The notes beneath the pieces are model-generated. The model saw only the letters and a list, made by a program, of their open reading frames with translations. It was not told where the DNA came from and ran no database searches. This document shows positions 1 through 64,000 of a DNA stretch of 64,000 bases, piece by piece. Origin of the DNA: an uncultured Ruminobacter sp. (lineage in GTDB: Bacteria; Pseudomonadota; Gammaproteobacteria; Enterobacterales; Succinivibrionaceae); contig CACYPY010000006.1 in the NCBI GenBank assembly GCA_902776415.1, positions 1 through 64,000 on the forward strand, given 5' to 3'. Every line of letters starts with the position of its first letter. The stretch's first letter is position 1. Made by a program: the position numbers and the translations under genes.

Positions 1-320
1 TATTTGTATTTTAAGGGATAAATTTTCAACGCGCCACAAAAAATCCTTAAAAATCAATGGTTTCTCACGTTTCTAACCTCAAGAGGTAGTATTTTGCCCT
101 CAAATCCTTATAAATCAATGGCTGAAGCCCTGTTTTCCGTTATTCTAAAAATATTTGTCAGGAGGTTAGCAAAAAGCAACAATACTGTTTTAAATATCGA
201 TTATATTAAAAAATTGAATATCCGAACGGATTTTTCATTCGCAAATGCTGTTTGGAGTGATTATTTCGTTATTAGAGCTTCATGAGTAATGACACTTATC
301 CTAAAAAAATTGGGGACTTA
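1..320. other. AT-rich gene-free left edge
   Basis: No coding region can be supported here. The only open frame, at about 94-285 on the plus strand, encodes 63 residues with no recognisable motif and no convincing ribosome binding site. The stretch lies just past the truncated end of the hsdM remnant and is much more AT-rich than the housekeeping DNA to the right, as expected of decayed accessory DNA. Confidence 0.5.
41..121 (+). repeat. pair of 20-bp direct repeats
   Basis: AAATCCTTAAAAATCAATGG at 41-60 recurs at 102-121 with a single mismatch (A to T at the tenth base). The unit starts are 61 bp apart and the DNA between them shows no shared sequence. Origin and function are unknown; it could be a trace of a recombination site or of an unrecognised short element. 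Confidence 0.7.
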
Positions 321-975
321 TCATGAAAATTGTGAATGTTTCAGACCATTTACCAAACTAATAATTTTCTCCCCCAATTTAGGTTTCATCATATTTACAG
401 CCATGTCAATGATGTGTCTAGATGTTCTGAACTGTCCGGATCCCCCACTTCCACACATATACTCATAAACATCACCCATGAGATCTGTTTTAGTGAAATT
501 CATTTCGTCATCAGAGAGTTTATCAACAACAGAAGTAAGTAAGCGCTCTTTATCATCAAATCCAAATGTATACTTCTTTGCATATACACCAAACTGACCA
601 ATTGCCTTATTGTTAGGGTCTTTGATGAATGGAATCACGTAGTTCTTTAATACGGTTGGCTAATTCTTTGCCATTCAGGTTTTTAAAATTTTTCCAACGA
701 AGATCTTCATACGGAATTTCAAATACAACACGTTCACGATCGTTATCAGACTCAATATACTTATAAATTCCTCTCTTGAATGTTAACTCACTGTCACGAG
801 GAGCAATTTGGAGTTTTGCGGCTTGTGCCTCCACTGCGTTTTGCTTATCATCAAGCATTTTAATAAACATAAGCGTGGTAAGCTGGTTCACTATTTCTGA
901 TGTCTGCGCCATATTTTCATTATAGAAGTCCTGCCATATGCTGTTTATTTTATTCTTTAAACTTCCGGTTATCAT
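321..975 (-). pseudogene. hsdM remnant, type I restriction-modification methyltransferase subunit
   Basis: The N-terminal part of a type I DNA methyltransferase (HsdM) is visible but broken twice. Residues 1 to about 110 (613-975) carry the HsdM N-terminal helical domain, including MAQTSEIVNQLTTLMFIKML. A one-base frameshift near 645 then moves the frame into 321-638, which continues with YVIPFIKDPNN, GDVYEYM and the typical FRTSRHIIDM stretch. The protein ends about ten residues later, before the S-adenosylmethionine-binding motif I and the NPPF-type catalytic motif of the family. No hsdS or hsdR gene lies in the window. It cannot make an active methyltransferase. Family assignment is good from the motif order; the cause of the truncation is not visible. 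Confidence 0.85.
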
Positions 976-1586
976 TCCTATTTTCCTTTGATCACATTTA
1001 TCTTTAATTAACTTCTATGGTAATGAAATAAACATTATTTCATTAGTGTTCGGATACGGCATAAAAAACTGTATGAAATTTTTCTAACCCCTTACCGTTC
1101 ACAGCCACGAATATCAGTTGCACATCGGCTCACAAATCGTGTAACAAATTTTAATCAATAGTTGAGTTTTATTATGCAAAACTTTTCTTCCTTGTTCTGC
1201 TCTTTAGGAGACATTAACATTTCATCATCTCGTATTCCGTTCCAAAATAGTTATAATCCCCCCACAAAACAACATTTACACCATCATTTAGTTAACAAAA
1301 AGCTGTATTGTCGTAGAAAATCCAAAACTGATATCACTCAAGAATACGATACGGAATGAAACATTTAATTCGATGTTAGAACACTCAGAACCTATCCGTT
1401 CAGAGTAACATTAGATGAAAGGTTGCTTTCAATACACTATCGATTACGAGCCATTATGACATCAAAACGCTATCCACAACCCTGCTTTTAGCCACAAAAT
1501 ATCAAAATAGTAGCCACAACTATGCTGTATCTCCCGCCCTTGATATGTTCTTACATACAGCATAAATCCGGTTTTACCGTCATGCC
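976..1586. other. intergenic stretch without recognisable gene
   Basis: About 600 bp between the start of the hsdM remnant and the terminator of rlmD. It is AT-rich and I find no open frame with a plausible start and motif, no RNA gene, and no mobile element end. The 65-residue frame at 1162-1359 looks random. Confidence 0.5.
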
Positions 1587-1637
1587 TAAAAAAGCTCCGA
1601 ACTCCGCAACCCCTTTGATTTCAGGGGCTTTCCGAGC
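1587..1637 (-). terminator. intrinsic terminator of rlmD
   Basis: Read on the minus strand, an imperfect stem whose outer arms are GAGC/GCTC and inner arms CCCC/GGGG is followed by CTTTTTTAGG. It lies directly after the rlmD stop at 1642. Confidence 0.65.
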
Positions 1638-1641
1638 CGTT

Positions 1642-3003
1642 CTATTTTGCCCTTGATAGTAAAACTACGGTCTCAACATGCTCGGTATTGGGAAACATAT
1701 TGAAGGCACTCCACCTTTCAAATATGTAGCCATTATCAAGAAGAGGCTTTAAGTCTCGAATCATGGTCAGAGGATTGCACGAAACATATACCACTTTGGG
1801 AACCTTCTTTCTGATAAGATGCTGCATCACCATGTCAGCCCCCTGACGCCCCGGGTCCAGCAGCACTTTGTTAACCTGACTTTTAGCCCAGACGGTCTTG
1901 GCAAAATCATCAGACAAATCCTGAAGAATAAATTCTGCATTCGATATCCCCAGGGTCTCCGCATTCAACCGGGCTTCGGAAACCATGTTTTTAACAACCT
2001 CCACCCCGTAAACATGCTTAACTTTTCCGGCCAGAGCCAGCGCGAAATTCCCGGCTCCCGAGAACAAATCCCATATCTCGTCATCGGAAGTCGGTTCCAG
2101 ATAATCGGTAACGGCAGCTATCATCCGGGCATTCATCTCGGCATTAATCTGAATAAAGTCCCCGGGAGTAAAGAAAACCTTCACTCCGGCATCGTTATAC
2201 CAAAGCCGGCCTCCTTCCGGAATTTCCGGATTAAGAGCTTTAAGCTCCTCTCTCTGAAAAAGCTCCTCGCGCCCCTTTTCATGACGAATCTGAAGATACA
2301 CGGCAACCTTTTCCCGGTTTCCAAAATCACGGAATACTTCCTCATCTACTTCCGGAAGAACATTAATGGTTCTCACCAGAAGTGCTGCACCGTTATCTCC
2401 CGACACCAGCTCCAGATGTCCGATAAGCTTGAAGTTGGACAGCCGCAAAAGAGTTTCCCTAAGGGGGACGATAAGCCGTGACAGTTCTTCTTTGAGTACC
2501 GGACACTCCTCAATTTCAACAATCCGGCTGTTCTTCTCCTGACGAAATCCCATGTGAATCTCCCGGCGATCCCCCTGAACCGAAAGCCGGAGAGATCTCC
2601 GATATCCATATTTAGCACTTCCTTCAACCCTGTCCGGCTCCGGAATGTCCAGCCGGAATACCTTGTTCATCAGCCTCCTGATACCGTTAACCTTGCAGGA
2701 AAGCTCCTGCGAAGCAGACATATGCTGAAGACTGCAACCGCCGCATTTTTCATAATACCGGCAGGCCGGCTGCTGCCTGTCAGGGGCTCTGGTCAGAATG
2801 CTGATAAGTTCCGCTTCCCCGATATTGCCCTTTCTGGATATCTCCCTGACCACGACCTCCTCTCCGGGAAGCGCTCCCGAAACAAACCAGGTAACATCAT
2901 CCTTTTTGCCAATACCCTTTCCTTTAATATCAACATCAGAAATCACAACTGAAAAATGCTTCGGAGACACTTTCTTTGCTTCAGGCTTATAAAACTTGAC
3001 CAT
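1642..3003 (-). CDS. rlmD: 23S rRNA (uracil-1939-C5)-methyltransferase RlmD
   Basis: A 453-residue RumA/RlmD-type enzyme that makes m5U1939 in 23S rRNA using S-adenosylmethionine. An N-terminal TRAM RNA-binding domain (about 10-72) is followed by iron-sulfur ligand cysteines at 81, 87 and 90 in CRYYEKCGGC, with a fourth probably at about 168 in EECPVL. The methyltransferase half has the SAM-binding stretch DLFSGAGNFALAL, and the catalytic cysteine lies at about 409 in VYVSCNPLT. Length is close to the roughly 430 residues of E. coli RlmD. It is divergent from barA with about 210 bp between them, the arrangement found in E. coli, which supports the assignment to RlmD over the paralogues RlmC and TrmA. 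Confidence 0.95.
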   Translation of the reverse strand: MVKFYKPEAKKVSPKHFSVVISDVDIKGKGIGKKDDVTWFVSGALPGEEVVVREISRKGNIGEAELISILTRAPDRQQPACRYYEKCGGCSLQHMSASQELSCKVNGIRRLMNKVFRLDIPEPDRVEGSAKYGYRRSLRLSVQGDRREIHMGFRQEKNSRIVEIEECPVLKEELSRLIVPLRETLLRLSNFKLIGHLELVSGDNGAALLVRTINVLPEVDEEVFRDFGNREKVAVYLQIRHEKGREELFQREELKALNPEIPEGGRLWYNDAGVKVFFTPGDFIQINAEMNARMIAAVTDYLEPTSDDEIWDLFSGAGNFALALAGKVKHVYGVEVVKNMVSEARLNAETLGISNAEFILQDLSDDFAKTVWAKSQVNKVLLDPGRQGADMVMQHLIRKKVPKVVYVSCNPLTMIRDLKPLLDNGYIFERWSAFNMFPNTEHVETVVLLSRAK

Positions 3004-3215
3004 AAATAAAAACCTTCCGGTAGTGATTGGGACAAGGAACCAAAGACAAAACCGTTTTTTGTTCCGCCAATGGCTAAATTAACTCTATTACTGATAAAAT
3101 TGCATAAGTTTTGAATTTTCACAGATTATACAGTACGCTCTGCTGTCAATCACTACAGATTTGCAGCAGAGCAATACAGTAAAATCTCTGCGTACTGTCC
3201 CTACTGAAGGTTTCC

Positions 3216-6188
3216 ATGAACAGACACGGTCTCCGCACAAGAATTCTGTTGTTCTCCATTCTTCCGGTATTTCTGGTGGGTATCGGACTTGCCACTTTTT
3301 TTACCATCACCAGTTATCTCAATACCTATGATCGTCTTGTCAGGGAAGGGGAGCAAATCATCTACCCCCTCAGCACCAACCTGAGTTTTGCCATCCATCA
3401 GAAAAATCTTCCTCTGGTTCAGGGACTTATAAACGAAGCCTTCAGACAGAACACCGCAAAAATTCTGGCAGTATCAGTCTATGATCGGCACAATAAAATG
3501 CTGGCAACCTCCAACATTTCACCTGACATGCATTATCTTAAACTCGAATCTGAGGACAAGCCCTACATATCCACAATTAACACCGTGGAATACCGGGATG
3601 ACGGGTTCATCATGAGAATGCCGATATATGCCTATGATGAAGCCAGTCTTATGACTCTGTACGATAACGAAATCTCCGAGGATACGGCAAAAGTCAACAA
3701 GAATGCCGATATTGCAGATCCCCAGATAAACTACCCCCGTCCGCTGGCCGGATATGTCAGCATCTACATTCTTTCGGAAAGCGCCGTCATAAAATCGCAT
3801 ACCGACCTCATCATTACCGTCTGCCTTATTCTTACCGGTATCCTGGTGGCTCTGCTGTTCGGAATAAATCTTAACAGCGTCATAGTTGACCCGATCAACA
3901 AGCTCAGCGCCACTATTTATGCCATAAGGGAAGGCAATGTTAACGTAAAGGTCGATGGCACCATGCTGGGAGAACTGGAACGCCTGCGCTCATCAATTAA
4001 CACCATGACCAGCGCCATGCAGGAATTCAGAAATGAAATGCAGTACAGCGTCGATACCGCCACTAACGATCTTCGAAAAACCCTGGATCGCTTTGAGGAA
4101 CAGAACGAAGCCCTGAAAAAAGCCAATTCCGATGCCACTATGGCAACCCGCGCCAAATCGGAATTCCTGGCCAATATGTCTCACGAGCTCCGGACTCCAC
4201 TTAACGGCATCATCGGATTCGCAAAACAGCTGGAAAAACAGGCTGTTACCAATACCCAGACCGAATATTTGACCACAATCGAAGGATGCGCCCGAAACCT
4301 GCTCAGTATTGTGAACAATATTCTTGACTATACCAAGCTGGAATCAGGAAAGCTTACACTCGAGGAAATCCCCATCTCCCTCAAAAAAATCTCCTATGAG
4401 GTTATCCGCATTATCACCCCTTCAGCTCACGAAGCAGGCCTGGAACTCACAGTCACCATCGACAAATCCGTCCCTGACAATCTGATGGGAGATCCCCTCA
4501 GGATAGGACAGATTCTGACAAACCTTATTGGAAATGCCGTAAAATTCACCAAAACCGGAAATGTTGCGCTGGTCATCGAATCAGACAGCTCCAGAAAAAA
4601 CACCGCCGGAACCTGCTGGATCAGGTGCGAGGTCAGAGATACCGGCATCGGGATTACCGAGGCTCAGCAGACCAAGCTGTTTTCGGCATTCAATCAGGCC
4701 GATGCCTCAATTGCCAGAAAATATGGCGGCACCGGTCTCGGTCTGGTAATCACCAAACACCTTATTGAGGAAATGCACGGCCATATCAGCGTTTCCTCGT
4801 CCAAGGGCAAGGGAACCACCTTTTCATTCAATCTGGAGCTCAAAAAAGGAGAGCTGTCCAGTCTGCCGGTACCCAGACAGCTGGATACCCTGAAACACCG
4901 GCAGGTAGTGCTGGTGGAAGCCAACACCTGGGTTCGGGAATCCATCAAAAAACTCCTAGAGGACTGGCATCTCAATGTAATTTCCCTGGCCCGGATTACC
5001 CCGGTAAGTTCCCTGCCGGATCGTGACGAATACCGATATCTTCTTATCGGGCTCAGCAAGAATTTTGATTACAATCATTTCTACGCAGACTTTATGGGGC
5101 TTTCCCTCAAAAAGCTGGATCGGGTGGTTATCGCAGTCAATACCATGGACGAAATGATAAAACAGAAGCTGCGCAGACTGTCTCCCAAAGTTTCGGTTAT
5201 CTCAAAGCCTGTTATTCCGGAAAACCTGCTTGATGCGCTTCAGGGCATTCCCGAAGAAGGTTCTTCACAGAATCCGGAAGTCACGGTCGGAGTTTATTCC
5301 TGGGCAAACCGGGATTCCGATTATGCATATGCCGGCAAAAACGCCAGCGCAAGTCTCCTGGATCAAAGCAATGACCTGAGCATTGCCGAACGCCGCCACC
5401 TTCTTCCGGCAACCATCCTGGCAGTTGACGACAACCGGGCCAATCTGCTCCTTATAAAGACCCTGCTGTCGGAAATGGCCGCCAACATCTATACCGCCGA
5501 AAGCGGCGAAGAGGCAGCAGAACTATGTCTTCACACGGAATTCGACCTGATCTTCATGGATATCCAGATGCCGCGAATGGACGGTTTGGAAACCATGAAA
5601 ACCATTCGGGAAACAACTCCGAATCAGAAAACTCCGATTGTGGCGGTTACCGCCCTGGTAGTGCAAAAAGAACAGGAACGCTTTATTGCGGAAGGAATGA
5701 ATGACGTGCTTTCAAAACCTCTGGATGAAGATTCTCTCCGCAGCCTCGTCTATAAATACTGCGCCCCCCGGCAGCCGGGAATCTCCGATACCATATCCGA
5801 ACAGCCTCCGACAACGCCGGAATTCCCGGAGGCAAACACTGAAAACTCCGTCTGGACACTCCGGGATGCCCTGAAGGTTTCTGCTAATAAAAAGGATCTG
5901 GCCCGGGAAATGCTGACCATGCTCCTGGAATCCCTGCCGGAATTCCGAGACAGAATGCAGCACCGCGAGGAAATCTCTCCTGAGGAACTGGCCCGGATTA
6001 TTCATAAATTTGCCGGTTCTGCCGTATACAGCGGCATGCCTGGAATCAAAAAACTGTGTAACACCATTGAATCGGTTCTTCGGGAAACCGGAAGCCAGGA
6101 GGAATGCGAGCCGGAGCTCCTTGAACTGGATGACAATCTGGATCGTATTGAAAAAGAAAGTCCGGAATGGCTGAAAATACTGAGTTAA
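3216..6188 (+). CDS. barA: hybrid sensor histidine kinase BarA
   Basis: A 990-residue tripartite membrane kinase that normally drives the UvrY (GacA)-Csr pathway. Two membrane segments (about 9-31 and 197-217) frame a periplasmic domain. A HAMP linker and coiled coil lead to the HisKA box, with His323 in MSHELRTPLNG, and to the ATPase motifs GNAVKF, DTGIGI and GGTGLGL. A first receiver-like domain (about 565-690) lacks a clear phospho-acceptor motif. A second receiver has ILAVDDN and the acceptor Asp782 in FMDIQMPRMDG. A C-terminal Hpt domain carries His930 in IHKFAGSA. The start has an AGG-type ribosome binding site and leads straight into the first membrane helix. The rlmD neighbour is the usual one. 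UvrY is not in the window. Confidence 0.93.
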   Translation: MNRHGLRTRILLFSILPVFLVGIGLATFFTITSYLNTYDRLVREGEQIIYPLSTNLSFAIHQKNLPLVQGLINEAFRQNTAKILAVSVYDRHNKMLATSNISPDMHYLKLESEDKPYISTINTVEYRDDGFIMRMPIYAYDEASLMTLYDNEISEDTAKVNKNADIADPQINYPRPLAGYVSIYILSESAVIKSHTDLIITVCLILTGILVALLFGINLNSVIVDPINKLSATIYAIREGNVNVKVDGTMLGELERLRSSINTMTSAMQEFRNEMQYSVDTATNDLRKTLDRFEEQNEALKKANSDATMATRAKSEFLANMSHELRTPLNGIIGFAKQLEKQAVTNTQTEYLTTIEGCARNLLSIVNNILDYTKLESGKLTLEEIPISLKKISYEVIRIITPSAHEAGLELTVTIDKSVPDNLMGDPLRIGQILTNLIGNAVKFTKTGNVALVIESDSSRKNTAGTCWIRCEVRDTGIGITEAQQTKLFSAFNQADASIARKYGGTGLGLVITKHLIEEMHGHISVSSSKGKGTTFSFNLELKKGELSSLPVPRQLDTLKHRQVVLVEANTWVRESIKKLLEDWHLNVISLARITPVSSLPDRDEYRYLLIGLSKNFDYNHFYADFMGLSLKKLDRVVIAVNTMDEMIKQKLRRLSPKVSVISKPVIPENLLDALQGIPEEGSSQNPEVTVGVYSWANRDSDYAYAGKNASASLLDQSNDLSIAERRHLLPATILAVDDNRANLLLIKTLLSEMAANIYTAESGEEAAELCLHTEFDLIFMDIQMPRMDGLETMKTIRETTPNQKTPIVAVTALVVQKEQERFIAEGMNDVLSKPLDEDSLRSLVYKYCAPRQPGISDTISEQPPTTPEFPEANTENSVWTLRDALKVSANKKDLAREMLTMLLESLPEFRDRMQHREEISPEELARIIHKFAGSAVYSGMPGIKKLCNTIESVLRETGSQEECEPELLELDDNLDRIEKESPEWLKILS

Positions 6189-6221
6189 GAGCCAGTATCA
6201 GAAGCTTTGTCATTATTCTTG

Positions 6222-6254
6222 AAAAAACAAACGGAGATGACAAACCACCTCCGT
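6222..6254 (-). terminator. intrinsic terminator of the rpoE-recO operon
   Basis: ACGGAG at 6231-6236 pairs with CTCCGT at 6249-6254. On the minus strand the stem is followed by TTGTTTTTTC. It lies about 35 bp past the recO stop. Confidence 0.7.
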
Positions 6255-6289
6255 CCTGAGATCGTCAGCATCCTGCTCCGGATTTCCGA

Positions 6290-7360
6290 TTACAGATCAA
6301 AATTCTCATCCCTTTCCTGGTCAGGGGACTCCTCCTCCGATTCATGACACGGCTTTGGGGAATTGGCGTTGTCAGAAAATTCCGGAACCGGAGCGCTGTC
6401 CCGTTCCGTACCGGAATCCGAAGCTTCCGGAGTCTCTTTTTCGGGTTCCGGCAGCACGCTTCCATCAGAGGCACTGCATCCCGACACCTCGGCAGTCTCA
6501 TCAGAACCAGTACCAGCCCCGGCATTGTCATGCCCCCCATCTGAGGAACCATTATCAGTTACAGACCTGCGTTCATCCGAAGATTCGGCAGCGTCCTTTT
6601 CAGGCAATGCGGGGATGCTCTTTCCGACGTTGAGATAATCCCGGTAAAGCTCCCTGCTGTACAGCACCTTTCCGTCCAGCAGGATATCCAGATTCTTCTT
6701 TATCAGATTCTTCATGGCCTGCATGGCATGAGAAGACAGGTTCTCCCCGGTTCTGAGCGCAATGATGTCAGCTCCGTTATAGGCATCATTCATGGAAATG
6801 CCGCCAATCATGTCAGACAGGATTTCCTTAAAGCCTGCCCCGCTCTGGTAGACATACCACTTTCTCGGCATTATCGGAGTTCCGGAGGAGCAGTCAAAGC
6901 TGAGATCAATACCGTATCCCAGTTCCTCCAGAAGCACCAGCTCAAACTGTCTTAAAGTCCAGGATTCCGGATACCCCTCCTCAAGATGCGTCAGAACGTC
7001 AAGATAGGCAGCAAACAGGATCTGACTGTTATCCTCAATCCTGTACAGTGCCGCAATGAGCTCATTTGCATACAGAGCAGAAAACAACACCGGAGGAACA
7101 TACTGAAACTGCCGGCCGCTGACCTCGCAACGCACCAGGTTTTTCAGGGATTTATCCATGCCTCCCAGGGTAAGCTTCAGCGGCACAAATACCTGCAATG
7201 CGGCCTTAAGGCTGCTTCTCTTGCTTCTGGCACCTCTGGCGACAAACGACACTCTTCCGTAATCGGCGGTAATGGCATCCACCAGAAGAGAATTCTCCTG
7301 ATACGGCACAGCATGGAGCACAAACCCCACGGTGCTTTTTTGATTTGCTTTACTGTACAT
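6290..7360 (-). CDS. recO: DNA repair protein RecO with long acidic C-terminal tail
   Basis: Residues 1 to about 247 match RecO, the recombination mediator that loads RecA through the RecFOR pathway: an N-terminal OB fold (FVLHAVPYQENSLLVDAIT, then GRVSFVARGAR) and a helical domain ending in SRELYRDYL. RecO proteins usually end near there at about 240 residues. Here another 109 residues follow, rich in Ser, Glu, Asp, Gly and Pro, looking disordered and ending in DENFDL. The frame is continuous and followed by a terminator, so the tail looks real. Some RecO zinc-site cysteines are absent. It is the last gene of the operon, 3 bp after era. Confidence 0.93.
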   Translation of the reverse strand: MYSKANQKSTVGFVLHAVPYQENSLLVDAITADYGRVSFVARGARSKRSSLKAALQVFVPLKLTLGGMDKSLKNLVRCEVSGRQFQYVPPVLFSALYANELIAALYRIEDNSQILFAAYLDVLTHLEEGYPESWTLRQFELVLLEELGYGIDLSFDCSSGTPIMPRKWYVYQSGAGFKEILSDMIGGISMNDAYNGADIIALRTGENLSSHAMQAMKNLIKKNLDILLDGKVLYSRELYRDYLNVGKSIPALPEKDAAESSDERRSVTDNGSSDGGHDNAGAGTGSDETAEVSGCSASDGSVLPEPEKETPEASDSGTERDSAPVPEFSDNANSPKPCHESEEESPDQERDENFDL

Positions 7361-7363
7361 TTA

Positions 7364-8284
7364 CTAACTTTCAAAATCCATATATCCTAAAGAACGAAGC
7401 GCTCTGGCATCATCAGACCACCCGTTCCTGACCTTAACCCACAGCTCAAGATAAACCTTATTCCCGAGCATTTTCTCCAAATCCTTTCTGGCTTCGGTAC
7501 CGATGGTCTTCAGTTTTTCTCCGCCGGTTCCGATAATCATTTTCTTCTGGCCGTCTCTTTCCACCAGAATGACCGCAGATACGGAAACTCCGCCATTCTT
7601 TTTGACAACATACTGCTCAATCTCAACGGCGACGCTGTATGGCAGCTCCTGCCCGGTAAAACGCATCAGCTTTTCGCGAATTACCTCCGCTGCCATAAAC
7701 CGCATTGAACGATCGGTAACATAATCCTCCGGAAAACAGAACTCCCCCTCCGGAAGATAGGACCTGGCAATCCTGCGAAGCTCGTCCACATTGGTTCCCT
7801 GCTTTGCCGAAACCGGAACAACATCCCTGAATGTCATAAGTCCCGACAGCTTTTCGATTATTGGAAGGAGCTCCCGTTTATCATGAACCTCATCTATTTT
7901 ATTGATAACCAGAAACACCGGAACAGTAATTTTTTTCAGCTTTTCAAGCACCATCTCGTCATCCGGCGTCCACCTGGTACAGTCTACTACAAAAAATACC
8001 AGCTCCACATCCCTAAGCGAGCTCTCGGCCGCCCGGTTCATCAGAGTATTGATGGCTCTCTTTTCTTCGGTATGAAGTCCCGGAGTGTCTACATAGATGG
8101 TCTGGTAATCACCTTCGGTATCAATACCGACAATTCTGTTTCGGGTTGTCTGCGGTTTACGGGATGTAATAGACACCTTCTGTCCCAGAATATGATTCAT
8201 AAGAGTGGATTTGCCGGCATTTGGTCGTCCGACAATGGCCACAAAACCGCAATGCTTTACTGATCCGGAGTTATCGTTTTCCAT
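7364..8284 (-). CDS. era: GTPase Era
   Basis: A 306-residue Ras-like GTPase that binds the 3' end of 16S rRNA and assists 30S assembly. G1 is [10 protein letters not shown]3 DTPGL and G4 NKID; the C-terminal KH domain includes [13 protein letters not shown]. An upstream in-frame start at 8368 would overlap rnc and add 28 residues with no family match. The ATG at 8284, 13 bp after the rnc stop, is preferred because [19 protein letters not shown] fits the family N-terminus. It sits between rnc and recO as in E. coli. Confidence 0.95.
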
Positions 8285-8297
8285 AAAAAATCCTGTA

Positions 8298-9026
8298 TTA
8301 ATCCCGGGTTCCGGATGAATGCGCATGGATAAGATCGAGAGCCTTCTGAGCCGCGCACTGTTCGGCACCTCTCCTGGTAGGACCGTATCCTACAAAAAGT
8401 TCTTTGGATAGACTGCACTCCAGGCTTACCGTAAACTGCTGGTTATGATCCTCACCGGTCACACTCACAACACGGTACACCGGAAGCTGACGGTGTCTCC
8501 CCTGAAGATACTCCTGAAGCTGGGTCTTGGGATCCTTCTGTTCAAATCCGGGATGAATTTCCTTCAGCTTGTCGGCAAACCATTTTCTGACAAGATCCCT
8601 GGCCAGCTCGAAATTCTGACCGGAATCAAGATAAACAGCAGCCAGAGTGGCCTCCACCACATCAGCCAGGATGGATTCCCGGCGAAATCCACCGCTTTTA
8701 AGTTCTCCCGGGCCCATTATCATGTACTCGCTGAGGTTAAAGCCCCTGGCAATCTCCGCCAGAGAGGATTCCCGAACCAGAGTGGAACGCATTCTGGTGA
8801 GATCTCCCTCCCCCACTTTTGCAAAACGGTGATAAAGCTCATCGGCAATTATAACCCCGAGAATGGAATCTCCAAGGAATTCCAGACGTTCATAATGCAC
8901 CGCCCCTGCACTTCTGTGTGTCAGAGCCTGAATAAGGTATTCACGGTTATTGAACGCATATCCGATGGTTTTTTCATAACAGCCCAGCTTTTCCAAACTG
9001 CTGTCAGCCCTGCGAAATGCTTTCAT
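8298..9026 (-). CDS. rnc: ribonuclease III
   Basis: A 242-residue double-strand-specific RNase that processes rRNA precursors and structured mRNAs. The signature [12 protein letters not shown] carries metal-binding acidic residues, a second acidic site is in [13 protein letters not shown], and a C-terminal double-stranded RNA-binding domain starts near [11 protein letters not shown] and ends with AAQKALDL. Length is slightly above the 226 residues of E. coli. It is 3 bp after lepB and 13 bp before era, so it is probably co-transcribed. Confidence 0.96.
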
Positions 9027-9029
9027 TTT

Positions 9030-9926
9030 TTAATTTATGCCACCTATTCTGTCAATCTTTACGCCGCCGTCCATGGTGCAGCTGAACCACACCGCCACAG
9101 CCCGTCCCAGAAGGTAATCATCAGGAACAAATCCCCAGTAACGGCTGTCCCTGCTGTGTTCGCGATTATCCCCCATGGCAAAATACTGACCTTCGGGAAC
9201 TACCCACTCGCCATGAATATTTCCCACCACATTCGAAGCGCCATCATCAAAAAACGGTTCCGGGGACATCACTCCGCGATCTCTCATGATCCGATGCCGC
9301 ACCCCCAGAAGATCCTCGGTCTCCATAATACCGGCCTCACTGGGATAAGCCGGATTCCTTTCAAGATAAAGCTGCTCGCTTTCCGGAAGCTGACTGGAAG
9401 TTATCGGTTTGAATTCTGAGGATCCCTTCTCCTGAATGTACAGCTGCCCCTTGCTGACCATAATACGGTCCCCGGGAAGGCCGACAATTCTCTTTATATA
9501 GTCTATGGATGGCTCCTCCGGATACTTGAACACCACCACATCTCCCCTCTCGGGAGTTCCGGTAGCGTAAAGCACCTTGTTGGTAAACGGATTTCGGAGC
9601 CCGTAGCGAAACTTTTCAATAAGAATAAAATCGCCGCGCACCAGAGTCGGCATCATGGAAGCGGACGGAATACGGAACGGCTCGTAAAGAAACGATCTTA
9701 CCAAAAGCACCGCCAAAAGCACCGGAAAGCAGCTTACCAGATTACCCCAAACTCCACCGGACTCCAGTATTTCATTCTTTTCCCGGCGCGTGAGAGGAAC
9801 CCTGGCTTCAGCCTCGGCTTTTTTAAGCTCCTCCTTCCTCTGCTTTCTGAAGCAGAATACGTCAAACAGCCACATTATCCCGGTAAGCGCTGTGGCTCCG
9901 ACCAGAACCAGGGTAATCGTATTCAT
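9030..9926 (-). CDS. lepB: signal peptidase I
   Basis: A 298-residue membrane protease that cleaves export signal peptides on the periplasmic side. Two N-terminal membrane segments (about 3-22 and 62-80) flank a charged cytoplasmic loop. The catalytic dyad is Ser90 in PSASMMPTL and Lys145 in DYIKRIVGLPGD, the same numbers as in the E. coli enzyme. Later family boxes include MGDNREHSRDSRYWG. It follows lepA by 22 bp. Confidence 0.96.
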   Translation of the reverse strand: MNTITLVLVGATALTGIMWLFDVFCFRKQRKEELKKAEAEARVPLTRREKNEILESGGVWGNLVSCFPVLLAVLLVRSFLYEPFRIPSASMMPTLVRGDFILIEKFRYGLRNPFTNKVLYATGTPERGDVVVFKYPEEPSIDYIKRIVGLPGDRIMVSKGQLYIQEKGSSEFKPITSSQLPESEQLYLERNPAYPSEAGIMETEDLLGVRHRIMRDRGVMSPEPFFDDGASNVVGNIHGEWVVPEGQYFAMGDNREHSRDSRYWGFVPDDYLLGRAVAVWFSCTMDGGVKIDRIGGIN

Positions 9927-9948
9927 TGAAATCTCCTCTCAGTAGCGC

Positions 9949-11742
9949 CTAATCGCTGCCCACCTGCAGTATCGCCAGGAAGGCTGACTGCGGAACCTGA
10001 ACCCGGCCTATGGCTTTCATGCGTTTTTTACCCTCTTTCTGCTTCTCCAGAAGCTTTCTCTTTCTGGTAATGTCACCGCCATAGCATTTGGCCAGCACAT
10101 CCTTTCTGAGAGCCTTCACCGTACTTCTGGCAATAATCTGATTTCCGATGGCAGCCTGAATTGCAATATCGAACATCTGTCTGGGAATCAGCTCCTTCAT
10201 CTTGTCCACCAGGAGCTTGCCGCGATTCATGGCATTTGATTTGTGAGTAATCACCGCCAGAGCATCCACCCGGTCTCCGGCAATGAGGATATCCATGCGC
10301 ACCATGTCGGCCACCTGAAATCTTTTGAAGCCATAATCCAGCGAGGCATAGCCCCGTGACACGGATTTCATCCTGTCAAAGAAATCCAGCACCACTTCAC
10401 CCATGGGAATTTCATAGGTAAGCGCCACCTGCGCGCCGTGATAAACCAGCCCTGTCTGAACACCACGCTTCTCCTGACAAAGCTGCATAACATCGCCCAG
10501 ACATTGCTGCGGCATCAGCATCCGGCACTCCGCAATGGGTTCCCGGATTTCCGAAATGGAATTGACCGCCGGAAGGTTGGCCGGAGAATCCACCATCTGT
10601 ACAGAACCGTCTGTCATAACCACTTCATATACCACTGTAGGAGCCGTGGTTATGAGATCCAGATTGTATTCTCTTTCCAGTCGCTCCTGAATGATTTCCA
10701 TGTGAAGCATTCCGAGAAATCCGCACCGGAATCCGAACCCCAGGGCCTTTGACTTTTCGGGCTCAAAAAACAGCGAGGCATCGTTTAATGACAGCTTGTC
10801 CAAGGCATCCCGGAAATTTTCATAGTCATCGGTAGCCACCGGAAACAGTCCGGCATAAACCTGCGGCTTTACCTTCTTGAATCCGGGAAGAGGATCCGAA
10901 GCTCCGTCCCTGGCATTTGTTATGGTGTCTCCCACCGGGGCCCCGTGAATGGTCTTGATACCGCAGACTACCCAGCCCACTTCCCCGGAGGTCAGCTCCT
11001 TGCGATCCACCCTCTTAGGAGTATAGATACCAACCCGATCCACATTCCAGGATACCCCGGTGGTCATAATCTTTATCTTGTCCCCGACCTTTATACTGCC
11101 GTCCACCACTCTGACCAGGGAAACCACCCCCATGTAGTCATCAAAGTAGGAATCAATAATAAGAGCCTTGAGCGGGCCGTCCGGATTGCCCCGGGGAGCG
11201 GGAATTTTTGAAACAATCTCCTCCAGCACCAGGTCAACTCCGACACCTGTTTTGGCGGAGCATCTCACCGCATCAACAGCGTCTATGCCTACAATATCTT
11301 CAATCTCGTCACAGACTCTTTCCGGTTCGGCAGTAGGCAGATCGATTTTGTTAAGTACCGGAAGCACCTCAAGACTGAGATCCACTGCCTGATAGCAGTT
11401 GGCCAAAGTCTGCGCCTCGACACCCTGGGTTGCATCAACTACCAAAAGGGCTCCTTCGCAGGCAGCCAGAGAACGGGATACCTCGTAGGAAAAATCCACA
11501 TGTCCCGGGGTATCAATAAAGTTCAGCTCGTATTCCTGACCGTCCCGGGCCTTATAAGTAAGCGTAACGGCCTGAGCCTTGATGGTAATGCCCCTTTCCC
11601 TCTCAATATCCATAGAATCCAGAACCTGTTCCTGCATTTCCCGGACTGTAAGCCCGCCACACATCTGAATCAGACGGTCGGAAAGAGTTGATTTACCATG
11701 ATCAATATGGGCAATAATTGAAAAGTTTCTAATATTCTTCAT
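9949..11742 (-). CDS. lepA: elongation factor 4 (LepA)
   Basis: A 597-residue translational GTPase that acts on stalled or mis-translocated ribosomes. The N-terminus begins [19 protein letters not shown] (G1), with DTPGHVDF (G3) and NKIDLP (G4) downstream, then the elongation-factor beta domains and the LepA-specific C-terminal domain ending in [13 protein letters not shown]. Length is essentially that of the E. coli protein (599). It lies 90 bp after rseC and heads lepA-lepB-rnc-era-recO, probably reading on from the rpoE operon. Confidence 0.97.
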
Positions 11743-11832
11743 ATGTTTTCAGGAACAGAAATCGAACACAAAATACGTTTTTGCTAAGACAAGTGATGAT
11801 TATAACAGATTGCACCGGATCTTTTGATGATC

Positions 11833-12294
11833 TTATGACTTTCGCTCGGTGCCGCACCCCGGAATGGCAGGCAAAATACCGACCATCCTGGGAGCCCAGA
11901 TGGTCTTGACGAATATCCTGGAAAGAATCACCGCCAGACAAAAGCCGAATGTGAGACCAAGGAAAGCCCCCCCGATTCCGGCAAAGTCGTTTTTGAATAT
12001 CAGTTCAAACAGCGCGGCTCCGGCTATAAGCCCCAGCAGGGGAACCAGATAGGCGATAACAGCGCTTATCATGATGGAACTGTCAGGAACTCCGATGCGA
12101 ACAACATCATTAATCCTGGCGTTAAGGGAATTCGGAACACTGAAAACCACCGGCTCTTTTGACGGAGTGCTGCTTTCCTCGGGGCATGACGAACTCCTGT
12201 CGGTACAGGAACCGCAAATCCCGTTAACCCCCTGCGTGCAAACAGCAGTGCCGTCCCGGGAGATACTCGTAACCACGGCCAGAGTTTCCGTCAT
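11833..12294 (-). CDS. rseC: SoxR-reducing / sigma-E regulatory protein RseC
   Basis: A 153-residue inner-membrane protein. The N-terminal half is Cys-rich, with CGSC and further cysteines near residues 17-37; two hydrophobic helices follow at roughly 79-95 and 104-123. RseC proteins belong to the SoxR-reducing system and mildly affect sigma-E. The ATG at 12294 is preferred: the upstream in-frame start at 12336 lies inside rseB and would add 14 residues without family likeness. Its place after rpoE-rseA-rseB is diagnostic. Confidence 0.88.
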   Translation of the reverse strand: MTETLAVVTSISRDGTAVCTQGVNGICGSCTDRSSSCPEESSTPSKEPVVFSVPNSLNARINDVVRIGVPDSSIMISAVIAYLVPLLGLIAGAALFELIFKNDFAGIGGAFLGLTFGFCLAVILSRIFVKTIWAPRMVGILPAIPGCGTERKS

Positions 12295-12310
12295 ATGCTT
12301 TCTTGACAAA

Positions 12311-13279
12311 CTATCCTCCCCGGTAGGATTCGGCAATCCTCTTTTCGGCCTCCAGGGGAAGATCTCCCACCGCTATGATTTCATAAGGCGGAACCTGATG
12401 GCGGTAAAGGTTCGTCCGGCCCTGTCTTACCACCGGAAAATCCATATTTCCAATCAGGGGAATCCGGTAAACGGAAAAATCCGCGATGCCGTCAGAATAC
12501 ACCACATGCTCAACCATATCCAGTCCGTCACCCAGGGCATAACGCTGAGAAAACACCGGTTCGAATCCGGAAGGAATTTCCTGAAGATTCCAGGAGAAAC
12601 GTTCCGGTTTTCCGCCGTTTTCCACCGGAACCGGAAATGATTCACTGGCGTTCTCCACATTCTGCACCTTGGCATTGGGAGTGTCCAGCACCGCCAGATC
12701 CACGGCGTTAAAGCTTTCCACGAGATTATTGTTATGAGACACCACTTCGGCTCCAAGAAGAATATCGGTCTTGGAATCAACATGAAGAATATAGCTGTAT
12801 CGGGAATTATCCACCGCCGAGAGACGAATCTCCCGGGACAACCGGCCGGCTATGCGCTTTTCTCCGGCAATGTACGGGGTGTAGGATTTCAGAATTTTCT
12901 CGGCCGGAACCTGCATCAGCCTGACAAAAACAGAAGGCAGGAGCGCGTTCCTGACCGCAAACGGCTCGGTGCCATAGGCAAAATAGACAATAAGATCGCC
13001 CTTGGTGAAGTATCCGGAAGGTTCTCCGTCAAGAAACAGCCAGTGGGAAATGCTGCCGGCCTCGGTAATGCCATGAGAGAAAGATACCGGCTCTATCTGG
13101 CCCGCACTGACCCTGGTAAACAGGAGTTCGTAATTTTTGGAAGCCGAAGCCTTCTGCATATTCGCAAAAAGCTCGCTGCCTCCGGCACTGTCGGCAGACA
13201 ATTCAAAATCCCCTGCCGCGGCCAGCACTGACATCCCGGCCAGCAGGGGAACCGCCAAATATTTCAAAAGTGTCCGCAT
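12311..13279 (-). CDS. rseB: sigma-E regulatory protein RseB (periplasmic)
   Basis: A 322-residue exported protein with signal peptide MRTLLKYLAVPLLAGMSVLAA. RseB binds the periplasmic part of RseA and protects it from DegS unless mislocalised lipopolysaccharide or lipoprotein is sensed. The body has the MucB/RseB layout, an N-terminal LolA-like half and a small C-terminal domain, with GRLSREIRLSAVDNSRYSY as a recognisable family stretch. It is 21 bp after rseA and ends 16 bp before rseC. Confidence 0.92.
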   Translation of the reverse strand: MRTLLKYLAVPLLAGMSVLAAAGDFELSADSAGGSELFANMQKASASKNYELLFTRVSAGQIEPVSFSHGITEAGSISHWLFLDGEPSGYFTKGDLIVYFAYGTEPFAVRNALLPSVFVRLMQVPAEKILKSYTPYIAGEKRIAGRLSREIRLSAVDNSRYSYILHVDSKTDILLGAEVVSHNNNLVESFNAVDLAVLDTPNAKVQNVENASESFPVPVENGGKPERFSWNLQEIPSGFEPVFSQRYALGDGLDMVEHVVYSDGIADFSVYRIPLIGNMDFPVVRQGRTNLYRHQVPPYEIIAVGDLPLEAEKRIAESYRGG

Positions 13280-13300
13280 TACAGACTGTATCCTGTCATC

Positions 13301-13963
13301 TTACATACCGACAGTTCTTAACACCCTCTCGTGATCGTTGAGGATCGCATCCAGAGTATTCAGCTCCCGGTTCTTCTTTTCCTTGAGTTTCTCCAGCTCG
13401 CCTGCTTCACGGTAATACTGGGATTTCGTATTGTATGAACCGGTCAGTTTTCCGGAACCGTCCGGAATCGCCGTGACCACGGGACTTACGCTGGTATTCG
13501 TAACCGGAGCAGCGGTAACCCTCTGACGGTGCCCCAGATAACTCTGCTCGGCAAATTTTCCGGAAGAGCTGTCGCCGCCGTTCCAGAACTGAACTCCAAA
13601 CACGCAGAAACAGGCCACCCCGGCAGCCACCGCAATCTGTCCCAAATCATGCCACATTCTGCTGAAACGCTTCCGGGAAGCTTTTTCAGCCTCATCATGC
13701 GGCACGGCATCCGTATCATTGGCAGCCCTCTGCTGCAATGCCGGTTCACGGGAAACTTCAAGAGCCACAGCCTCGGACAGAGCATCAAAATCAACTCCCT
13801 CCGGTATTTCGTTCCTGATGCCGGCACGGATTTCCGACATGGCGGCGAATTCCTTCATGACTTCCTCGTCACTCAGAAGACATTCCAGAGTCATGTCATC
13901 CACCGGCATTCCGTCAAAATAAGCCGAAAGAAGTTCTTGCTGTTCTTTAGTCATAAAACACAC
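13301..13963 (-). CDS. rseA: anti-sigma-E factor RseA
   Basis: A single-pass membrane protein of about 220 residues. The N-terminal cytoplasmic domain, with QQELLSAYFDG and a later LLSDEEVMKEFAAM, is the sigma-E-binding part; a transmembrane helix lies at about 109-126; the periplasmic end has the spacing expected for DegS and RseP cleavage. Synthesis may begin at the annotated codon or at Met4 (13954); I cannot decide. Only 2 bp separate it from rpoE, consistent with translational coupling. Confidence 0.92.
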   Translation of the reverse strand: MCFMTKEQQELLSAYFDGMPVDDMTLECLLSDEEVMKEFAAMSEIRAGIRNEIPEGVDFDALSEAVALEVSREPALQQRAANDTDAVPHDEAEKASRKRFSRMWHDLGQIAVAAGVACFCVFGVQFWNGGDSSSGKFAEQSYLGHRQRVTAAPVTNTSVSPVVTAIPDGSGKLTGSYNTKSQYYREAGELEKLKEKKNRELNTLDAILNDHERVLRTVGM

Positions 13964-13965
13964 CC

Positions 13966-14559
13966 TTAAGCATTGCCCTTGAGCCTTTCCCCGGAATCTG
14001 TCAGCTTTTTGTTGATGATTTCACGAGCCCTGGAAATTCGGGATTTCACCGTACCCACAGGACATCCCATCACATCGGCAATCTCATCGTATGACATATC
14101 GTCAATCTCTCTGAGAGTTATCGCCTGTCTGAGATCATCGGGAAGAGCCTGAAGAGCCTCCTTAATTACGCGCTTTACATCAGTACTCTCCAGAATATTC
14201 TCCGGATTGTCTCCCTGATGCAGCCTTTCCGAACCGTCGTAAGCCTCGATATCGGGAGTATCCACATCAACGGATATTCCCCTGCCGGCATTTTTTACAA
14301 CGAAATTCTTTGCTGTATTGACAGTTATACGGTAGAGCCAGGTATAAAAAGCGCTCTCCCCCCGAAAACTCTCCATGGCCCTGTAGGCCTTGATAAAGCT
14401 TTCCTGCGATATATCCTGAACATCTGCAGGATTAGACGCAAATCTCTGAGCGATTCCGGCAACCTTGTACTGATATTTTTTCACCAGCAAATTAAAAGCC
14501 TGCCTGTTCCCGCGCTGCACCAGTCTTACCAACTGTAAATCAGCATCCTGCTCGCTCAT
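13966..14559 (-). CDS. rpoE: RNA polymerase sigma-E factor RpoE
   Basis: A 197-residue ECF sigma factor for the envelope stress response. Region 2 contains DVQDISQESFIKAYRAM and the tryptophan-containing FYTWLYRITVN; region 4 contains LREIDDMSYDEIADVMGCP followed by VGTVKSRISRARE. It opens the rpoE-rseABC operon. Upstream is a sequence matching a sigma-E promoter, which implies autoregulation. Confidence 0.97.
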   Translation of the reverse strand: MSEQDADLQLVRLVQRGNRQAFNLLVKKYQYKVAGIAQRFASNPADVQDISQESFIKAYRAMESFRGESAFYTWLYRITVNTAKNFVVKNAGRGISVDVDTPDIEAYDGSERLHQGDNPENILESTDVKRVIKEALQALPDDLRQAITLREIDDMSYDEIADVMGCPVGTVKSRISRAREIINKKLTDSGERLKGNA

Positions 14560-14602
14560 GAAATATGGTTCCCATAACTGTCTGGAACTCAGCTACACAC
14601 AG

Positions 14603-14629
14603 TTAGACGTGTGTATCCCTGAAAAGTTC
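14603..14629 (-). promoter_or_regulatory. candidate sigma-E promoter of rpoE
   Basis: On the minus strand GAACTT (14624-14629) is separated by 16 bp from TCTAA (14603-14607). The known sigma-E consensus is GAACTT, about 16 bp, TCTGA, so only one base differs. The leader to the rpoE start is about 40 nt. This is the expected self-activating promoter. Confidence 0.75.
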
Positions 14630-14844
14630 AATACCAGGTAAAAATAAAAGGTGACTGTCTGAAATTCCGGACCCCGGCCTTATCGCCCCATCCGGAGATC
14701 GCCATATTCTAACACAATAATGACATCTCCTTCTTCTGTCAGTGAACACTGTGATAAGGCAACACCGAACAGTTCCCTCCGTCATCAGCGTGTGAAAGAC
14801 CTGTATTTAAAGTACAATACACCCCTGTAGTTCTGGAGGAAAAA

Positions 14845-16629
14845 ATGGCAAAGACTGTCAAGGCGTTTTTGGGAATCATTCTTGGTCTCTACTTCATTGT
14901 CGCAATGCATATCGGTTTTTCGGCAGATGCCTCCGGCATGGGAAATCCCGCAAATCTGCTGACTCTGGCGCTGGGCTCCCTGATTATCGGATGCGGCATG
15001 GTTTCTCCTTTCCTAAGGCATGAAAAGGAGGTTTATTTCTCAAAACTGCTTCCTCCTCTGCTACTGGGAACCCTGGCCTTTCTGGCCTCCTCTCTTGTCC
15101 ACCTGTGGCAGAAGGGACTTGTGAATTTTGAACCGGCAATCTGGGGAGCTTTGGCAACTCTGCTGGTATTCGCCATGGGACAGCTCCGGCTTTCCCCGGC
15201 GGGAATTCGCAGTATTCTGAGTATGATTTCCATAGCAGGAATAATCGAGGCTGCCATCGGAGTCCTGCAGGGAATTCGCGGTCAGGATGTTTCCGGGTGC
15301 TTTGCATCTCCCTGGATTCTGGGAATATTCCTTGACACCTCCCTGGCAACAGCCCTCTGGCTTCTCATCACCTCAAAAAAGCTGGACATTCTGCGACTGT
15401 TAACCACCGTTGTAACGGTGACTGCGGTTCTTGCGGCACTGGTATACATCGGGGATATTACACTTTTCAATATTGCGATTGCCGTTTCCATGGTAGCTCT
15501 GCTGTCATTTTCAAAAACCGGAAATGATTTGTCATCAAAGGACAAGGCTCTGATATACGGTACCATCACTCTGTCATTTGCCGGAATAATAGCCGCCATC
15601 TTTCTTTCGGGGGGAAGTTCCGGGACTCCGATTCAAACCGACGAAGGACTCCTCATTATGAAATCCGCTCCCGTTTCGGGACACGGCTTCGGGACTTTCT
15701 CCAGAATTCAGGCAGAGTGGCTGTTTAATCACCTTCCGGATCCTGGTTATGCTCCGAAAAGTGAAGGCAATCTTTTACGCCGTCTTGCCATCGAAGGCGG
15801 CTTCCCGGCCCTGGTTGCCGTTATCACCTTTCTCTATGCCATGGTGCGGACAGTTCTCAGCGGAAAAAGAAAGCTTTACTGCAATCTGGGAATGACCATC
15901 CTGTTCCTCCCGATCATTATCTCGTGCGTAATAAACTCTTCTTTGGAATCAGCCTATATTCTGCCTCTCTGTCTGGCCCTCTTCACCGTGTTTGCGGATT
16001 CCGACAGATCCGGAAAAATCATTAAATTCAAAAGCGTTGAGGCCATGACCGGAATCGGAGCGCTGATTCCGATACTTACTCTGGCGTTTGTTATAACCGG
16101 AATGACAAGTCTCCCCGCCATGAACAGAATGATCGCCTCGGAAAGATTTCACATCGGCACGAATAACAGAATATTAAATCCGCTCCCAAGGCTGGGAGAA
16201 TTTATAAGAGGCCGTGATACCGAAGCCCTGGCAGATGCCCTGAACTCCGGAATCGCCGGACTGATTCTGGAGGCCCGGATGAATCTCGAAAACTCCCTGC
16301 CATACACTGTTAACTGCAGTACCCTCAAGGTAGCCCGGGATGCCGATATCGTTCTTGCAAAAGAAGAGGAACTGCTTTCCAAAGCGGCTCCGGATTTCAA
16401 ACTTCCAGCTCCGGAGCAAACCAAAGCCTTCGTAACCTATATCTGCGGCGACTCCGACAGGTATGTTCATCCGGACCAGAGGCTTCGGGAAATGTATTTC
16501 CGTTACAAAACCAGGCTTATGAATTCCGAAAAGGAGCATCATATCGAAGGGATCTCCCCTCTGATTACCAGTACAGTTCCCTTCATCATGTTCAAAACAT
16601 TTGAAGGATACGAGAAAAAGGTGAAATAG
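14845..16629 (+). CDS. polytopic membrane protein, O-antigen ligase/PglL-like (Wzy superfamily)
   Basis: A 594-residue inner-membrane protein with about ten or more hydrophobic segments up to residue ~420 and a mostly soluble C-terminal part of about 170 residues. The stretch SAPVSGHGFGTF followed by an arginine- and histidine-containing loop and LAIEGGFPALVAVITFLY resembles the loop and following helix of Wzy/WaaL/PglL oligosaccharide transferases, and the soluble C-terminal tail fits that layout. No pilin or glycan cluster is adjacent. It is a lone gene with a GGAGG ribosome binding site, between rpoE (divergent) and ribA. The superfamily is likely; substrate and role (O-antigen ligase or protein glycosylation) are open. 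Confidence 0.55.
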   Translation: MAKTVKAFLGIILGLYFIVAMHIGFSADASGMGNPANLLTLALGSLIIGCGMVSPFLRHEKEVYFSKLLPPLLLGTLAFLASSLVHLWQKGLVNFEPAIWGALATLLVFAMGQLRLSPAGIRSILSMISIAGIIEAAIGVLQGIRGQDVSGCFASPWILGIFLDTSLATALWLLITSKKLDILRLLTTVVTVTAVLAALVYIGDITLFNIAIAVSMVALLSFSKTGNDLSSKDKALIYGTITLSFAGIIAAIFLSGGSSGTPIQTDEGLLIMKSAPVSGHGFGTFSRIQAEWLFNHLPDPGYAPKSEGNLLRRLAIEGGFPALVAVITFLYAMVRTVLSGKRKLYCNLGMTILFLPIIISCVINSSLESAYILPLCLALFTVFADSDRSGKIIKFKSVEAMTGIGALIPILTLAFVITGMTSLPAMNRMIASERFHIGTNNRILNPLPRLGEFIRGRDTEALADALNSGIAGLILEARMNLENSLPYTVNCSTLKVARDADIVLAKEEELLSKAAPDFKLPAPEQTKAFVTYICGDSDRYVHPDQRLREMYFRYKTRLMNSEKEHHIEGISPLITSTVPFIMFKTFEGYEKKVK

Positions 16630-16830
16630 CACCGTGCTCCGGGGCATGCCGTGCCGGCAAGCCTCCGGATTTCCGTCGCAATCCCTGCAAAAACGAACGG
16701 GACGGAATTCCGCCCCGGAATCGGAATCCTCCCGCTGCCCCATACATAATTACTGCCCGTTTCTCTGTCCTGCATTTGTAAAAAATGCTCCGATAGTGCA
16801 TAATCATCGCTTCAAGGAGAACAGTCAGAA

Positions 16831-17475
16831 ATGGATTCAGAATTACAGACAAGGTCCGTCCTGAATGCCGGGAATGCCGTCATCATCGAGGAAACCGAGG
16901 CCGCTCAGCTTCCCACCCCCTACGGCATTTTCACCATCAAGGCCTTCCGGGACTCGCAGCATAAGGAGCATGCCGCCATCTTCATGGGGGATCTCGCATC
17001 CCCGGAGCCGGTACTGGCCAGAATACATTCGGAATGTCTCACGGGGGACACGCTGTTCAGTCTCAAGTGCGACTGCGGATTTCAGCTTAAGGCAGCCATG
17101 CAGAAAATCGCCGCCGAAAAAAGAGGCGTCATCCTCTATGTGAGACAGGAAGGCCGCGGCATCGGACTTTTCAACAAGATCCGGGCCTATCACCTGGAGG
17201 ACAAGGGGCTTGATACCGTGGACGCCAACGTCAGACTGGGCTTTCCGCCGGATGCCAGACGCTACGAAATCTGTGCCGACATGTTTGAAAGACTGGGGGT
17301 AAAGGAAATTAAGCTTCTGACAAACAATCCTTCAAAGGTCGAGGAAATGCAGAAATACCACATTAATGTGGTGGAAAGAGTGCCTCTTGAGGTTGGCAGA
17401 AACAAGTACAACAACGACTATCTCAACACCAAGGAAATTCGCATGGGGCATCTTCTGGGGCACCAGCCGGACTGA
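16831..17475 (+). CDS. ribA: GTP cyclohydrolase II
   Basis: A 214-residue zinc enzyme that opens GTP to start riboflavin synthesis. The zinc cysteines are in SECLTGDTLFSLKCDCGFQL, and the catalytic stretch is YVRQEGRGIGL followed by DTVDANVRLGF. Length is near the 196 residues of E. coli RibA, and there is no fused ribB domain. Ribosome binding site AAGGAG at about 16815. I saw no FMN riboswitch upstream. Confidence 0.95.
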   Translation: MDSELQTRSVLNAGNAVIIEETEAAQLPTPYGIFTIKAFRDSQHKEHAAIFMGDLASPEPVLARIHSECLTGDTLFSLKCDCGFQLKAAMQKIAAEKRGVILYVRQEGRGIGLFNKIRAYHLEDKGLDTVDANVRLGFPPDARRYEICADMFERLGVKEIKLLTNNPSKVEEMQKYHINVVERVPLEVGRNKYNNDYLNTKEIRMGHLLGHQPD

Positions 17476-17482
17476 TACCGAA

Positions 17483-17507
17483 TCCCCGGAAGCTCCGGGG
17501 AGTTTTT
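17483..17507 (+). terminator. intrinsic terminator of ribA
   Basis: TCCCCGGA at 17483-17490, a 3-nt loop, TCCGGGGA at 17494-17501, then GTTTTTC. It begins 8 bp after the ribA stop. Confidence 0.8.
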
Positions 17508-17728
17508 CGGCCGCACTTTCCGCCCCGTTGCCCGGATTTCGGTTTCTTTTATCAATTCTTTATCATTACGCTTTCCCGTTATTCCCATTCTCCCTGCTTC
17601 CGGCATTTTCATTGTTCACTTTTTCTCAGGCATCGATCCCCGAAATCACCACTCGGGATCGCAAAAGTCACGCCAACTGCATTTCCGCGTTGTAAAATAA
17701 CATCATCGTAATAACCGGGACTATTATC

Positions 17729-19369
17729 ATGGATGAAAATACTGCAAACAGGCATGTGGTACACCACACTGACGTTCTGATTATCGGCAGCGGGGCCGCC
17801 GGTCTTTCCCTGGCGCTGTGCCTTGCCAAAAAATCGAATGTGACGGTTCTTTCAAAATCCGGCACCAGCGCCGGTTCCACAAACTACGCCCAGGGCGGCA
17901 TAGCCGGAGTGTACAACACCTGCGATGACCACGATTCGGTTGAAGAGCATATTGAGGACACCATGATCGCCGGTGGGGGAATCTGTGACCGCAGTGCTGT
18001 GGAATTCACCCTTAAAAACGCTCATGACAGCATTGAATGGCTAATTAAGGAGGGCGTGCCATTCGATGAAAAGGAAGAACCCAAAACCGACGAGCAGTCA
18101 CCCTATCACCTGCACCGGGAAGGCGGACACTCACATCGCCGGATTTTTCATGCCCAGGATCATACCGGACATACCATTCAGGACACACTGATCAACCAGG
18201 CGGCCCAGGATCCCAATATTGTTCTTCTGGATCATTACAATGCCATTGATCTCATCACCACCAAAAAGCTGGGACTTGCCGGAAACCGGGTGCTGGGAGC
18301 ATATGTTTTTAACATCAGAACCAACCAGGTGGAAACCATTCTGGCCAAATTCGTGGCACTTTGCACCGGCGGGGCCTCCAAGGTTTACCAGTACACCTGC
18401 AATCCCGAGGTGTCATCCGGAGACGGCATAGCCATTGCCTGGCGTGCCGGATGCCGTGTTGCCAATATGGAATTCAACCAGTTCCATCCCACTACCCTCT
18501 ATAACCCCAACGACCGGAACTTCCTTCTGACTGAGGCACTCCGGGGCGAGGGAGCTCTGTTAAAGAGACCTGACGGCACCCGCTTCATGCCTGATTATGA
18601 TGAAAGAGGCGAACTGGCACCCCGCGACATTGTAGCCCGGGCCATTGACCATGAAATGAAGAAGCTCGGTGCAGACTGCATGTTCCTTGATATCAGCCAC
18701 AAGCCTGCCGAGTTCATCACCAAGCATTTCCCCACCATCTACGAACGCTGTCTCAAAGCCGGAATTGACATGACAAAGGAACCGATTCCCATAGTACCGG
18801 CTGCACACTTTACCTGTGGCGGCGTCATGGTGGACCGGCGCGGCAGAACCGATATCGAATGTCTCTACGCCGTGGGGGAAGTTTCATACACCGGTCTTCA
18901 CGGAGCCAACCGTCTGGCCTCCAACTCCCTTCTGGAATGCGTGGTCTACGGCAGAGCCGCTGCCGAGGACATTCTGGCCAGACTGCCCATTGCCATTGAA
19001 CCGCCGGAGGTTCCGGACTGGGATGACAGTCAGGTCACCGATGCAGACGAGGAAGTGGTCATCCAGCACAACTGGCACGAGCTCCGGCTTATGATGTGGG
19101 ACTATGTGGGCATTGTCCGCACCGACAAGAGGCTGGAAAGAGCTCTCCATCGCATCAAGCTTCTCCAGAACGAAGTTCATGAGTTCTACTCGAACTTCCG
19201 GGTAACCAGCAACCTTCTGGAGCTCAGAAACCTGCTTCAGGTAGCAGACCTCATTGTCCGTTCGGCCATGAAGCGCAAGAACTCCGTGGGGCTGCACTAC
19301 AATGTTGATCATCCGGAGGCTCCCAAAGACAACAGACCTACTATTCTGAATCCTTTTGAGAATATGTAG
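17729..19369 (+). CDS. nadB: L-aspartate oxidase
   Basis: A 546-residue FAD flavoprotein that oxidises L-aspartate to iminoaspartate, the first step of NAD synthesis. The FAD-binding fold is at the N-terminus ([15 protein letters not shown]). Family stretches include [38 protein letters not shown] and [15 protein letters not shown]. The C-terminal domain is helical. In many gammaproteobacteria nadB sits next to rpoE; here ribA and a membrane protein lie between. nadA and nadC are not in the window. Confidence 0.96.
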
Positions 19370-19410
19370 AACGGGGGTCTCCTGACAACCGCGGTATCGC
19401 ACACATTAAT

Positions 19411-19446
19411 ACGATGTTCTCCAGATTCGGAGGCCATCGTTTTTTA
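19411..19446 (+). terminator. intrinsic terminator of nadB
   Basis: ACGATG (19411-19416) and CTCC pair with GGAG and CATCGT (19435-19440), followed by six T. It lies 41 bp after the nadB stop. Confidence 0.75.
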
Positions 19447-20154
19447 TTCTGTGAGAGCATGAGCCGGCATGACGACAATCGCTTGTCAGACCAGATTCCC
19501 AAACGAGACGGAAAACTTGCAGGAAAAAGTAGCGGTAAAGAATCCTGAAAAGGCAGCATTACCCGGACAGGTAGTTTTCAATCACGCTGATTCCGAACGT
19601 TAACTCCCGCACATCACAACTCTTTCTCCTGTAACTCCACACGTTCTTATGCAACAACCCGAAAATTCACTCCCGAAAACGGATTCCCATCCCAACCAGC
19701 AAAAAAGCATCCAAAACATATTTCCAAGCCTTTGTCAGAAATCGGTTATCGCACAGACACCAGTTCCTTCAAATTATCAAATAAAAAATATTCTGGCTCT
19801 GCATCATAATCCACCAGACCTCAGCGGACTGTAAAAATGATCCGCGGCACTGCTGCCATTTCAAAATCCAGCACAAAAGTCTTTCCTTCCATCATTCCCG
19901 CAGGCGGTCATCATTCTTTGGCAAAGAGACTCTGGTACTTATCTCATAAGGGATTAATTACTTTTTAGAATGCATCATCTCAAGCATTACCAAAAAACCC
20001 TATGAGCCTTTTTAACACAACTTTTCAGGGGTATTTTTTATAAAAACTCATTATCACCTAAAATCAGGAAATATCAAACACCCTATATTCAGGCAACTAT
20101 CGAGACTTTTACGCTAACAAAAGTAGAAACAGGGGTATTTTCGAGACACACGTC
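19447..20154. other. long intergenic region upstream of fliC
   Basis: About 700 bp with no credible gene. It grows AT-rich towards fliC. The motif CAGGGGTATTTT occurs at about 20027 and again at about 20131; its role is unknown. The 61-residue open frame at 19649-19834 looks random. Confidence 0.5.
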
Positions 20155-20211
20155 AAAAAAAAAAAAATACCTTTCTACATTCTCTAAAGAAACTGAGATG
20201 ATTGACGCTAA
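20155..20211 (+). promoter_or_regulatory. sigma-28 flagellar promoter with upstream A13 tract
   Basis: TAAAGAAA (20185-20192), 11 bp, then GACGCTAA (20204-20211) matches the FliA (sigma-28) layout TAAAGTTT, 11 bp, GCCGATAA. A run of 13 A (20155-20167) ends 17 bp before the -35 element and could act as an UP-like element or vary in length. The leader to the fliC start is about 65 nt and ends in an AGAGGAAAA ribosome binding site. Confidence 0.8.
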
Positions 20212-20283
20212 GCGAAATAGAAGGACAAGTGAAGTTCCTGAAGTGAACTGAAACAACGGACAACTATCGCAGAGGAAAATAAA

Positions 20284-21318
20284 ATGGCTCTTTACGTAAA
20301 CACCAACGCCTCATCACTGAATGCCCAGCGCATGATGGCCAACTCCACCAACTCCCTGGACACCTCCTACAAGCGTCTGGCCTCCGGTCTTCGTATCAAC
20401 AGTGCAAAGGACGACGCCGCAGGTCTTCAGATTTCCAACCGTCTTACCTCCCAGGTTAACGGTCTTAATCAGGGCAACCGTAATGCCCAGGACGGTATTT
20501 CCATGGCTCAGACAGCAGAAGGTGCCATGGACGAAATGACTACAATGTACCAGCGCATTCGGACTTTAGCACTTCAATCTGCCAATGGCACCAATTCCAG
20601 TGAGGATCGCACTGCTCTCCAGCAGGAAGTAGATTCCCTGTGCTCTGAAATTGACAGAATTGCCAAAGACACCACTTTTGGGGGCTCAGATCAGAAGCTT
20701 CTTATAGGAAAAAACTCAGCAAAGGTTACGACAACAACAGGTGAAAATCCAACAACTTCGTTAGAGGGCCAAGCTTATTCAGCCACAAGGAATCGTAAAG
20801 AAACTCAGGTTGATTTTCAGGTAGGTGCCGATCATGATCAGACTATTTCAGTAACGCTCGGACTTGATGTGGGTACTGGCGCGGACGCCAAAAGTTATGG
20901 ATTCAGTGTGGCTGACATAGCCGTTTATAAAAGCTTAGGCGCTGCTTCTTCTTTTAAAGGCGACGATGCTTTTCTGAAAAAGAATACCGCTAATGGCGGC
21001 GATGATTTTAATGTTTCGTTTGATATATCCACAGCTGCTACTGCTCAGAACACATTGGAGCATATTGATAAGTTTATTTCCACTATTGATGGCAAGCGTG
21101 CCGAACTAGGTGCCGTGCAGAACCGCCTCGAATCCACCATCCGGAATCAGAGCAACGTGGCCGAGAATGTCAGTGCTGCCAGAAGCCGTATCCGTGACAC
21201 CGATTTCGCCTCCGAAACCGCTGCCATGACTCAGCAGAACATCATCCAGCAGGCTTCCCAGTCCATTCTGAGCCAGGCTAACCAAAGACCTCAGGTGGCA
21301 TTGAGCTTACTCGGCTAA
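20284..21318 (+). CDS. fliC: flagellin FliC
   Basis: A 344-residue filament subunit. The conserved N-terminal D0/D1 part (1 to about 138) contains [13 protein letters not shown] and [19 protein letters not shown]; the conserved C-terminal part (about 258-344) contains [20 protein letters not shown] and ends in [14 protein letters not shown]. The central domain is short (about 110 residues), more AT-rich and uses codons less like those of the ends, as in hypervariable flagellin surfaces. No chaperone, cap or second flagellin gene is adjacent. Confidence 0.97.
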
Positions 21319-21423
21319 TCGATAAAAAGACGGATTTTTAACAGTTTACGATTGGAGCTCCTGATTCATAACAGGGTTCCTTTCCACAGAATAAATATGT
21401 TTCCTCTCAAACATATTTACTTT

Positions 21424-21452
21424 GCGGCTTCTTTCAGGAGCCGCCTTTTTTT
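21424..21452 (+). terminator. intrinsic terminator of fliC
   Basis: GCGGCT (21424-21429), a 9-nt loop, AGCCGC (21439-21444), then CTTTTTTT. It lies about 105 bp past the fliC stop. Confidence 0.85.
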
Positions 21453-21727
21453 GCCAGCGATACACTGAAGAATCCCGGAAAAACAAAACCGAGTCTTAAA
21501 TCCCTGCTCTATTCCACCCCCCCTCCCCATCTCGCAAGTTCTCCGGAAAACATCTTTCCATTCTGTGCATATCTCTGTTAATAACTATTTACTACTTTAT
21601 CCCACAGCTTGCACCGGCTTAATACCCGGCTTTCATTCATGTAAGTATCGATACCCACATCCTCTCTCCACTCCTCTGTAAAATTCATATTCCTCAATCA
21701 TTCCAAACTCATGCCGTTATTACGAAT
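21453..21727. other. intergenic, nothing recognised
   Basis: Between the fliC terminator and the convergent broken ATPase gene. I see no gene, RNA, repeat or clear hairpin. Confidence 0.5.
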
Positions 21728-22649
21728 TCACAAGAGGCTTCCAAGAAGATCACTGAATACCGGATACCTGATACCGGAGGGGCTTTCCCTAATCTCCGCC
21801 GGAGTTGCATAAATATCCTCCAGAACTTCAGAATTAAGATCCTCTGCCGAATACTCCCGGAATTCCCCGTTCTTTAAAAATGCCCCGACATGCCCGGAAC
21901 AGCCTTTAAGATTAAGAGCAAACAGGGGATCATGGGTTACAAACAGAATTCCGGGCAAATCTCCGGCCCCATTGTCAGAAACACGGGAAGCTGGTTTTTC
22001 CGCAGTTTTGTTCACAGACTTATTAACAGATTTTTCAGGAGAATTCACAGAATTCTGCAAGTTATCATCATGATGCTCACAGAGTTGTTCACAGTTATGC
22101 TCTCCATGCGGTTCCCAGACACTGTTATCCACCGTATCAATCTTCCGGACAATGAGAAGATTGCGGATAAGCCGGTAAAATTCCGCCTTTTTGCTGACAT
22201 CCAGATTAGCCTCGGGTTCATCAAGCACCAAAAATCCGCCGCCCTGCATAAGAGCCCGGGCCAGAGATACCAGAGCCAATTCCGTCTGATGTGCCCGGTA
22301 ATCCGAACAGTCCCCGGGCCCGGCCTAAAGCCACAGTCTCCTGCACCGTCAGCGGAAAACCGATCTTAAAGCTCTGCGGTACATAGGCAAACAAGCCCCC
22401 TGTTCCCCAATTTCTTCCCGTTCCGTCATGCCCGGCCTTCCTTCTTCTGGCATTGGCCTCGGCAAGCGGCATGCCGTCCAGAAGGATCGTCCCGGATTTT
22501 GCGGGAAGGAGTCCCATTAACGTTTTCAGAAGCAGAGATTTTCCGGTACCGTTCCGCCCCAGAATAACCAGAAATTCTCCCGAAGAAACACTGCCGCTGA
22601 CTTCTGCTCCGTTAATAAGCTCAAGTCGCTTAAACTCCAGTCTGGACAT
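21728..22649 (-). pseudogene. broken ABC transporter ATPase (FecE/BtuD type)
   Basis: Two overlapping frames hold the two halves of an importer ATPase. The first (22221-22649) has Walker A in LGRNGTGKSLLL and a Q-loop in AYVPQSFK. The second (stop at 21728) has LALVSLARALMQ, Walker B in FLVLDEPEANLD and the H-loop in FVTHDP. The roughly 40 residues that should lie between them, including the LSGGQ signature, are missing, and the frame shifts near 22280. The signature is needed for ATP hydrolysis, so no working ATPase is likely. Between Walker B and the H-loop sits an unusual insertion of about 65 residues rich in Asn, Ser, Lys and His. The gene overlaps the permease gene by 20 bp, so the two were an operon. 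Confidence 0.8.
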
Positions 22650-23649
22650 ATTTCCTCCGGGTGAGATACAGAAGTCCCAGGAAAAAAGGCACTCCGATAA
22701 TGCTGGTCATAATCCCGATGGGGATTTCATGGGGAATCAGCGTCCGAGACAGCAGGTCACAGAGAAGCAAAAAAGCCGCGCCGGTAAAAAACGCACAGGG
22801 CAAAAGAAAAACATGGCTTCTTCCAAAGGCAAACCGCAGAATCCCAGGCACAATGAGAGACACCCAGGCAATGATGCCTCCGACAGCCACGGTGGCAGAC
22901 GACGCCATGGTGGCCAGAAAAAGAATCATAAAAACAAGCGGCCTTACCCGAACCCCCTGAGTCTCGAGAACCTCATGAGGAAGGGTCAGCACATCCAGAG
23001 ACCGGGAAAAAGCGCACAGCCCCAGCACCGGAACAAGCCCGAACACCGTAAGAATCAGCATGTCCGGCATACTGACCCCGTTAAGAGCTCCCATCATGTA
23101 ATATGAGGCTCCGAATATCGAACTCTCGTCCGGAAGAAAGTATCTTAAAAAATTCAGCACCGCCGAAAACAGCGCCGACAGCACCACTCCGACCAGGATC
23201 AGCAGCACTGCCGAAAACCCGCCGTTTCTGGTTATCAGAAAGGCCACTGAAATCACCAGCAGCATGGCCAGCATGCCTGATCCGAAAGAAATTACGGGCA
23301 GCATCCAGAAACCGGCACCGCATATAAGTCCCAGCATAATACCGATAACCGATCCGGCTGAGGCCCCCAGAAGATCCGGGGACACCAGAGGATTCTGAAA
23401 AACTCCCTGATACGAGGCTCCGGAAACCGCAAGAATGCCGCCGGCCAGAAGTGCCGCCAGGGTTCGGGGCAGTCTTATCTCCCAGAGGATGGCTTTTTGG
23501 GCTGCGGTGAGATCCCACGGCAGCAAAAACCCCGAGGAGCCCAAAGCCAGAGCCAGAAAAAACAGCACCATAAGGCCGGCAATAATTACGGACAAATATA
23601 CCGTTCCGGAAAAACTGCCGTTATCGGCCCGGAATAACCGGCGTTCCAT
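22630..23649 (-). CDS. FecCD-type ABC transporter permease
   Basis: A roughly 339-residue inner-membrane protein with about ten hydrophobic helices, of the FecCD/BtuC family that imports ferric siderophores, haem or cobalamin. Family stretches are LWEIRLPRTLAALLAGG, GASYQGVFQNPLVSPDLLG and the C-terminal HVFLLPCAFFTGAAFLLLCD. The ATG at 23649 is preferred; the longer frame to 23721 would start inside the terminator of pilU. No substrate-binding protein is adjacent and the partner ATPase is broken, so the system may be inactive. The substrate cannot be told from sequence alone. Confidence 0.85.
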   Translation of the reverse strand: MERRLFRADNGSFSGTVYLSVIIAGLMVLFFLALALGSSGFLLPWDLTAAQKAILWEIRLPRTLAALLAGGILAVSGASYQGVFQNPLVSPDLLGASAGSVIGIMLGLICGAGFWMLPVISFGSGMLAMLLVISVAFLITRNGGFSAVLLILVGVVLSALFSAVLNFLRYFLPDESSIFGASYYMMGALNGVSMPDMLILTVFGLVPVLGLCAFSRSLDVLTLPHEVLETQGVRVRPLVFMILFLATMASSATVAVGGIIAWVSLIVPGILRFAFGRSHVFLLPCAFFTGAAFLLLCDLLSRTLIPHEIPIGIMTSIIGVPFFLGLLYLTRRKYVQTGV

Positions 23650-23680
23650 AAATCCCCCCCCTTTCTTCAAAAACAAAAAG

Positions 23681-23711
23681 GGGAAAGACCGCAATCCTCC
23701 CCTTTTTTGAA
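23681..23711 (-). terminator. intrinsic terminator after pilU
   Basis: Read on the minus strand, AAGGGGA pairs with TCCCC, followed by TTTTTGTTTTTG. It lies about 70 bp past the pilU stop and just before the permease start, so it separates the pil unit from the transporter unit. Confidence 0.7.
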
Positions 23712-23777
23712 ATATCTGCAATGCCAGCGCAGACAGAAACGGAACGCGTTTCTCAAAAACGCATTTCCCGCCCCCTG

Positions 23778-24899
23778 CTACTCAAACACCACATTCTGCA
23801 TGACATCGGATTCCTTGACGCCTCCGGCCAGCTTGATCATGAGACGTACCTCGTTCTCGGAGTCGGCATAGTGGAGAGCATCACTGTAGCTGATAATACC
23901 CTGCTGATAGAGATGGTAGAGACTCTGGTCGAAGGTGGTCATGCCGGCTTCCGGAGACTTCTGCATGATTTCCTTCAGCTTGAAGAGCTCGTTCTTCTGG
24001 AGACAATCAGCTACGGTAGGAGTATTCACCAGAATATCGAATGCTGCACGACGGCCACCGGTGGTGGTTTCAATCAGCTGCTGCGCAATAATGGCCCTCA
24101 TGTTCACCGAAAGGTCAAACAGCATCTGTCTCTGTGCGCTTTCCGGTACCAGATGGAGAATACGGTCAATTGCCTGGTTAGCATTGTTGGCATGCAGGGT
24201 TGCCAGTACCAGGTGGCCGGTTTCGGCAAAGGACAGGGCAAACTCCATGGTCTCACGGGAACGGATTTCGCCGATGAGGATAACGTCAGGAGCCTGACGC
24301 AACGCAGATTTCAGAGCGGCATCGAAGCTTACGGTATCAGTGCCGACCTCACGCTGGGTAATCAGGGATCTCTTGTGATGGTGCACGTATTCGATAGGGT
24401 CTTCAATGGTAAGAATATGACCGTCGGAATTCATGTTACGGTAGCCGATCATGGCAGCCTGGGTGGTAGACTTACCGGCACCGGTAGCACCCACAAACAG
24501 CAGAAGTCCGCGGTCTTCCATAACCCACTTGGTAAAGGTGGGAGGGAGATGCAGTTCTTCGGTGGTGGGGATCTTTTCCACAATGCGGCGGAATACCACG
24601 CCCGGATAGGAAAGCTGCCAGAAACAGCTCACACGGTAACGCCCCAGGTCCGGACGCTGAATGGCGAAGTTGGCCTCGCGCTGATCATTGAACTCCTTAA
24701 GGAGATCCGGACGATCAACCATGGTTTCTCTTACAAAGTCAGACACCTGATCCTGAGTCAGCTTTCCCTGCTCGATAGGCGTCAGATGGCCGTCCAGCTT
24801 GACAGCAGCCTCAAGCCCCACGGTCAGAAAAAGGTCTGACGCGTTGTTATCATTCATAAAACGAAGATAGCGATCGATCTTCAACGGTTCCTGATACAT
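23778..24899 (-). CDS. pilU: PilT-like retraction ATPase PilU
   Basis: A 373-residue hexameric secretion-type ATPase, the accessory retraction motor of type IV pili. It has the NNASDLFLTVG start, Walker A in GATGAGKST, the Asp box TIEDPIEYVHHH, Walker B in VILIGEIRSRETM and the His box GHLVLATLHANN. It is 12 bp downstream of pilT. The ASDLF form and the C-terminal region after residue 340 fit PilU better than PilT. Confidence 0.93.
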   Translation of the reverse strand: MYQEPLKIDRYLRFMNDNNASDLFLTVGLEAAVKLDGHLTPIEQGKLTQDQVSDFVRETMVDRPDLLKEFNDQREANFAIQRPDLGRYRVSCFWQLSYPGVVFRRIVEKIPTTEELHLPPTFTKWVMEDRGLLLFVGATGAGKSTTQAAMIGYRNMNSDGHILTIEDPIEYVHHHKRSLITQREVGTDTVSFDAALKSALRQAPDVILIGEIRSRETMEFALSFAETGHLVLATLHANNANQAIDRILHLVPESAQRQMLFDLSVNMRAIIAQQLIETTTGGRRAAFDILVNTPTVADCLQKNELFKLKEIMQKSPEAGMTTFDQSLYHLYQQGIISYSDALHYADSENEVRLMIKLAGGVKESDVMQNVVFE

Positions 24900-24911
24900 C
24901 CTTAAACTCCC

Positions 24912-26003
24912 TTAAAAACCGCCCATGGAGCTGGCCACGATGGCATTAGGATCGTGAGCCTTGCTGCGGGCCTCGGCAATGCTGATTATACCACGGGACA
25001 CCAGCTTGCTGAGAGCGCTGTCCAATGTGCTCATGCCATGGCTGGCTCCGGTCTGGATGATGGAGTACATCTGGGCAACCTTGTCTTCGCGAATAAGGTT
25101 TCTGATAGCCGGAATGCCAATCATGATCTCGTGTGCCGCCACACGTCCGCCGCCGTTCTTCTTGAGCAGAGTCTGGGAAATTACCGCATTCAGGGATTCT
25201 GAAAGCATGGAACGCACCATGCCCTTCTCAGCACCCGGGAACACATCGATAATACGGTCGATGGTCTTTGCTGCGGAGCTGGTATGGAGGGTACCGAACA
25301 CCAGGTGACCGGTTTCCGCGGCGGTCAGAGCCAGACGCACGGTCTCCAGGTCTCGAAGCTCGCCTACCAGAATGATGTCCGGGTCTTCACGGAGTGCGGA
25401 ACGCAATGCATTGGAGAAGGACATGGTATCACGGTGCACCTCTCGCTGGTTAACCATGCAGAGCTTGTTGTGATGCACGAACTCGATAGGATCCTCGATA
25501 GTAATGATGTGGTCATGCCGGGTGGAATTCACATAGTCCACCATCGCAGCCAGAGTGGTGGATTTGCCTGAACCGGTAGGTCCGGTAACCAGTACCAGCC
25601 CGCGGGGAGCGGAAGCAATCTTTTCAAAAACCTTAGGACAGTTCAGCTGTTCCAGAGTAATAACCTTGGACGGTATGGTACGGAACACCACTGCCATGCC
25701 GCGGTCCTGATTGAAAACATTAACACGGAAACGGGCCAGATTCGGCACTTCAAAGGAAAAGTCGCATTCCAGAGTCTCTTCGAATTCCTTTCTCTGGTGG
25801 TCATTCATAATATCGTAAACAAGGTTATGAACCGTGGTCTTGTCCAGAGGCTCCATATCCCTGACTTCCATGGTCAGCTTATCGGTTGTCTTGAGCTTGC
25901 GCATATCACCATCAACGCGGATCATCGGCGGCACACCTGCCGAAAGGTGTAAGTCTGACGCGTTGTTCTTTACACCGTAAAGTAGTAAATCTAGAATATC
26001 CAT
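24912..26003 (-). CDS. pilT: type IV pilus retraction ATPase PilT
   Basis: A 363-residue ATPase that powers pilus retraction, hence twitching and DNA uptake. MDILDLLLYGVKNNASDLHL is the typical start. Walker A is GPTGSGKST, the Asp box TIEDPIEFVHHNK, Walker B DIILVGELRDLET, and the His box GHLVFGTLHTSSA. A longer frame to 26186 would add 61 residues inside yggS and is rejected. It is divergent from yggS with 55 bp between starts, as in many gammaproteobacteria. Confidence 0.95.
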   Translation of the reverse strand: MDILDLLLYGVKNNASDLHLSAGVPPMIRVDGDMRKLKTTDKLTMEVRDMEPLDKTTVHNLVYDIMNDHQRKEFEETLECDFSFEVPNLARFRVNVFNQDRGMAVVFRTIPSKVITLEQLNCPKVFEKIASAPRGLVLVTGPTGSGKSTTLAAMVDYVNSTRHDHIITIEDPIEFVHHNKLCMVNQREVHRDTMSFSNALRSALREDPDIILVGELRDLETVRLALTAAETGHLVFGTLHTSSAAKTIDRIIDVFPGAEKGMVRSMLSESLNAVISQTLLKKNGGGRVAAHEIMIGIPAIRNLIREDKVAQMYSIIQTGASHGMSTLDSALSKLVSRGIISIAEARSKAHDPNAIVASSMGGF

Positions 26004-26058
26004 GGTTAATTCTCTATCGTCCAAAAATGATAGTACACAAAAAAGCGGTACTGTTCCC

Positions 26059-26763
26059 ATGTTAAAGATACAAGAAAATCTGTCAAACGTAAAAGAACAA
26101 ATTAAAAATTTTGCTACATCCGTTAAACGAGCCCCTGAAGAAATCACTCTTCTGGCAGTAAGCAAAACAAAACCTGTCAGCGACATTATCGAAGCATATC
26201 AGGCAGGTCAGCGGTTTTTCGGGGAATCCTATGCTCAGGAGGCTGCCGAAAAAATCACGGAGATCCGATCCCGGGGCATCACCGATATCGAATGGCATTT
26301 CATCGGTCCCGTACAGGCCAACAAAACCAGGATTATCGCGGAAAACTTTGATGTGGTGGAAAGTCTGGATCGTGCCAGAATCGCCAAAAGACTCAATGAT
26401 CAGAGACCGCCTCTGATGCCGGATCTTCGGGTTCTTATCCAGGTTAACATCAGCCGGGAACCCCAGAAATCAGGAGTCTCCTTTGAAGACCTCCCGGAAC
26501 TCCTGGATTTTATCGACGAGTCCTGCCCCAGACTTAAAGTTGCCGGACTTATGGGAATTGCAGAAAATGTCAGCGACAAAAGCGAGGTTCTGCCACAGTT
26601 CAGGGCCCTCAGGGAGGTCTTCGACCGACTCTCCGGACAGGGCAGAAAGCTCACGGCGCTTTCCATGGGAATGACCGACGACATGGCCGAAGCCATTGCC
26701 TGCGGCAGTACCGAGGTTCGCATCGGAACCGCAATATTCGGGGCCAGACAGTATCACGTCTGA
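26059..26763 (+). CDS. yggS: PLP homeostasis protein YggS (PLPBP)
   Basis: A 234-residue single-domain TIM-barrel protein binding pyridoxal phosphate at the lysine in LLAVSKTKP. It has IEWHFIGPVQANKTR, GLMGIAEN and LSMGMTDDMAEAI with the phosphate-binding region. The family keeps PLP and amino acid pools in balance and has no known catalytic reaction. An upstream start at 26002 would add 19 residues lacking family likeness, and its codon lies inside the pilT start region. It leads yggS-proC-yggT-yggU. Confidence 0.93.
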   Translation: MLKIQENLSNVKEQIKNFATSVKRAPEEITLLAVSKTKPVSDIIEAYQAGQRFFGESYAQEAAEKITEIRSRGITDIEWHFIGPVQANKTRIIAENFDVVESLDRARIAKRLNDQRPPLMPDLRVLIQVNISREPQKSGVSFEDLPELLDFIDESCPRLKVAGLMGIAENVSDKSEVLPQFRALREVFDRLSGQGRKLTALSMGMTDDMAEAIACGSTEVRIGTAIFGARQYHV

Positions 26764-26831
26764 ACAGGAATTGGAGATTGCCCGGATCGGATTCGGGCAA
26801 CATCATTTAAATTTGAATTGAGGTACCAGAA

Positions 26832-27659
26832 ATGCATACTGATAAAAAAATCGCCTTCATCGGCGGGGGAAACATGGCAGGAAGCCTTATCCAGGGACTC
26901 TGCAAAAGTGGATATCCGGCAAATAACATCACGGTTTCCGACCCGGTTTCCGACAAGGTTGCCGCTCTCCGGGAAAAATTCGGAATCAACGGCACCGACA
27001 ATAACACGGAGGCGGTAAAAAACGCCGAGGTGATTCTCTTTGCCGTTAAGCCGCAAATGATGGCAGAAGTTCTTTCGGGTATCGCCCGGGATATTGACGA
27101 TTTTAAGGATCGGCTCATTATTTCGATTATGGCCGGAGTTACCATTTCCCGCATCAGCGGCCTTTTGCACGGTGCCTCCAGAATCGTCAGGGTAATGCCG
27201 AACACTCCGGCACTTATCGGCCTCGGCATGGCAGGTCTTTTTGCATCCGAAGGAGCGCTTCCCGAAGATCGGGAATATGCAAAAGAGGTACTGGAATCGG
27301 TGGGCAAGGCTGTTTTCGTAAAATCGGAAGACGGCATTGACGATATCACCGCACTTTCAGGCAGTGCACCGGCATATTTCTTCTACTTTATGGAATGCAT
27401 GGCCGAAAAAGCCAAAGCTTACGGCTTTTCCGAAGAAGAATCCCGCATAATTCTGGAGCAGGTAGCCCGGGGATCCGCGGAGATGGTTATCAGGAATCAG
27501 GACAAGACCCTGGCCGAACTCAGAGCAGCAGTAACCTCCAAGGGCGGCACCACCTACGAGGCCATCCGGGTAATGCAGGAAAGAGAGCTTAATGCCATTG
27601 TGAACGATGCCCTCGATGCCTGCAAAAACCGGGCTACGGAAATGGGAAAGCAGTTCTGA
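26832..27659 (+). CDS. proC: pyrroline-5-carboxylate reductase
   Basis: A 275-residue NAD(P)H enzyme making proline from pyrroline-5-carboxylate. The Rossmann motif is IAFIGGGNMAGSL; the C-terminal signature region has ALSGSAPAYFFYFMECM and TSKGGTTYEAIRVM. It follows yggS by 68 bp. Confidence 0.96.
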   Translation: MHTDKKIAFIGGGNMAGSLIQGLCKSGYPANNITVSDPVSDKVAALREKFGINGTDNNTEAVKNAEVILFAVKPQMMAEVLSGIARDIDDFKDRLIISIMAGVTISRISGLLHGASRIVRVMPNTPALIGLGMAGLFASEGALPEDREYAKEVLESVGKAVFVKSEDGIDDITALSGSAPAYFFYFMECMAEKAKAYGFSEEESRIILEQVARGSAEMVIRNQDKTLAELRAAVTSKGGTTYEAIRVMQERELNAIVNDALDACKNRATEMGKQF

Positions 27660-27737
27660 TATCGCCGTCTTATTCCGCCTCTCAGGATCATAAATACAGC
27701 AGTCGAAAGAGACGGAGCTCCCTGACCGGGAACTGCA

Positions 27738-27774
27738 CAGAGTCTGAACCTCATTCAGACTCTGTTCTTTTTTT
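27738..27774 (+). terminator. intrinsic terminator after proC
   Basis: CAGAGTCTGA (27738-27747), a 7-nt loop, TCAGACTCTG (27755-27764), then TTCTTTTTTT. A strong 10-bp stem that separates proC from yggT. Confidence 0.88.
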
Positions 27775-27843
27775 GGTACTTTACGAAAACCGCTCCGCTC
27801 TCTAAAATTGCATCTGAGATATTCGTTACAGGTAACCGATAAG

Positions 27844-28404
27844 ATGAGTTATTCTTTCATACTGGCCTTTGTTCCGGCTCTGGTGTTTTTCACAAGGTTT
27901 CTTATGGAATACACCGGCTGCGACTATTACCACCCGGCTTGCCGCTGGATAGTAAAGGTTACAGATCCCCCGGTCAGACTTATTCCCCTGAAAAAGGTCA
28001 TGAATCTTAATATTTCAGCCCTGATTGTAATGCTCGTCGCGGCGGAAATATTCGGGGGAGGTTTTGTCTACTGGTCCATGACCGGTTTCAGAGTTTTTTC
28101 CTTTGACCTGATCTGGCGTCTTATGCTGCTGGTTCCGGTACTTCTGATTTGGGCGGGACTCCAGTATATGTTCTACATGATGATTATCGGAGCCATTATG
28201 AGCTGGATTCCGGCTCCATCGCTGACCCCATGGAAATATCTGTTTAACAAGCTGACTTCTCCTGTTACGGAACCCTTTGAACGCTTTATCCCGCCGATAG
28301 GATTCTTTTCAGTGGCGTTTATTGTGGCATTCCTCCTGATGAGCTTTGTGGTCTTCACCGTAATGCCAAGGGTAACAAGCTATGCCATGCAACTGATTTT
28401 TTAA
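27844..28404 (+). CDS. yggT: YggT family membrane protein
   Basis: A 186-residue protein with two YggT repeats, each with two hydrophobic helices; the second repeat has IMSWIPAPSLTPWKYLFNKL followed by TEPFERFIPP, matching the family signature. Its role is not firmly known; related proteins have been linked to cell division and osmotic stress. The start at 27844 leads directly into the first helix. It ends 3 bp before yggU. Confidence 0.88.
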   Translation: MSYSFILAFVPALVFFTRFLMEYTGCDYYHPACRWIVKVTDPPVRLIPLKKVMNLNISALIVMLVAAEIFGGGFVYWSMTGFRVFSFDLIWRLMLLVPVLLIWAGLQYMFYMMIIGAIMSWIPAPSLTPWKYLFNKLTSPVTEPFERFIPPIGFFSVAFIVAFLLMSFVVFTVMPRVTSYAMQLIF

Positions 28405-28407
28405 CCA

Positions 28408-28701
28408 ATGAGCGCCGTTGAAATCAAAGGTCCGGTAATCACCCTGAAAGCGGTAATTACCCCGAAGGCCTCCCGGGATTCCGTTATTCCGTTTACAGAA
28501 GAAGAAATCAAAATAACCGTAACCGCTCCCCCGGTGGACGGCAAGGCGAATCAGTATCTTCAGAAATACCTTTCAAAGGCTTTCGGAACCTCAAAGGGGA
28601 AGGTACAGATAATCCGCGGCGAATGCAGTCATCACAAGGTGATAGAAATCCGGGACTTCTCAAAAGTTCCCGCCCCCCTGGCGGCACTGCTGAAGAACTA
28701 A
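28408..28701 (+). CDS. yggU: YggU / DUF167 family protein
   Basis: A 97-residue DUF167 protein. The family core is visible in TPKASRDSVIPF, VTAPPVDGKANQYLQKYLSK and SKGKVQIIRGECSHHKVIEI. Function is unknown. It overlaps no other gene and is convergent with plsC 17 bp away, where a palindrome CTGATCCCCGGATCAG may end transcription from both sides. Confidence 0.9.
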   Translation: MSAVEIKGPVITLKAVITPKASRDSVIPFTEEEIKITVTAPPVDGKANQYLQKYLSKAFGTSKGKVQIIRGECSHHKVIEIRDFSKVPAPLAALLKN

Positions 28702-28718
28702 CCCTTCTGATCCCCGGA

Positions 28719-29540
28719 TCAGTCTCTTTCCCCCCGAATGGATCCCGCTTCATCGGGAATCGTATCCGGTTCCCCGTCTTCTTTGCTTGCACTACCGTAA
28801 TCCGGCAGCACAAAGCCGTCAGGACGCCGCACCTCCTTGTCCAGCTCCATAATTTTGGTAATCATGTCCTGGCGCAGCTGTTTCGTAAATGTTCTGATTT
28901 CAGACTTTTCCAGTCCGGAAACATCCCTGGGGGGCAGCATCTCAACAATAATCTCGCCGTTATCCCAGCGATTAAGGTTAATCTGGCCGTAATACGACGA
29001 AGTTACAAACGGAATTATCGGCACTCCGGCAAGCTTTGCCGTATGCACGGCTCCGGTCTTGAACGGAAGCATTCCGGCTCCCTTGGACCTGTGTCCTTCC
29101 GGGAATATCCACAGTGAAAGATTCTTTTTCCTGACCCTTCTGACCAGAGACAGAAATTCCTCGCCATTACGGGAACGATTGGTACGATCTATGAGAATAT
29201 TTCCTGAAAGATAGAACAGAATTCCGAACACCGGCACCCAGATAAGACTTTTCTTGCCGACACAAACCAGCCCCGGCTGGGGAACATCGGCCACGGTCAC
29301 AATATCCCAGTTGGTCTGATGGTTGCCGACAAATACAGCCGGCATTCTGCTTCGCAGCTCTTTGACATCAAAACGGTAAGTTACCTTTACTCCCACCACC
29401 TTCTGCACCAGCCGCAGCATCTGGGTCAGAACATAAAGATTGTAAGGATGCCCGGGGCGGCACAGGCAAACGGCACAGCCTGCAATCAGCCATAAAATCC
29501 CCATGATCCCGAGGATCAGCATACGAATAATCAAAAGCAT
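28719..29540 (-). CDS. plsC: 1-acyl-sn-glycerol-3-phosphate acyltransferase
   Basis: A 273-residue membrane acyltransferase that makes phosphatidic acid. An N-terminal hydrophobic segment (about 3-26) is followed by the catalytic NHQTNWD box (the HX4D motif) and the FPEGHRSKG substrate-binding box. Residues after about 235 form a charged tail not typical of the family core. It lies 39 bp after parC, a conserved pairing. Confidence 0.94.
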   Translation of the reverse strand: MLLIIRMLILGIMGILWLIAGCAVCLCRPGHPYNLYVLTQMLRLVQKVVGVKVTYRFDVKELRSRMPAVFVGNHQTNWDIVTVADVPQPGLVCVGKKSLIWVPVFGILFYLSGNILIDRTNRSRNGEEFLSLVRRVRKKNLSLWIFPEGHRSKGAGMLPFKTGAVHTAKLAGVPIIPFVTSSYYGQINLNRWDNGEIIVEMLPPRDVSGLEKSEIRTFTKQLRQDMITKIMELDKEVRRPDGFVLPDYGSASKEDGEPDTIPDEAGSIRGERD

Positions 29541-29579
29541 AGCGAATTTCCTACTTTCACGGTTTTCCGGGACAGCGTG

Positions 29580-31895
29580 CTAATCCGGAACCTGGGCGGT
29601 ATCTGGCAGCACCATCTCCGGAGATGCAGAAGTTTCCCGATTCCCGGGGATCACCACCACTTCCGTAACCTTCTGAAGTCCCCGGGGCAGCTTAATGCCG
29701 CGGCGCCCTCTTTCACCCTTGTAATTGTCCAGATCCGCCGGCTTCACCGTCAGTTTCCGCTTTCCGGCATGAATTTCCACTGAATCATCAGGCTCCAGAA
29801 CACATGCAGCAATTACATATTCCTCACGGGTTTTCAGTTTACTTTGGGAAATGTTTATCATACGGCTGCCCTTGCCCTTGCTGAGCACCGGAAGCTCCGT
29901 AACGAGAAACATCAGCATCCGTCCCTGATTGGATATCATGAGACAAAGAGACCTTTCCACATCCTTTACCGGCATCGGCGCGAGAAGATTTGCACCTTCC
30001 GAAACTGAAATCACAGATTTTCCATTGGTAGTACGGCCTATCAGATCCTGATACTGGCATACAAAACCGTAGCCGGCATCAGTACCTACAACGTAATAGT
30101 CATCATCAAGTCCCGAAAGCACTGCAACTATGCTGTCTCCCTGGACAATGGAAAAACGGCTGGTCAGAGGCTCCCCCTGGCTGCGGGCCGAAGGAAGAGT
30201 ATTCACCTGCAGAGAATAGGACTGTCCGGAATTGGATAAAAAGACCACATTCTGATTGCTTTTGGCAAAGGTCTTCATCAGGAAACAGTCACCCTGCTTG
30301 TAAGAAAATGAGGAAATATCTTCCACATATCCCTTGGCAGCACGCACCCATCCCATTTTCGAAAGTACCACCGTCATAGGTTCCGCCGGTATCATTTCGC
30401 TTTCCAGAATGGCCTTGGCGGGCGCCCTCATTACAACAGGACTTATCCGATCATCACCATATTTGTCGGCAGCTTCCTTAATGCTTTTCTTGAGAAAATT
30501 CTTAAGCTTTACCGGAGAATTAAGGATCCCGCTGATATTGCCGGCTTCCTTTTCCAAAGCAGCTTTCTCTTCTCCGAGTTTAATCTCGGAGATACGGGCC
30601 AGCTGCCTCAGTCTGGTCTCGAGAATGTATTCAACCTGAGGCTCGGTAAGTCCGAACCGGTTCATGAGCACTTCTTTGGGATTGTCCTCCTCCCTGATAA
30701 TGCGGATTACCTCGTCAATATTGAGAAAAACTATAAAAAGTCCTTCAAGAAGGTGCAGTCTTTGATTAATCCTGTCAAGACGATACTTAAACTCCCGAAC
30801 CACCGTATCCCTTCTGAAAGACAGCCACTCGGCAAGAATCGTAGTCAGTGATTTAACAGCCGGATTGCCGTTCAGTCCCAGCATGTTCATATTGACCTGA
30901 TACGAACATTCCAGATCGAGATTCTTAAGAGCAAACAGATGTGACATTACCGCATCAGGATCCACCCTGCCGGATCTGAGTTCCAGAACAATCCGGCATT
31001 CCTTGCTGGTTTCATTTCTGATATTTGAAATCAGAGGGAGCTTTTTCTGATTCATGAGAGTCGCAATTCTGGTTTCAATATCAGCTCCGGATACCTTGTA
31101 GGGCAGTGCGGTAATAACAATGCACCCCTTCTCCGTATGGTAGACGGAACGCATTCTGATACTGCCGTTTCCGGTCTCATAGATTTTCAGGAGTTCGGAA
31201 GGAGGGGTAATGATTTCAGCCGCTGTGGGATAATCAGGCCCCTTGACAATGTTCATCAGATCCGCAACGGAAGCGTCAGGATTATCAAGAAGGTAGATGG
31301 ATGCCTCCGCAATCTCCCTGGCATTATGGGGCGGAATATCGGTTTTGATACCAACAGCCACACCGGAGGTTCCGTTAAGAAGAATATGAGGAAGTCTGGC
31401 CGGCAACAACTCCGGTTCCTTCAGAGTGCCGTCGAAGTTGGGGATAAAAGTAGTTCCCCCGTCATCAAGTTCAGACAGCAGCACTTCTGAAAACATCGTC
31501 AGACGGGACTCGGTGTAACGCATGGCAGCGTAGGATTTTGGATCATCAGGATGCCCCCAGTTGCCCTGACCGTCCACCAGGGGATACCTGTAGGTAAATT
31601 TCTGAGCCATCAGCACCATGGCTTCGTAACAGGAAGCATCTCCGTGAGGATGATATTTGCCCAGCACATCACCTACCGTTCTGGCGGATTTTTTGTATTT
31701 AACAGTCGGAAAAAGTCCAAGCTCGTGCATGTCATAGATAATCCGGCGCTGCACCGGCTTCAGACCGTCTGCAACATGAGGAATGGCACGATCCCTGATT
31801 ACGGCCATGGAATAATTAAGGTAGGCAGCCTCTGTAAAGGTTTCGAGAGGCATGGTCTCGATGCCTTCAAGGCTCATTTGTTTTTTATCGTTCAT
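29580..31895 (-). CDS. parC: DNA topoisomerase IV subunit A
   Basis: A 771-residue subunit that breaks and rejoins DNA to unlink daughter chromosomes. The active tyrosine is in [10 protein letters not shown]. The N-terminal region has [20 protein letters not shown]; the C-terminal domain is the beta-pinwheel, shorter than in GyrA and without a GyrA-box, which points to ParC. At the site matching E. coli Ser80 the residue is Ala, followed by Ser. parE is not in the window. Confidence 0.95.
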
Positions 31896-32045
31896 ACGCT
31901 TTCCAGTTTTATCAGGGAATATTATAGCCTAAACCCCCGGCATTACTGAGAATTTGCCGGGCATCATGTTGCAATTTTCCGGCCCGGAATCTTTATTTTT
32001 TTATAAAAATCCCTACAATGGCAGGAAACAAAAGAGAGTAAGTTT

Positions 32046-32738
32046 ATGTCCCGCATTTTTCTGATTTCTCACTTTTCCTCATTGCTGATTCCGTCCCTGT
32101 CACTGCTGCTGACCATGGCAGCCTCCGGCAGTTCAGCAGCAAATGACGCCGACCTCCTCGCCACCGGAGGCACCACATTGCCATACAGTGTGTATCTGGA
32201 AGCTCTCAACGAATATCCGGAATACGACCCCGACACTGACTACACAAAACTGGGAACAATTGTCACCAAAATTGCTGCCGGAAGTCTTGCCGCCATCAGA
32301 AAAAATCTTGTGGATCGGGTGGTTGTCCGGAAATCAAGCTACAAAATTTTTCTTTACAAGGGGGAAGCTCTTATCAAAAGCTTCAACATCTCTTTGGGCA
32401 AAAATCCCCAGGGGCCCAAGATGTTCGAAGGCGACAAAAAAACCCCCGAAGGTAAATATATTCTGGATTACGTAAAACTGAATTCCAGCTTTTATAAGGC
32501 CTTTCATATATCCTATCCCAACCCGGAAGATATCGACAGGGCCAGAAAGGCCGGTCGCCGTCCCGGCGGAATGATTATGATCCACGGAGAACCGCCCTAC
32601 CGCGGAAAAAGCGAGGACCGGGTGGACGGCCTTATGCCATCAAACTGGACTAACGGCTGTATTGCACTTATAAACAGCGATATGGATGAATTTCTTGATT
32701 TGGTAGATCCGGGAACGATGATTGAAATACTTCCTTAG
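32046..32738 (+). CDS. YkuD-type L,D-transpeptidase family protein (ErfK/YafK-like)
   Basis: A 230-residue exported protein with a signal peptide ending near residue 35 (LTMAASGSSAA). The YkuD domain spans about 93-230: the conserved His lies in MIMIHGEPPY and the catalytic Cys in SNWTNGCIAL. YkuD enzymes form or cut 3-3 peptidoglycan links or detach Braun's lipoprotein. The layout and length fit the YafK (DpaA) side of the family better than YcbB. The Asn before Gly-Cys replaces the more common His of SHGC. Confidence 0.8.
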   Translation: MSRIFLISHFSSLLIPSLSLLLTMAASGSSAANDADLLATGGTTLPYSVYLEALNEYPEYDPDTDYTKLGTIVTKIAAGSLAAIRKNLVDRVVVRKSSYKIFLYKGEALIKSFNISLGKNPQGPKMFEGDKKTPEGKYILDYVKLNSSFYKAFHISYPNPEDIDRARKAGRRPGGMIMIHGEPPYRGKSEDRVDGLMPSNWTNGCIALINSDMDEFLDLVDPGTMIEILP

Positions 32739-32744
32739 CTCCCG

Positions 32745-32780
32745 AAAATAAAAATCCCGAAAGAAACAGCTCTTTCGGGA
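32745..32780 (-). terminator. terminator of the acidic unknown gene
   Basis: TCCCGAAAGA (32755-32764) pairs with TCTTTCGGGA (32771-32780). On the minus strand TTTTTATTTT follows, so it ends transcription from the gene at 32870-33358. The perfect stem could also act weakly on the plus-strand transpeptidase gene. Confidence 0.8.
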
Positions 32781-32869
32781 ACGAACAGTAATGGCATCAT
32801 AAACACCAAATCCTGTTCCGGACACAACAGAATAACCTGGAGTACCAAACTCTGAGACTCTAGGATTTG

Positions 32870-33358
32870 CTATTCCTCATCATCGCTGTCCATTCCGGCA
32901 TTAAGGAATTCTTCATCAGGATAAAATTCCACTGCCGTTCTGACCAGGGATTCATCATGAATCCACGGAAGCGGCATAAGAACCACAGCAAAGCACCTGC
33001 TGTTATCGTCGATTCCCAGATCCTCATCGGAAGACAACGGCTCTTCCGAAAAATAAAACATAACCTCAATGTATTTCTCCGCCAGCTCCGGATCCTCAAG
33101 GAAATCATACTCGTCAGAGGGATAACGCTGAGACCAGATCGAACGGGCAGGATAGACCAGAGAGTTATACACCGCATCGCTCAGAACCCGGTCATTGAAA
33201 TATTCCAAATCATCCAGAGAAAGCTCGTCATTATCAACACATGTCGGAATGACCTCCTGCAAAATATCATAGGCTGCATTTAAAATTTCAGAAATTTCCG
33301 AGCTGGAAAAAGAGTCTTCATCACCGGAAACAGCATCCTGATTATCAATATCGTTCAT
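32870..33358 (-). CDS. strongly acidic protein of unknown function
   Basis: A 162-residue protein I do not recognise. It is rich in Asp, Glu and Ser, especially at both ends (start MNDIDNQDAVSGDEDSF, end MDSDDEE). The middle looks folded and helical, with FNDRVLSDAVYNSLVYP and then an AEKYIEVMFYFSEE segment. There is no signal peptide, membrane helix or cysteine pattern, so it is probably cytoplasmic. It has its own terminator and lies alone between the transpeptidase and the amylase gene. Confidence 0.6.
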   Translation of the reverse strand: MNDIDNQDAVSGDEDSFSSSEISEILNAAYDILQEVIPTCVDNDELSLDDLEYFNDRVLSDAVYNSLVYPARSIWSQRYPSDEYDFLEDPELAEKYIEVMFYFSEEPLSSDEDLGIDDNSRCFAVVLMPLPWIHDESLVRTAVEFYPDEEFLNAGMDSDDEE

Positions 33359-33371
33359 ACAAAAAAACCAT

Positions 33372-33401
33372 TAAAAAAGCCTGACCAAACACGATCAGGC
33401 T
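33372..33401 (-). terminator. intrinsic terminator of the MalS-like amylase gene
   Basis: AGCCTGA (33378-33384) pairs with TCAGGCT (33395-33401); on the minus strand TTTTTTAA follows. It lies 39 bp after the amylase stop. Confidence 0.8.
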
Positions 33402-33439
33402 CCGATAATATCAGCTTTCAGCTATAAAAGCATCAGGAA

Positions 33440-35596
33440 TTACTTGCGTCCGGCGGAAACAATCACCACCTTGTCGTTGCCCTTCTTCCTCATAAAGGCA
33501 TAAGGGCTGGCGGAAAGCTTGGTATGAGTTCCTTCGGCAACAGCAGGATGATTGAGACGGAACTTGTTAAGCTTGCCCCAATGCCTGATCAAATCCTTAT
33601 ACTCGGGCTTGTCGAGATCCGCCCAGTTCATGTCGGAACGGAGAGACTGATCCACCACTCCGTCATCCTTCATCAGAGGACGTCCTGATTCATCACCATA
33701 GTAGATCTGAACCTGTCCCGGGAGCATCAGGAAGGAATTGGCAGTACGCTTCTGCAAATCAAAGTCCTGATAGTCCGCAAAGAACAGCTTGGTATCGTGA
33801 GATGAAATGTAGGACAGAATATTAAAGCCCTTCTGCTGAACGGACTTTGAGTACTTGGCATAAATACCGTCAGCCTCCTTCATACACTGAGCAGCTGCCA
33901 TGGATTCCTTCTGATAGTCAAAATTGAGGAGACTGTCAAAACCGTTGTCATACCAGAGATCCCTGGAAACACCGTGATCAAACACCTCGCCTACCATAAA
34001 GAAAGGAGTGTCATCGATCTTCTTGGAAGGGTTCTCGGCCTTCCATTCCTTAAGCGCTTTGGTGGCACTCTCCTTGAGCTGCTTCCAGGCATAAGGATCA
34101 ACATGCTTCACGGTATCGCAGCGGAATCCGTCAACACCGAATTTTCTGACATAATAGGTATGCCAGCTGACGAGGTAATCGACAATCGAGGCATTGGGCA
34201 AATCCACAGCCCTGGTATCCTTCTTGTTCTTAAAGAATTCCGGAAGCTTCACGGGCGTTCTCTTCTCTGTCTTGAAATCAGGAAGTCCGCCTACTGCCAT
34301 GTTCTGGTCGTCAACACCGGGCTCATCATATCCAGGAAGTCCGGCACGCACCCAGTCCGGTCCCCACCATTTCTTCCAGGCTTTGGTCTTATAGTTGATA
34401 ACACCGTTGATGCTGCCCCAGGTTGCATAAAGTCCCTTGGGCTTGTATTCTGACCAGTCAGCAGGGAGAGAATCAGGATCATTTACCAGCTCCTTAAGAC
34501 CGACATCCTGGAGATCCTTCAAAGTTGCATAGCCGGCATGATTCATTACCACATCCACAAGAATACGGATACCACGCTTATGGGCCTCATCAACAAATTT
34601 CTGGAATTCTTCTTCAGTGCCGAGATTCTTGTCAATATTGGTAAAATCCAAAGCCCAGTAACCGTGATAGCCGTAGAACGGGAAAGAACCTTCAGCACCA
34701 CCGCTTACAAAACCGTGAACCTGTTCAACTATAGGAGTAACCCATATGGCATTGACTCCCAAATCACGAAGGTAATCTAGTTTTTGGGTGATACCGGCAA
34801 AGTCACCGCCGTGCCAGGTACCGATTTCATTCTTGCCGTCCTTCTTTCTGCCATAGGAATTATCATTTGATTTGTTTCCGTTATAGAAGCGATCCGGAAG
34901 CATAAAATAAACATTGGCATTATCCCAGCTGAAAGGCGCCTGGGAGAAGGACTTTGCCTCCTCAAGAAGAAGAATACCCTCGCTTTCAGGAGCGGGAGTC
35001 ATGGTGACCTTTCCGCCCTTTACCACCGCAGTAGCACCGGAATAGGCATCACGAACCGTAGTTCCGTTGGGAAATGCCTTGCCAACGTTTGCTGTAACCG
35101 GACCGCCGTCCCATTTGTCACATGCAATCTGCGGAGGCTGTCTCTTGACCTCAACCTTCTTGGTACTTCTTAGCACCTTAACAGAGGGAACATCCTTGGT
35201 GTAGTCAAGGGTAAAATCATAGTTACCCTTGAGAACCACGTTAATGGTGAATTCATTCTTGGCACACTTGTCAAGCTGAGCAAGAGTTCCGAAGGCAAGA
35301 TTTGCCGAGGCGGCAGGGCCGAATTTTGTACCGCAGGTATCCTTGGCATCCGCAAGAACAATCTTATGCTGTCCTTTATCCATAAAGGCAGTGGCATGAT
35401 AGATATTGCTGGTATTTCCCAGCTTGAATTCGCTGTCGGCCCCCTGTGATTTTCCGTCAACCTTAACAAAAACCGGGGTAGTAAGTTTCCCGGTAACCGC
35501 TTTTGAAGCAGGAGATGAGGAAGCCGAATCGCTGCTACAACCGGCAACAGCTAGGATCATGGCTGCCGCCATGGCAGTAATACAATATTTATTCAT
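33440..35596 (-). CDS. malS: MalS-like alpha-amylase (GH13), predicted lipoprotein
   Basis: A 718-residue secreted amylase. The start at 35596 gives a signal peptide ending in LAVAGC, so the protein should be lipid-anchored at that Cys; the longer frame to 35665 spoils this and is rejected. Residues about 30-215 form beta-rich accessory domains, including one resembling an amylase C-terminal domain (GTTVRDAYSGATAVVKGGKV). The GH13 barrel follows and resembles E. coli MalS closely (NVYFMLPDRFYNG, NEIGTWHGGDFAG, RGIRILVDVVMNHAGYATL). Catalytic residues lie in DGFRCDTVKHV, MVGEVFDHG and SSHDT. It would cut maltodextrins and starch outside the cytoplasm. Confidence 0.9.
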   Translation of the reverse strand: MNKYCITAMAAAMILAVAGCSSDSASSSPASKAVTGKLTTPVFVKVDGKSQGADSEFKLGNTSNIYHATAFMDKGQHKIVLADAKDTCGTKFGPAASANLAFGTLAQLDKCAKNEFTINVVLKGNYDFTLDYTKDVPSVKVLRSTKKVEVKRQPPQIACDKWDGGPVTANVGKAFPNGTTVRDAYSGATAVVKGGKVTMTPAPESEGILLLEEAKSFSQAPFSWDNANVYFMLPDRFYNGNKSNDNSYGRKKDGKNEIGTWHGGDFAGITQKLDYLRDLGVNAIWVTPIVEQVHGFVSGGAEGSFPFYGYHGYWALDFTNIDKNLGTEEEFQKFVDEAHKRGIRILVDVVMNHAGYATLKDLQDVGLKELVNDPDSLPADWSEYKPKGLYATWGSINGVINYKTKAWKKWWGPDWVRAGLPGYDEPGVDDQNMAVGGLPDFKTEKRTPVKLPEFFKNKKDTRAVDLPNASIVDYLVSWHTYYVRKFGVDGFRCDTVKHVDPYAWKQLKESATKALKEWKAENPSKKIDDTPFFMVGEVFDHGVSRDLWYDNGFDSLLNFDYQKESMAAAQCMKEADGIYAKYSKSVQQKGFNILSYISSHDTKLFFADYQDFDLQKRTANSFLMLPGQVQIYYGDESGRPLMKDDGVVDQSLRSDMNWADLDKPEYKDLIRHWGKLNKFRLNHPAVAEGTHTKLSASPYAFMRKKGNDKVVIVSAGRK

Positions 35597-35837
35597 AGTT
35601 AAAACCGACCTCGAAAAGAAAAAGAACTGTGATAATGATATGACTTCAAAGATGGGGTCATACACAGTGACAGGGTTAATGAAAAATTATAAATAAAAGA
35701 GGAGTCGATAACCGAATACAAGAGGGAATGCAGTAACAAAAATGTGAAACAAACAGAAAGAAAGGGACAGTTTCAAATCCCTGATGGAGGCTCATTAGGA
35801 GAAAATTCATGTCCTCCGAAAAAGAAATGAGGCCGTA
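35597..35837. other. control region upstream of the MalS-like gene
   Basis: The stretch between the MalS-like start and the rpoA2 terminator. It must hold the amylase promoter, but I cannot pick one with confidence and see no clear MalT or CRP site. Confidence 0.4.
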
Positions 35838-35873
35838 TCAAAAAATAACCTGCACCGGTATAGACGGCACAGG
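35838..35873 (-). terminator. intrinsic terminator of rpoA2
   Basis: On the minus strand CCTGTGCCG pairs with CGGTGCAGG (two wobble pairs), then TTATTTTTT. It begins 40 bp after the rpoA2 stop. Confidence 0.75.
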
Positions 35874-35912
35874 CCATAATCAAACCCCTAATCGAGGAGA
35901 AACATCAGAAGA

Positions 35913-36962
35913 CTAATCCTTCTGATCCTCATCTTCCTGAGGCGGCCAGTTGTCGAGGCGCATGCCCAGAGACAGACCTTCCTTTGCAAGAACATCCTTG
36001 ATTTCAGTAAGAGATTTCTTACCGAGATTAGGGGTCTTAAGAAGCTCAACCTCAGTCTTCTGAACCAAATCACCAATATAATGAATTCCTTCAGCCTTAA
36101 GACAATTGGCAGATCGAACTGTAAGTTCAAGATCTTCAACGGTTTTAAGAAGCTTGGGATCAATCTTGGGTTCCTCAACAACCTTGGCAGTGGTTTCAGA
36201 TTCAGAATGAATGTCAATGAAAGTATTCAGCTGTTCATAAAAAATTGTGGAAGCTCTGCGAAGCGCCATCTGGGGAGAAATTGTTCCGTCTGTAGTCAGA
36301 TTAATGGTAAGTGACTCCAAATCATCACGACCATTAGGATCATCGTACTTGCTTACGGTATAAGCCACATTGACGACAGGACTGTAAGCAGCATCAACCA
36401 TAAGGCGTCCCACGAACCTTTCGTCCCCTTCAGGATGTGCCCGCAGGTCACCGCGCAGAAAACCACGGCCACGGTTAACATGAAGCTTCATTCTGAAAGG
36501 AATGGTTCTGCTGGTGATATGACAGATAACAAGATCCGGGTTATGAATTGTAACCCCTGCCGGACAATAAATATCGCCGGCAGTAATAGGCCCAACGTAA
36601 TCAGTTTTGGCGTTTGTGACACCATCGTCCTGAGCCAGAGGATCATTAACCCGTAACTGAAGAAGAGCATCATCTCTGGTAAGATTGTCAATGGACACGG
36701 CAATCTTCTTAAGATTCAGGAGAAGAATGAGAATATCTTCCTGCAATCCCTCTTTGGTAGTATATTCATGATTTACATCATTGATTTCACAGGAATATAT
36801 GGCGGATCCAGGCATGGAGGAAAGAAGTATACGCCTAAGAGCATTACCGAGAGTAAGACCGAAATTAGGTTCAAAAGGCTCAAGAACAATTTTTGACTGA
36901 GTATCAGAAATACTTTCAATCCTTGCTTCCTGAGGCTTAAAAAAATCTTTTACGAAGTCCAA
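35913..36962 (-). CDS. rpoA2: RNA polymerase alpha subunit, second copy
   Basis: A complete 349-residue alpha subunit, different from the copy at 37562-38560. The N-terminal domain has [15 protein letters not shown], which holds the two arginines that help contact beta, and it matches the E. coli sequence better here than the other copy does. About 12 extra residues lie near 106-121 ([14 protein letters not shown]). The C-terminal domain has [15 protein letters not shown] and [20 protein letters not shown], keeping the DNA- and activator-contact residues. The start is a TTG with GAGGAA 6 nt upstream. It lies past the rplQ terminator and has a candidate promoter, so it is probably a separate unit. 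The symbol rpoA2 is my label, used as for the two alpha genes of Francisella. Confidence 0.93.
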
Positions 36963-37019
36963 GGCAGATTCCTCAATTATTTCTTACCGGATAATACCGA
37001 TACAGGACAAAACTGACGA

Positions 37020-37028
37020 ATTATCACA
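37020..37028 (-). promoter_or_regulatory. candidate extended -10 promoter of rpoA2
   Basis: On the minus strand TGTGATAAT (37020-37028) fits an extended -10 (TGn plus GATAAT). There is no good -35 at 16-18 bp. It would give a leader of about 50 nt to the TTG start and lies after the two terminators. Confidence 0.5.
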
Positions 37029-37053
37029 ATTCATCAGCTACTAATTTTACATC

Positions 37054-37079
37054 AAAAAGAAAGCTTATTAAATATAAGC
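37054..37079 (-). terminator. second hairpin after rplQ
   Basis: GCTTAT (37063-37068) pairs with ATAAGC (37074-37079); on the minus strand TTTCTTTTT follows. A weaker stem immediately after the first terminator. Confidence 0.55.
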
Positions 37080-37105
37080 AAAAAAGCCCCGAGAGAAACG
37101 GGGCT
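37080..37105 (-). terminator. intrinsic terminator of the alpha operon
   Basis: AGCCCC (37085-37090) pairs with GGGGCT (37100-37105); on the minus strand TTTTTT follows. It lies 15 bp past the rplQ stop and should end most transcription before rpoA2. Confidence 0.88.
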
Positions 37106-37120
37106 CATATCTAGATATGC

Positions 37121-37537
37121 TTATTCAGCAGAGGGTGCCTCGGCAGCAGGTTCTTCAGCCTTGACATCTACAAGAGAGATGAAAGCCATCTGAGCCTGAT
37201 CTCCAGGACGAAGACCGCACTTTAAAACACGGGTATAACCGCCCTTGCCTTTAGACTCATCAGCTTCACGGGCAAGAACCCGCTTGGCAATGTCGTTAAA
37301 AAGTTTGGTAACAATCTCACGATCACGCAAAACTGCAAAAACATGACGACGGTTAGCAACCGAATCAACCTTGGCCTTGGTAATAAGAGGCTCAGCAAAG
37401 CGACGAAGCTCCTTAGCCTTCGGAAGAGTAGTTCTGATGGTTTCTCTTCTGAAAAGAGCTACAGTAAGCGAACGGAGCAATGCAGCTCTTGCACTGGTGT
37501 TGCGGCTCAACTGACGGCCGCTCATACGATGACGCAT
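37121..37537 (-). CDS. rplQ: 50S ribosomal protein L17
   Basis: 138 residues beginning [17 protein letters not shown], the typical L17 start, with [13 protein letters not shown] and GGYTRVLKC further on. An acidic Ala/Glu-rich tail ([12 protein letters not shown]) replaces the short end of E. coli L17 (127 residues). It is the last gene of the alpha operon, after rpoA. Here another rpoA follows it. Confidence 0.96.
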
Positions 37538-37561
37538 GACACTTTTCCTTCTAAAAAAGTT

Positions 37562-38560
37562 TTATGATTTGGCCTGCTGAGAAGCTGCAGCCCAGTTCTC
37601 AATACGCATACCGAGAGACAACCCTCGCTGAGCCAGAACATCCTTAATCTCATTAAGAGACTTACGACCTAAGTTCTTGGCTTTAAGAAGTTCAACTTCG
37701 GTACACTGAACCAAATCACCTATTAAGTGAATGGATTCTGCTTTAAGGCAGTTAGCCGAACGAACAGTAAGCTCAAGATCATCAACGGATCTGAGAAGAG
37801 CAGGATCCAAAACAGGAGCCTGTGTCTGTTCAACAGGTGCACTTACCTTAACGGCATCTAAATCTACAAAGGAAGATAGCTGTTCACGAAGTAACAGAGC
37901 GCCTTCCCTGATAGCTTCCTCAGGATCAATAACCCCGTTGGTTTCAACTTCAATCTCAAGGCCGTCAAGGTCAGTTCTCTGTTCGAGACGCGCTGACTGA
38001 ACCTCATAGGAAAAATACCTGATTGGAGTGTATGAAGCATCAAGGAGGATGGTACCGGGATCACGAGCTTCAGCCTGACGCTTGGGCGAATTGGCCGGAA
38101 CATAACCGGAACCCCTTTGAATTCTCAAAGTCATTTCTATGGAAGACTTTGAAGAATTCAAATGACAGATAACGTGACCAGGATTATAAACCTGAACATC
38201 ATCCGGCAACTTAATGTCACCTGCATAAACAGGTCCTGTACCGGACTTTACCAGGGAAACAACGACATCATCCTTGGTTTCATCCGTAATATTTACAGCA
38301 ACACCTTTAAGATTAAGAAGCACCTCCAGAATCTCTTCCTGAATATCGCTCTTAACACTATATTCGTGCTCTACACCTTCGATTTTGACCTGAGTGATGG
38401 CACAACCAGGAAGGGACATCAGAAGGACACGGCGAAGAGCCTGTCCTAAGGTATTGCCAAAACCGCGCTCCAACGGTTCAAGAGAAACGTGAGAGCGATT
38501 GATGCTTACTGGCGTAATCCCAACCTTTCTCGGTTTTAAAAAATCTGTTACAGAACCCAA
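37562..38560 (-). CDS. rpoA: RNA polymerase alpha subunit, alpha-operon copy
   Basis: A complete 332-residue alpha subunit at the standard place between rpsD and rplQ. The N-terminus ([13 protein letters not shown]) and [26 protein letters not shown] fit RpoA. Yet some normally constant spots differ: [15 protein letters not shown] replaces [15 protein letters not shown], and the loop before [10 protein letters not shown] is shorter. The C-terminal domain keeps [15 protein letters not shown] and [15 protein letters not shown]. The start is TTG with GAGGA about 9 nt before it. By hand the C-terminal domains of the two copies agree at 50 of 59 positions, while the N-terminal domains differ much more. 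Confidence 0.95.
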
Positions 38561-38586
38561 AATTATATCCTCTTTGCGAGACCAAA

Positions 38587-39228
38587 TTACTTGGAGTAGA
38601 GTTCGACGATGAGCTGTTCTTTAATGTCAGAAGGCAGAGAAGAACGCTCAGGCTTGTGAGTAAACACACCTGACTTCTTTTCTACATCAACGTCAATCCA
38701 CTCAGGCTTTTCACGCTTGCTGGCAAGGTCAAGAGCAGTAATAATACGATCCTGATTCTTTGCCTTCTCGCGAACAGATACTGTTGCCCCCTCAGGAACC
38801 TGGAAAGAAGGGATGTTAACAGTTCTTGCAACTTCGGAACCCTTAAGGGTAATCTGAATCGCCTTGTGGCTGACAAGCTGACGAGCTTCGGCACGGGTAG
38901 ATCCAAAACCCATACGATAAACAACATTGTCAAGTCTGGACTCAAGAAGCTGAAGCAGGTTTTCACCTGTATTTCCCTTCATCTGGCTGGCTTTCCGATA
39001 GTAGTTACGGAACTGACGCTCAAGAATGCCATAAAGACGACGTACCTTCTGCTTTTCACGAAGCTGAGTACCATATTCTGAAGCGCGGGGCTTTTCGGCA
39101 CCATGAACGCCAGGGAGCTTCTCAGCCTTCTTGCACTTCTTTTCGTAAGTGTTAACACCGGACTTTAAAAACAGATCGCAACCTTCACGGCGGCTAAGCT
39201 TCAAAGACGGTCCAATATATCTAGCCAT
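38587..39228 (-). CDS. rpsD: 30S ribosomal protein S4
   Basis: 213 residues, slightly above the 206 of E. coli. It begins [20 protein letters not shown] and has the S4 RNA-binding domain at about 97-160 ([20 protein letters not shown]). S4 nucleates 30S assembly and in E. coli represses the alpha operon. The N-terminal region does not carry a four-cysteine zinc site. It is 26 bp before rpoA. Confidence 0.97.
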
Positions 39229-39256
39229 TTAATCTATCTCCAAAATACCAGTTAAA

Positions 39257-39643
39257 CTATACACGACGCTTCTTGGGGGGACGGCAGCCATTGTGGGGAA
39301 TTGGAGTAACATCAGTAATGTTGGTAATCTTGAAACCAATAGCGTTAAGAGCACGAATGGTGGATTCACGACCAGGGCCAGGGCCTTTTACGAGAACCTC
39401 AAGATTTCTTACACCAAATTCCTTGGCAGCCTCACCGGCACGTTCAGCAGCGACCTGAGCGGCATAGGGAGTAGACTTACGGGAACCACGGAAACCAGAA
39501 CCACCTGAAGTAGCCCAGGACAGTGCATTGCCCTGACGATCAGAAATGGTAACAATAGTGTTGTTAAAAGAAGCATGAATGTGGGCTACGCCATCAGCTA
39601 CCTGCTTCTTAGAACGACGACGGGTCTGTTCATTATTTGCCAT
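39257..39643 (-). CDS. rpsK: 30S ribosomal protein S11
   Basis: 128 residues with [35 protein letters not shown] and the C-terminal [13 protein letters not shown], whose Asn is turned into isoaspartate in E. coli S11. An upstream TTG at 39649 would add two residues; ATG 39643 is preferred. It is 9 bp past rpsM. Confidence 0.97.
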
Positions 39644-39658
39644 TATCAATATCCTCGC

Positions 39659-40015
39659 TTACTTCTTAATAGCCTTGCGCGGGCCCTTGCGGGTACGGGC
39701 ATTAGTCTTGGTACGCTGACCGCGAACCGGAAGACCGCGGCGATGACGAATACCACGATAGCAGCCAAGATCGATAAGGCGCTTGATGTTCATGGAAACC
39801 TCACGGCGGAGATCACCTTCAACAGTGTAATGGGAAACCTGCTCACGAATCTTGTCAAGTACAGATTCTTCGAGGTCTTTGAACTTAGCATCCTGATTAA
39901 CACCTGCATCTGCAAGAATCTTCTTGGCGGTGGTAGGACCAACGCCGTAAATAGACTGCAGTGCAATAACTGCATGCTTGTCATCAGGAAGGTTAATACC
40001 AGCTATACGGGCCAC
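39659..40015 (-). CDS. rpsM: 30S ribosomal protein S13
   Basis: 118 residues starting at GTG 40015 with AGGAG 6 nt upstream. It has [20 protein letters not shown], the helix-hairpin-helix [16 protein letters not shown] and the basic end [18 protein letters not shown] that contacts P-site tRNA. It opens the alpha operon rpsM-rpsK-rpsD-rpoA-rplQ. Confidence 0.97.
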
Positions 40016-40037
40016 TATAAACTCCTAAAATCAAGTT

Positions 40038-40079
40038 AAAAAAACAATCCTCGTAAAGCCCGTCAGGATACACGAGGAT
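40038..40079 (-). terminator. terminator or attenuator hairpin in the rpsM leader
   Basis: ATCCTCGT (40047-40054) pairs perfectly with ACGAGGAT (40072-40079); on the minus strand TGTTTTTTT follows. It lies only about 25 bp before the rpsM start, after the likely alpha-operon promoter, so it could be an attenuator in the leader. S4 control is known for this operon in E. coli, though by a different translational pseudoknot. Confidence 0.7.
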
Positions 40080-40092
40080 CACTAGTGCACAT

Positions 40093-40132
40093 AAAAAAAC
40101 TGCAAGGAGCATAATATACACACCTTGCAGTT
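40093..40132 (-). terminator. intrinsic terminator of the spc operon
   Basis: AACTGCAAGG (40098-40107) pairs perfectly with CCTTGCAGTT (40123-40132); on the minus strand TTTTTTT follows. It lies 34 bp past the rpmJ stop. A promoter-like sequence overlaps its 5' arm and loop. Confidence 0.88.
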
Positions 40133-40141
40133 CAATTGCAA
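40113..40141 (-). promoter_or_regulatory. candidate alpha-operon promoter nested in the spc terminator
   Basis: On the minus strand TTGCAA (40136-40141), 17 bp, TATATT (40113-40118). The -10 lies in the terminator loop and the start would fall near 40106, in the 3' arm. Transcripts starting there lack the first arm and would not form this terminator. Confidence 0.6.
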
Positions 40142-40165
40142 CAAAAATGTGACAGAAATTAAAAA

Positions 40166-40279
40166 TTAACCCTGACGCTGCTTGTGCTTGGGATTAGTAC
40201 AAATCACGTGAACCACTCCACCGCGACGTACAATCTTGCAATGACGACAGAATTTTTTTACTGAAGCACCAACTTTCAT
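40166..40279 (-). CDS. rpmJ: 50S ribosomal protein L36
   Basis: 37 residues starting [20 protein letters not shown] and ending PKHKQRQG. The zinc-ribbon ligands Cys11, Cys14, Cys27 and His32 are all present, so this is the zinc-binding form. It follows secY by 27 bp and closes the spc operon. Confidence 0.96.
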
Positions 40280-40306
40280 GATTAGACTCCTTTGTCCAAA
40301 GAAGGT

Positions 40307-41632
40307 CTATCGACCAAAATTTATCAAATTTGCCTTCTTCAAAGCATCCCCGTACTGGTAAGTAGCCATATGACTTTGAAGCTGCGCAATAAAATCCATA
40401 ATAACCACAACGATAATCAGCAACGATGTTCCGCCGAAATAGAACTGAACATTGAACCAGGTCATCAGCAACTGGGGCACAAGGCATACAAAAACCATGT
40501 AGACAGAACCAGCTAAAGTCAATCTGGTCATTACCTTATCAATGTGCTTGGCTGTCTGCTCACCAGGACGAATACCGGAGATAAACGCACCGCTCTTCTT
40601 CAGGTTATCTGCAATTTCACGGGGGTTGAACACCATCGCCGTATAAAAGAAGCAGAAAAACACAATTGCCACAGCATAAAGAATTTCATACAAAGGCTGA
40701 CCAGGCTGCAACAGCATTGATACTTCCTGAAGGAAATTCGCAACAGGCCCCTGACCATTGCCCAGCCAGGCAACAATAGTTCCCGGGAAAAGAATTATAC
40801 TGGAAGCGAAAATTGCCGGAATAACACCGGACATATTCAGCTTTAACGGCAAATGGGTTGAAGGTGGATTATAAAAACGATTACCGTTCTGACGCTTTGC
40901 ATAATTTATAGGTATGCGACGCTGTCCGCGCTCTACAAAAACTACAAAATATGTAACAGAAACAACAACCAGCGCAATTATAAGGATGCCGATTATAGAC
41001 AGTTCCTCTTGGCGAACCTGTTCAAAAGTTGCCGCCAGCGCATGAGGGAGTCCTGCAACGATACCGGCAAAAATGAGAAGGGAAATGCCGTTTCCGACAC
41101 CTCTCTCTGTAATCTGCTCGCCGAGCCACATCAAAAACATGGTTCCAGCAGTCAGACTAACAGTGGCAACTACCATGAATTGCCACCCCATGTTCACCTC
41201 ATCAACAAGACCCGGAATCATGTTGGGCAGACCGTAAGCTATGCCAACAGACTGCAGCAGACCAAGAAACAGGGTTCCCCAACGAGTATATTTGGTTAAA
41301 GTACGTCTGCCAGACTCACCCTCCTTCTTCAATTCAGCCAATGTAGGATTTATAACTGCCATCAGCTGAATGATAATTGCGGATGAAATATAAGGCATTA
41401 TACCTAGGGCTAAAATGGAGGCACGAGACAGAGCACCGCCCGAAAACATGTTAAACATCCCAAGAACGTTACCGCTCTGTTCTGAAAACATCTTTTCAAG
41501 CACATCTGTATTAATTCCAGGAACAGGTACAAAAGACCCTAAACGAAATATAACGAGACCTATAAAAACAAACAATAGGCGGCTCACCAATTCGTTACTG
41601 GTCTTACCTGTCTGGCCCGGTCTTGCTACCAT
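40307..41632 (-). CDS. secY: protein translocase subunit SecY
   Basis: A 441-residue, ten-helix channel protein of the SecYEG translocon, which exports the signal-peptide proteins of this window (RseB, amylases). Family stretches: [24 protein letters not shown] and [20 protein letters not shown] near the C-terminus. It lies between rplO and rpmJ, its usual position. Confidence 0.97.
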
Positions 41633-41642
41633 TGACTAACCC

Positions 41643-42083
41643 TTATTCTTCAACCTTGCCGCCGGCTGCTTCAATGGCAGCCTTTGCACCCTTGGTTACA
41701 CGAATTCCCTTAACGGTGAAAGCACGATTGATCTTAGGCTCTTTGGAGAGGATGATTTTCGCATTTTCAAACTTGCCGCTAATGATATTAGCCTGCTTCA
41801 GGGTGAGCATATCAACAACATCACCTTCAAGCTTGCAAAGCTCATTAAGAGGAACTTCAGTAGTAACTGCGGCAATACGGGAGAAGAAACCAAACTTAGG
41901 AAGACGAATCTTGATCGGCATCTGACCGCCTTCAAATCCCGGACGGGTACCGCCACTCTTACGAGCACCGGCGCCTTTTATACCGCGACCGCAGGTCTTG
42001 CCTATGCCAGAACCAATACCACGACCTACACGCACTGCCTTCCTCTTGGAACCGGCAGCTGGAGAAAGATCATTAAGACGCAT
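41643..42083 (-). CDS. rplO: 50S ribosomal protein L15
   Basis: 146 residues with [20 protein letters not shown] at the start, a Gly/Arg-rich N-terminal extension ([20 protein letters not shown]), and [15 protein letters not shown]. It follows rpmD directly (stop and start adjacent) and precedes secY by 10 bp. Confidence 0.97.
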
Positions 42084-42266
42084 TTATTCCTCCACCTTGA
42101 TCAGGTAATAAACCTTGTTAAGCATACCGCGGATAACCGGAGTATCAGGTACTTCAACAGTATGACGGATATGACGCAAGCCAAGAGTTTTCAGAACCGC
42201 CAGGTGCTTAGGCTTTCTGCCAATAGAACTGCGGATCTGAGTAACTTTAAGAGTTTTGTCAGCCAT
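42084..42266 (-). CDS. rpmD: 50S ribosomal protein L30
   Basis: 60 residues starting [20 protein letters not shown], then [19 protein letters not shown]. The upstream in-frame start at 42290 lies in rpsE; ATG 42266, 1 bp after the rpsE stop, gives the normal length. Confidence 0.96.
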
Positions 42267-42267
42267 T

Positions 42268-42783
42268 TTATACTCCAAGAATCTGTTCAACAGTAAGACC
42301 GCGCTTGGCAGCTACTTCATCAGGAGATCTTACAGAAGAAAGAGCACGAATGGTGGCACGAACAACATTGCCCTGATTAGTAGAACCATAGGCCTTAGCA
42401 AGCACGTTACGAACACCGGCAACTTCGAGAACGGCACGCATTGCACCGCCGGCAATAATACCGGTACCTTCAGAAGCAGGCTTCATAAATACGGTTGAGC
42501 CCGCATGGGAACCCTTAACATCATGATACAGAGTGCCATCATTAAGCTCAATGCGGCTGCGCGAATTTGCATCACGACGAGCCTGATCCATAGCCTTGGC
42601 AATGGCTGCAGGAACCTCACTGGCCTTGCCATAACCGTAACCAACCTTGCCCTTGCCATCACCAACAACAGTTAAAGCGGTGAAAGAGAAAATACGACCG
42701 CCCTTTACAACTTTAGCTACACGATTTACAGCAACGAGCTTTTCCTGCATATCGTTGTTAGCCTGGTTTTCATTTTTAGCCAT
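42268..42783 (-). CDS. rpsE: 30S ribosomal protein S5
   Basis: 171 residues. The S5 double-stranded-RNA-binding fold begins [20 protein letters not shown] and the C-terminal domain has [18 protein letters not shown]5 contributes to decoding accuracy. ATG 42783 is preferred over the TTG at 42789. Confidence 0.96.
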
Positions 42784-42795
42784 TCTCAACCCACC

Positions 42796-43146
42796 TTAGA
42801 ACTTAAGACCAGCTTCACGGGCAGCCTGGGCCAGAGCCTCGACACGACCATGATACTGGAAACCGGAACGATCAAAAGCTACGCTGGTAACTTCCTTGGC
42901 AACAGCACGCTCAGCAATAGTCTTGCCAATGAGCTTAGCAGCTTCCTTGTTACCGGTATACTTAACCTGACTGGCAAGAGACTTCTCAAGAGTTGAAGCA
43001 CTTGCAAGGACATTACCTTCGTCGTTAATTACCTGAGCGTAAATATGACGCGGAGTACGAAAAACAACTAAGCGGGTAGCACCCAATTCATGCATCTTGG
43101 CACGTGCCTTGGTGGCGCGACGAAGACGAGATACTTTTTTATTCAT
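42796..43146 (-). CDS. rplR: 50S ribosomal protein L18
   Basis: 116 residues, close to the 117 of E. coli. It starts [20 protein letters not shown], has [18 protein letters not shown], and ends with [21 protein letters not shown]18 binds 5S rRNA with L5. It lies 9 bp after rplF. Confidence 0.96.
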
Positions 43147-43155
43147 TGCGTATTC

Positions 43156-43689
43156 CTACTTCTTCTTAGCTTCTTTAATATGAACAACTTCGTCAGCATA
43201 GCGAACACCCTTGCCCTTATAAGGCTCAGGAGCTCTCACAGCGCGAATTTCAGAAGCAACCTGCCCAACCAGATCACGATCAGCGCCACTGATGTTAATT
43301 TCAGTCTGGGAAGGAGTTTCAACCTTGATTCCCTCAGGCACTGCATAATCGACAGGATTTGAATAACCTAAATTAAGAGTTACAGTGTTGCCCTTGGCCT
43401 GAGCACGATAACCTACTCCCTTAAGAATAAGCTTAACAACATACCCCTGGCTTACACCGACAACCATGTTATGAGCAAGAGCACGGGCAGTACCGGACTG
43501 CGCATTGGCATTCTTGGACTCATCAACAGGAGCAAACTTAAGTTCATTATCTTCAAAAGTAACCTTAACAGCAGGATTGACATTAAGAGAAAGAGTGCTG
43601 TTCTTGCCCTTAACCGTCAGAACCTGACCTTCAAGCTTTACTTCAACACCTGCAGGAATAACTACAGGAGCTTTTGCGATTCTTGACAT
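43156..43689 (-). CDS. rplF: 50S ribosomal protein L6
   Basis: 177 residues, the E. coli length. Two L6 repeats; the C-terminal signature is [14 protein letters not shown]. The start [17 protein letters not shown] is typical. It lies 10 bp after rpsH. Confidence 0.96.
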
Positions 43690-43699
43690 TATTTACTCC

Positions 43700-44092
43700 T
43701 TAAGCTACGTAGCAAACGACTTCACCGCCTACGCCGTTCTTGCGTGCTACGCGATCGGTCATAAGGCCCTTAGAAGTAGAAATAACAGCGATGCCAAGAC
43801 CGTTCTGAATCTTAGGAAGATTCTGGCAGGACTTGTAAATACGGAGACCAGGACGTGAAACTCTCTGGATCAGTTCTACAACAGGCTTTCCGTTGTAATA
43901 CTTAAGATCGATCTCAAGAGTCTTGATAACATCACCGGTTACCTTAACATCTGAAATGTAGCCTTCTTCCTTGAGGAGGTTGGCGATAGCCAGCTTCATC
44001 TTGGAAGATGGAACTGAAACAGTAACCTTGCCAGCAGCCTGGCCGTTACGAATGCGAGTCAGTAAATCCGCAATAGGATCTTGCATACTCAT
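43700..44092 (-). CDS. rpsH: 30S ribosomal protein S8
   Basis: 130 residues beginning [20 protein letters not shown] and ending with [20 protein letters not shown], the family signature. In E. coli S8 represses the spc operon at rplE. Lies between rpsN and rplF. Confidence 0.96.
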
Positions 44093-44109
44093 AAGTTAAT
44101 CTCCCTGAA

Positions 44110-44415
44110 TTACCAGCTGGCCTTCTTAAGACCCGGAATTTCGCCCTTCATCATGTGTTCACGAACCATGTTACGGCACATGCCAAACTTGCGGAGGAAA
44201 CCATGAGGACGACCTGTGATACAACAGCGATTGCGCTGACGTACCGGACTGGAATCACGCGGCAAAGCCTGCAGCGCAACTATAGCAGCCCAACGTTCAT
44301 CATCAGAAGAGTTAACATCAGATACAATAGCCTTAAGCTTCTGACGCTTTTCATAGTACTTATTTACGAGAAGTTCGCGCTTTGCTTCGCGATTCTTCAT
44401 AGAAGTTTTTGCCAT
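44110..44415 (-). CDS. rpsN: 30S ribosomal protein S14
   Basis: 101 residues, the long zinc-free form of S14. It begins [20 protein letters not shown] and has [20 protein letters not shown], in which the second CxxC pair of the zinc form is absent. It lies 12 bp after rplE. Confidence 0.96.
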
Positions 44416-44427
44416 AATTCTGCACCC

Positions 44428-44967
44428 TTACTTACGGAACGGGAAGTTGAAGGCAGCGAGAAGTTCGCGTGCTTCGTCATCGGTCTTGGCAGTGGTGGTA
44501 ATGGTTACATCGAGACCACGAACCGTGTCAACCTTGTCGAAATCAATTTCCGGGAAGATGATCTGTTCACGAACGCCCATGGAGTAATTGCCACGACCAT
44601 CGAATGATTCGCTGCTCACACCGCGGAAATCGCGAATACGAGGCATAGCAATTGAAATAAGACGCTCAAGGAATTCCCACATACGTTCACCGCGTAAGGT
44701 AACCTTACAGCCGATAGGATAGCCCTCACGAATCTTAAAGCCCGCAACTGACTTACGAACCTTGGTGATTAAAGGCTTCTGACCAGAAATAGCAGTCATG
44801 TCCTTGACAGCATTCTCGAGAACCTTCTTGTCATCTACAGCTTCACCAACGCCCATATTGAGGGTAATCTTCTCAATTCTAGGGACTTGCATGACAGTCT
44901 TGTAACCAAACTTTTCAGAAAGCTTCTTGATTACTTCTTGTCTGTAAACATCATGCAGTTTCGCCAT
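44428..44967 (-). CDS. rplE: 50S ribosomal protein L5
   Basis: 179 residues, the E. coli length. It begins [38 protein letters not shown] is the family signature. L5 binds 5S rRNA and contacts P-site tRNA. Lies 12 bp after rplX. Confidence 0.97.
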
Positions 44968-44979
44968 TGTAAACTCCGA

Positions 44980-45297
44980 TTATTTAACAAGTTCATTATT
45001 AGACTTGAAGAAACGTACTTTCTTTCCGTCTTCAAATCTGAAACCAACACGATCTGCCTTCTTGGTGGAAGGATTCAGAATCGCAACGTTAGAAACATCA
45101 ATGGGAGCTTCCTTCTCGAGGATGCCGCCGGCAATTCCAAACTGTGGTCTGGGTTTCTGATGCTTCTTAACAACATTAACGCCTTCGACGATAACCTTAT
45201 GTTCCTTGGTAAGAACTGCCTTAACCTTGCCGGTCTTGGACTTGTCCTTGCCTGCGATAACAATAACTTCGTCATTCTTGCGAATTTTTGCTGACAT
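44980..45297 (-). CDS. rplX: 50S ribosomal protein L24
   Basis: 105 residues. The KOW motif is in [20 protein letters not shown]; later [20 protein letters not shown] fits L24. It is an early assembly initiator of the 50S subunit. Lies 12 bp after rplN. Confidence 0.96.
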
Positions 45298-45309
45298 TGT
45301 TTCAACTCC

Positions 45310-45678
45310 TTAAAGTACTTCAGGTGCTAAGGAAACTATCTTCATGAAACGTTCGGTACGAAGTTCACGAGTGACAGGTCCAAAAATACGAGTACCGATA
45401 GGTTCATAGGAACCGTTAAGAAGTACAGCTGCATTGCTGTCGAAACGAATGACAGAACCATCCGGACGACGAACGCCCTTCTTGGTACGAACAACAACGG
45501 CATTAACTACGTCACCCTTCTTAACCTTTCCGCGGGGAATTGCTTCCTTCACGGAAACCTTGATGACGTCGCCAACACTGGCGTAACGACGATGTGAACC
45601 ACCAAGAACCTTAATACACATTACACTACGAGCGCCAGAATTATCGGCGACATCTAGCGTACTCTGCATCTGGATCAT
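45310..45678 (-). CDS. rplN: 50S ribosomal protein L14
   Basis: 122 residues with [20 protein letters not shown] and the ending [12 protein letters not shown]. It opens the spc operon. The start has GGAG about 8 nt upstream. The 178 bp before it carry a terminator, a promoter and a second hairpin. Confidence 0.97.
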
Positions 45679-45698
45679 GATAATGCTCCGTTATAACT

Positions 45699-45741
45699 AA
45701 AAAAAACGATCAGCCTTTTGCGTATAAACAAAAGGTGCTGA
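45699..45741 (-). terminator. second terminator-like hairpin before rplN
   Basis: TCAG (45710-45713) plus CCTTTTG (45714-45720) pair with CAAAAGG (45729-45735) and CTGA (45738-45741), with a 2-nt bulge. On the minus strand eight T follow after ATCG. It ends about 20 nt before the rplN start. It could be a second stop for S10 read-through or a leader attenuator. Confidence 0.6.
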
Positions 45742-45750
45742 ATCATAACA
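45742..45750 (-). promoter_or_regulatory. candidate extended -10 promoter of the spc operon
   Basis: On the minus strand TGTTATGAT (45742-45750) is a good extended -10 (TGn plus TATGAT). No strong -35 is seen. The start would fall near 45735, inside the 5' arm of the hairpin at 45710-45741, so the new transcript would miss part of that stem. Confidence 0.55.
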
Positions 45751-45803
45751 CAACTTTGTGATAAAAATCATCATTTTTTTATCATTGAACACGATTTTTT
45801 CAA

Positions 45804-45831
45804 AATTAAAAAAGGGAGGTCTCCCTCCCTT
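45804..45831 (-). terminator. intrinsic terminator of the S10 operon
   Basis: AAGGGAGG (45812-45819) pairs perfectly with CCTCCCTT (45824-45831) around a 4-nt loop; on the minus strand the T-rich tail TTTTTTAATTTT follows. It lies 26 bp past the rpsQ stop. Confidence 0.85.
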
Positions 45832-45856
45832 ATGCTGAACAATGTTCAAAAAATGA

Positions 45857-46105
45857 TTAGTCTGCCTTAACTACACGAACCAAAGTCCAGGCAATAGTCT
45901 TTGAAACAGGACGGGTTTCCTTGATTTCAACTACATCACCCTCTTTGGCTGTGTTGTTAACATCCTGTACGTGGAACTTGGTAGTACGCTTGATAATCTT
46001 TCCGAGAAGCGGATGCTTTACCTTACGCTCTACTGCAACGACAATAGCCTTCTGCATCTTGTCGCTAACCACAATACCCTGCAGAGTACGTGCTGAATCT
46101 GCCAT
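45857..46105 (-). CDS. rpsQ: 30S ribosomal protein S17
   Basis: 82 residues. It starts [20 protein letters not shown] and has [20 protein letters not shown] and the [18 protein letters not shown] signature. Last gene of the S10 operon; it shares one base with the rpmC stop. Confidence 0.96.
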
Positions 46106-46305
46106 TACTCACCTACCTTGGCAGCCTGAGCTGCTAAAATCTGCTTAACACGAGCAATATCATGACGATTCTTCTTAAGAAGAGAAACATCCTTGATAGT
46201 ACCGGCCTTAAGTTGATACTTAAGCTTAAACTGCTGTTCTAAAAGTTCGGAGAGCTGCTTCTTCAGTTCTTCAGCACTCTTGTTTTTAAGTTCACTGGCT
46301 AACAT
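46105..46305 (-). CDS. rpmC: 50S ribosomal protein L29
   Basis: 66 residues of mostly helix: [20 protein letters not shown], then [14 protein letters not shown]29 sits at the peptide exit tunnel near L23. One-base overlaps with both rplP and rpsQ imply coupled translation. Confidence 0.96.
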
Positions 46306-46718
46306 TATAATACCGCCTTAACTACGAAAGTGGTCTGAACTGAGAGTTTGGCAGCGGCAAGAGTGAAAGCTCTGCGAGCCTTTTCCTCAGAAACACCGCC
46401 AAGCTCGAAGAGAACCTTTCCGGGCTGCACGGGGCAAACCCAGTACTCAACAGTACCCTTACCCTTACCCATACGAACACCAAGTGCCTTCTGGGTTATC
46501 GGCTTGTCAGGGAATACACGAATATAAACCTGACCTTCACGATTGATAGCACGTGTGAAAGCACGACGGGCGGCTTCAATTTCACGGGCATTAATCTGAC
46601 CGCGGGTTACAGCTTTAAGACCGAACTGGCCGAAACTAACATCGCCACCTGCATAAGCAAGACCGCGATTACGACCCTTCTGCGTCTTACGATACTTAGT
46701 ACGCTTTGGTTGTAACAT
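46305..46718 (-). CDS. rplP: 50S ribosomal protein L16
   Basis: 137 residues. It begins [20 protein letters not shown] and has [20 protein letters not shown], the region whose arginine is hydroxylated by RoxA in E. coli, then [17 protein letters not shown]16 helps position A-site tRNA. Confidence 0.97.
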
Positions 46719-46729
46719 TGTAGATCTCC

Positions 46730-47473
46730 TTACTTATCAGCTTTGGCAACATCACGAGCAGGAGCTTTATTGCCACGATGATTGTTCTTCTTAGGAGCCT
46801 TGGTATTCTGCTGATTGTCAGCTTCATTCTCAAGAGGAAGTTCACCAAGAACCTCACCTTTGAAAATCCATACCTTAACACCAATAATGCCGTAAGTGGT
46901 CTTGGCCTCAGCAACTGCGTAATCAATGTCAGCACGCAGAGTGTGAAGAGGAACCCGACCCTCGCGCAGCCACTCGGAACGTGCTATTTCAGCACCGCCA
47001 AGACGACCTGAGGCTTCGATTTTAACACCGAGAGCACCGGCCTTGGTGGCGTTCTGAATTGCCTTCTTCATGGCACGACGGAACATAACACGATGCTCGA
47101 GCTGCTCGGCAATGCTGGCAGCTACCAGCTGAGCATCAAGCTCCGGCTTGCGTACTTCCTGCACTACAATCTGAGCGCTCTTGACATTGGCAATCTTGGA
47201 GATGCCGGTGCTGAGCTTTTCGATGCCGGCACCCTTAACACCGTATACAACGCTCGGACGTGAAGTGAATACTGTTACGCGAATAGACTTAGCAGGACGA
47301 TCAATTACTACCTTGGATACCGAAGCGTCCTTGAGCTCCTTTTTGATGAACTCGCGAACTTGGTAATCACACTTAAGATTGTCAGCGTAGTCTGCTGTAT
47401 TTGCATACCATACAGAATTAAACTGCTTGGTAATTCCCAGGCGAATGCCGTTCGGATTAACTTTTTGACCCAT
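46730..47473 (-). CDS. rpsC: 30S ribosomal protein S3
   Basis: 247 residues. It begins [20 protein letters not shown]; the KH domain (about 40-105) and the C-terminal domain with [20 protein letters not shown] and [20 protein letters not shown] follow. The tail of about 30 residues is basic and rich in Asn/Lys. S3 forms part of the mRNA entry helicase. Confidence 0.97.
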
Positions 47474-47482
47474 AGTGCACTC

Positions 47483-47818
47483 CTATCGATGGTCTGAAAC
47501 CACTACGGTGATGTGGGATGTACGCTTGGTAATGCGATCTCCGCGACCCTTGGCTCTGGGGCTCATACGCTTGAGAGAAGGTCCTTCATCAACCATAATC
47601 TGAGAAACAAACAGATCATCAGCATCAGCGCTAAGATTATTAGTAGCGTTGGCAACAGCTGACTTTACTACTTTCAAAACAATTGCAGCAGCCTTGCGAG
47701 GGCTAAACTGCAGAATGTTAACGGCCTGTCCAACAGGCAAACCGCGAACCTGATCAGCCACAAGACGAGTCTTCTGAGCTGAAGAACGGGCATAACGGTG
47801 AATTGCTTTAGCTTCCAT
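47483..47818 (-). CDS. rplV: 50S ribosomal protein L22
   Basis: 111 residues. It has [20 protein letters not shown] and, near the end, [20 protein letters not shown], the loop that reaches into the exit tunnel and where macrolide-resistance changes are known. Between rpsS and rpsC. Confidence 0.97.
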
Positions 47819-47827
47819 TACAAATCC

Positions 47828-48100
47828 TTATTTTGCAGCCTTATCAGCAGTGTGGCCGCGGAAAGTACGGGTAGGAGCGAACTCGCCCAGCTTGTGACCA
47901 ACCATTTCGTCAGTTACATAAACAGGTACGTGCTGACGACCATTATGGACAGCGATGGTCAAACCGATCATAGTAGGAACGATCATTGAACGACGGGACC
48001 AGGTCTTGATAGGCTTCTTGTCTCCGCTTTCCACCGCTTTCTCTACCTTCTGCAGCAAGGATTGGTCAAGATAAGGACCTTTCTTGAGCGAACGTGGCAT
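47828..48100 (-). CDS. rpsS: 30S ribosomal protein S19
   Basis: 90 residues: [20 protein letters not shown], then [20 protein letters not shown] and the signature [19 protein letters not shown]19 contacts S13 in the 30S head. It is 20 bp after rplB. Confidence 0.97.
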
Positions 48101-48120
48101 GGTAATACCTCTTAAAAAAA

Positions 48121-48942
48121 TTACTTATCACGACGATGAACAATGTACTTGTCGGTACGCTTGTTCTTACGAGTCTTATAACCCTTGCACAGAGTACCCC
48201 AAGGAGATCTTGGCTGAATACCCTTGTTACGGCCTTCACCACCGCCATGCGGGTGATCGATAGGGTTCATTGACATACCTCTGACGGTAGGACGAATACC
48301 AAGCCAGCGCTTGGCACCTGCCTTGCCGAGAGAGCGGAGCATATGCTCGCTGTTACCTACTTCGCCAATGGTAGCTCTGCCGTCTGCAAGAACGCGACGC
48401 ATTTCACCGGAACGCATACGGATGGTTACGTATTGACCGTCACGGGCAAGAATCTGGCAGAAAGCACCGGCAGAACGGGCAAACTGAGCACCCTTTCCAG
48501 GAACAAGTTCAACAGCATGAACATTGGTACCCAGAGGGATGTTGCGAAGAGGAAGGGTGTTACCAACCTTGATTTCAGCGTGTGCGCCGGACATAACCTT
48601 ATCGCCTACAGCCAACCCCTTGGGAGCAAGAATATAGCTACGTACGCCGTCGGCATAGCAAATAAGAGCGATATTGGCACTGCGGTTAGGATCGTATTCA
48701 ATACGCTCTACCTTGGCAGCCATATCATCCTTGATGCGCTTGAAATCAATGATACGGTAACGCTGCTTGTGTCCACCGCCGATATGACGGGTAGTAATGC
48801 GGCCAGTGTTGTTACGACCGCCGGTCTTGCGCTTTTCTTCAACAAGTCCTGCAAAAGGAGCACCCTTGTAAAGGCCCGGGGTTACAATCTTAACTACATG
48901 ACGACGACCTGCAGAAGTCGGTTTGCAATTTACAATTGCCAT
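48121..48942 (-). CDS. rplB: 50S ribosomal protein L2
   Basis: 273 residues, the E. coli length. It begins [20 protein letters not shown]; the C-terminal signature is [17 protein letters not shown], whose His is needed for full peptidyl-transferase activity in E. coli L2. Ends in the usual basic tail. Confidence 0.98.
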
Positions 48943-48951
48943 AATCTACTC

Positions 48952-49263
48952 CTATTCACCCTGTAAGTTAGTGGAGTCGAGAGACTGGCCAGGCATAAGC
49001 GTAACATATGCCTTCTTCCAATCCTGTCTGCGGCCAATATGCCTGCCAGTAGCCTTCTTCTTGCCCTGAACATTCAGAGTGCATACACTCTTTACCTTGA
49101 CCTTGAAAATCTCTTCGACTGCTTGTTTGATTTCAATCTTATTAGCATTAGGGAGAACCGAAAAAGCATAAGTGTTAAATGCATTAACCTTAGTGGTTTT
49201 CTCAGAAATAAGAGATCCCTTGATAATGCTGAAAAGACGAGTTTTATTCATAACTGCACTCAT
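48952..49263 (-). CDS. rplW: 50S ribosomal protein L23
   Basis: 103 residues. [20 protein letters not shown] and [20 protein letters not shown] are the L23 core; L23 docks trigger factor and SRP at the tunnel exit. The annotated start overlaps the rplD stop by 4 bp; Met5 (49251) is a possible alternative start. Confidence 0.96.
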
Positions 49264-49868
49264 CCTAACAACTCCTCAATCTTTTTAACAGCTGATGAAG
49301 TTATCAGCACTTTATCGTGAGCAATAAGGCTTACAGGATTGAATCCGCTGCCGTTGACTTCACATACATCAACCTTGTACAGGTTGCGTGCGGAAAGAAC
49401 AAGATTTTCCTGATATTCATCAGTTACAATCAGAACATCCTTAAGCTGCATTTCGTTGAGCTTCTGTTCAAGCTTCTTGGTCTTGATTTCGTCAACGCTG
49501 AAGCTGTCAACAACAACAAAACGATTCTGACGAACGAGCTCGGAAAGAATGCTCTTGATAGCAACGCGGTACATCTTGCGGTTAACCTTCTGAGTCCAAT
49601 CCTGAGGACGGGCTGCGAAAGTTGTGGCACCGCCACGCCAGAGCGGAGAACGGATTGAACCTGCACGTGCACGACCGGTTCCTTTCTGACGGAAAGGTTT
49701 CTTACCGCCGCCGGAAACCTCTGAACGGGTCTTCTGCTTCTTGCTTCCCTGACGTGCAGCGCTCATGTAAGCAACTACAACCTGATGAACAAGGGCTTCA
49801 TTGTAGTCACGGCCGAAGGTTGTATCAGAAACCTGAAGCGGGCCTGCGCCTAACATCTGTAATTCCAT
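49260..49868 (-). CDS. rplD: 50S ribosomal protein L4
   Basis: 202 residues. It has [20 protein letters not shown] and [20 protein letters not shown], the tunnel-lining loop. In E. coli free L4 represses the S10 operon by attenuating transcription in the leader; the leader here has hairpins that could serve this. Confidence 0.97.
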
Positions 49869-49882
49869 GATTTTTCCCTCGC

Positions 49883-50521
49883 TTACGCCTTAACACTAGG
49901 CTTTACAATAACGTCGCCGTTAATTGCACCAGGAACGGCACCCTTGATCAGGAGCACGTTACGGGCAGCATCAACACGAACTACGTTCAAACCCTGAACA
50001 GTAACTCTAACGTTTCCGAGATGGCCAACCATCTTTTTACCCTTGAATACATGTCCCGGAGTCTGATTCTGACCGATTGAACCAGGTACACGGTGAGAAC
50101 GGGAGTTACCGTGAGTCCAGTCCTGAGTACGGAAGTTCCAGCGCTTAACGGTACCGGCAGTTCCCTTACCCTTGGAGGTTCCGGTTACATCAACCTTCTG
50201 CCCCTCGGCAAACAAATCTACTTTAACTTCTGAACCTACAGCATAGTTAGCCAGATCTTCGGCTGCGAGACGGAATTCCCAGAGACCACGACCGGCCTCA
50301 ACATTAGCCTTCTTGAACACGCCGGCTTCCGGCTTGCTTACACGGCTAGCCTTCTTGGAACCGGTGGTAACCTGGATAGCGGTGTAACCATCAGTCTCTA
50401 CAGACTTAACCTGAGTTACGCGATTTGGTTCAACTTCAATAACAGTCACAGGGATTGACTTGCCATCTTGAGTAAAGATGCGGGTCATACCCAGCTTGCG
50501 ACCAATTACGCCAATTGACAT
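49883..50521 (-). CDS. rplC: 50S ribosomal protein L3
   Basis: 212 residues. It begins [38 protein letters not shown] contains the Gln methylated by PrmB in E. coli (second Gln of GQNQTPG). L3 starts 50S assembly near the peptidyl-transferase centre. Confidence 0.97.
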
Positions 50522-50535
50522 TATCTTCTACCTCA

Positions 50536-51070
<535 letters not shown>

Positions 51071-51212
51071 GAAAAATTTAACCTGAATCTCATTTTTGAA
51101 ATCCGGGGTTTTTCCGCACCAAACCACACATTTGTCTCTACGTGCTGTTCTCCAATTCCGTTCAGCTGACGCACAACACCTTACTCTGACTCATCCTTTT
51201 CTGTCGCCTCAA

Positions 51213-51237
51213 CTAAAAAGGCAGTCCGAAAACTGCC
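51213..51237 (-). terminator. intrinsic terminator of argH
   Basis: GGCAGT (51220-51225) pairs with ACTGCC (51232-51237); on the minus strand TTTTTAG follows. It lies 35 bp past the argH stop. Confidence 0.8.
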
Positions 51238-51271
51238 CCCTGTTAGTCATTATCAGATGAATGATGCCGAA

Positions 51272-52657
51272 TCAGACTTCTCTCGCATTCAGTTCTGTTT
51301 CCATTGCTGATACAGCCTCGCTGATCCGGTTAAGATTAACACCGCCCAGTGCTGATCTCTTGCTCAGTATTGATTCAATCTGGAGTATTGGATATACGTC
51401 ATCTGAAATAACCTCGCTGAATTTATGAAATTCTGCAACCGAAAGCTCTTCCAGAGGCTTCTCCTGTGATATTGCATAAACCACGGCTCTTCCTACTATT
51501 CCGTGCGCTTCTCTGAATGGTATCCCCTTGCCCACAAGATAGTCAGCCAGTTCAGTGGCATTGGAATATCCCCCCCTGGCAGCCTTGAGGGTACGATCCT
51601 TTCTGACCTTCATCCCTTCAAACACCAGAGCCGCCATCTCAAGACAGTCATGCCAGGTATCAAGAGCATCAAACAGCCCTTCCTTATCCTCCTGCATATC
51701 CTTGTCATAAGCCAGAGGCAGAGCCTTAAGAGTTGTCATCATGCCCATCTGAGCGCCAAATACCCTTCCTGCCTTCCCTCTGATAAGCTCGAGAGCATCG
51801 GGATTTTTCTTCTGCGGCATCAGCGAAGACCCTGAAGTAACCTTGTCTGAAAGTTCGACAAAAGCAGATTCTCCGCTGTTGTAGATAATCAGATCCTCTG
51901 CCATCCTTGATAGATGGATCATGGAGATGGAAGCACAGTTCATAATCTCCACTATATGATCTCTGTCAGACACTGAATCAAGGCTGTTCCTGGTAGCTCT
52001 GGCAAAACCCAAATCCCTGGCCAGCTTCTCGCGATCAACAGGATAGGCTGTTCCGGCAAGCGCAGCACTTCCCAAAGGACAGGCATCCATCAGCGAAACC
52101 GCATTGACAAGACGGTGATAGTCTCTGTCAAACATTTCACAATATGCCATCGCCCAATGCCCGAAGGTTATCGGCTGAGCCCTCTGAAGATGCGTATACC
52201 CGGGCATGACGGTGTTATAGTGTTCCCTGGCTGTAGCCGTAAGCACCTTTTCAAGGTTCGTAATGGACTTCAAAAGCACCTTGCTTTGATCACGGCACCA
52301 CATCTTGATATCCAAAGCAACCTGATCGTTTCGGCTTCTTCCGGTATGGAGCTTTTTCCCGAGATCCCCGACCTTATCTATAAGACGGCTTTCCACATAG
52401 GAATGAATATCTTCAAATCCGGCACGGGCAATCTTTTCCGGATCCTGATGAACCTCTTCAAGAAGTTCTTCCAGGGCCTTTTCAAGTTTCTCAAGCTCGT
52501 CACCGTTAATGATTCCGACACTATTTATCGCCCTGGCCCATCCCATGGAACCTTCAATATCCTGAATCGCCAGCCGATAATCAAACACCAGCGAATCGTT
52601 AAATCTCTTGAATCTTTCGTCTGCCGCTTCTGTAAAACGGCCTCCCCACAATGCCAT
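51272..52657 (-). CDS. argH: argininosuccinate lyase
   Basis: A 461-residue enzyme that splits argininosuccinate to arginine and fumarate. It begins [20 protein letters not shown] and has [28 protein letters not shown] and the fumarase-superfamily signature [11 protein letters not shown] with the catalytic Ser. Length equals the usual 457-465. It is separated from argG by 179 bp with a hairpin. There is no fused argA domain as found in some Vibrio and Alteromonas ArgH. Confidence 0.97.
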
Positions 52658-52760
52658 AAAGTTTTCCTTTTATTATGAAAAAATTACTGTGTACATCCTA
52701 ATTTGCCGGTACTGCTGCCACCTACCTCAAAAAAAACAGACATGTGCATACTACATTAAA

Positions 52761-52787
52761 AATAAGCCCAGGAGATCCTGAGCCTAT
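52761..52787 (-). terminator. hairpin between argG and argH
   Basis: On the minus strand AATAGGCTCAGGA pairs with TCCTGGGCTTATT (two mismatches), followed by TTTAA. It could end part of the transcription before argH or be a processing site; the T run is short. Confidence 0.5.
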
Positions 52788-52836
52788 TCTAAAACCGCAC
52801 TGTTCACGGCATCATCAGCAAAAATCAGCCTGCTTA

Positions 52837-54054
52837 TTATTCAGACTTCTGGTTTTTGGCATTGATGGCTCTGATGCGGGCCGGCAGAGAATAAAGACGG
52901 ATGAAACCGTCAGCATCTGCCTGATTGTATACCTCATCTTCACCGAAGGTAGCAAAGTCTACATTGAAAAGGCTGTGAACAGACTTCTTCTGAATGGCTG
53001 TTACAGTTCCCTTGTAGAGCTTCAGAACAACCTCGCCGGTACAATCCTTCTCAATATCATTGGCCGCAGCCAGAATGGCAGAGCAGAGCGGGGTAAACCA
53101 GCGGCCGTCATAAACAAGCTGTGCAAAATCCTCGGCTATCTTGTTGCGGAAAGAACGCACGGTCTTATCCAGAACCAGCTCGTCAATGGCTCTGAGAGCC
53201 GCCATCATTACGGTACCGCCCGGGGTTTCATAGCAACCGCGGGACTTCATGCCAACAAGTCTGTTTTCAACAATATCCACACGACCGACACCATGCTTTG
53301 CCGCAATTTCATTCAGTGTCTTAAGGCAGTTATATGCCGACAGCTTCTGACCGTTGACTCCGGTAATCTCACCGTGCTCGATGGTAACGCTTACCTCTTC
53401 CGGAGTATCGGGAGCGTCTTCAGGCTTAACGGTCCATGTCCAGATGGCATCGGTTGCCTTGTTCCAGGGATCTTCAAGTTCACCGCCCTCGGTGGAAATG
53501 TGCCAGGCATTGGCATCACGGCTGTAAATCTTCTTAAGAGTTGCCTTGCACGGAATATTGCGCTCACTGAGATAGTTCAGAAGGTCCTCACGGGAACGCA
53601 TCTTCCATATTCTCCAGGGAGCAATAACCTGAAGCTGCGGAGCAAGAGCAGCAACTGCGCTCTCAAAACGAACCTGGTCGTTGCCCTTGCCGGTACAGCC
53701 GTGAGCAACTGCATCTGCACCTTCCTCAAGCGCGCACTCAACCATAGCCTTGGCAATTACCGGTCTGGCGATGGAAGTCCCAAGAAGATAGGCACCTTCA
53801 TAAACGGCTCCGGTCTTAATGGTCGGATAAACATAATTCTTAACGAATTCTTCCTTGAGATCCTTGATAACGCACTTGCTGGCACCGGACTGAATAGCCT
53901 TCTGCTCAATGCCCTCAAGATCTTCGGCACCCTGCCCCACATCAGCCACAAAGCAGACAACCTCGCAGTTGTCATAGTTCTCCTTAAGCCAGGGCACAAT
54001 TGAGGAGGTGTCAAGACCGCCGGAATATGCCAGTACTACTTTCTTAATAGCCAT
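52837..54054 (-). CDS. argG: argininosuccinate synthase
   Basis: A 405-residue ATP enzyme joining citrulline and aspartate. The P-loop-like [10 protein letters not shown] is at residues 9-18, ATP/citrulline boxes [13 protein letters not shown] and [19 protein letters not shown] follow, and [10 protein letters not shown] is near 270. It matches the short (about 400-residue) type, not the longer E. coli K-12 type of about 447. It lies 3 bp after argF. Confidence 0.97.
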
Positions 54055-54057
54055 AAA

Positions 54058-54975
54058 TTAACTCCTAGATTGATTGAGCAATGTGCTTAAAATGGCAGCA
54101 TGCACGTGCATGCGGTTCTCCGCCTGATCATAAACGAGAGACATCGGCCCGTCCATGATTTCAGAAGTGATTTCATATTCGCGATGTGCCGGCTGGCAGT
54201 GCAAAACCCACGATATGCCGGTTCTGTCCAAAAGTTCCCGATTAATCTGGTACTTCATATAACGGGCTCTCACGGCATCAAGCGGCGTGTCATCACCCAT
54301 GGATACCCAGGTATCAGTATATGCCACATCATAACCCTTAACAGCATCAACATCATCTGTTACCGCCAGTCTGGCACCGGTTTTGGAGGCAATTTCCAAA
54401 GCCTTCTCATAAATCTGAACATCGGGACCGTAACCCTTGGGACATACGGCAGTAACCGTGGCTCCCAGCTTCGCACCGGTAATAAGCAGCGAATTGGTAA
54501 CATTGTTCCCGTCACCGAAATACGCCAGCTTCACCTTACTGAGATCATCGTAATGTTCCCTCACTGTCTGAAAATCAGCCAGGGCCTGACCGGGATGGTA
54601 AAGGTCACAAAGGGCGTTAACAACAGGCACTGTGCCGTATCTGGCCAGTTCTTCAATGGTATCATGCCGGAAAACCCTGGCCACAATCCCGTCTGTCCAG
54701 CGGGAAAGGTTTCGGGCATAATCCTTTACCGTCTCCCGTTTGCCGATGGCACCGTTCTGCTGATCGAGGTAAAGGGCATGACCGCCAAGACGGCTCATGG
54801 CAATATCAAAAGTGGTTCTGGTACGAAGAGAAGGCTTCTCAAACAAAATCACAATGCTTTTACCCAGAAGATCGCTGCGATATTTGCCAGGCTCCTTTTT
54901 CATGTCTCTGGCCAGATCCAAAAGATTCAGCATATTCTCGGAAGACCAGTCAAATCCTGTTAAAAAATGTTTCAT
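54058..54975 (-). CDS. argF: ornithine carbamoyltransferase
   Basis: A 305-residue enzyme making citrulline. The carbamoyl-phosphate motif is KPSLRTRTTFD, with FRHDTIEEL and NALCDLYHPGQALADFQT downstream; the ornithine-site motif is HCQPAHR, where HCLPA is more usual. Its length matches the short anabolic type of about 305 residues. It lies 23 bp after argB. Confidence 0.96.
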   Translation of the reverse strand: MKHFLTGFDWSSENMLNLLDLARDMKKEPGKYRSDLLGKSIVILFEKPSLRTRTTFDIAMSRLGGHALYLDQQNGAIGKRETVKDYARNLSRWTDGIVARVFRHDTIEELARYGTVPVVNALCDLYHPGQALADFQTVREHYDDLSKVKLAYFGDGNNVTNSLLITGAKLGATVTAVCPKGYGPDVQIYEKALEIASKTGARLAVTDDVDAVKGYDVAYTDTWVSMGDDTPLDAVRARYMKYQINRELLDRTGISWVLHCQPAHREYEITSEIMDGPMSLVYDQAENRMHVHAAILSTLLNQSRS

Positions 54976-54998
54976 AGTAAAATCAACCTGTTCAATGT

Positions 54999-55778
54999 TT
55001 ATTCCGGTAACACTCTGGTCCCTATTGCATCCCCGTTCAGAAGAGCCGTAATCTTTTCAGGATATTTCCAGGAAGCAACGCTCAGAGGCTTGTTAAGAAT
55101 CCGGGCAGCTTCAAGAGCAGCCTTTACCTTGACAGTCATCCCTCCGGTAATTACCTCTGATGAAATCAGCCTGTCAGCATATGCCGAAGTCATCTCGGGA
55201 ATAAGCTGCCCTTCCTTGTCAAGAATGCCGTCAACATCGGAAAGCAGTGCCAAATCGGCTTTCAGCGCAATGGCCAAAGCTACTGCTGCCTGATCCGCAT
55301 TAACGTTCATAAGCCGGCCGTCATCGGTTATGCCAATGGAACTCAGTACCGGAAGGTAACCATTTGCCAGAAGAACCTCGAGAAGCGCAGGATCTCCCAC
55401 CCCGGCATCTCCGACAGCACCAAGTTCGGGATCCTTTTGGGTAACTCTGGTAACGGATCCGTCGGTCAGACAAAGTCCGACGGCATTTACACCGAGCTGC
55501 TTGGCCTTGGCCAGCATCATCTTGTTTGCTGTTCCGGCCAGCGCACCGGTAATATAAGGGATTTGCTCAAAAGGTGTTACTCTTAATCCGTTCTTTTTTT
55601 CAGATTTAAGACCCAGCCGACTTAACAGGTCATCCACCAGACAGCCGCCGCCATGAACAAGAACAATCGGTCTCCGGTTCTTTTCCAGATAATTCCTGAT
55701 ACCGGTGTAAAGTGCAGTCAGGGCGTCATCATTTTCAATAAGGGCGCCGCCCAGCTTAATAATCAGAATATTATTCAC
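54999..55778 (-). CDS. argB: acetylglutamate kinase
   Basis: A 259-residue amino-acid kinase. [15 protein letters not shown], then [18 protein letters not shown] for substrate and phosphate binding, and [14 protein letters not shown] for ATP. It is E. coli-sized (258) and lacks the N-terminal helix of arginine-inhibited kinases, so feedback probably acts at another step. It lies 10 bp after argC. Confidence 0.96.
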
Positions 55779-55788
55779 CTTTCAGCTC

Positions 55789-56796
55789 CTAAATCAGCGA
55801 CACGGTTTCGTCAAATCCAAAACGAATATTAATGCACTGCATGGTATGTGCAGCAGCACCCTTCTGAAGATTATCAATGGCCGAACAGACCACCAGAGTG
55901 TCATCTTCACGTTGCCAGTGCACATCGCAGTAAGGGGTCATCTCCACATCCTTCACCGCCGGCCAGTTGGGAACAATTCTCACAATTCTTGAACCGTCAT
56001 ACTTTGAATGATAAGCATCTGAAATCATTTCATCGGTAACCCCTTCCTTGAGGGTTACATAAATGGTTGCCAGGATACCTCTCTTGAAGTTTCCGAGATG
56101 CGGCTGAAACAGCACTTTGGTTCCCAAATGATGACTGATTTCCGGACGGTGCCTGTGTCCGAAGACACCGTAGGCATTCAGACTTACCTCGCAGAAGCTG
56201 TTTCCCAAAGCGGCCTTTCTTCCGGATCCGGTAACTCCGGAAACCGCATTGATTATCGGCATGGTTCCTTTCCTGATAAGCCCCGCAGCCATAAGAGGCT
56301 TCAGAGCTGTCAGGGATGCTGTCGGATAGCATCCTGCAACGGCTATGAGATTTGAAGATTTAATTAATTCGGCATTCCATTCTGCCTCACCATAAACCGC
56401 CTGTTCCAGATATTTAAGATTCTCATGTTCAAATCCATAATACTTGGGGTAAAAATCGGCATCGTTTACCCGGTATGCTCCGGACAGATCAAAAACCGCC
56501 AGCCCCGCATCTACCAGTTCCGGTACGAGACGCATGCTCACAATGTGCGCAGTGGCCAGACACACAATATCGTTATTTTTTTTCAGAAAAGCAAGATTTT
56601 CGGCATTAAGCGGCTGAAGCTCAATATCGGTAAAACCGCGCATTCTGGGATAAAGATCTGAAAGAATCCTGCCGGCATCCTGACTGTTTTCCGAAACATA
56701 AACTCCGTTCAGATTCAGTTCCGGATGTTTTGCCACCAGCAATGATAAATCGGCACCGGCATAACCGCTTGCACCTACGACTGCAACATTAAGCAT
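55789..56796 (-). CDS. argC: N-acetyl-gamma-glutamyl-phosphate reductase
   Basis: A 335-residue NADPH enzyme. It begins MLNVAVVGASGYAGADLSLL, the Rossmann motif; the catalytic Cys is in VAGCYPTAS. ATG 56796 is chosen because AGGA lies 8 nt upstream; a TTG at 56817 would add seven residues. First gene of argCBFGH, with two ARG boxes about 130 bp upstream. Confidence 0.96.
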   Translation of the reverse strand: MLNVAVVGASGYAGADLSLLVAKHPELNLNGVYVSENSQDAGRILSDLYPRMRGFTDIELQPLNAENLAFLKKNNDIVCLATAHIVSMRLVPELVDAGLAVFDLSGAYRVNDADFYPKYYGFEHENLKYLEQAVYGEAEWNAELIKSSNLIAVAGCYPTASLTALKPLMAAGLIRKGTMPIINAVSGVTGSGRKAALGNSFCEVSLNAYGVFGHRHRPEISHHLGTKVLFQPHLGNFKRGILATIYVTLKEGVTDEMISDAYHSKYDGSRIVRIVPNWPAVKDVEMTPYCDVHWQREDDTLVVCSAIDNLQKGAAAHTMQCINIRFGFDETVSLI

Positions 56797-56923
56797 TCCA
56801 ACAATCCTGTCTTGCAATAAAAAACTGGAAGAAACTGTAACAGCCGGCTCGGTCCGTTATAACAGCTTATACCGCTGTCGTTAGAAAAGAACTTCCGACG
56901 ATTCCGTCTGCACTGCCATATTT

Positions 56924-56958
56924 TACATAATTATGCATCAAAAGTGCATAATTATGTA
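56924..56958. promoter_or_regulatory. two ARG boxes (ArgR operator) between argC and argE
   Basis: The 14-mer TGCATAATTATGTA occurs at 56945-56958 and, as its reverse complement, at 56924-56937. The centres are 21 bp apart, two helical turns, as known for paired ARG boxes (consensus TGAATAATTATTCA and similar). An ArgR hexamer bound here could repress both argCBFGH and argE. argR is not in the window. Confidence 0.9.
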
Positions 56959-57070
56959 AATTTTCTTAAAAAAGGACTCCTGAACAGGATTTTTTGAAAG
57001 GAATACTGTGTTCCGCCGTAAAATTGGTGCTGAAACCCGCAGATCATCTGACTCAAGGAGTAGCCCATTA

Positions 57071-58222
57071 ATGAACAGAGAACGTTTTTTAAATTTTTAC
57101 AAAGAGCTCATTGCCATCAGTTCCTCCAGTTCCGAAAAGCCGGAAGAGGATGTTTCCAATGAAGAGGTAATTGACCTTCTGATATCGTGGCTTGCCCCTT
57201 TGGGGTTCTCCGCCGACAAAATTCCGGTTCCGGGCACCCGCGGCAAGTTCAATCTGATTGCAAAACTCGGAACCGGCAGCGGCGGCACGGCTTTCTCCGG
57301 ACATACCGACACCGTTCCGGCAAATCCCAAACTCTGGACATCACCACCTTTTCAGACTGAAATTCGCAACGGACGGCTGTACGGTCTCGGTACCATTGAC
57401 ATGAAAGGATTTTTTGCCTTTGTAACCGAAACTCTCTACTCCATGGATCTCGGAAAAATTCAGCATCCTGTCTGGGTACTGGCCACCGCCGACGAGGAAA
57501 CTACCATGAACGGAGCAATCCATATGTCAGAAATCCTCCGAAAAGCGCCTGAAAAGCCGGATCTGATAATTATCGGAGAACCCACCTCCATGGTACCGGT
57601 GGTTATGCACAAGGGGCAGCTGGTACAGGTAATAAGATGCTCCGGAATCGGCGGTCATGCCTCAAACCCCGGCAAAGGACTTTCAGCCATCAGAATACTC
57701 CATAAATGCATGAGCGCTCTTTACAATCTTGAAGACAAACTGAAAAACATGTATACGGAAAGACTCTTTGAGGTCCCCTATCCCACAATTAATATTGGCG
57801 AAATCAGGGGAGGCGATGCCCCCAACAAAATTGCGGACTTCGCAGAACTTGTCTTCGAGGCAAGACTGATGCCCGGGGCTTCTTCCGACATAATCAGATC
57901 CCTTTCAAAGGAAGCACTGTCCCCGATAATGGCGGAATTCCCGAACAGAATTACCCTGGAGGATGCCTACCCGCCCACAGAGGCCTTCGGAGGGGGAATA
58001 CCCGAGAACATCCGCACATTGTTTTCCGAGATATCCGGCAAAACTCCCATCGCCGTAAACTACGCCACCGAAGCCACCTATTTTCAGAAGGTTGCCACCA
58101 CCGTGGTTATGGGACCTGGAAGTATAAACATGGCGCATCAGCCGGACGAATATCTGGAGCTTTCCGAAGCAGAACCGGCCCTTCAGGTTCTCAGAAAGCT
58201 TCTGGAAAAGACCGTATTCTGA
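57071..58222 (+). CDS. argE: acetylornithine deacetylase
   Basis: A 383-residue zinc M20-family hydrolase that releases ornithine from N-acetylornithine. Metal residues lie in FSGHTDTVPA, GLGTIDMKGFFAF and TADEETTM. E. coli ArgE is 383 residues. AAGGAG about 10 nt before ATG 57071 fixes the start; a longer frame from 57008 is rejected. Divergent from argC across the ARG boxes. The linear acetyl route is implied (no argJ here). Confidence 0.95.
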   Translation: MNRERFLNFYKELIAISSSSSEKPEEDVSNEEVIDLLISWLAPLGFSADKIPVPGTRGKFNLIAKLGTGSGGTAFSGHTDTVPANPKLWTSPPFQTEIRNGRLYGLGTIDMKGFFAFVTETLYSMDLGKIQHPVWVLATADEETTMNGAIHMSEILRKAPEKPDLIIIGEPTSMVPVVMHKGQLVQVIRCSGIGGHASNPGKGLSAIRILHKCMSALYNLEDKLKNMYTERLFEVPYPTINIGEIRGGDAPNKIADFAELVFEARLMPGASSDIIRSLSKEALSPIMAEFPNRITLEDAYPPTEAFGGGIPENIRTLFSEISGKTPIAVNYATEATYFQKVATTVVMGPGSINMAHQPDEYLELSEAEPALQVLRKLLEKTVF

Positions 58223-58306
58223 AGAGGTTCCCTGAATGAAAAATCTGTGAAACGAAGAAAACTACCGCTGAGTTTATAAAATCTCATAATCGGCGACAAC
58301 AAGAAA

Positions 58307-58328
58307 GGCGGGATAATCCCGCCCTTTT
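58307..58328. terminator. bidirectional terminator between argE and the pullulanase gene
   Basis: GGCGGGATAATCCCGCC at 58307-58323, followed on the plus strand by CTTTT and on the minus strand by TTTCTTG. It lies between the convergent stops at 58222 and 58405. Confidence 0.8.
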
Positions 58329-58404
58329 CATTCACACAATACGAAAAATCAGCTGGAAACCGCTCCGGATATTAAGATTCCGGAACAGCACTGGTTCACA
58401 GATC

Positions 58405-60516
58405 TTATGACAAAGGCAGCTCCGCCCAGATGGATACTGACTGCGGCAGTGCGTAAGAACTCTGTTCGACTCTGCCGTTATCAACATCGGGACCGCTTAC
58501 CACCTTGACCATGTCATCCACACCATTGACCGGGGCAGATTCCTTGGTACTGTTCATAACCACCTTGATTCTCTTCCAGGAATCACCTACCGCGGCACCA
58601 TTGATATTAACGATTACCACATGATCGGTGCTGTCCGGATCCAGAGTTACGTTACTAAAGATATCATCAGCAGTAGTCATATGGAATGCCGGATGCTCCT
58701 TTCTCATCTTGATAAATGCAGCATAGGCAGCACTCATCTCCTTCCAGTCTCCTGCCTTGAGATCCCACTTGAAGTCATTGGCTCCGGTAGTGGTGTTGTA
58801 GGTGTTGGCGATATCCTTGCCGGCAGCAGCCTTGGTACGGCCAAATTCCTCACCGCCATGAATAAAGGTGATACCCTGGCTTACAGCAATAATGGCATTG
58901 GCGTAACCCTGAAGAGTCTGCTTTTCTCTCAGGTGGGTTACACCGGCAGCCTCAATCTTGTCGCGGAGAGCCAGATTGTCATGCGCGGTAACATAGGAAA
59001 CCACTTGCTCCGGACTGGTATAGCCCTGAGCGGTCCAGACATCGGTACCCTTGGCATCCTTATGACGGGCACCACCGGTAACCCCCATGAAGACGCACTC
59101 TTTGTTTCCTGCAAGCGCATTATCGTTCTCATCGGTGCCGTTGCCGTCCCAGCCGTCATTCAATTTATCAAATATGAAGCCAAGCGCTTTACCGTCATCA
59201 CTGGAGCCCTTAAGACAGTTTCTGATTCTGTTGTTGAAGACACCCACATGAGCATCCGCAGACTGCATATGAATTCTGCCGGTACGTACCGGATTCTTGG
59301 TCTGCTTCTCAGAAGCATCATTGTCAGCAGCCCATGGTTCACCGTAGATAACCAGATTGGCATCAGGATGAGCCTTATTCAGATACTCACCCCAGTCGGA
59401 GAAGTCATTGATGGAGAATGCGCCGACCAGGTCAAGTCTGAAACCGTCAATATGGTATTCGGATACCCAGTAATCCATGGAGTCACGAATCATGGTCCAC
59501 ACCATATTCTCATCACCGTTAACGGTATTGCCGCATCCGGTAACATCGGTCTTGAGATAGTACTTGCTCGTAATATTCTCAAAAACGGATTTTTTCCAGG
59601 TGTGATTGTAAACCACATCCATGATTACCCGGATCCCGTTCTTGTGGAATTCGTTAATCATGGTCTTAACTTCATTGATCTTCCTGTTATAGTCAGCGGT
59701 GCCGAAAGCTGAAGAATACCGGGTCTCGGGAACATTGTAGTTCCAGGGATCATAGCCCCAGTTGTAGCAGCTGGAATCCTGAGAATCCACATCGGAACAG
59801 GTACCATAGTCATAAATAGGCTGGAGCTGTACATGAGTAATGCCCAGTTCCTTAAGGTGATCAATACCGGTGGTAACCCCCTTGTAGGTGGTTCCGGGCT
59901 GCACCATGCCGAGGTAACGGCCTCTCTTGTCCCTGTCAACTCCGGAAGTTTCATCGATGGTGAAATCGCGAACATGAACCTCATAAACAACAGAGTCAAC
60001 CCGGTTCTTCAGTTCGGGAGCGGTAGCCCAACCTCCTTCAGGTTCGGTCTTAGACATGTCCATAACGATGTTTGCGGTATTGTCAGTTCCATCGGAGGCA
60101 ATCATCTTGCCATACGGATCACGAACCGGACTTCCATTAACGTAGAACTGATATTCCTGTCCCGCAAGGTCCCCGTCTACAGATACCTCGTACACTGAGG
60201 TATAGCACTTAACGTTAGCAGGCTTCATAGGATAGTCAGTACCGCCAACATTTACAGAAACCTTGGAGGAATCCGGAGACCAGATGCGGAACACAGTCTT
60301 ATCAGGTGAGTAAATAGCACCCAGAGTCTCTTCCTGTTTTTCAAGACGGCAGCTCGGATCCTTTGCTACATGGGTCTTTTTAATGTTGTAGTTCGCGACA
60401 GAATCATTGTACTTGACATGAAGAACGGCAGTTGTCGAATTGGTTACCTTCACATTCTTGCCAACTGTAATCACTTCACCGTTAACAAATGGCTTGGCAT
60501 GATCTTCATCATTGTC
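58405..60516 (-). pseudogene. pullulanase, C-terminal catalytic part cut off by the IS element
   Basis: The 3' part (about 703 residues) of a GH13 pullulanase, a debranching enzyme for alpha-1,6 links. It has a CBM48-like N-terminal module (YSPDKTVFRIWSPDSSKVSV), the type I pullulanase box YNWGYDPWNYNVPE, then catalytic regions DGFRLDLVGAF, IYGEPWAAD and YVTAHDNL. The frame is open to the IS edge; the first in-frame start left is GTG 60474. It lacks the signal peptide, so any product would stay inside the cell. Joined to the piece at 62609-63313 it gives 938 residues in one frame. Confidence 0.9.
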
Positions 60517-60521
60517 TATCC

Positions 60522-62608
60522 CGCAAACTTCCCATTAATTGGGAATCCATGAGCAACATGTTTTATTTCCCAAAATTTTTGCGATCCCTTGTAACAAAAG
60601 GCTTGGATACTCCAGATTTCTGTTGACTTAAAAATTAAAACTTGGTATGATGTATTCCCATAAGGGGTTTCAAATTTCCAAGGTTTTAATTATGGGAAAA
60701 GTTGATAGAAATACGCATGATATGCCTGTTCCTGATTTTGCGTATACTGACCGCCATGACGGCCGTGTTTTCGTCAGAATCATTGACAGTAACGGAATGT
60801 ATCGCAAGAAAACTATCGGATACATGACAGTCAGTAATGCTGGCGGAGAACGGATGATCCCCAATCAGTATTTCATCGACAAATACCGTGATTTGTACAT
60901 GGAGTCCTACCCTGATGCGACTGTTCCGTTCCATGAGATAAGCATAGGGATGTATGCTCTGACTTTAGGGATTACAACTAATTCCGGATTGTATGACGAC
61001 CTCGTAAATGTTTACGGTCCGATCTTCGCAAATGGCATTTTGGACTATGCCATGTTCTCAATTATGCATCGCTGCAGCGCGACGCAGATTTTTGAAACGA
61101 GCATGGCCAGAGAAGTGCTGTTTGAGGACAAACTCCACTCTGATAACTGGTACTCTGATTTCTTTTCAAAGAAGCTAAACGAGGATAAGCATCATCAATT
61201 CCGGATAAAATGGGTGAACAGGCTGAAATCAAAAGGTCTGAAAAAGGTTTGGCTGGCTATAGACGGCTCCAACAATGATTGCGAGGCTCGAAGGACTTTC
61301 CTGACAAAGCACGGATTTCCGAAGTCTCACAATAAGAACAAAACCATTGTGGGCTATATGTATGCGGTTGATGCCAGCACAGGTCAGCCGGTAACCTATT
61401 TTGTTTACGATGGCAGCGTTCCGGACAGCCAGGCTTTTCAAAAAGTCGCAACATTTCTTGGAAGCTTTGATTTGGAAATAGAAGGGGTCATACTTGATCG
61501 CGGGTTTGCTGTGGAAAACGTCTTTAAGACCATTGAGGAGCACAAATGGAAATACGTGATCATGCTGCCTTCCGATACTCATGGGCATGTGCAAATGGCC
61601 CGGGAATTCGGTGAGACCATTCGCTGGAAATCCGAGTATATCATTGAGGATGATGCCCTTTTTGGGATCAGCGGAAACAAGAAGCTGTTCGGAATGCATG
61701 AACGCCGTTCCGATATTTGTTTGTACTATGACGGAGCCGGCGGAAGCATCAGGTCAATAAAACTCATTAAAAAAATTCAGGCCGCTGTGCGAAAGGCTAA
61801 ACTGGCTATATCCCAGCAAACAAAAGCTGCAATCCCCCAGGGACTTCAGAAGTACATTACCATTGACGGAGAAGGCCAGGAACGAAAGATTACTGTTCAT
61901 TATCAGGATTGGGATAAATCAATGGCTTCTCATGGGTTCTTTTCTCTGGCTGTATCTGAGGGAATTGATCCATCCCGGGCCAACAGACTTTACAGCATGA
62001 GAAATGTTTCTGAGATACAGTATTCGATCCTGAAATCACATGAGGGCGGTGGTGTATCAAGGGTTCACAGCACTGAAGGAATATACAGCAAGTTTGCCAC
62101 GGCATTTGTTGCAAGTCTGATCAGATACGAGATCGAAACGGCATGCCAGCAATTGGAGCTGGACACCAATCCGATGATCCAGAACATGGAGCAGGTGATC
62201 CTGCTGTATACAGCAGAGGCACAATACGAATCTGTAAGGAATCTGACTGCTGAAGCAAAAGCGTTACTTGGTAAATTCAGCATAGATCAGGATACTTTGG
62301 AACGATTGGCTATCAAGTTTAATGACAGAAGCAAAACAGACTCAAAAAATCCGGTCAGAGCTATCCCTGAAAGTGGCGCACCGGTTATTCGCAGTAATTC
62401 TCACATACATGGAAAACCTGCAGCCAAAAAAGAACACAAGGATTCAGATTCTTCGGATGACGGCGCCAAAAAAGAGAAATCGAAAGGTGGCAGACCAAAG
62501 GGAAAAAAGGATTCTAAACCACGAAAAGGACGTTCCGATAAGGGTAAGTCCAGAGGTAGCTACAAGAAAAATAAAAACTAAAAATTCCCAATTTTTAGGA
62601 AGTTTGCG
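60522..62608 (+). mobile_element. IS element of the IS4/IS1634 group, 2,087 bp
   Basis: The ends are inverted repeats: the left end reads CGCAAACTTCC, four bases, AATTGGGAA, and the right end read inward is CGCAAACTTCC, four other bases, AATTGGGAA. TATCC at 60517-60521 and 62609-62613 is a 5-bp target duplication. A single transposase gene fills the element. The identical duplications and intact gene suggest a recent insertion. Confidence 0.93.
60692..62581 (+). CDS. DDE transposase, IS4/IS1634 type
   Basis: A 629-residue transposase. The first catalytic Asp is probably in VWLAIDGSNND, the second in EGVILDRGFAVENV, and the Glu in YSMRNVSEIQYSILK, which fits the YREK signature (Y, 2, R, 3, E, 6, K) of the IS4 and IS1634 families exactly. 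The C-terminal 70 residues are very Lys/Ser/Gly-rich. ATG 60692 has AAGG 8 nt upstream; a longer frame from 60647 has no such site. No frameshift or stop is seen, so it looks active. The IS1634 family is my best guess from length and signature. Confidence 0.85.
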   Translation: MGKVDRNTHDMPVPDFAYTDRHDGRVFVRIIDSNGMYRKKTIGYMTVSNAGGERMIPNQYFIDKYRDLYMESYPDATVPFHEISIGMYALTLGITTNSGLYDDLVNVYGPIFANGILDYAMFSIMHRCSATQIFETSMAREVLFEDKLHSDNWYSDFFSKKLNEDKHHQFRIKWVNRLKSKGLKKVWLAIDGSNNDCEARRTFLTKHGFPKSHNKNKTIVGYMYAVDASTGQPVTYFVYDGSVPDSQAFQKVATFLGSFDLEIEGVILDRGFAVENVFKTIEEHKWKYVIMLPSDTHGHVQMAREFGETIRWKSEYIIEDDALFGISGNKKLFGMHERRSDICLYYDGAGGSIRSIKLIKKIQAAVRKAKLAISQQTKAAIPQGLQKYITIDGEGQERKITVHYQDWDKSMASHGFFSLAVSEGIDPSRANRLYSMRNVSEIQYSILKSHEGGGVSRVHSTEGIYSKFATAFVASLIRYEIETACQQLELDTNPMIQNMEQVILLYTAEAQYESVRNLTAEAKALLGKFSIDQDTLERLAIKFNDRSKTDSKNPVRAIPESGAPVIRSNSHIHGKPAAKKEHKDSDSSDDGAKKEKSKGGRPKGKKDSKPRKGRSDKGKSRGSYKKNKN

Positions 62609-63313
62609 TATCCAGTAAGTACCTTCAGACTGAGAAGAAACTCCGGCACCCTTCATAAGTAAAGCAACATCTACTGAGGAAGTGTTATCATCCCCTTCAA
62701 TCTCGGCAATCGCAATGTCAGCTCCTGAAGCTGCAAGTTTACCGTCATAGAATATATAAGCCTCATCGACTACAGGCTTGTCCTCAAGTCCCTCAACACT
62801 GACGCCGCATTCACTGGCAGCAACAAAAGAACCGAAGCCCTCTGAGGTGAGATAAAGACATGGCTTGTCCTGAGTGTAAACATTGCCGTCTCCGGTCTGC
62901 TTACCGTCACCATTATTGCTGACAATGACATTATAGCCTTCGATGGATGCAGGGGGCTGATACCAGTGAATCTGAGCAACACACTGTTCTACCAGATTTG
63001 CGGTAAACTCCTCACCAGGCCAGGCAGCATCGGGGCCAAGGATGTTACCTTCATCGTTCCAAATCCAGGCGGCAAGTCTGTCATAGAAATCTCCTCTTAC
63101 AATGAGAGTTCCCTGTGCCACAGAACATTCGGGCTTGAGTTCCACTGCAACATATACATGATCATTATCAACCCGGCCGGTATCCTGAATCCAGTTTTCA
63201 GTAGACGGGGTACCACCACCGCCGCCGCCACCGCCACCGCCACCGGCAGTCAGTGCAACTGAAAAAACGGCAGCGGAAACTGCCATTCCAAGTTTATTTC
63301 TTCTTATTGTCAT
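62609..63313 (-). pseudogene. pullulanase, N-terminal secretion and starch-binding part cut off by the IS element
   Basis: The first 235 residues of the broken pullulanase. A signal sequence (about 1-26, ending VALTA) is followed by 11 glycines where a lipobox Cys would be expected. Residues about 50-150 resemble a CBM26-type starch-binding module (AAWIWNDEGNI, DAAWPGEEF, SNNGDGKQTGD). At the IS edge the frame runs on for 54 residues into IS DNA and stops at 62444. The product might be exported but has no catalytic domain. Confidence 0.88.
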
Positions 63314-63534
63314 AATCGCTCACACTAAAATATAAATGATATACATACCCTGCCCGACAACAGCTGCAAATAACGGCACCCGCTGTTTTCTGTAAAAGGC
63401 TTCACACATTTTAAGACAAAGATATTTGTTCATAAAAACTGTTTTCCAAAACATTGACCGGCACGTGACCAAGATCAAACCGGCAAATCATCTTAAAAAT
63501 GCAGTTTCCGAATTCTGAAAAATCCGAATCCCCA
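63314..63534. other. control region upstream of the pullulanase gene
   Basis: About 220 bp holding the pullulanase promoter, which I cannot place with confidence. TGTGA with a partial second half overlaps the start region and is too weak to call a CRP site. AT-rich, no gene. Confidence 0.4.
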
Positions 63535-63564
63535 AAATAAAAAAGCACCCCATAAAGAGGTGCC
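63535..63564 (-). terminator. intrinsic terminator of the right-edge amylase gene
   Basis: On the minus strand GGCACC pairs with GGTGC across a short loop, then TTTTTTATT. It lies about 30 bp past the amylase stop. Confidence 0.8.
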
Positions 63565-63594
63565 ATTAAATTACTGTTACTTACCCGAGAACGC

Positions 63595-64000
63595 TTAGCG
63601 CTTAAGCTCGAGGAGGATCAGATCCTTGGTTCCGGAGAGGCTTACCTTGCCGCCGGAAACAGTGCCTGTAGCTCCTGAGTAGCCGTCCTGAAGCTCGGTG
63701 CCGTCCTCGAAGCAGCCGGAAACATCAACGCTGGAAGCGGAACCCACATGGATTACCACTGCATTGTCAATGCCCTGACCGTCGTTATAGGTACGGCAGA
63801 GAGAACCGTCGCTGAGTTCTGTCTGCTTGCCGGCGCCTACAGCCGGGTTACGGAAGCGGAACTGACCAACCTTCTGCCAGTGAGCCAGGGAGGCATCAGA
63901 GGAGAACGAGGTGCTCAGAGTATCAACATTGGCTGCCCACTGAGCCTGACTGGAAATGTCAGACGGGAAGTTCATGTCGGAACGGGTTCCGTGCTCGGCA
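63595..64000 (-). CDS. alpha-amylase (GH13), C-terminal part, continues beyond the window
   Basis: The frame is open to the window edge (AEHGTRSDMNFPSD) and shows the last 135 residues. RSDMN matches RSDMNWADL after the barrel of the MalS-like amylase at 33440, so this is the end of a GH13 barrel plus a C-terminal beta domain. That domain contains DGTELQDGYSGATGTVSGGK, closely like a domain near the N-terminus of the MalS-like protein. The start, signal and catalytic residues lie outside. It is probably exported. Confidence 0.85.
   Translation of the reverse strand, partial: AEHGTRSDMNFPSDISSQAQWAANVDTLSTSFSSDASLAHWQKVGQFRFRNPAVGAGKQTELSDGSLCRTYNDGQGIDNAVVIHVGSASSVDVSGCFEDGTELQDGYSGATGTVSGGKVSLSGTKDLILLELKR

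Follow-up and report, generated by a model that had tools for sequence, protein, structure and literature searches.

Circular permutation is uncommon in natural proteins, and MalS of Escherichia coli is presented as the sole such case among GH13 enzymes in its structural paper (PMC10223318). The structure, solved in 2023 (An et al., PMC10223318), has a domain C assembled from residues 120-180 and 646-676, with the domains following one another in the order C-A-B-A-C, and section 2.1 of that paper places a C121-C537 disulfide in the crystal. The permutation is repeated in an editorial (PMC10647339). PMC10223318 states that domain permutation including domain C is unreported in other GH13 enzymes, raises the possibility that MalS took a path unlike that of the other GH13_19 amylases, and sets the fold against the distant neopullulanase and cyclomaltodextrinase; the name Amy4 does not occur in it.

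According to PMC10826348, subfamily GH13_19 is shared by R. bromii and also includes an amylase of Clostridium butyricum that is extracellular and carries CBM25/26 modules. The R. bromii member would be Amy4, whose architecture is given as SP GH13 CBM26 CBM26 Coh Doc (PMC5814915, Table 1), and these enzymes would be unpermuted. A literature search of incomplete coverage found no paper comparing MalS with unpermuted close relatives, and none describing the PDB structures of Amy4 or of a related Klebsiella amylase.

We have analysed a stretch of 64,000 nucleotides from an uncultured Ruminobacter sp. (the window), which contains a complete amylase gene and, at its right edge, the last part of the gene for a second amylase. 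We conclude that the complete gene is a typical representative of an enzyme type that is unusual but already known, the MalS-type GH13 subfamily 19 alpha-amylases; that it encodes such an enzyme with a circularly permuted domain C is, taken as a whole, an explanation that we hold with very little doubt. The circular permutation of MalS was already known, and what is added here is an unpermuted paralogue, the cut site, a probable single origin and a pair of cysteines invariant in the permuted forms. Relatives of ordinary domain order that are about 43% identical, including the paralogue in the same genome, allow the event to be placed on a tree and make the cut site visible, and they also give matched pairs for work on stability and folding.

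Gene and domain organisation

The features of the two genes, with positions in the window except for the last line, are as follows.

33440..35596, minus strand: malS-type alpha-amylase gene with circularly permuted domain C; open reading frame of 718 aa plus stop
35537..35596, minus strand: signal peptide with lipobox-like LAVAGC (Cys20), read from the sequence
35147..35488, minus strand: N domain, residues ~37-150, from strands in the model
34955..35122, minus strand: C2, the last five strands of domain C, residues 159-214, N-terminal to the barrel (paralogue alignment, C2 HMM, model strands 167-213, 8IM8 alignment from residue 120)
35120..35122, minus strand: Cys159, aligned with MalS C121 and predicted partner of Cys571 in the A-C disulfide
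33530..34939, minus strand: domains A and B, the catalytic (beta/alpha)8 barrel, residues 220-689 (Pfam)
33884..33886, minus strand: Cys571, by alignment the equivalent of MalS C537, the other half of the predicted A-C disulfide
33443..33529, minus strand: C1, the first three strands of domain C, residues 690-718, at the C terminus (paralogue alignment; model strands 690-696, 699-705 and 708-714)
63742..63822, minus strand: C1 of the right-edge amylase (alignment with the window enzyme)
63598..63741, minus strand: C2 of the right-edge amylase in its ordinary place directly after C1 (alignment, C2 HMM)
L013 3596-9019, minus strand: the whole right-edge amylase gene, which runs past the window edge

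The 718-residue window amylase has the domain order (N domain)-C2-A-B-A-C1. It matches Pfam Alpha-amylase at 1e-45 and passes the NCBIfam model NF007058 with 907 bits against a cutoff of 897, scoring below the cutoffs of the other nine PRK09505 models. NF007058 belongs to the PRK09505 group, and PRK09505 stands for malS. In a sequence search of the PDB the best match is the Klebsiella maltohexaose-producing amylase (1.9e-184), and E. coli MalS is also among the best.

The residues D494, E537 and D601 are identical in all 82 permuted and all 71 unpermuted sequences compared. The permuted set pools the named loci with those of the further genome samples described below, species shared by the two being kept, and 81 of its 82 members are distinct in their last 560 residues. 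As in GH13 enzymes generally, these three residues are the catalytic triad, with D494 the nucleophile and E537 the acid/base. As the triad is intact, the enzyme should cut alpha-1,4-glucans like MalS, and it may share the maltohexaose initial product and the Ca2+ binding of the MalS type. Its LAVAGC sequence, which we liken to a lipobox motif, suggests that the enzyme is probably a lipoprotein.

The right-edge amylase has its last 134 codons inside the window, and the whole gene encodes 1807 residues in the host genome. Its barrel parts are 43% identical to those of the window enzyme. C1 and C2 lie contiguously, directly behind the barrel, which makes it an unpermuted enzyme of the Amy4-like type; the C2 HMM finds C2 at residues 1757-1806 of 1807 (2.4e-19). 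An orthologue in Succinimonas amylolytica (L015) is 92% identical to it.

The two halves of domain C

The earlier note on this DNA had claimed that a stretch found ahead of the barrel in one enzyme has a homologue behind the barrel in another enzyme of the genome, and this proves to be correct. The first, GTTVRDAYSGATAVVKGGKV, forms residues 178-197 of the 718-residue protein (35006-35065, minus strand), ahead of a barrel that starts at about residue 220; the second, DGTELQDGYSGATGTVSGGK, lies at 63646-63705 on the minus strand, near the end of the right-edge amylase and behind its barrel. The local alignment of C2 with the end of the right-edge domain C covers 49 columns and scores 89, a value that none of 5000 shuffles reached (mean 25.4, SD 4.7, maximum 58). 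The further claim, that the window enzyme carries an amylase C-terminal-type domain on its N-terminal side, holds for C2, the last five strands, and fails for C1, which is still C-terminal.

The rear half is homologous too. Aligned with the stretch that directly precedes C2 in the right-edge amylase, the final 47 residues of the window enzyme score 75, again unmatched in 5000 shuffles. Set against the paralogue's domain C, the halves score 140 in the rotated order C1+C2, compared with 89 in their native order, and in the rotated alignment the two complementary halves meet at one loop. The pairwise alignment of the proteins, in which two end residues of the window protein were set at the far end by the aligner, shows the window protein coming to an end as domain C of the right-edge protein passes into its second half.

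Could two short beta motifs of different fold have come to resemble one another by chance or convergence? Strands of a beta-sandwich with SG/GG turns are compositionally simple, and Pfam names no domain above cutoff in either the window C2 or the right-edge C2. The probability of such a likeness is nevertheless negligible in view of the shuffles, of the end-to-end alignment with the MalS crystal structure described below, and of the C2 HMM, whose E-values lie between 9.6e-15 and 1.1e-26 for the 81 proteins holding C2, on which it was trained.

Structure models

Two AlphaFold2 models were built. The first is of the window enzyme, from a 17-row alignment that includes 16 permuted relatives; the second is of the barrel and domain C of L015, which stands for the right-edge enzyme, from 20 rows that include 19 unpermuted relatives. 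Their mean pLDDT values, 72.8 and 73.4 respectively, indicate middling confidence; the C-domain strands of both lie in ten-residue blocks at pLDDT 81 or more. The earlier note had named different predicted folds as the outcome that would speak against its comparison, and different folds are not what the models give: the window model has five strands (167-213) ahead of the barrel and three (690-714) behind it, and the L015 model has the barrel, then three strands (512-539), then five (544-586).

The models were compared each with PDB structures, not one upon the other, by VIA-align, which follows chain order and reports the first and last aligned residue only. Residues 158..718 of the window model align with chain residues 120..676 of MalS (8IM8; Z 36.5, rmsd 3.2, 525 aligned) and with the same range of 9US3, the Klebsiella enzyme, whereas the match to the unpermuted Amy4 structure 9QF3 is confined to 219..718 (Z 27.1, rmsd 3.2, 449 aligned). 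For the L015 model the match to 9QF3 extends from 17 to 587 (Z 33.2, rmsd 3.1, 523 aligned), whereas against 8IM8 it stops at 543 (Z 29.9, rmsd 5.2, 483 aligned); with many other GH13 structures the model aligns to its last residues. Three distant, unpermuted structures among the 50 matches listed (7jjn, 9fz2 and 7jjt) start at residues 179-183 of the window model, inside C2, the output giving their end points and not the parts matched between. A profile of unpermuted relatives covers positions 2-558 on 9QF3 and 3-501 only on 8IM8. Domain C is cut between its strands 3 and 4.

Distribution of the two forms

The named loci number 79 and come from the best 80 of 162 relatives as ranked by an unpermuted query, a sample in which rarer forms may have been missed. 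With a second copy at one locus and the two enzymes of this genome they make 82 proteins, in which, for this best 80 of 162, the C2 HMM places C2 on the N-terminal side of the barrel in 24 and on the C-terminal side in 57, one protein at a contig end being without C2. Together with 29 loci of a family survey and E. coli malS there are 112 proteins (named loci still the best 80 of 162): 39 have C2 on the N-terminal side, 72 on the C-terminal side, and one is cut by the contig end. A further 43 loci from samples of the order and the phylum all have C2 on the N-terminal side; these are the best matches to a permuted query and are uninformative on proportions.

Among the named loci (best 80 of 162), the permuted form occurs in Vibrio, Pasteurellaceae, Pseudomonas, Stutzerimonas, Marinobacter and Aeromonas. 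The unpermuted form occurs, among others and within the same best 80 of 162, in Paenibacillus, Clostridium, Ruminococcus, Lachnospiraceae and a Treponema, and also in a fusobacterium, Psychromonas, Agarivorans and Succinimonas. At the level of phyla the permuted loci in this best 80 of 162 belong to Pseudomonadota only, and the unpermuted ones to Bacillota, Spirochaetota, Fusobacteriota and Pseudomonadota. All of the permuted named loci are from what we take to be genera or families of Gammaproteobacteria.

Of 56 genomes sampled from the window's own family, matches at E <= 1e-40 occur in 28; ten of these 28 hold both forms, five only the permuted and 13 only the unpermuted one, matches not fetched as loci being classed by query range alone. 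Seven genomes of the family carry both forms on one contig, 23-34 kb apart. Matches were found in 60 of 197 genomes of the order sample and 18 of 398 of the phylum sample. The class-wide sample gave matches at E <= 1e-60 in one of 369 genomes, these being this genome's own; it is near-empty probably because the window's order is represented in its listing by just three further genomes.

These surveys bear on how C2 came to lie ahead of the barrel. The earlier note had read the arrangement as domain shuffling, in which a C-type beta module, whole or partial, would be pasted in front independently of the C-terminal domain, and it has in its favour that the same sequence module stands ahead of the barrel in one gene of this genome and behind it in another. 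In all 82 permuted sequences, however, C2 occurs once per protein, in front, and the C1 match is followed by only 0-4 residues; together these two features imply circular permutation. C2 is joined to the barrel by 4-9 residues in 81 of the 82 and by 32 in the remaining one. An intermediate with C2 on both sides was not found in any of the 112 proteins, of which one is undecidable at its contig end and 111 are classed, nor in any of the 43 further loci. With the halves meeting at one loop in the rotated alignment, we judge the pasting of a module to be very unlikely. Domain C is split and rotated; it has undergone a circular permutation within itself and was not moved whole. For annotation, the permutation explains both a Pfam scan that finds the barrel only and the presence of a C-domain motif at the front of the protein.

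Conserved cysteines and the N domain

Cys159 and Cys571 are both Cys in 82 of 82 permuted sequences, and by analogy with the MalS pair they are predicted to form a disulfide in the window protein. The Cys159 column is a gap in all 71 unpermuted sequences. The Cys571 column is not unique to the permuted forms, being Cys in 20 of the 71 unpermuted sequences as well (the right-edge enzyme, L015-L018 and L108-L122). The same 20 carry a different Cys in C2, and those of them that are in the tree form one clade (100). A bond between barrel and domain C may have arisen twice, in different ways.

The N domain, a beta domain in the model, sits where a CBM69-like domain has been proposed in E. coli MalS, and no Pfam family reaches its cutoff there. 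Three of the 82 permuted enzymes (L165, L090 and L163) have 48-82 residues ahead of C2, counted from the preceding stop codon. This is too few for a signal peptide and an N domain, implying that the permutation is independent of the N domain. On contig C15 of the host genome (L014 1975-2433, plus strand) there is a stand-alone, lipoprotein-like reading frame of 152 residues that matches residues 2-141 of the window amylase, signal region included (29% identity, 7.1e-7). Pfam names no family in it; it is possibly a free starch-binding N domain.

Phylogeny and direction of change

A tree was built on the barrel alone, without domain C, from 69 rows (21 permuted, 48 unpermuted). The rows had been thinned for likeness from 110 to 93 and then to 69, the long-branched L036 and L040 also being left out of the 69; neither L037, in which a contig end removes C2, nor L048_3, a second copy truncated at its 5' end, entered the trees or one of the cysteine counts. 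Permuted and unpermuted rows are parted by a single branch with a support of 100/100, present in all 200 bootstrap trees checked. This branch runs across taxa, so the window and right-edge enzymes are old paralogues and not recent donor and recipient; an origin of the permuted gene by recent permutation of the neighbouring paralogue was considered and is rejected on the same ground. Nor did the rearrangement take place between these two genes within this genome, the permutation having been described for MalS itself (PMC10223318). The permutation is instead old and probably single.

Which order came first? The unrooted tree is silent on direction. Rooting with an outgroup of five other GH13 proteins of the same genome, all on very long branches, gave a support of 71 at the root and 63 for the permuted group, which still lies on one side of the branch, and direction is not argued from this weakly supported rooting. 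The alternative is a permuted ancestor, with contiguous order restored in the Amy4-like enzymes. To our knowledge, however, other GH13 enzymes have a contiguous domain C, and the permuted order is therefore most likely derived, in a single switch. The alignment of the unpermuted L015 model to its last residues with many GH13 structures argues the same way, as does the occurrence of permuted named loci (best 80 of 162) in Pseudomonadota only, compared with four phyla for the unpermuted ones. Domain permutation including domain C is, moreover, unreported in other GH13 enzymes according to PMC10223318. We regard the reverse direction as extremely unlikely.

Taking the permuted order as derived, the change can be pictured as follows. 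An Amy4-like ancestor would have had the order A-B-A-C1-C2. In the line leading to MalS, the end of C2, formerly the C terminus, would have become connected through a short linker to what had been the start of the barrel, and the chain would have opened at the loop that separates strands 3 and 4 of domain C, giving new termini there. C2, now ahead of the barrel, would pack in cis against C1 and so rebuild the same eight-stranded domain, with the Cys159-Cys571 disulfide tying the new front segment to the barrel. As no intermediate, such as a duplicated or fused gene, was found among the 112 proteins and the 43 further loci, we infer the route: an unpermuted gene may have been duplicated in tandem, the copies fused and both ends then trimmed; the event would have taken place once, in an ancestor of the gammaproteobacterial forms.

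We lean towards a wider reading, in which the Amy4-like unpermuted enzymes are the sisters of the MalS line and a single permutation, confined to Gammaproteobacteria, was locked by a cysteine pair present in all permuted forms and did not need the N domain. If this is true, genomes with both forms offer natural matched pairs for the effects of permuting domain C.

Neighbouring genes

The RNA polymerase alpha subunit is encoded twice in the window, by full-length genes at 35913-36962 and 37562-38560 on the minus strand, which are 45% identical and both above the cutoff of rpoA models, with rplQ between them (37121-37537). Among 54 genomes of the family, alpha-subunit matches at E <= 1e-20 number two in 42, one in eight and none in four, some of these four being incomplete genomes. 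A narrow literature search on paired alpha-subunit genes found no paper. In eight genomes, namely this one (33440-36962, minus strand, in the window) and G396, G389, G391, G392, G393, G394 and G423, the second alpha-subunit gene is followed downstream, on its own strand, by the permuted amylase gene, with 179-1191 bases between the matches. The amylase beside the second alpha-subunit gene is thus an odd, conserved neighbourhood.

Towards the right edge, an IS1634-like transposase gene at 60647-62581 on the plus strand (NF033559, 92.6 bits, under the cutoff of 100) has a short inverted end on each side, one near 60522 and the other near 62608. It stands between a CBM26-like start at 62444-63313 on the minus strand, under the Pfam cutoff, and a remainder with CBM48 and amylase at 58405-60474 on the minus strand, so that an extracellular pullulanase-type gene (58405-63313) appears, from sequence, to have been interrupted by the IS1634-like element.

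Comparison with known systems

GH70 glucansucrases are, like the window enzyme, alpha-glucan enzymes with a circular permutation and are related to GH13. In GH70, however, it is the barrel that is permuted (PMC11046441), whereas the window enzyme has its barrel in ordinary order and its domain C split. The GH70 domain C is one continuous stretch according to PMC10223318, and is formed by the N- and C-termini in the wording of PMC11046441. An identity of the window enzyme with GH70 was rejected, its barrel being in ordinary order and aligning with unpermuted 9QF3 over 219..718.

Among unpermuted enzymes of solved structure, R. bromii Amy4 (9QF3) is the closest relative of the window barrel (2.4e-118). 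It differs from the window enzyme in having a contiguous domain C behind the barrel, and is a full-length match to the type of the right-edge paralogue. The Klebsiella maltohexaose-producing amylase (9US3-9US6) has the same permuted order as the window enzyme. E. coli MalS (8IM8, GH13_19) shares with it the split domain C, the order C-A-B-A-C and the same cysteine pair, and the two are 45% identical over the aligned part, with a diverged N domain; MalS is described as periplasmic, whereas the window enzyme is a probable lipoprotein.
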